A DNA stretch of 15,857 nt from Actinomycetes bacterium (GTDB lineage Bacteria > Actinomycetota > Actinomycetes > Actinomycetales > Beutenbergiaceae): contig JAJYRV010000015.1 of NCBI GenBank assembly GCA_021793935.1, positions 1 through 15,857 on the forward strand, written 5' to 3'. The notes below the pieces were generated by a model. It worked only from the letters and a program-made list of their open reading frames with translations, did no database searches and was not told the origin of the DNA. A program made the position numbers and the translations under genes. Positions within the stretch are counted from its first letter, which is position 1. The number at the start of each line of letters is the position of its first letter. Positions 1 through 15,857 of the stretch are shown one piece after another.

Positions 1-153
1 TCTGATCCGCCCGTTGCCGTCGCCGCCGCGAAACGGGCGCTGCCCGAGGGCGCTGTTCGGGTATATCCCCGCGCCTCGCACGCGCTCAACGGCGAGTTCC
101 CCGAGCAACTCGCTCGCGATATCGCCGCCTTTGTTGAGGGCCAGGGAAGCTAG
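1..153 (+). CDS. Probable alpha/beta hydrolase, C-terminal fragment
   Basis: Frame 1 is open from the window edge to a TAG at 151-153, giving the last 50 residues of a protein that starts outside the window. The end reads VYPRASHALNGEFPEQLARD followed by IAAFVE. This resembles the C-terminus of alpha/beta-hydrolase fold proteins, where a small-SHA-type motif carries the catalytic His and is followed by a Glu-Phe-Pro stretch and a final amphipathic helix that ends the domain. The nucleophile and acid lie outside the window, so the substrate cannot be inferred. It converges on the GntR regulator with only 3 nt between the two stop codons, leaving no room for a separate terminator. The family call rests on this short tail alone. 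Confidence 0.55.
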   Translation, partial: SDPPVAVAAAKRALPEGAVRVYPRASHALNGEFPEQLARDIAAFVEGQGS

Positions 154-156
154 GCC

Positions 157-936
157 TCATTCCCCCGCGCGTTCATCGGCAGCGATTCGAGCGGCCTCGA
201 TCCGTTCCTGATCGAGGGCGGAGCGCCGTAGCGGGGGGATGATCTCCTCGTCGGGGGTGAGGATGACGAGGTCATTGTCCATGTGATCGGCCATCGCGTG
301 GACGGCGTCGATGAAGTCCCCTCGGCGAACGGCATCGGCGATGCGCTCGTGTTCGCTCTGCATCGTGGCGGCGTCGCCGGCGTGGGTGAGCCGCGCCTGA
401 TTCTCCGGGGTCAGGAGCCGCTCATTGATGCCGGCATACAGGGAGGCGAGCAGGCGGTTCTTCGCCGCGTCGAAGAGAAGTTGGTGAAACCGGGCGGCGA
501 GCTCCTCAGAGGTGGGCGCAGAGCCGTGTGCGGGGCAGTGCGCGCCTTGCAGCTGCGTATCGATCGCGGCCTCGAGGGCCGAAACGTCTTCAGCGCTCCG
601 GTGCAGAGCAGCCTGTTGGGCCGCCTCGATCTCCAGGGCTCGGCGGTAACTCAACAGTTCCTCGAGCGTGTAAGCGGTGAGGAACTCCGAGAGCACCGCG
701 CTCGTGGGGGCGCTGGAGCGTACGAAGGTTCCCCTGCCGGGGAGGGCCTCGAGCATGCCGATACTCGCCAGCGATCGGACGGCTTCGCGGATCGTGGATC
801 GGCCGACGCCGAGCATTTCCGATAGCTCGGGTTCGATGGGGATCCGGGAGCCAACCTTCCATTCGCCGGTCGTGATCTGGCGGCGCAGATACGCCAATGT
901 GCTCCGGGCGCGCTCGGTTCCACTGGCTGTTGACAT
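157..936 (-). CDS. GntR-family (FadR/FCD type) transcriptional regulator
   Basis: This 259-residue protein has the length and layout of FadR-subfamily GntR regulators. The N-terminal winged helix-turn-helix (about residues 10-75) contains the typical stretches GSRIPIEPELSEMLGVGRST and IREAVRSL, then the wing GRGTFVR. An all-helical FCD effector domain follows (about 90-225). FCD domains usually bind a metal through one Asp and three His. H151, H196 and H218 fit the three His, but the position four residues before H151 is Ala147 rather than Asp, so the metal site may be altered. The ATG at 936 follows TATAAT-GGGAGG. The gene lies 42 nt downstream of the importer lipoprotein on the same strand and has its own promoter. 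Its ligand and targets are unknown; self-regulation through the inverted repeat at 948-960 is an inference. Confidence 0.9.
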   Translation of the reverse strand: MSTASGTERARSTLAYLRRQITTGEWKVGSRIPIEPELSEMLGVGRSTIREAVRSLASIGMLEALPGRGTFVRSSAPTSAVLSEFLTAYTLEELLSYRRALEIEAAQQAALHRSAEDVSALEAAIDTQLQGAHCPAHGSAPTSEELAARFHQLLFDAAKNRLLASLYAGINERLLTPENQARLTHAGDAATMQSEHERIADAVRRGDFIDAVHAMADHMDNDLVILTPDEEIIPPLRRSALDQERIEAARIAADERAGE

Positions 937-978
937 CCTCCCATTATACGGCGATGCCGTGACACCGCGTCAGAACGT
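937..978 (-). promoter_or_regulatory. Promoter of the GntR gene with short inverted repeat
   Basis: On the minus strand a perfect TATAAT (943-948) is followed by exactly six bases, GGGAGG, and then the ATG at 934-936. Transcription starting about seven bases after the -10 would begin at the start codon, making the mRNA leaderless and excluding the SD-like GGGAGG from it. A weak -35 (CTGACG) lies 19 bases upstream. The inverted repeat ACGGC-GAT-GCCGT (948-960) overlaps the last base of the -10 and lies in the spacer, a place suited to a GntR-type operator. That role is inferred from position only. Confidence 0.6.
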
Positions 979-1983
979 TCAGCCGGCGGGCGTGACTTCC
1001 TCGCCGAGCCAGGTCGCCAGTTCCTCGCGGCCCTCGATCGTCGCAGTGAAGCCCAGCGCCTGGAGCTTGCGGCCCTCCATGAGCAATACCCGCTCCTGGG
1101 AAACGGCGGGCAGGGCAGCTACCGCATCGTTCTCCAGCAGCGGCGCGAAGATCCGATCGCCGGATCCGTTCATGTCGACGAGCAAGATCGCGTCCGGTTC
1201 GGCGGCGATGACCTGTTCTGCAGAGATCGGGCCGCTGCGCTCGAAGCCGAGGTCCGCCCCAGCGTCCTCGGCGCCGGCCAAGCGGAGAACCTCGAGGGGG
1301 AACGCCTCCCCGGCGACGACGAACGGCTGGCCGGCTTGGTTACTGAGCGCGAGCACCTTCGGCCGGTCTGCTTCAGGGATGTCCTCTTCGACAAGTCCTT
1401 CAGTGAGAGAGGTGGTGAGGTCATCGGCTGCGTCTTCTAACCCGAGTGCCTCGCCGACGATGGCGATGTTCGAGGTGATGTCGTCCAGGTTCGCCCAGTG
1501 GTTGGGAAGGGTGAGCACGGGAATGCCGGCGCCCTCGAGCACCTTCGCCACCCCCTCTTCGAGCCCCCTGCGGGTGCTGAGCAGCACGAGGTCGGGATCC
1601 GCGGCGATCACGGCTTCCGCGTCAACGCTGCCCTCGGTGGGAGCGTGATTCTCAACGTCAGCCATCTCCTGGGCGTGGCTGGAGATGACCGGGTTGGCGA
1701 GCGATTCCTGCACGAGGACCAACCGGTCGGTCGCGCCCAGGCTCGCGACGAGTTCACCTGTTTCGTACGTCAACGCGGCGATCCGGGTGGGTTCGGCCTC
1801 GAGGGTCACCGTTGCCTCCGGTTCGCCCTGCCCGCCGGGAATATCCAGAGTGCGGGGGTAGGCGGATTCTTCTTCAGCGGGAGCGGATGCCGGCGTCTCC
1901 TGCGATGCATCGTCGGCGGGGGCAGACGAGCAACCGGCGAGCAGGAGCGCGGCAGCAGAAAAGCAGAGCAGGCGGAGGCGCAT
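979..1983 (-). CDS. Lipoprotein substrate-binding protein of an iron-complex/heme-type ABC importer
   Basis: This 334-residue protein begins with a lipoprotein signal peptide. A hydrophobic stretch ends in the lipobox LLAGC, with Cys18 as the lipidated residue, followed by a Ser/Ala/Glu-rich linker to about residue 45. The rest is a class-III (helical-backbone) periplasmic-binding fold with two similar lobes. The lobes include TRIAALTYETGELVASLG and, in the second lobe, AFPLEVLRLAG. Glu77 and Glu231 sit where this family has the acidic residues that dock onto permease arginines. An AAGGA ribosome site lies 4 nt before the ATG. It is the third gene of the permease-ATPase-binding protein operon, 16 nt after the ATPase. 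Cargo may be heme, a siderophore, cobalamin or a porphyrin. The usual HmuT heme-ligand context is not evident, so I do not assign hmuT. Confidence 0.88.
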   Translation of the reverse strand: MRLRLLCFSAAALLLAGCSSAPADDASQETPASAPAEEESAYPRTLDIPGGQGEPEATVTLEAEPTRIAALTYETGELVASLGATDRLVLVQESLANPVISSHAQEMADVENHAPTEGSVDAEAVIAADPDLVLLSTRRGLEEGVAKVLEGAGIPVLTLPNHWANLDDITSNIAIVGEALGLEDAADDLTTSLTEGLVEEDIPEADRPKVLALSNQAGQPFVVAGEAFPLEVLRLAGAEDAGADLGFERSGPISAEQVIAAEPDAILLVDMNGSGDRIFAPLLENDAVAALPAVSQERVLLMEGRKLQALGFTATIEGREELATWLGEEVTPAG

Positions 1984-1999
1984 ATGGTCCTTTCGGGTG

Positions 2000-2800
2000 T
2001 CAGGAGGCCGCCCGGCGCGGGCGGGTGAAGGTGGTGGCGGTGGGGCAGGAGACGCGCACGAGGCTGAGCGTGGGCGAGCCGCTCGGGGAATCGAACACTT
2101 CGGCGGTGACCCCGTAGACCTGCCGGATGAGACCGGTGGTCAGCACTTCGGTGGGCGTGCCGAACGTCGCCGCACCGCCGGCGATCACCGCAACGCGGTC
2201 GGCCCAACGCAGCGCTTGGGTGAGATCGTGCATAGTGACGACGACGATGTGGCCCGCGCTCGCGCGCTCCTTGAGTGCATGCAACACAGTGAGCTGGTGG
2301 CTCAGGTCGAGCGCCGAGGTCGGCTCGTCCAGGAGCATCACGGGGGCGTCCTGAGCGAGGCAGCGGGCGACTTGGACGAGCTGCCGCTCGCCTCCCGACA
2401 GGCGCGCGTAGCTGCGCTCGGCGAGGTGGGCGACGCCGAGCCGGTCCAATGCGCGCCTGCTGCGGGCCTCGGAGTCCGCCGTGTGCCCGGCGGCGCGGGC
2501 GCCGACGGCGACGACGTCACCTGCGCGCAGATCGTTCGGCGCGAACGTGTCCTGGCCGACGAACGAGACGACCTTGGCGAGCTGGCGGGGCCGAAGCTGG
2601 CCGAGCGCCGTCGTCCCATAGCGGGCCGTGCCGGAGCGTTCGATGCCGCGGCCGATGATGGCGCTGAGAAGGCTGGATTTTCCCGTGCCGTTGGGACCCA
2701 CGACCCCCACGAGCGTGCCGGGGGCGATCCGCTCGCTGATCGGGGCGAACAGGGGGCGGCCGCGATGGGCGACGAGTTGGTCGAGGACGAGGTCTGTCAT
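2000..2800 (-). CDS. ABC importer ATPase (FecE/HmuV/BtuD type)
   Basis: This 266-residue nucleotide-binding subunit powers uptake through the FecCD permease encoded just upstream. All catalytic motifs are intact: Walker A GPNGTGKS (35-42), Q-loop Gln83, signature LSGGERQ (134-140), Walker B VMLLDEP (154-160) and switch His191. The C-terminal tail of about 35 residues after VYGVTAEVF is typical in start but ends in an extra basic, low-complexity stretch. The ATG overlaps the permease stop codon by four bases (ATGA at 2797-2800), indicating translational coupling. The signature and the pairing with FecCD define the class. They do not separate heme from siderophore, cobalamin or porphyrin substrates. 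Confidence 0.93.
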   Translation of the reverse strand: MTDLVLDQLVAHRGRPLFAPISERIAPGTLVGVVGPNGTGKSSLLSAIIGRGIERSGTARYGTTALGQLRPRQLAKVVSFVGQDTFAPNDLRAGDVVAVGARAAGHTADSEARSRRALDRLGVAHLAERSYARLSGGERQLVQVARCLAQDAPVMLLDEPTSALDLSHQLTVLHALKERASAGHIVVVTMHDLTQALRWADRVAVIAGGAATFGTPTEVLTTGLIRQVYGVTAEVFDSPSGSPTLSLVRVSCPTATTFTRPRRAAS

Positions 2801-3873
2801 GCGGGCCGCCGCGAAAGCAGGAGGGCGAGGAATACCGGGGCGCCGATGACCGCGCAGACTGCTCCGGTCTGCACGACGACGTTCACCGAGGACGCGCGCG
2901 CGATCGTGTCGGCGATGACGAGGAAGAGCGCGCCGCCGGCGATGGATAGGGGCAGGAGGAGGGCGTGTTTGGCGCCGATGAGGAGCCGCACCGCGTGGGG
3001 GACCACGAGCCCGACGAAGCTAATGATGCCCGAGACCGCGACGGCAGCGCCCGTGACGAGGGAGGCGATGAGCAGCAGCAGCAGGCGGCTGCGGTGCACA
3101 TCGTAACCGGAGGTGTTTGCGACGTCGTCACCCAGGAGGAGCGCATCGAGCGCACCCACGCGCGAGCCGAGGATGAGCAGGCCCAGGAGAATCGGGCCGG
3201 CGGCGATGGCGGCGTGGGTCCAGGTTCGCAGTTCCAAATCGCCCGCGAGCCAGAACACGGCGCCGCGGGCGAGGGCGTCGTCGCGTGCGTTGGCGACGAG
3301 GATGGAGATGATCGCGCCCGCGAAGGCGTTGATGGAGACCCCGACGAGGATGATCGTGTAACTGCCCGTGCCCCGCTGGGTGTGCAGCACCACCTGAAGC
3401 AACAACGCAACGGCAAGGCTGCCCGCGAAGGCGGCGAACGGCACGCCCCACTGCAGGCTTCCGCTGAGGCCGAGGGTGATCCCGGCCACCGCGCCGACGG
3501 CGGCACCCGCGGAGACCCCGGTGACGCCCGGCTCGGCGAGCGGATTGCGGAAGACGGCTTGCATGACCACACCGACACCGGCGAGGGCGCCGCCGACGAG
3601 CATCGCCACGATGATGCGGGGCAGGCGGATCGACCAGACCACCGTGCTCACCTGATCGGCGGAGGGGGAGAAGATCGCTTCGAGCGCGGCGAGGGGGTCG
3701 AGGCGCAGGGTACCCAAGATCACACTGAGCGCCGCAGTCGCGATGAGTGCGCAAAGGATCCCGGCGGTGAGCCACCCCACCCGCCGACGGTGCGTGCGGG
3801 GCGCCGGGCTTGCGTCGGCGGCGGTTTCGGGCGGAGATCCGGGGGATCGAGGTCGGGTCGCGAGCTCGGTCAT
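2797..3873 (-). CDS. FecCD-family ABC importer permease (HmuU/BtuC-like)
   Basis: This 358-residue polytopic membrane protein, with about ten predicted helices, belongs to the FecCD/BtuC family. After a hydrophilic N-terminal tail of about 30 residues, the first helix starts near VGWLTAGILCALIATAAL. The family's cytoplasmic signature follows (RLPRIIVAMLVGGALAGVG, then QAVFRNPLAEPG). Near the end come GIISFVGLVVPHAVRLLIG and IGAPVFLALLL, the usual coupling and terminal elements. I chose the ATG at 3873 (MTELATRP) because AGGGAG lies 4-5 nt before it. An upstream in-frame ATG at 3957 would put the start inside the inverted repeat and add 28 Pro/Arg-rich residues. This is the first gene of the importer operon, transcribed away from the ferrochelatase gene. 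Confidence 0.92.
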   Translation of the reverse strand: MTELATRPRSPGSPPETAADASPAPRTHRRRVGWLTAGILCALIATAALSVILGTLRLDPLAALEAIFSPSADQVSTVVWSIRLPRIIVAMLVGGALAGVGVVMQAVFRNPLAEPGVTGVSAGAAVGAVAGITLGLSGSLQWGVPFAAFAGSLAVALLLQVVLHTQRGTGSYTIILVGVSINAFAGAIISILVANARDDALARGAVFWLAGDLELRTWTHAAIAAGPILLGLLILGSRVGALDALLLGDDVANTSGYDVHRSRLLLLLIASLVTGAAVAVSGIISFVGLVVPHAVRLLIGAKHALLLPLSIAGGALFLVIADTIARASSVNVVVQTGAVCAVIGAPVFLALLLSRRPA

Positions 3874-4028
3874 CACACTCCCTGGGCGTGGTCGGGGCTC
3901 GGCGGGTACGGGCTGGGGGCGCGTGCGCCCTGACCCAGCTATGCACAAAAAGTTCATCAGATCAAGACTTCATCTGATGTTAGCATGGCGATGTCCATGC
4001 CCTTGAACAGACAGGATTCTTTGCGCCC
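3874..4028. promoter_or_regulatory. Divergent control region between importer operon and cpfC
   Basis: This 155-nt non-coding stretch separates the importer operon (-) from cpfC-chdC (+). For the minus direction, TTGATC (3960-3965) with CATAGC 16 nt downstream (3938-3943) is a weak promoter candidate. For the plus direction, TAGCAT (3981-3986) is a possible -10 lying 42 nt before the cpfC ATG. Both overlap or flank the inverted repeat at 3955-3979. An AGGA (4013-4016) lies 12 nt before the cpfC ATG, so its ribosome site is weak. I see no convincing IdeR/DtxR box. Confidence 0.5.
3955..3979. promoter_or_regulatory. Perfect 8-bp inverted repeat, probable operator
   Basis: CATCAGAT (3955-3962) and ATCTGATG (3972-3979) are exact reverse complements separated by 9 bp, so the half-site centres are 17 bp apart, near one and a half helical turns. 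With the preceding bases the two halves also read as near-direct repeats, TTCATCAGAT (3953-3962) and TTCATCTGAT (3969-3978). It is the most AT-rich, most symmetrical element in the divergent region and overlaps the candidate -35 of the importer promoter. A dimeric repressor site serving both operons is the best reading. The protein that binds it is unknown. Confidence 0.55.
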
Positions 4029-5126
4029 ATGAACCGCAGGCTTGCTCCCTACGACGCGTTACTCGTGTGTTCTTTCGGGGGGCCGAACTCCTCAGAAGAT
4101 GTTGTCCCGTTCCTACGTAACGTCGTCCGCGGGAAGGGAGTCCCGGATGAACGCCTCGAAGAGGTGGGGGAACACTATTACGCTTTCGGCGGCAAGAGCC
4201 CGATCAACGAGCAGAACATCGCGTTGCGCCAGGCGCTCGCGGACGAGCTCGCGCGCCGCGGCCTCGATCTGCCGGTGATCTGGGGGAACCGGAATTGGCA
4301 CCCCTACACCGTCGATGCGCTGCGCGATGCCCACGCATTCGGTGCGCGACGCCTCCTCGTGATCCTCACCAGCGCCTATGCCTCCTACTCCAGCACCCGC
4401 CAGTACCGGGAGCACCTCGCCGCCAGCCTCGCCGACCTCGGCCCCGCCGGCGGGGAGCTGCAGCTAGATATCCTGCGCCCCTTCTTCAACGATCCCGGGT
4501 TCATCGGCGCGAACGTCGATGCGATCCGTGCGGCGGGCAGCGAGCTCGGCGGGCTTGATGGGGTGCACATCGCCTACATCACCCACTCCATTCCCACCAC
4601 GATGCAGCAAGCCTCGGAGGTGACCGGCCCCGGCTACCGAGAACAACACGAGGATGTCCGCGCCGTCATCGACGGCGACCTCCGGGCGGACGGGGCGAAC
4701 ATCACCTCCTCCCTCTCGTACTGCTCGCGGTCGGGAGCGCCGTCGACGCCGTGGCTCGAGCCGGACATCAACGATCACCTCGCCGATCTCGCGGCGGCGG
4801 GGCACCAGAAGGTGGTGCTCGCGCCGATCGGGTTCGTCTCCGATCACATGGAGGTCGTGTGGGATCTCGACACCGAAGCGGCCGAGACCGCGCGCGGACT
4901 GGGCTTCGAGGTCGCTCGTTCCGCGACCGTTGGCGTAGCCGAGCGGTTCATCACCGGACTGGTCGACCTCGTCGTCGAACGCGCTGCCCGGGAGCGGGGG
5001 GAGGCCCCGGCCGTGCACGTTCGTGGCGAACTGGGTGCCTTCCCCGATGAAGCGCCGCCCGGGAGCCACCGGATGCGCCACGGCGAAGTGACCGGGATCC
5101 CCGTCATCGCCGGCACCGCCGATTGA
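4029..5126 (+). CDS. cpfC: Coproporphyrin ferrochelatase (coproheme synthase)
   Basis: This 365-residue protein inserts Fe2+ into coproporphyrin III to make coproheme in the coproporphyrin-dependent pathway. The ferrochelatase fold is clear: ALLVCSFGGPNSSEDVVPFL at the start, THSIP with the metal-site His186, SRSGAPSTPWLEPDINDHL in the middle, and GFVSDHMEVVWDLD containing the paired acid Glu275. The protein has only two cysteines (C14 and C232) and none after residue 232. It therefore cannot form the four-Cys [2Fe-2S] cluster described for M. tuberculosis ferrochelatase, whose ligands lie mostly in the C-terminal tail. The neighbouring chdC places it in the coproporphyrin branch rather than the protoporphyrin branch. 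The ATG has only a distant AGGA (12 nt). It is divergent from the importer operon and 43 nt upstream of chdC. Confidence 0.95.
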   Translation: MNRRLAPYDALLVCSFGGPNSSEDVVPFLRNVVRGKGVPDERLEEVGEHYYAFGGKSPINEQNIALRQALADELARRGLDLPVIWGNRNWHPYTVDALRDAHAFGARRLLVILTSAYASYSSTRQYREHLAASLADLGPAGGELQLDILRPFFNDPGFIGANVDAIRAAGSELGGLDGVHIAYITHSIPTTMQQASEVTGPGYREQHEDVRAVIDGDLRADGANITSSLSYCSRSGAPSTPWLEPDINDHLADLAAAGHQKVVLAPIGFVSDHMEVVWDLDTEAAETARGLGFEVARSATVGVAERFITGLVDLVVERAARERGEAPAVHVRGELGAFPDEAPPGSHRMRHGEVTGIPVIAGTAD

Positions 5127-5169
5127 TCCCAGAGTTCCAACTAGTTTTTTCACCGATAAGGGAGTTTTC

Positions 5170-5850
5170 ATGACCGAACAAGACCACGACGTGCCCGCGG
5201 CCTACCTCATGTACAGCGTATTTCGCGCCAGCGAGCGCATCCCCGGCGAGGCGGACCGCGCGGAGCTCGCGCGCGACGTCGAGACCGCCCTCGCAAGCAT
5301 CGAGGGGCTGACGGTACGCGGCTGGTACGACGTGTCCGGTTTTCGCGCTGACGCCGACGTCATGGTCTGGTGGTGGGCGCCTCGGGCCGAAGCGCTCCAA
5401 GAGGCCTACCACCGGCTCCTGGCCAGCGCACTCGGCGAATACCTCACCCCGGTGTGGTCGCAGGTCGGGACGCACCGCCCAGCAGAGTTCAACCGGGCGC
5501 ACGTGCCCTCCTTCCTCCAGGGGACCGAACCCGGGAGCTACCTGTGCGTGTACCCGTTCGTGCGCAGCTACGACTGGTACTTGCTGCCCGAGGCGGAACG
5601 GGCGACGATGCTGCGCGATCACGGGATGGCTGCGCGGGGATTCGAAGACGTCCAGCCCAACACGGTTGCCTCGTTCGGTCTCGGCGATTACGAGTGGCTG
5701 CTGGGCTTCGAGGCCGACGGGCTCGACCGCATTGTGGATCTCATGCGCGCCCTGCGGAACACCGAAGCGCGCCGGCACGTGCGCGAAGAGATTCCGTTCT
5801 ACACCGGGCCGCGCGCGCCGCTCGCGGAGCTCGTTTCCCGGCTCCCGTAG
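5170..5850 (+). CDS. chdC: Coproheme decarboxylase (HemQ, chlorite dismutase-like family)
   Basis: This 226-residue enzyme decarboxylates two propionates of coproheme with peroxide to yield heme b, the last step after CpfC. The actinobacterial active-site set is present: distal His111 (in NRAHVPSF), catalytic Tyr128 (in YPFVRSYDWYLL) and proximal His151 (in RDHGMAARGF). The 17- and 23-residue spacings match His118, Tyr135 and His158 of the Corynebacterium diphtheriae enzyme, offset by seven. Length is normal for the short single-domain actinobacterial form. AAGGGAG lies about 5 nt before the ATG, a strong ribosome site. It follows cpfC by 43 nt and is probably co-transcribed. A hairpin at 5895-5931 may end the transcript. 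Confidence 0.96.
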   Translation: MTEQDHDVPAAYLMYSVFRASERIPGEADRAELARDVETALASIEGLTVRGWYDVSGFRADADVMVWWWAPRAEALQEAYHRLLASALGEYLTPVWSQVGTHRPAEFNRAHVPSFLQGTEPGSYLCVYPFVRSYDWYLLPEAERATMLRDHGMAARGFEDVQPNTVASFGLGDYEWLLGFEADGLDRIVDLMRALRNTEARRHVREEIPFYTGPRAPLAELVSRLP

Positions 5851-6047
5851 GGCCCCTCAGCAGGGCACGCGCTGTGCGCAGGTTGTGCCGGCGCGGCCTC
5901 TCGAGTTGGACAGGCGCCGCCTCGAGGGGCCGGCTGGCGTGCCCGAAAATCTCCGCCACGAAAATCCCGTGCCGGCGCGGGCCGGAGATGTTGTAGCGTG
6001 TACCGGTCGAGGCCGGGAGGCTCGGCGGGGAAAATGGAGGAGATCAA
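5851..6047. other. Non-coding gap between chdC and ABC ATPase
   Basis: This 197-nt GC-rich stretch holds no credible gene. It contains the hairpin at 5895-5931 and a perfect 12-bp direct repeat GTGCCGGCGCGG (5885-5896 and 5969-5980). The inverted pair ATCTCCG/CGGAGAT (5949-5955, 5983-5989) flanks the second repeat copy. TAGCGT (5994-5999) is a possible -10 about 48 nt before the next gene. GGAGG at 6036-6040 is that gene's ribosome site. Confidence 0.6.
5895..5931 (+). terminator. Terminator-like hairpin after chdC (no U-tract)
   Basis: GGCCTCTCGAG (5895-5905) pairs with CTCGAGGGGCC (5921-5931): 11 pairs, one of them G-U in the RNA, around a 15-nt loop. It begins 45 nt after the chdC stop. 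There is no run of T after it, so it would be a weak or factor-dependent terminator, or an RNA-stability element at the 3' end of the cpfC-chdC transcript. Confidence 0.45.
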
Positions 6048-6878
6048 TTGGACGCGAGTGGGGCCACGCGGGAGATCTTACGGCTTGAGGGCGTGGGTTT
6101 CGTCCGCGATGGCCGGCACATCCTCACCGATATCAACCTCAGCGTCGAGGCGGGGCAGCGCTGGGCCCTCATCGGCCCGAACGGGGCGGGCAAGAGCACG
6201 ATTCTCAGCATGTGCGGCGCGGTGAACCACCCCTCTCAGGGCGGGGTGTATGTGCTTGGGCACAAGCTCGGGCGCGTGAATATCCGGGAGCTGCGTCAAT
6301 CGATCGGCCACGTCAACCCGCGCCATCCGCTTCGTTCCCCGCTGACCGCCCGCGAGGTGATCTACACCGGGGCCACCGGAACCACCGAGCTGATGATGCG
6401 GTGGGAGCCTGATGAGGAGACGGTCGAGCGCGCCGAGCGCCTCATCGAGATGCTCGGTCTGGGTTACCTCGGGGAGGTGACCTGGGAAAAGATGTCGCAA
6501 GGGGAACGCGGGCGCACTCTCATCGCTCGCTCGCTCCTGCCGGGCCCTGCGCTGCTGCTTCTCGATGAGCCCTCGACCGGCCTCGATGTTGCCGCCCGCG
6601 AGCAGTTCCTCGCGACGATCGACGATCTGCACGGCGCCCACCCTGACCTTGCGACGGTGCTCGTCACCCACCACCTGGAAGAGCTCCCGGAGACGACGAC
6701 CCACGCGATGCTCATTAGAGGCGGGCGCGTGCACGCCGCCGGTCCTGCTGATCAAGTGCTGACGACAACGCTGGTTTCAGAGTGTTTTTCGTACCCGATC
6801 GACATCGAGCACCGCGACGGGCGCTGGCACGCTCGGGCGGCCCGGGGGAGCCTGGGGTCCTCGCCCGCGCCCGCCTAG
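6048..6878 (+). CDS. Stand-alone ABC transporter ATPase (ModF/YlmA-like)
   Basis: This 276-residue protein has one ATP-binding cassette. Walker A is GPNGAGKS (43-50), signature MSQGERGRT (149-157), Walker B ALLLLDEPSTGLD (168-180), and switch His at 208-209. The Q-loop position reads IGHVNPRH with no Gln. This resembles ModF/YlmA-type ATPases that also depart from Gln there, and those often have no linked permease. None is linked here either. I chose TTG at 6048 as start because GGAGG (6036-6040) lies seven bases upstream and no in-frame ATG is nearby. The last 30 residues are Ala/Arg/Pro-rich and outside the domain. It follows chdC in the same direction, so a role in metal or heme handling is possible but not shown by the sequence. 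Confidence 0.88.
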   Translation: MDASGATREILRLEGVGFVRDGRHILTDINLSVEAGQRWALIGPNGAGKSTILSMCGAVNHPSQGGVYVLGHKLGRVNIRELRQSIGHVNPRHPLRSPLTAREVIYTGATGTTELMMRWEPDEETVERAERLIEMLGLGYLGEVTWEKMSQGERGRTLIARSLLPGPALLLLDEPSTGLDVAAREQFLATIDDLHGAHPDLATVLVTHHLEELPETTTHAMLIRGGRVHAAGPADQVLTTTLVSECFSYPIDIEHRDGRWHARAARGSLGSSPAPA

Positions 6879-6929
6879 AACCGGGCGGGTGCGGGCGGCG
6901 TGACCAGGCGCGCGTCCGCAGCGGGTTGC

Positions 6930-6950
6930 AAAAACGTAAAAACGTATTAG
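6930..6950 (+). promoter_or_regulatory. Tandem 8-bp repeat and -10 before the ArsR-like gene
   Basis: AAAAACGT occurs twice in tandem (6930-6937, 6938-6945), an AT-rich island in GC-rich DNA. It runs into TATTAG (6945-6950), a -10-like hexamer nine bases before the GTG at 6960. No SD-like sequence precedes that GTG, so the mRNA would have no leader or one of only a few bases. The tandem repeat occupies the spacer and upstream part of the promoter and could be an operator. Confidence 0.45.
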
Positions 6951-6959
6951 CGTAGCGGT

Positions 6960-7499
6960 GTGGCTAATTCTCCTGACACCAGCAGGCTCGAGGCGCTCGA
7001 GCGGCGCGTAGAGGCCCTCGAGGAACGCCTTCAGCGGGATGGCGACGCGAGCCTCTCGCGCAAGACCGCTCCGGGCGACGACGCCTTATGGGCGCTCCAT
7101 GAGCTTCAACACCGCCGCTCCCAGCGCGAGGAGACCGCGGATGGGGCGGTGCTGTTCACCGGGTCGCTGGACCTTCCCACCGGCGAGAGCGTTTCGTGGC
7201 AAGAGGGGGCTGGAACGAGAGCGCTGCTCGAGGCCGAGTGGTCGGACTTCGCTGCCTCGCTCGCGGCACTGGGGCATCCCGTTCGATTGGAAATTCTGAA
7301 ACACATCCTCCTGGGCACGCGCGGCACGGCAGAGCTCGCCGAGATCGACGGGCTAGGTACGACGGGCCAACTTCATCATCACCTGCGCGAGCTCCGCGGA
7401 GCGGGATGGGTGAAGCAGTCCGGGCGGGGCCGGTACGAAGTCGCCGCGGCCCGCGTGGTTCCACTCCTCATCACCCTCGTGGCGGCAGGTGAACGATGA
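6960..7499 (+). CDS. ArsR-like winged-helix regulator with N-terminal coiled coil
   Basis: This 179-residue protein starts with GTG. Residues 8-30 (LEALERRVEALEERLQ) form a heptad-like coiled coil that probably aids dimerisation. Residues about 92-175 carry an ArsR-type winged HTH: SLAALGHPVRLEILKHILLG, then TAELAEIDGLGTTGQLHHHL for the recognition region, ELRGAGWVKQSGRGRYEV for the wing. No metal-binding Cys pair typical of metal-sensing ArsR proteins is present; the protein has no Cys at all. The stop overlaps the next start by four bases (ATGA, 7496-7499), so regulator and peptidase-like protein are translationally coupled. That suggests the regulator controls or responds to its partner. 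The ligand is unknown. Confidence 0.82.
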   Translation: MANSPDTSRLEALERRVEALEERLQRDGDASLSRKTAPGDDALWALHELQHRRSQREETADGAVLFTGSLDLPTGESVSWQEGAGTRALLEAEWSDFAASLAALGHPVRLEILKHILLGTRGTAELAEIDGLGTTGQLHHHLRELRGAGWVKQSGRGRYEVAAARVVPLLITLVAAGER

Positions 7500-8368
7500 A
7501 GAAGTACGTCATCGCCACGTATAGGTGCCGGATCTACGTGTTATTCGGGGCGTTCGCGGTTCTCCTTCTCGCCGCGGCAACACGTGGGTATTTCCCTGCC
7601 GTCGAAAGGATCGCGCCAGCCCTCTCCCTGGCGGTACTCGCGGCGATCGTTATGTGTCTGCTGCTCACCGCGGTAGGCCCACGCCTCCTTGATCCGATCG
7701 AGCCCCGGGTGGTTGCGCCTCCCGTGTCGGGGGAGTGGAGCGCGGTCAACAGCCCCGCGTCGAAGGTCCCGAGCCATGGGACCCGCTTCTACGGTCAGGC
7801 CTACGCAATCGATCTCGTTGCCGAAGGCCCTGGCGAGCGCCCCAGTTTCGGGGCGGGGCCCGCGATGCGCCGCCCCGAGGATTATCCGGCGTTCGGGGCT
7901 CCCGTCTACGCGATGGTCAGTGGGACAGTGGTTGCGGTTGTCGATCGGCGGCGCGATCACCGAGCCCGGTCGAACGGGCTCAGCGTGCTCTATCTCCTCC
8001 TGGAGGGGATGGTTCGAGAGGTCGCCGGCATGAGCTTCCTCCTGGGAAACTACGTGACCATCGACCATGGGGATGGAACGTTCAGCCTTGTTGCCCACCT
8101 CAAACGAGGCTCGGTGAAGGTGAAGGTGGGCAGCGAGATCGAGGCGGGTGATCTCATCGCCGAATGCGGCAACTCCGGAAACAGTAGCGAACCCCATGTG
8201 CATGCACAGCTAATGGACCGCGCATCACCGCGGAGGGCGCAAGGGGTGCCGATGTCCTTTACTGGAATCCTCGACGCGGCAGGTTCGCCGATCGAACTGC
8301 CGGCGAACGGGCAAACCATGATCAGTGTCTCTGCTCAACACGCTTCCCGCGAGGGGCGCCGTCGTTGA
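7496..8368 (+). CDS. Membrane-anchored M23-family metallopeptidase-like protein
   Basis: This 290-residue protein has two hydrophobic segments (about 13-31 and 39-60) and then an M23/LytM domain (about 90-260). Domain marks are YGQAYAIDLV with Asp106, FGAPVYAMVSGTVVAVVD, VAHLKRGSVKVKVGSEIEAG with His201, and CGNSGNSSEPHVHAQLMD with His234 and His236. M23 enzymes hydrolyse peptide cross-links in peptidoglycan using zinc held by H (of HxxxD), D, and the second H of HxH. Here the residue four before Asp106 is Ala102; the nearest upstream His is His94. The first zinc ligand is therefore displaced or missing. Positive charges at the N-terminus predict it inside; if both helices cross the membrane, the domain would also be inside, which is odd for a wall hydrolase. 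It is coupled to the ArsR-like regulator. Confidence 0.8.
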   Translation: MKKYVIATYRCRIYVLFGAFAVLLLAAATRGYFPAVERIAPALSLAVLAAIVMCLLLTAVGPRLLDPIEPRVVAPPVSGEWSAVNSPASKVPSHGTRFYGQAYAIDLVAEGPGERPSFGAGPAMRRPEDYPAFGAPVYAMVSGTVVAVVDRRRDHRARSNGLSVLYLLLEGMVREVAGMSFLLGNYVTIDHGDGTFSLVAHLKRGSVKVKVGSEIEAGDLIAECGNSGNSSEPHVHAQLMDRASPRRAQGVPMSFTGILDAAGSPIELPANGQTMISVSAQHASREGRRR

Positions 8369-8379
8369 TCGCCCGGGTA

Positions 8380-9135
8380 CTACTTATCGAGTTGTAGCCG
8401 ATGCCAGGCGAGCGCCGTCGCGGCGGAGAAAATGATGGGGACGATGAGCACCAGGGCGAGCTGACCTGGATGGACGGAGCCCGGCACGAGCGCCCAGAGG
8501 GCAGGGGCGGCGATCGGCACCCACGGCGCTGCGTGCGGCGCGGCGATCGCAGCTATCTGAGCGGTGATGAGGATGAGGATCGTGACGGCGATTCCCGGCA
8601 GCAGGCCTCTACCCAATGTTGCCGCCCACGCCGCGGGCGTGGCGAGCGCCGCCGTCGACACGAGGAGGGCGAAAAGTCGGACCTGGCCAGCCCCCGCGCC
8701 GTCGCCGAGGGGGAAGCCGAGCGCGAGGCCAGCGGCTGAGGTCGCCGCGATGAGGGCGCAGGCGGTCGCGCCCGCCCACAGGAGGAAGACGCAGAGTTTG
8801 GCAAGGGCGATAGATCTCCGCGTGATGGGTTGAGCGAAGAGGCCGGTGACCGTGTTGTCGGCGAATTCGCGCCCGAACAGCCAGCTCAGCCCGACCCCAA
8901 AGGCGAGGAGAGCGCCGGCGGCGCTCACTTGCGTCGTGATACCGGTGAGAAGCTCGAGGCTGGAAGCGCCCCCGAGCGGACCGAGCTGGGCAAGGATCTG
9001 TTCGTTGCCTGCCCGCGCTGCGGCGCTGAGGGCTCCCGCGAGTGTAGGAATCCCGAACGCGAGGAGAACGCTCGTGACCCACAGCGTGCGGGAGGCCGCT
9101 GCTTTGCGGAATTCCACCACGATAGCCGTGCGCAT
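8380..9135 (-). CDS. ABC-2 type exporter permease
   Basis: This 251-residue membrane protein has about six hydrophobic segments. It starts with the amphipathic [17 protein letters not shown] and carries WLFGREFADNTVTGLFAQP followed by ITRRSIALAK. That pattern of a cytoplasmic acidic/aromatic loop and coupling helix is characteristic of ABC-2 permeases linked to antibiotic, lantibiotic or lipid export. It would pair as a homodimer with the ATPase encoded immediately upstream. The ATPase stop and permease ATG share one base (TGATG), a coupled arrangement. It ends 11 nt from the convergent M23 gene. Substrate unknown. Confidence 0.85.
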   Translation of the reverse strand: MRTAIVVEFRKAAASRTLWVTSVLLAFGIPTLAGALSAAARAGNEQILAQLGPLGGASSLELLTGITTQVSAAGALLAFGVGLSWLFGREFADNTVTGLFAQPITRRSIALAKLCVFLLWAGATACALIAATSAAGLALGFPLGDGAGAGQVRLFALLVSTAALATPAAWAATLGRGLLPGIAVTILILITAQIAAIAAPHAAPWVPIAAPALWALVPGSVHPGQLALVLIVPIIFSAATALAWHRLQLDK

Positions 9136-9875
9136 CAGGACCGAGCCCCATTGCGCAGGTCGGTGCGCAGATCGTCGGCGTGCACGGCGTTGAAGAACCG
9201 GCGCTCCAGATCGGGCTCGGTGGGATCGAGCTCGCCGAGGAGCCGCCCGTAGTTGAGCAGCGAGATGTTATCGGCAATGCGCGCGACTTCATCCAGATGA
9301 TGGCTGGAAACGAGGATGGCCGCCCCCGCATCGGCGCGGCGCCGCAGACTGTTGCGGAGCAGGATAACGCCGGCCGGGTCGAGGGCGTTCGTCGGTTCAT
9401 CCAGCACGATCAGCGTGGGGTCGTGGGCGAGGGCCGCCGCCAGTCCCAGGCGTTGCCGGTTGCCCTGGGAGAGTCGGCGCGCCGGAGTCCTGAGGTGCTT
9501 TTCCAGCTCGAACTCGCGGGCGCTCGCGGCCACGGCCTCACCCAAATGCGTACCGGAGAGCCCTTTCAGCCGCGCTGCGATCGAAAGATTCGTGCGCGTG
9601 TCCAGTTCGGGATACGCCACGGGCTGCTCCACCAGGTGCCCCACGCGGGCCCACCCGGCTCGCACTCGCGGCAGGGGGACGCCCGCGATCTTTATCGACC
9701 CGCGCGCGGGGCGGAGCATCCCCAGGAGCAGGCGCATGAGCGTGGTCTTCCCCGATCCGTTCAGGCCTACGAGCGCGTGAATCTCGCCCCGGCCCACCTC
9801 GAGGTCGAGGTCGAAGACGCCCGCCGTAGGGGAGAACTCCCGCGTAGCCCCCTCAACACGAAGCACCTCAGTCAT
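9135..9875 (-). CDS. ABC exporter ATPase
   Basis: This 246-residue cassette protein belongs to the ABC-2 (CcmA/NatA-like) exporter group. Walker A is GLNGSGKT (37-44), Q-loop Gln84, signature LSQGNRQR (135-142) with the Gln/Asn variation usual in this group, Walker B LIVLDEP (155-161), followed by TNALDPAG, and switch His192. It drives the permease at 8380-9135. Its start codon lies inside the 3' end of the TetR gene (8-nt overlap), so the three genes form one coupled operon controlled from the TetR promoter. Weak SD before the ATG is consistent with coupling. Confidence 0.92.
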
Positions 9876-10440
9876 TTTCGCTCGCGGCCTCCTCCCGGGC
9901 TTCCAGCACCCGCAATGCGAGGTCGAGTGCCGATGAGAGCGGCTCCTGCTCTGACTCGGCCCACTCGATCAACGCCGTCGACAGTGCAGCGATGACGGCA
10001 GCAGCGGCTGCGCGGGCGACGGTGGGTCCCGCGCCGTCGGCAGCGAGTTGGGCGCTGATCGCCGCCTCCGACGCGCCGGTGGTGCCCACGCTCTTCGCGC
10101 GTAGATGCGCAGAGCGACGGATAATCCGCAGCCGACGGCGTACGTTCCCGAGCGCCTCATCCGGGATCCGGTCAAGAGCGCTACGCACTCCACGGGCCGC
10201 CCGGATCAGGGCGGGCCCCGGCGGTTGGGCGGCGATGGCGCTCGCGATGGCCGGGTCGTAGGGGTCGGCGAGGATGGCCTGTTCCTTGGTTGCGAAATGG
10301 CGGAAGAACGTCATTTCGCTCACGCCGGCCGCCTCGGCGATCTGGGCGACCGTCGTGTTCTCAAAGCCGCGGGCTTCGAATAGTTCGAGCGCGCACGTGG
10401 CGAGCCGCGCGGTCGTGCGTTCTCGACGAGAGGTCCCCAT
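9868..10440 (-). CDS. TetR-family repressor of the adjacent ABC exporter
   Basis: This 190-residue TetR/AcrR protein has its HTH at about residues 10-52 ([20 protein letters not shown] then [20 protein letters not shown]), with the rest an all-helical ligand and dimer domain. It leads the operon TetR-ATPase-permease, overlapping the ATPase gene by eight bases. The ATG at 10440 follows directly on the promoter/palindrome at 10448-10477 with no SD, so the mRNA is likely leaderless. Self-repression with relief by an exporter substrate is the usual logic of such cassettes, and the operator position supports it. The ligand is unknown. Confidence 0.92.
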
Positions 10441-10477
10441 GACACCAAATGTTAGTCACTAACATTAGCTGGGGCAA
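10441..10477 (-). promoter_or_regulatory. TetR-operon promoter with overlapping 19-bp palindrome
   Basis: AATGTTAGTCACTAACATT (10448-10466) is a perfect 9-bp inverted repeat around one central base. On the minus strand TTGCCC (10472-10477) and TAACAT (10449-10454) form a -35/-10 pair with a 17-bp spacer. The palindrome covers the -10 and most of the spacer, so a bound repressor would block RNA polymerase. The -10 ends eight bases before the ATG, predicting a transcript with little or no leader. Palindrome and spacing are seen directly; binding by the adjacent TetR is inferred. Confidence 0.75.
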
Positions 10478-10516
10478 TAGGAGTTGCGGGGCACCGAGAA
10501 ACGGGGCAGTGGCGGG

Positions 10517-10885
10517 TTACCGCTCGCGGGGTGGAATGAACGCGCCGATGACCGCGACGATGGTCGCGGGTAGGAAGAGCAGGCCGATGCTCATGATTCC
10601 CGTGATGGTATAGATGATCAGCGTGACCGCAGAGATGTAGCTCAGCCAGACCCATGTCCTGCCCCGGCCGAGCAGGGGCAGTGCGGCAAGGACGAGCGGA
10701 ACGGCGACGACGAGGTACACCGACGGGCCCGCCACTTCCAGCGCCGTCGCACGCACCTGCGTCTGCCCCACCCCTTGCTGGGCCGTGACGGCGAACAGTG
10801 GGGCGAAAAGTGCGGCGATGCTCGCGGCGACAGCGAGGGCAACCGCAACGAGTTGCCAGATCCGCTTGCGCTCTAACCAGTCCAT
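10517..10885 (-). CDS. Small hydrophobic membrane protein of unknown function
   Basis: This 122-residue protein has about four hydrophobic segments (near residues 9-30, 50-68, 78-96 and 98-115). It starts MDWLERKRIWQLVAVALAVA and ends with the polar tail PPRER. I do not recognise a family; it resembles generic actinobacterial small integral-membrane proteins. I use the ATG at 10885 rather than an upstream in-frame start at 10933. GAGGAG sits just before it, and the longer version would overlap the divergent PIG-L gene. TAGGCT (10893-10898) lies seven bases upstream as a -10-like element. It has its own promoter, divergent from the deacetylase, and lies upstream of the TetR promoter on the same strand. 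Confidence 0.75.
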   Translation of the reverse strand: MDWLERKRIWQLVAVALAVAASIAALFAPLFAVTAQQGVGQTQVRATALEVAGPSVYLVVAVPLVLAALPLLGRGRTWVWLSYISAVTLIIYTITGIMSIGLLFLPATIVAVIGAFIPPRER

Positions 10886-10914
10886 ACTCCTCAGCCTAAC
10901 GATAGGGTGAGGAG
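10886..10914. promoter_or_regulatory. Back-to-back divergent -10 elements
   Basis: Only 29 nt separate the two divergent start codons. Plus strand: TAGGGT (10903-10908), then six bases GAGGAG, then ATG at 10915. Minus strand: TAGGCT (10893-10898), then seven bases GAGGAGT, then ATG at 10885. The -10-like hexamers are four bases apart, so each promoter's upstream contacts would lie in the other gene. Both hexamers fit TAnnnT only, and no good -35 is visible. Confidence 0.45.
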
Positions 10915-11667
10915 ATGGTTGATCTCTTCTCACCCGATGGCATCGAACGCATGCTCTGCGTCGTGGCCCACCCTGACGATATGGAGTATGGGGCCTCGGC
11001 CGCCGTTGCGGAATGGACCGCTCGCGGAGTTGAGGTCGCCTACCTCCTGCTCACCGCCGGCGAGGCAGGGATTCGCGACATGTACCCGGCGGAAGTAGGG
11101 CCCTTGCGCGCCCAGGAACAGCGCAAAGCGTGCGAGATCGTCGGGGTAGAGCACCTTACCATCCTGGACCTGCCCGACGGCATGCTCGAGCCATCGATGG
11201 AGGTGCGTTCCTGCATCGCCGGGGAGATCCGCCGCTTTCGACCGCAGGCGGTCATGTGCACGAGCTGGGAACTCGAGGTTCCCTGGGGCCTGAACCACGC
11301 CGATCACCGCGCAGCAGGACTCGCCACCGTCGACGCGATCCGCGATGCGGACAACCCGTGGATCTTTCCCCAACAGCTCTCCGAAGGGCTCACGGCGTGG
11401 TCGACGAGGTGGCTCCTCGTCACGGGCAGCGAACCTACTCACGCGATCGAGCTCAGCCGGGAATCGGTGGAGAAGGGGGTCGCCTCGTTGGAGGCGCACG
11501 AGGTGTATCTGCGGGCGCTTCCGGAGCACGTGCCGCCGCGAGAAATTGTCGAGCAGGCGGCGACTTCCGGGGCTGCGGCGCTACGGGAGACCCGTTCCGC
11601 CCCGGACGACAACGGCATCCCCACGCTCGAGCATGCGCTGGGCGTGCGGGCGATCAAGATGGGCTGA
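10915..11667 (+). CDS. PIG-L/LmbE-family zinc deacetylase
   Basis: This 250-residue protein has the PIG-L (LmbE, MshB) fold. Its metal and catalytic motif is VVAHPDDMEYG, with His19, Asp21 and Asp22. The third zinc ligand lies in the GLNHADHRAAG segment (His128 and His131). These enzymes remove acetyl from N-acetylglucosaminyl groups, as in mycothiol (MshB, Mca) and GPI-precursor synthesis. The distance between the two motifs is shorter than I would expect for MshB. Length and N-terminal layout fit the general family rather than a certain MshB, so no symbol is given. It converges on the MarR gene with an 8-nt gap. It has a possible leaderless promoter shared with the divergent small membrane protein. 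The substrate is undetermined. Confidence 0.87.
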   Translation: MVDLFSPDGIERMLCVVAHPDDMEYGASAAVAEWTARGVEVAYLLLTAGEAGIRDMYPAEVGPLRAQEQRKACEIVGVEHLTILDLPDGMLEPSMEVRSCIAGEIRRFRPQAVMCTSWELEVPWGLNHADHRAAGLATVDAIRDADNPWIFPQQLSEGLTAWSTRWLLVTGSEPTHAIELSRESVEKGVASLEAHEVYLRALPEHVPPREIVEQAATSGAAALRETRSAPDDNGIPTLEHALGVRAIKMG

Positions 11668-11675
11668 GCCCACTT

Positions 11676-12179
11676 TCACCCGTCCGCTTCCTCGAATGGA
11701 GCGGCGAGGCGGCGCAGGAGCTCGGCGAGCTCAGCTTGGGCGCGGGTATCGAGCCCCTCGAGGAGTTCTGCCTCCCAGGCGAGCAGATCGGCCATCGCAG
11801 CATCGACGACGGCTTTCCCCTCCGCGGTGAGTCGCACGAGCACGACCCGACCATCGCGGGCATCGGCGGCGCGCTGCACGTATCCGGCCCGGGCGAGCCG
11901 GTTGATCCGGTTCGTCATCGTGCCCGAGGTCACGAGAGTCTCCGCGAGGAGTTTGCCCGGCGTGAGCTCGTAGGGCTCCCCGGATCGGCGCAGGGCCGAG
12001 AGCACGTCGAAGGCCCCGGATTCCAAGCCGTGGGTGTTGAACGCGGTGCGGCGGGCGAGCTCCAGTTGCCGCGCGAGGCGCGAGAGTCGCGAAAAGACCT
12101 GCAGCGGTGCGGGGTCCAGATCGGGTCGCTCGCGCCGCCATGCGGCAACGATTCGGTCGACCTCATCACGGGGCGTCAT
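11676..12179 (-). CDS. MarR-family transcriptional regulator
   Basis: This 167-residue protein has a MarR winged HTH between dimerising helices: LARRTAFNTHGLESGAFDVL, then TPGKLLAETLVTSGTMTNRI for the recognition helix, and the wing AADARDGRVVLVRLTAEGK with the family D-x-R pattern. It lies 22 nt downstream of the NatB-like permease on the same strand, so it may be the last gene of that exporter operon. It also has its own candidate promoter: TAATCT six bases before the ATG, with no SD. The inverted repeat AGATT-N8-AATCT (12186-12203) overlaps that -10 and the permease stop codon. It may feed back on the exporter, which is also bracketed by a TetR gene upstream. Confidence 0.9.
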   Translation of the reverse strand: MTPRDEVDRIVAAWRRERPDLDPAPLQVFSRLSRLARQLELARRTAFNTHGLESGAFDVLSALRRSGEPYELTPGKLLAETLVTSGTMTNRINRLARAGYVQRAADARDGRVVLVRLTAEGKAVVDAAMADLLAWEAELLEGLDTRAQAELAELLRRLAAPFEEADG

Positions 12180-12185
12180 AACTGC

Positions 12186-12203
12186 AGATTAGTCCAAAAA
12201 TCT
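12186..12203 (-). promoter_or_regulatory. Inverted repeat and -10 before the MarR gene
   Basis: AGATT (12186-12190) and AATCT (12199-12203) form a 5-bp inverted repeat with an 8-bp spacer, in an AT-rich patch. On the minus strand TAATCT lies six bases before the MarR ATG, within one arm. No SD is present, so a leaderless transcript and self-regulation are plausible. The right arm overlaps the TAG stop of the permease gene. With only five bases per arm, chance cannot be excluded. Confidence 0.35.
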
Positions 12204-13395
12204 ACCCGCGCAGCGCCTCGGTGAGCTTCATCCGGCCGCCGGTATTGAGTACGGCGCGGGAGTACACGCGCCCGCCGATCCAAATCATGAGCGGAATCGT
12301 CACTAAGCACAGCGCGACGGCGAGAACGATCTCCCAGGTGGAAACGGCGTCGAAACCCATGCGAATCGGCATCATGAACGGGGAGAAGAACGGCACCTGC
12401 GAGAGCACTTTCGTCGCGAGGGAATCGGGCGCGTTGGGGATGAGGTAAATCCCAAGATAGAAGGGGATCATCATCCCGAAAATAAGCGGGGTGGTGACCG
12501 CCCCAGCGTCCTCCTGCCGGGAGACGAGGGAGGCGAGCCCGCCGAACAGCGATACGTAGATGGCGAACCCGAGGAAGAACCAGCCGAGCAGGCTCAACAC
12601 GGAGATCCCGACGTTGATATCCCCAGCGCTGAACAGCCCCGCGGCCACCGCGCTGAGTGCGCCCGCCGCGGCGAAGAGCACCACCTGGATGAGCGCCATG
12701 ATGCCGATGCCCAGCACCTTGCCGGCGAGTAGCTGGCCCGGCCGGATCGTGGCGAGCAGGATCTCCACTACACGTGAGGCCTTCTCCTCGATCACTCCCA
12801 TAATGATGAGGGAGGCCGATTGGATGAGCGCGAAGAACAGCAACGAGATGGAGACGAACGCGGTGACGATCTTCACGCCGTCCAGGTCGCGCGCGGAGGT
12901 GACGGGGTTGATGTCCACGACGTCGACGCTGATGCTCGCGAGGTCCGACTGCACCTGGGAGAGATCCCCGCCGGCGGTCTCGATCGCGTCGAACAACACG
13001 TAGTCGGCAGCGGCATCGCTGCCCAGGGAGATGAGCGCCCCGTCGGGATCGCCGTCGAACCTGAATACCGGGGCGGTGGGACTGCCCGCGATGTACATGT
13101 CGATCTCGTCATCGATGAGTTCGGCGTCGGCGCCCGCTTCCGCGAGCGTGCGGACCTCCAGTTCGTCCCCGGATTCCGCCGCCTGCTGTTGCATGAACGG
13201 CCCGAGCGGTTCGGTCTCCTCCGAGACCCCGATCGTCGTCACCGATGCGGCGGACTCGCCCGTGAAATACGCCGCTGCCTGAACACCGCCGGCGATGAGG
13301 ACGATGAAGATGATTGTGGAGATGATGGACGCTTTCGCGAATAGGCGAGCTTTCAGCTCCCGCTTCGCGACGAGCCAGATCGGTGAGGTACTCAC
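12202..13395 (-). CDS. ABC-2 exporter permease, NatB/YhaP type
   Basis: This 397-residue protein has one N-terminal helix (about 20-43), a large extracytoplasmic domain (about 45-175) and then about five helices. This is the arrangement of NatB/YhaP ABC-2 permeases. The cytoplasmic signature GVIEEKASRVVEILLATIRP, followed by GQLLAGKVLGIGIMALIQ, is typical. The C-terminal MIWIGGRVYSRAVLNTGGRM followed by KLTEALRG is also characteristic of the family. NatAB exports Na+ in Bacillus; related pairs export drugs or unknown cargo, so the substrate is open. Its start overlaps the ATPase stop by four bases (13392-13395). Confidence 0.93.
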   Translation of the reverse strand: MSTSPIWLVAKRELKARLFAKASIISTIIFIVLIAGGVQAAAYFTGESAASVTTIGVSEETEPLGPFMQQQAAESGDELEVRTLAEAGADAELIDDEIDMYIAGSPTAPVFRFDGDPDGALISLGSDAAADYVLFDAIETAGGDLSQVQSDLASISVDVVDINPVTSARDLDGVKIVTAFVSISLLFFALIQSASLIIMGVIEEKASRVVEILLATIRPGQLLAGKVLGIGIMALIQVVLFAAAGALSAVAAGLFSAGDINVGISVLSLLGWFFLGFAIYVSLFGGLASLVSRQEDAGAVTTPLIFGMMIPFYLGIYLIPNAPDSLATKVLSQVPFFSPFMMPIRMGFDAVSTWEIVLAVALCLVTIPLMIWIGGRVYSRAVLNTGGRMKLTEALRG

Positions 13396-14327
13396 TTCTC
13401 ATCCCCCTCTTCCTCTTCGCCGCCGGGTTCGGTGACGACGTGGCGGAATAGATCCGAGAGCGGTGGTTGCACGGCCGCGAATTCCCGCACCGGGGAATGC
13501 TCGAGCGCGGCGCGCAGCAGCTGTTGGGCAGCCTCGTGCGCACCCGTGGGTAACTGCACCCGCGCGTCCGGGCCATCGGTGAGGACGACGGCGCCTGGGA
13601 TGCTCGCCTGCGCGGCCCACGTCGGCGGCGCGGCGGGGGCGTCGACGCGCCACGTGGTCGTGTCGGTGTGACGTAGTTCGGCGATGGTGCCGAGGGCTAC
13701 CATTTGGCCCGCGCGGACGATCCCCACCCGATCGCATAGACGCTCCACGAGATCGAGTTGATGGGAGGAGAAAATGACTGGTACTCCCGCCTCCGCGCGT
13801 TCCCGCAGCACGTTGCTCATCACGTCAACAGCGACGGGATCGAGCCCGGAGAACGGTTCATCGAGGATGAGCAGGTCCGGGTCGTGCACGAGCGCGGAGG
13901 CGAGTTGCACGCGTTGCTGGTTCCCGAGAGATAGCTTTTGCAGTTCGTCCTCCCGGCGGGAGGCGACGCCCAGCACCTCGGTCCAATGCTCCATCGCCGC
14001 GGTGGCTGCCGTGGACGTGAGGCCGTGCAACTCGGCGAGGTAGACGAGCTGGTCGCTCACCTTCATTTTCGGATATAGGCCCCGTTCCTCGGGCATGTAC
14101 CCCACTCGGCGCCGCAGGTTGAGGTCCATCGGCCGGCCGCCGAAGGAAACCGTCCCAGAGTCAGCGGTGAGAACCCCGAGGGCGATGCGCATCGTCGTCG
14201 TCTTGCCCGCCCCGTTGGAGCCGACGAACCCGAACAGCTCCCCTTCGTTCACCGTGAATGTCATATCGGTGAGTGCACGGAGTGACCCGTATGTTTTGTT
14301 CAGGCCCGATATTTCCAGGTCTGGCAT
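13392..14327 (-). CDS. ABC exporter ATPase, NatA/YhaQ type
   Basis: This 311-residue protein has Walker A GSNGAGKT (36-43), signature LSLGNQQR (132-139), Walker B LLILDEP (152-158) and switch His189. The Q-loop region reads GYMPEERGLYPKMKV (76-90), the variant with Glu in place of Gln that marks the NatA/YhaQ branch. After the cassette (about residue 225) comes a C-terminal domain of about 85 residues ending in an acidic Glu-rich tail. It is coupled to the permease by a four-base overlap. It lies 87 nt downstream of the TetR gene, probably with its own promoter. Confidence 0.94.
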   Translation of the reverse strand: MPDLEISGLNKTYGSLRALTDMTFTVNEGELFGFVGSNGAGKTTTMRIALGVLTADSGTVSFGGRPMDLNLRRRVGYMPEERGLYPKMKVSDQLVYLAELHGLTSTAATAAMEHWTEVLGVASRREDELQKLSLGNQQRVQLASALVHDPDLLILDEPFSGLDPVAVDVMSNVLRERAEAGVPVIFSSHQLDLVERLCDRVGIVRAGQMVALGTIAELRHTDTTTWRVDAPAAPPTWAAQASIPGAVVLTDGPDARVQLPTGAHEAAQQLLRAALEHSPVREFAAVQPPLSDLFRHVVTEPGGEEEEGDEK

Positions 14328-14414
14328 CCGCTCGCCCCCGTTGGTCCTTCGTGATCTCGCCCTAATACGTGAGTCCCCACACTAGTGCATAACCTGCTCT
14401 CGGAAGCAAGTTGA
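14328..14414 (-). promoter_or_regulatory. Gap between TetR gene and NatA-like operon; possible control site
   Basis: This 87-nt AT-richer gap contains the 8-bp palindrome CACTAGTG (14380-14387) and, on the minus strand, TTGCTT (14405-14410) followed 19 bases later by TAGTGT (14380-14385). The palindrome overlaps this possible -10. A second candidate is TATTAG (14361-14366). No single promoter is convincing, but the length and base composition suggest the exporter pair can be transcribed separately from the TetR gene. Confidence 0.35.
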
Positions 14415-15056
14415 TTATTCTTGGCGAGATTTCCAGGTGCGCCCGAGCGTCGGCTCGGGTTCCATTCCCCGCAGGCCGTTCCAGGCAAGATTGACGAGGT
14501 GAGCGGCGACGATTTCCTTCGACGGCGATCGTTCTTCCAGCCACCACTGGCCGGTGAGGGCGATCATTCCCACGAGCATCTGCGCATACAGCGGCGCCGC
14601 CTCCACGTCCATTCCCCGGCGGTCGAACTGCTCGGCGAGGAGGTGCTCGACTTGCGTGGCGACGTCGCCGATGAGGGAGGAGAACGTGCCGGTGGCTTGG
14701 GCGACCGGGGAGTCCCGCACGAGGATCCGGAAGCCATCGGTGTTCTCATCGATGTAATCCAGGAGTGCGAGCGCGGCACCTTCGACCGTGATCCGCGGGT
14801 GCCGCCCCGTAGTCAGCGCCGTGGTGAGGGCGGTGAGGAGGGTCTCCACCTCGCGGTCGACGATGACGGCGTACAGCCCCTCCTTACCCCCGAAGTGCTC
14901 GTACACGACCGGCTTGGATACTTCCGCGCGGGCGGCGATCTCCTCCACGGAGGTGCCATCGAACCCCTTCTCGGCGAAGAGCGTGCGCCCGATCGTGAGG
15001 AGCTGTTCGCGGCGCTGTTGGCCCGTCATCCGTGGGCGGCGGGGGGTAGAAGTCAC
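14415..15056 (-). CDS. TetR-family transcriptional regulator
   Basis: With a GTG start at 15056 the protein is 213 residues and begins (V/M)TSTPRRPRMTGQQRREQLL, a basic arm common in actinobacterial TetR proteins. The HTH follows (IGRTLFAEKGFDGTSVEEIA then ARAEVSKPVVYEHFGGKEGL). Longer in-frame starts exist at 15074 (ATG) and 15107 (GTG), none with a ribosome site. CATGAT (15063-15068) is six bases before the GTG at 15056, so I prefer a leaderless start there. It lies upstream of the NatAB-like exporter on the same strand and on the other side of tRNA-Gln from glmU. M. tuberculosis also has a TetR gene (Rv1019) next to glmU, so it may be a conserved local regulator rather than only an exporter repressor. 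Confidence 0.88.
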   Translation of the reverse strand: MTSTPRRPRMTGQQRREQLLTIGRTLFAEKGFDGTSVEEIAARAEVSKPVVYEHFGGKEGLYAVIVDREVETLLTALTTALTTGRHPRITVEGAALALLDYIDENTDGFRILVRDSPVAQATGTFSSLIGDVATQVEHLLAEQFDRRGMDVEAAPLYAQMLVGMIALTGQWWLEERSPSKEIVAAHLVNLAWNGLRGMEPEPTLGRTWKSRQE

Positions 15057-15255
15057 GTTTCTATCATGCCGCATCGGGCTCTCGCCCGCGGGTGTGGGTG
15101 ATGTCACGGCGCCCTGACCGGTGCCAGAGTCCGTGCCGGAGCTAGGTGGGTTTTTCCTTGGAACAGCGCGGTTTCTCTGCTTCGGCCCGGAAGCGAGATG
15201 CTGCGGGATCGCCGAACCGGCGCTCTGGGCATGTCCGCGGCGGCGCCTGGGAAAT

Positions 15256-15285
15256 TTCGACGGGCTTGGTGAAACGCGCTAACAT
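15256..15285 (+). promoter_or_regulatory. Candidate promoter of tRNA-Gln
   Basis: TTCGAC (15256-15261) and TAACAT (15280-15285) are separated by 18 bp and lie 24 nt before the mature tRNA 5' end. Transcription would start near 15292, leaving a 5' leader of about 17 nt for RNase P to remove. The -10 matches four of six consensus bases. The rest of the 15057-15308 gap shows no gene that I can support. Confidence 0.45.
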
Positions 15286-15308
15286 GGCGGCACCTGCGAA
15301 ATGGGTAT

Positions 15309-15380
15309 TCCGCCCTGGTGTAATGGCAGCACGACAGCCTTTGGAGCTGTGAAGTCTAGGTTCGAATCCTGGGGGCGGAG
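15309..15380 (+). tRNA. tRNA-Gln (anticodon UUG)
   Basis: The 72-nt cloverleaf can be drawn by eye. The acceptor stem is TCCGCCC (15309-15315) with GGGCGGA (15373-15379) and discriminator G15380. The anticodon arm is ACAGC-CTTTGGA-GCTGT with anticodon TTG, reading CAA. The T arm is CTAGG-TTCGAAT-CCTGG with one G-T pair. The CCA end is not encoded. It lies just upstream of glmU. Confidence 0.96.
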
Positions 15381-15475
15381 CTGGACGGGAACCTCATGCA
15401 CCTCGGCTTCCACCTCGGGAACTGTATGAGCGAATTCGAACGGAAAATGTCGATCTCTTGGCTAGAGTGGGAGTC

Positions 15476-15857
15476 GTGAGCGAAAAGCCTGCCGCTGTCA
15501 TCATCCTTGCCGCGGGGCAGGGGACACGGATGAAATCCACGTTACCGAAGGTGTTGCACACCATCGGGGGTCGAAGCCTATTAGGGCACGTGATCACCGC
15601 CGCCCGCGGGACCGAGCCCGAGCACGTGGCGGTCGTCGTCCGCCACGACCGTGACGCCGTCGCCGCCCACGCCCGGCACGTCGATCCCGCCGTCACCATC
15701 GCCGACCAGGACGAGGTGCCGGGAACGGGGCGCGCCGCGTGGTGCGCGATGCGCGCGCTGCCCGCCGAGCTGCGGGGCCCGGTGCTCGTGCTCGCCGCCG
15801 ACGTGCCCCTGCTCAACACCGAAACTCTTTCCCACCTTCTCGCCGAGCACCGGGACG
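15476..15857 (+). CDS. glmU: GlmU, bifunctional UDP-GlcNAc synthesis enzyme, N-terminal part
   Basis: The frame is open from GTG 15476 to the window end (127 codons) and encodes the uridyltransferase domain of GlmU, which makes UDP-N-acetylglucosamine for peptidoglycan. Motifs are IILAAGQGTRMKSTLPKVLH (nucleotide-binding loop and Lys25), DQDEVPGTGRAAWCAM in the uridine-site region, and LVLAADVPLL with the Mg2+-site Asp. The usual GTGHA motif reads GTGRA here, with Arg for His. The acetyltransferase domain lies beyond the window. TAGAGT (15463-15468) lies seven bases before the GTG, and GGGAG lies between, so either a leaderless transcript or a very close SD could apply. Confidence 0.95.
   Translation, partial: MSEKPAAVIILAAGQGTRMKSTLPKVLHTIGGRSLLGHVITAARGTEPEHVAVVVRHDRDAVAAHARHVDPAVTIADQDEVPGTGRAAWCAMRALPAELRGPVLVLAADVPLLNTETLSHLLAEHRD

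Follow-up and report, generated by a model that had tools for sequence, protein, structure and literature searches.

The DNA analysed here, a stretch of 15,857 nucleotides from an actinomycete of the Beutenbergiaceae (hereafter the window), carries a complete ABC importer that shares a control region with cpfC and chdC, the genes for the last two steps of heme formation. We consider it fairly likely that this module is a tetrapyrrole salvage unit that imports a coproporphyrin-type porphyrin, although its substrate, direction of transport and regulator are all inferred. We also lean, if only slightly, toward a narrower proposal: that the transporter is a dedicated coproporphyrin III or coproheme importer, with a heme-type binding protein devoid of the usual iron ligands, and that its presence allowed heme synthesis to be lost stepwise, from a full pathway with importer to importer plus CpfC-ChdC and finally to importer plus ChdC alone, living on coproheme.

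Results

The importer genes (979-3873, reverse strand) face cpfC and chdC (4029-5850, forward strand), and open reading frames and family assignments agree on this divergent arrangement, as the initial annotation had described it. The importer consists of a FecCD-type permease (2797-3873, reverse; PF01032, 275.7 bits), an ATPase (2000-2800, reverse; PF00005) and a lipoprotein substrate-binding protein (979-1983, reverse; PF01497, Peripla_BP_2, 97.5 bits) with a conserved lipobox cysteine, Cys18; all three profiles score over their cut-offs, which places the transporter among the FecCD-type (type II) ABC importers. After the lipoprotein gene comes that of a GntR-family protein with an FCD domain (157-936, reverse; PF00392 and PF07729), a candidate regulator of the module that is 80-81% identical to its Georgenia-type relatives. 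On the other side, cpfC (4029-5126, forward) encodes a coproporphyrin ferrochelatase with THSIP and DHMEV motifs (PF00762, 237.1 bits against a cut-off of 27; NF000689, 399 bits, slightly under the cut-off of 408), and chdC (5170-5850, forward) encodes a coproheme decarboxylase (HemQ) with YPFVR and RDHG motifs (PF06778), which the profile NF042928, HemQ_actino, identifies as an actinobacterial HemQ (332.8 bits against a cut-off of 235). The permease reading frame runs on to 3957. However, its translation probably starts at 3873 (MTELATRPR...), since the upstream ATG sits within a palindrome and the Georgenia relatives begin, with MTQLAS or MTQLDS, at the same place as 3873; with this start the control region between permease and cpfC would therefore span 155 bases.

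The initial annotation had also remarked that no earlier heme gene lies in the window, and family scans of 19 larger open reading frames indeed gave no further heme-biosynthesis gene. This says little about the organism, because in intact Leucobacter, L131 among them, the order hemA|hemE-cgoX-hemC-hemD-hemB-hemL forms a cluster apart from the cpfC-chdC module. Downstream of chdC, the window encodes an ABC ATPase, a protein weakly resembling ArsR and a peptidase of family M23 (6048-8368), two sets of ABC-2 type exporters, both accompanied by a gene for a TetR-family regulator (8380-10440 and 12202-15107), a PIG-L family deacetylase weakly like BshB1 (10915-11667) and a tRNA gene that is the sole Rfam match in the window (15309-15380).

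The control region common to permease and cpfC contains an operator-like, near-perfect palindrome of 25 bp (3955-3979, no strand), with 12-nt arms that are 92% complementary and 1 nt apart. Taken alone, the site in the window is not significant (1 match found against 0.28 expected). However, all 29 relatives scanned have sites like ACATCNGATGT, with no more than one mismatch, immediately ahead of cpfC. Of base shuffles of 22 upstream stretches, 0.4% contain such a site. In Leucobacter the sites are often paired, with a spacing of 14 bp. No palindromic site was seen by eye before cpfC in L007, and the sites of genomes G291 and G064 carry two or more mismatches (two in each of the two G064 sites). 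The same palindromic site occurs at hemA|hemE in all six Leucobacter clusters fetched and in L022, and in L006 it is found there only with two mismatches; five hem clusters of the Georgenia type (L129, L130, L035, L046 and L058) gave no such site. Many loci without the importer have a GntR gene next to cpfC, and in many with it the GntR gene follows that of the lipoprotein. From these sites and positions we infer a common regulator of the cpfC module and hemA|hemE, perhaps the GntR protein itself. GntR does not occur in the accessible part of a review on regulation of the coproporphyrin-dependent heme pathway (PMC10991733).

Percent identities and gene neighbourhoods were taken from 80 loci kept as CpfC relatives. 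The window CpfC is 75% identical to that of a Georgenia MAG (L010), 73-74% to those of G. satyanarayanai and Oceanitalea stevensii, 64-70% to Leucobacter, 68% to Canibacter and 59-60% to three other Georgenia. Together with the identities of the GntR protein, these values suggest an organism akin to Georgenia and not a Leucobacter. The importer adjoins cpfC in 17 of the 80 loci, and the module is seen in Georgenia, Leucobacter and Canibacter; this recurrence rules out a chance layout. In four importer-less loci (L022, L035, L046 and L058) it is the hem cluster that directly adjoins cpfC. Two assemblies named G. satyanarayanai differ in this respect: P7 (L003) has the importer at cpfC, whereas CGMCC 1.10826 (L001) does not. 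In P7 a GAF/MCP signalling gene lies between permease and cpfC (L003:7297-8949, reverse). An identical lipoprotein was found in a JGI metagenome cluster, and a binding protein with 61% identity (P0034) is filed under a Phototrophicaceae MAG, perhaps through mis-binning of an actinobacterial contig.

Heme genes were searched for in the genomes of 37 loci (L001-L035, L046 and L058), comprising 17 with the importer, 19 with an importer-less cpfC locus and L014, where the contig starts at cpfC. HemB, HemC and HemE were jointly absent from six importer-bearing genomes (G010, G024, G026, G030, G031 and G032) and all present in each of the 19 genomes with an importer-less locus. A HemA search of 14 genomes gave weak partial matches or none in G024, G026, G030, G031, G032 and G064. 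G010 is undecided, for its HemA is full length and stops 52 bases short of the end of a contig of 4,955 bases. Surveys of 150 genomes of the family of G004 and of 200 genomes of the family of G003, where the permease was found at E 1e-75 or better in three, contributed G064 and G291, respectively. There are thus seven importer-bearing genomes without the upstream genes tested (G024, G026, G030, G031, G032, G064 and G291). Six of them kept both cpfC and chdC, and the seventh, G064, kept the importer and chdC and has lost cpfC.

These genomes differ in quality. G024 comes from a cultured strain, Canibacter oris DSM 27064, and the titles of G026, G030, G031 and G032 mark these as MAGs; in all five the importer adjoins cpfC-chdC. 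G291 is one contig of 3,454,625 bases in which the module is present and HemE, the sole upstream gene tested there, is absent; since it is a single contig, an assembly gap is no ready explanation for the missing HemE. In G064 (1.4 Mb, no HemE) the order is GntR, lipoprotein, ATPase, permease, two palindromic sites and then chdC, with cpfC absent both between the sites and chdC and from the rest of the genome. ChdC, the one late heme gene found in G064, uses coproheme, so that importer and chdC without cpfC are what uptake of coproheme would predict. Between site and chdC this genome retains a short stretch that includes the former start region (L155:9490-11390).

No importer-less genome examined had clearly lost the upstream genes yet kept cpfC, with the fragmentary G014 as a possible exception. 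G014 lacks HemB and HemC, holds two partial HemE copies, and has HemA at contig ends; it was set aside for its two hemA-hemE fragments and its lack of a permease. G204 was likewise rejected as a clean loss, as it holds HemA at a contig end, HemE and part of CgoX. In two genomes of the Leucobacter genus, G202 and G205 (2.0-2.2 Mb), the permease (at E 1e-80), CpfC, HemB and a full HemA are all lacking; these are either incomplete MAGs or full heme auxotrophs. For CgoX the evidence of loss is weak, the profile TIGR00562 being over its cut-off in only 5 of the 37 genomes; in the six without HemB, HemC and HemE it gave only matches of E 2e-5 to 3e-10, of which those listed are short and N-terminal.

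How strongly loss follows the importer depends on how loss is counted. In the genus of G004 (54 genomes, with the permease at E 1e-80 in 19 and HemB in 46), 5 of the 19 genomes with the importer and 3 of the 35 without it lack HemB (p 0.09), and with HemA also considered the loss counts become 4 of 19 and 2 of 35 (p 0.11). For losses that keep cpfC, a category set after the data had been seen, the counts are 4 of 19 and 0 of 35 (p 0.012). A cpfC/chdC tree has 48 rows, of which 44 are of known state (WIN, L010, L014 and L159 were left out); on it loss occurs in 7 of 24 importer-bearing and 0 of 20 importer-less genomes, with p 0.009 if kinship is ignored. It requires about six changes on this tree, five of them forced by supported branches. 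After correction for kinship there are five independent pairs, of which on average 3.2 point the same way, none ever the reverse, and 1.8 show no difference (p 0.125-0.5). The pattern is repeated and one-sided, yet it is not significant on independent events.

The late genes that remain appear to be maintained. Between L031, a locus from a loss genome, and L028, where hemB is present and the importer absent, dN/dS is about 0.07 for CpfC and 0.06 for ChdC, and between G291 and L003 it is about 0.25 and 0.27, all as simple pairwise counts in which the time after loss is not singled out. The CpfC motifs THSIP and DHMEV and the ChdC motifs YPFVR and R[DE]HG, which we take to have catalytic roles, are preserved in every loss genome holding the respective gene. 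In strain GP (L032), the GntR protein and the CpfC end each match in two pieces (L032:5105-5798 and 9984-10100), which may reflect sequencing error or damage.

The lipoprotein (979-1983) gave a structure model with a mean pLDDT of 91.4, and its nearest folds and profile matches include the heme-binding proteins ShuT, RhuT, HmuT, PhuT and BhuT. Siderophore-binding proteins match the structure with nearly equal scores, and the VIA-align list gave no ground to favour or to exclude them. In heme-binding proteins the N-lobe tyrosine of a GYxR motif is presumably a ligand of the heme iron, as is a second-lobe histidine that we understand to be present in HmuT, BhuT and HutB and absent from RhuT. The window protein has neither residue. 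Its tyrosine position is Thr116, and among 79 homologs this position is T in 40, S in 23, V in 14, N in 1 and A in 1, never tyrosine; its histidine position is Gln216, with glutamine in all 79. Since RhuT also does without the histidine, that residue is a soft criterion against an HmuTUV type. By its sequence, then, the binding protein resembles heme-binding proteins but is without the tyrosine and histidine that ligate iron in several of them.

Discussion

The initial annotation had proposed that the importer could bring coproporphyrin or coproheme to CpfC and ChdC for completion. This proposal gains from relatives that lost upstream genes and kept cpfC-chdC, from G064 with importer and chdC only, from the site common to hemA|hemE, and from a heme-type binding protein without the usual ligands. 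It is held back by the 14 of 19 importer-bearing Leucobacter that keep hemB and by an association that loses significance after correction for kinship, and also by the several MAGs among the loss genomes and the three first candidates (G010, G204 and G014) that had to be dropped. In such a salvage route, the lipoprotein would capture a porphyrin of the coproporphyrin III type, free of metal, loaded with zinc or in the form of coproheme, that neighbours had released or that had leaked from the cell itself. Permease (FecCD) and ATPase would carry it inward, CpfC would add iron where needed, and ChdC would convert coproheme to heme. Import would be coupled to these last two steps through the palindrome that lies between permease and cpfC, to which the GntR protein encoded nearby may bind. 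For cells with a full pathway the importer would be a route of recapture and supplement. It may also have made the upstream genes dispensable, with the result that they disappeared from some lineages, which became reliant on external coproporphyrin.

The main rival to coproporphyrin salvage is uptake of finished heme, in which case the pairing with cpfC-chdC would reflect co-regulation of uptake and synthesis and the loss genomes would live on imported heme. The heme-type folds and profile matches of the binding protein speak for it, as does the ATPase, whose top-scoring profile is a heme ATPase model (199.9 bits, albeit under the cut-off of 261). However, heme uptake leaves unexplained why cpfC and chdC persist in six loss genomes and chdC in G064: imported finished heme should free both genes to decay, and their retention thus counts against it. 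In addition, the positions that hold the iron ligands in several heme-binding proteins of solved structure are occupied here by Thr, Ser or Val and by Gln, and strain GP is described, in the part of its report available, as having a separate hmuTUV beside efeUOB (PMC6868719). We therefore regard a heme importer as unlikely, though still the alternative to be taken most seriously. Much less probable is an importer of siderophores or other iron complexes that supplies iron to CpfC, given that G064 keeps the importer without CpfC, that the control region resembles that of hemA|hemE, and that iron supply would leave the loss of upstream genes unexplained.

A different kind of objection is that the losses are apparent and the importer unrelated to them, as the hem genes form one block and a single missing contig would remove most of it. 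The HemA at contig ends in G010, G204 and G014 shows how this can arise, and four of the loss genomes being MAGs leaves room for it. Nevertheless, G291 lacks HemE on a single contig of 3.45 Mb, G024 comes from a culture, and hemABCE are also reported lost in strain GP by its authors, again in the accessible text (PMC6868719). Assembly gaps as the general explanation thus seem to us slightly more improbable still than siderophore uptake. Coproporphyrin salvage accommodates the retained late genes, and the module may show how heme synthesis can erode from the top while the last steps persist. If true, what passes for heme auxotrophy would in some strains be a need for coproporphyrin supplied by neighbours. 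Being able to predict from a gene set which bacteria can live on coproporphyrin from a neighbour would help to understand why some resist culturing, and the set offers one protein to test. No named coproporphyrin importer surfaced in the open-access literature searched.

Salvage of a late porphyrin by a kept terminal enzyme has a parallel in Haemophilus influenzae, which uses protoporphyrin IX via its kept ferrochelatase. That case belongs to another branch of the pathway, and no dedicated importer gene is known to lie beside the ferrochelatase. Another parallel is the uncultured Leucobacter sp. ASN212, for which coproporphyrins from Sphingopyxis are reported to be a growth factor (Bhuiyan et al., cited in PMC6868719, PMC12285269 and PMC11139205); here too a Leucobacter uses a neighbour's coproporphyrins, although no importer is named in the accessible parts of the citing papers. 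Candidatus Leucobacter sulfamidivorax GP carries the window-type module (L032) together with its reported hemABCE loss. However, its dependence was not abolished by heme or coproporphyrins, and the paper, as far as accessible, discusses the separate hmuTUV and makes no mention of the module found here (PMC6868719). In Leucobacter HA-1, zincmethylphyrins and coproporphyrins were of no help in culturing, according to the available portion of that report (PMC12285269). The lack of coproporphyrin rescue in these partial accounts of GP and HA-1 counts against salvage, the importer having been seen in GP. The heme importers HmuTUV, BhuTUV, ShuT and RhuT share with the window module the families of binding protein, FecCD permease and ATPase and provide its nearest solved folds. 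In contrast to the HmuTUV type, the window family has Thr, Ser or Val for the GYxR tyrosine and Gln for the second-lobe histidine, and it is paired with cpfC-chdC and kept where upstream heme genes are missing.
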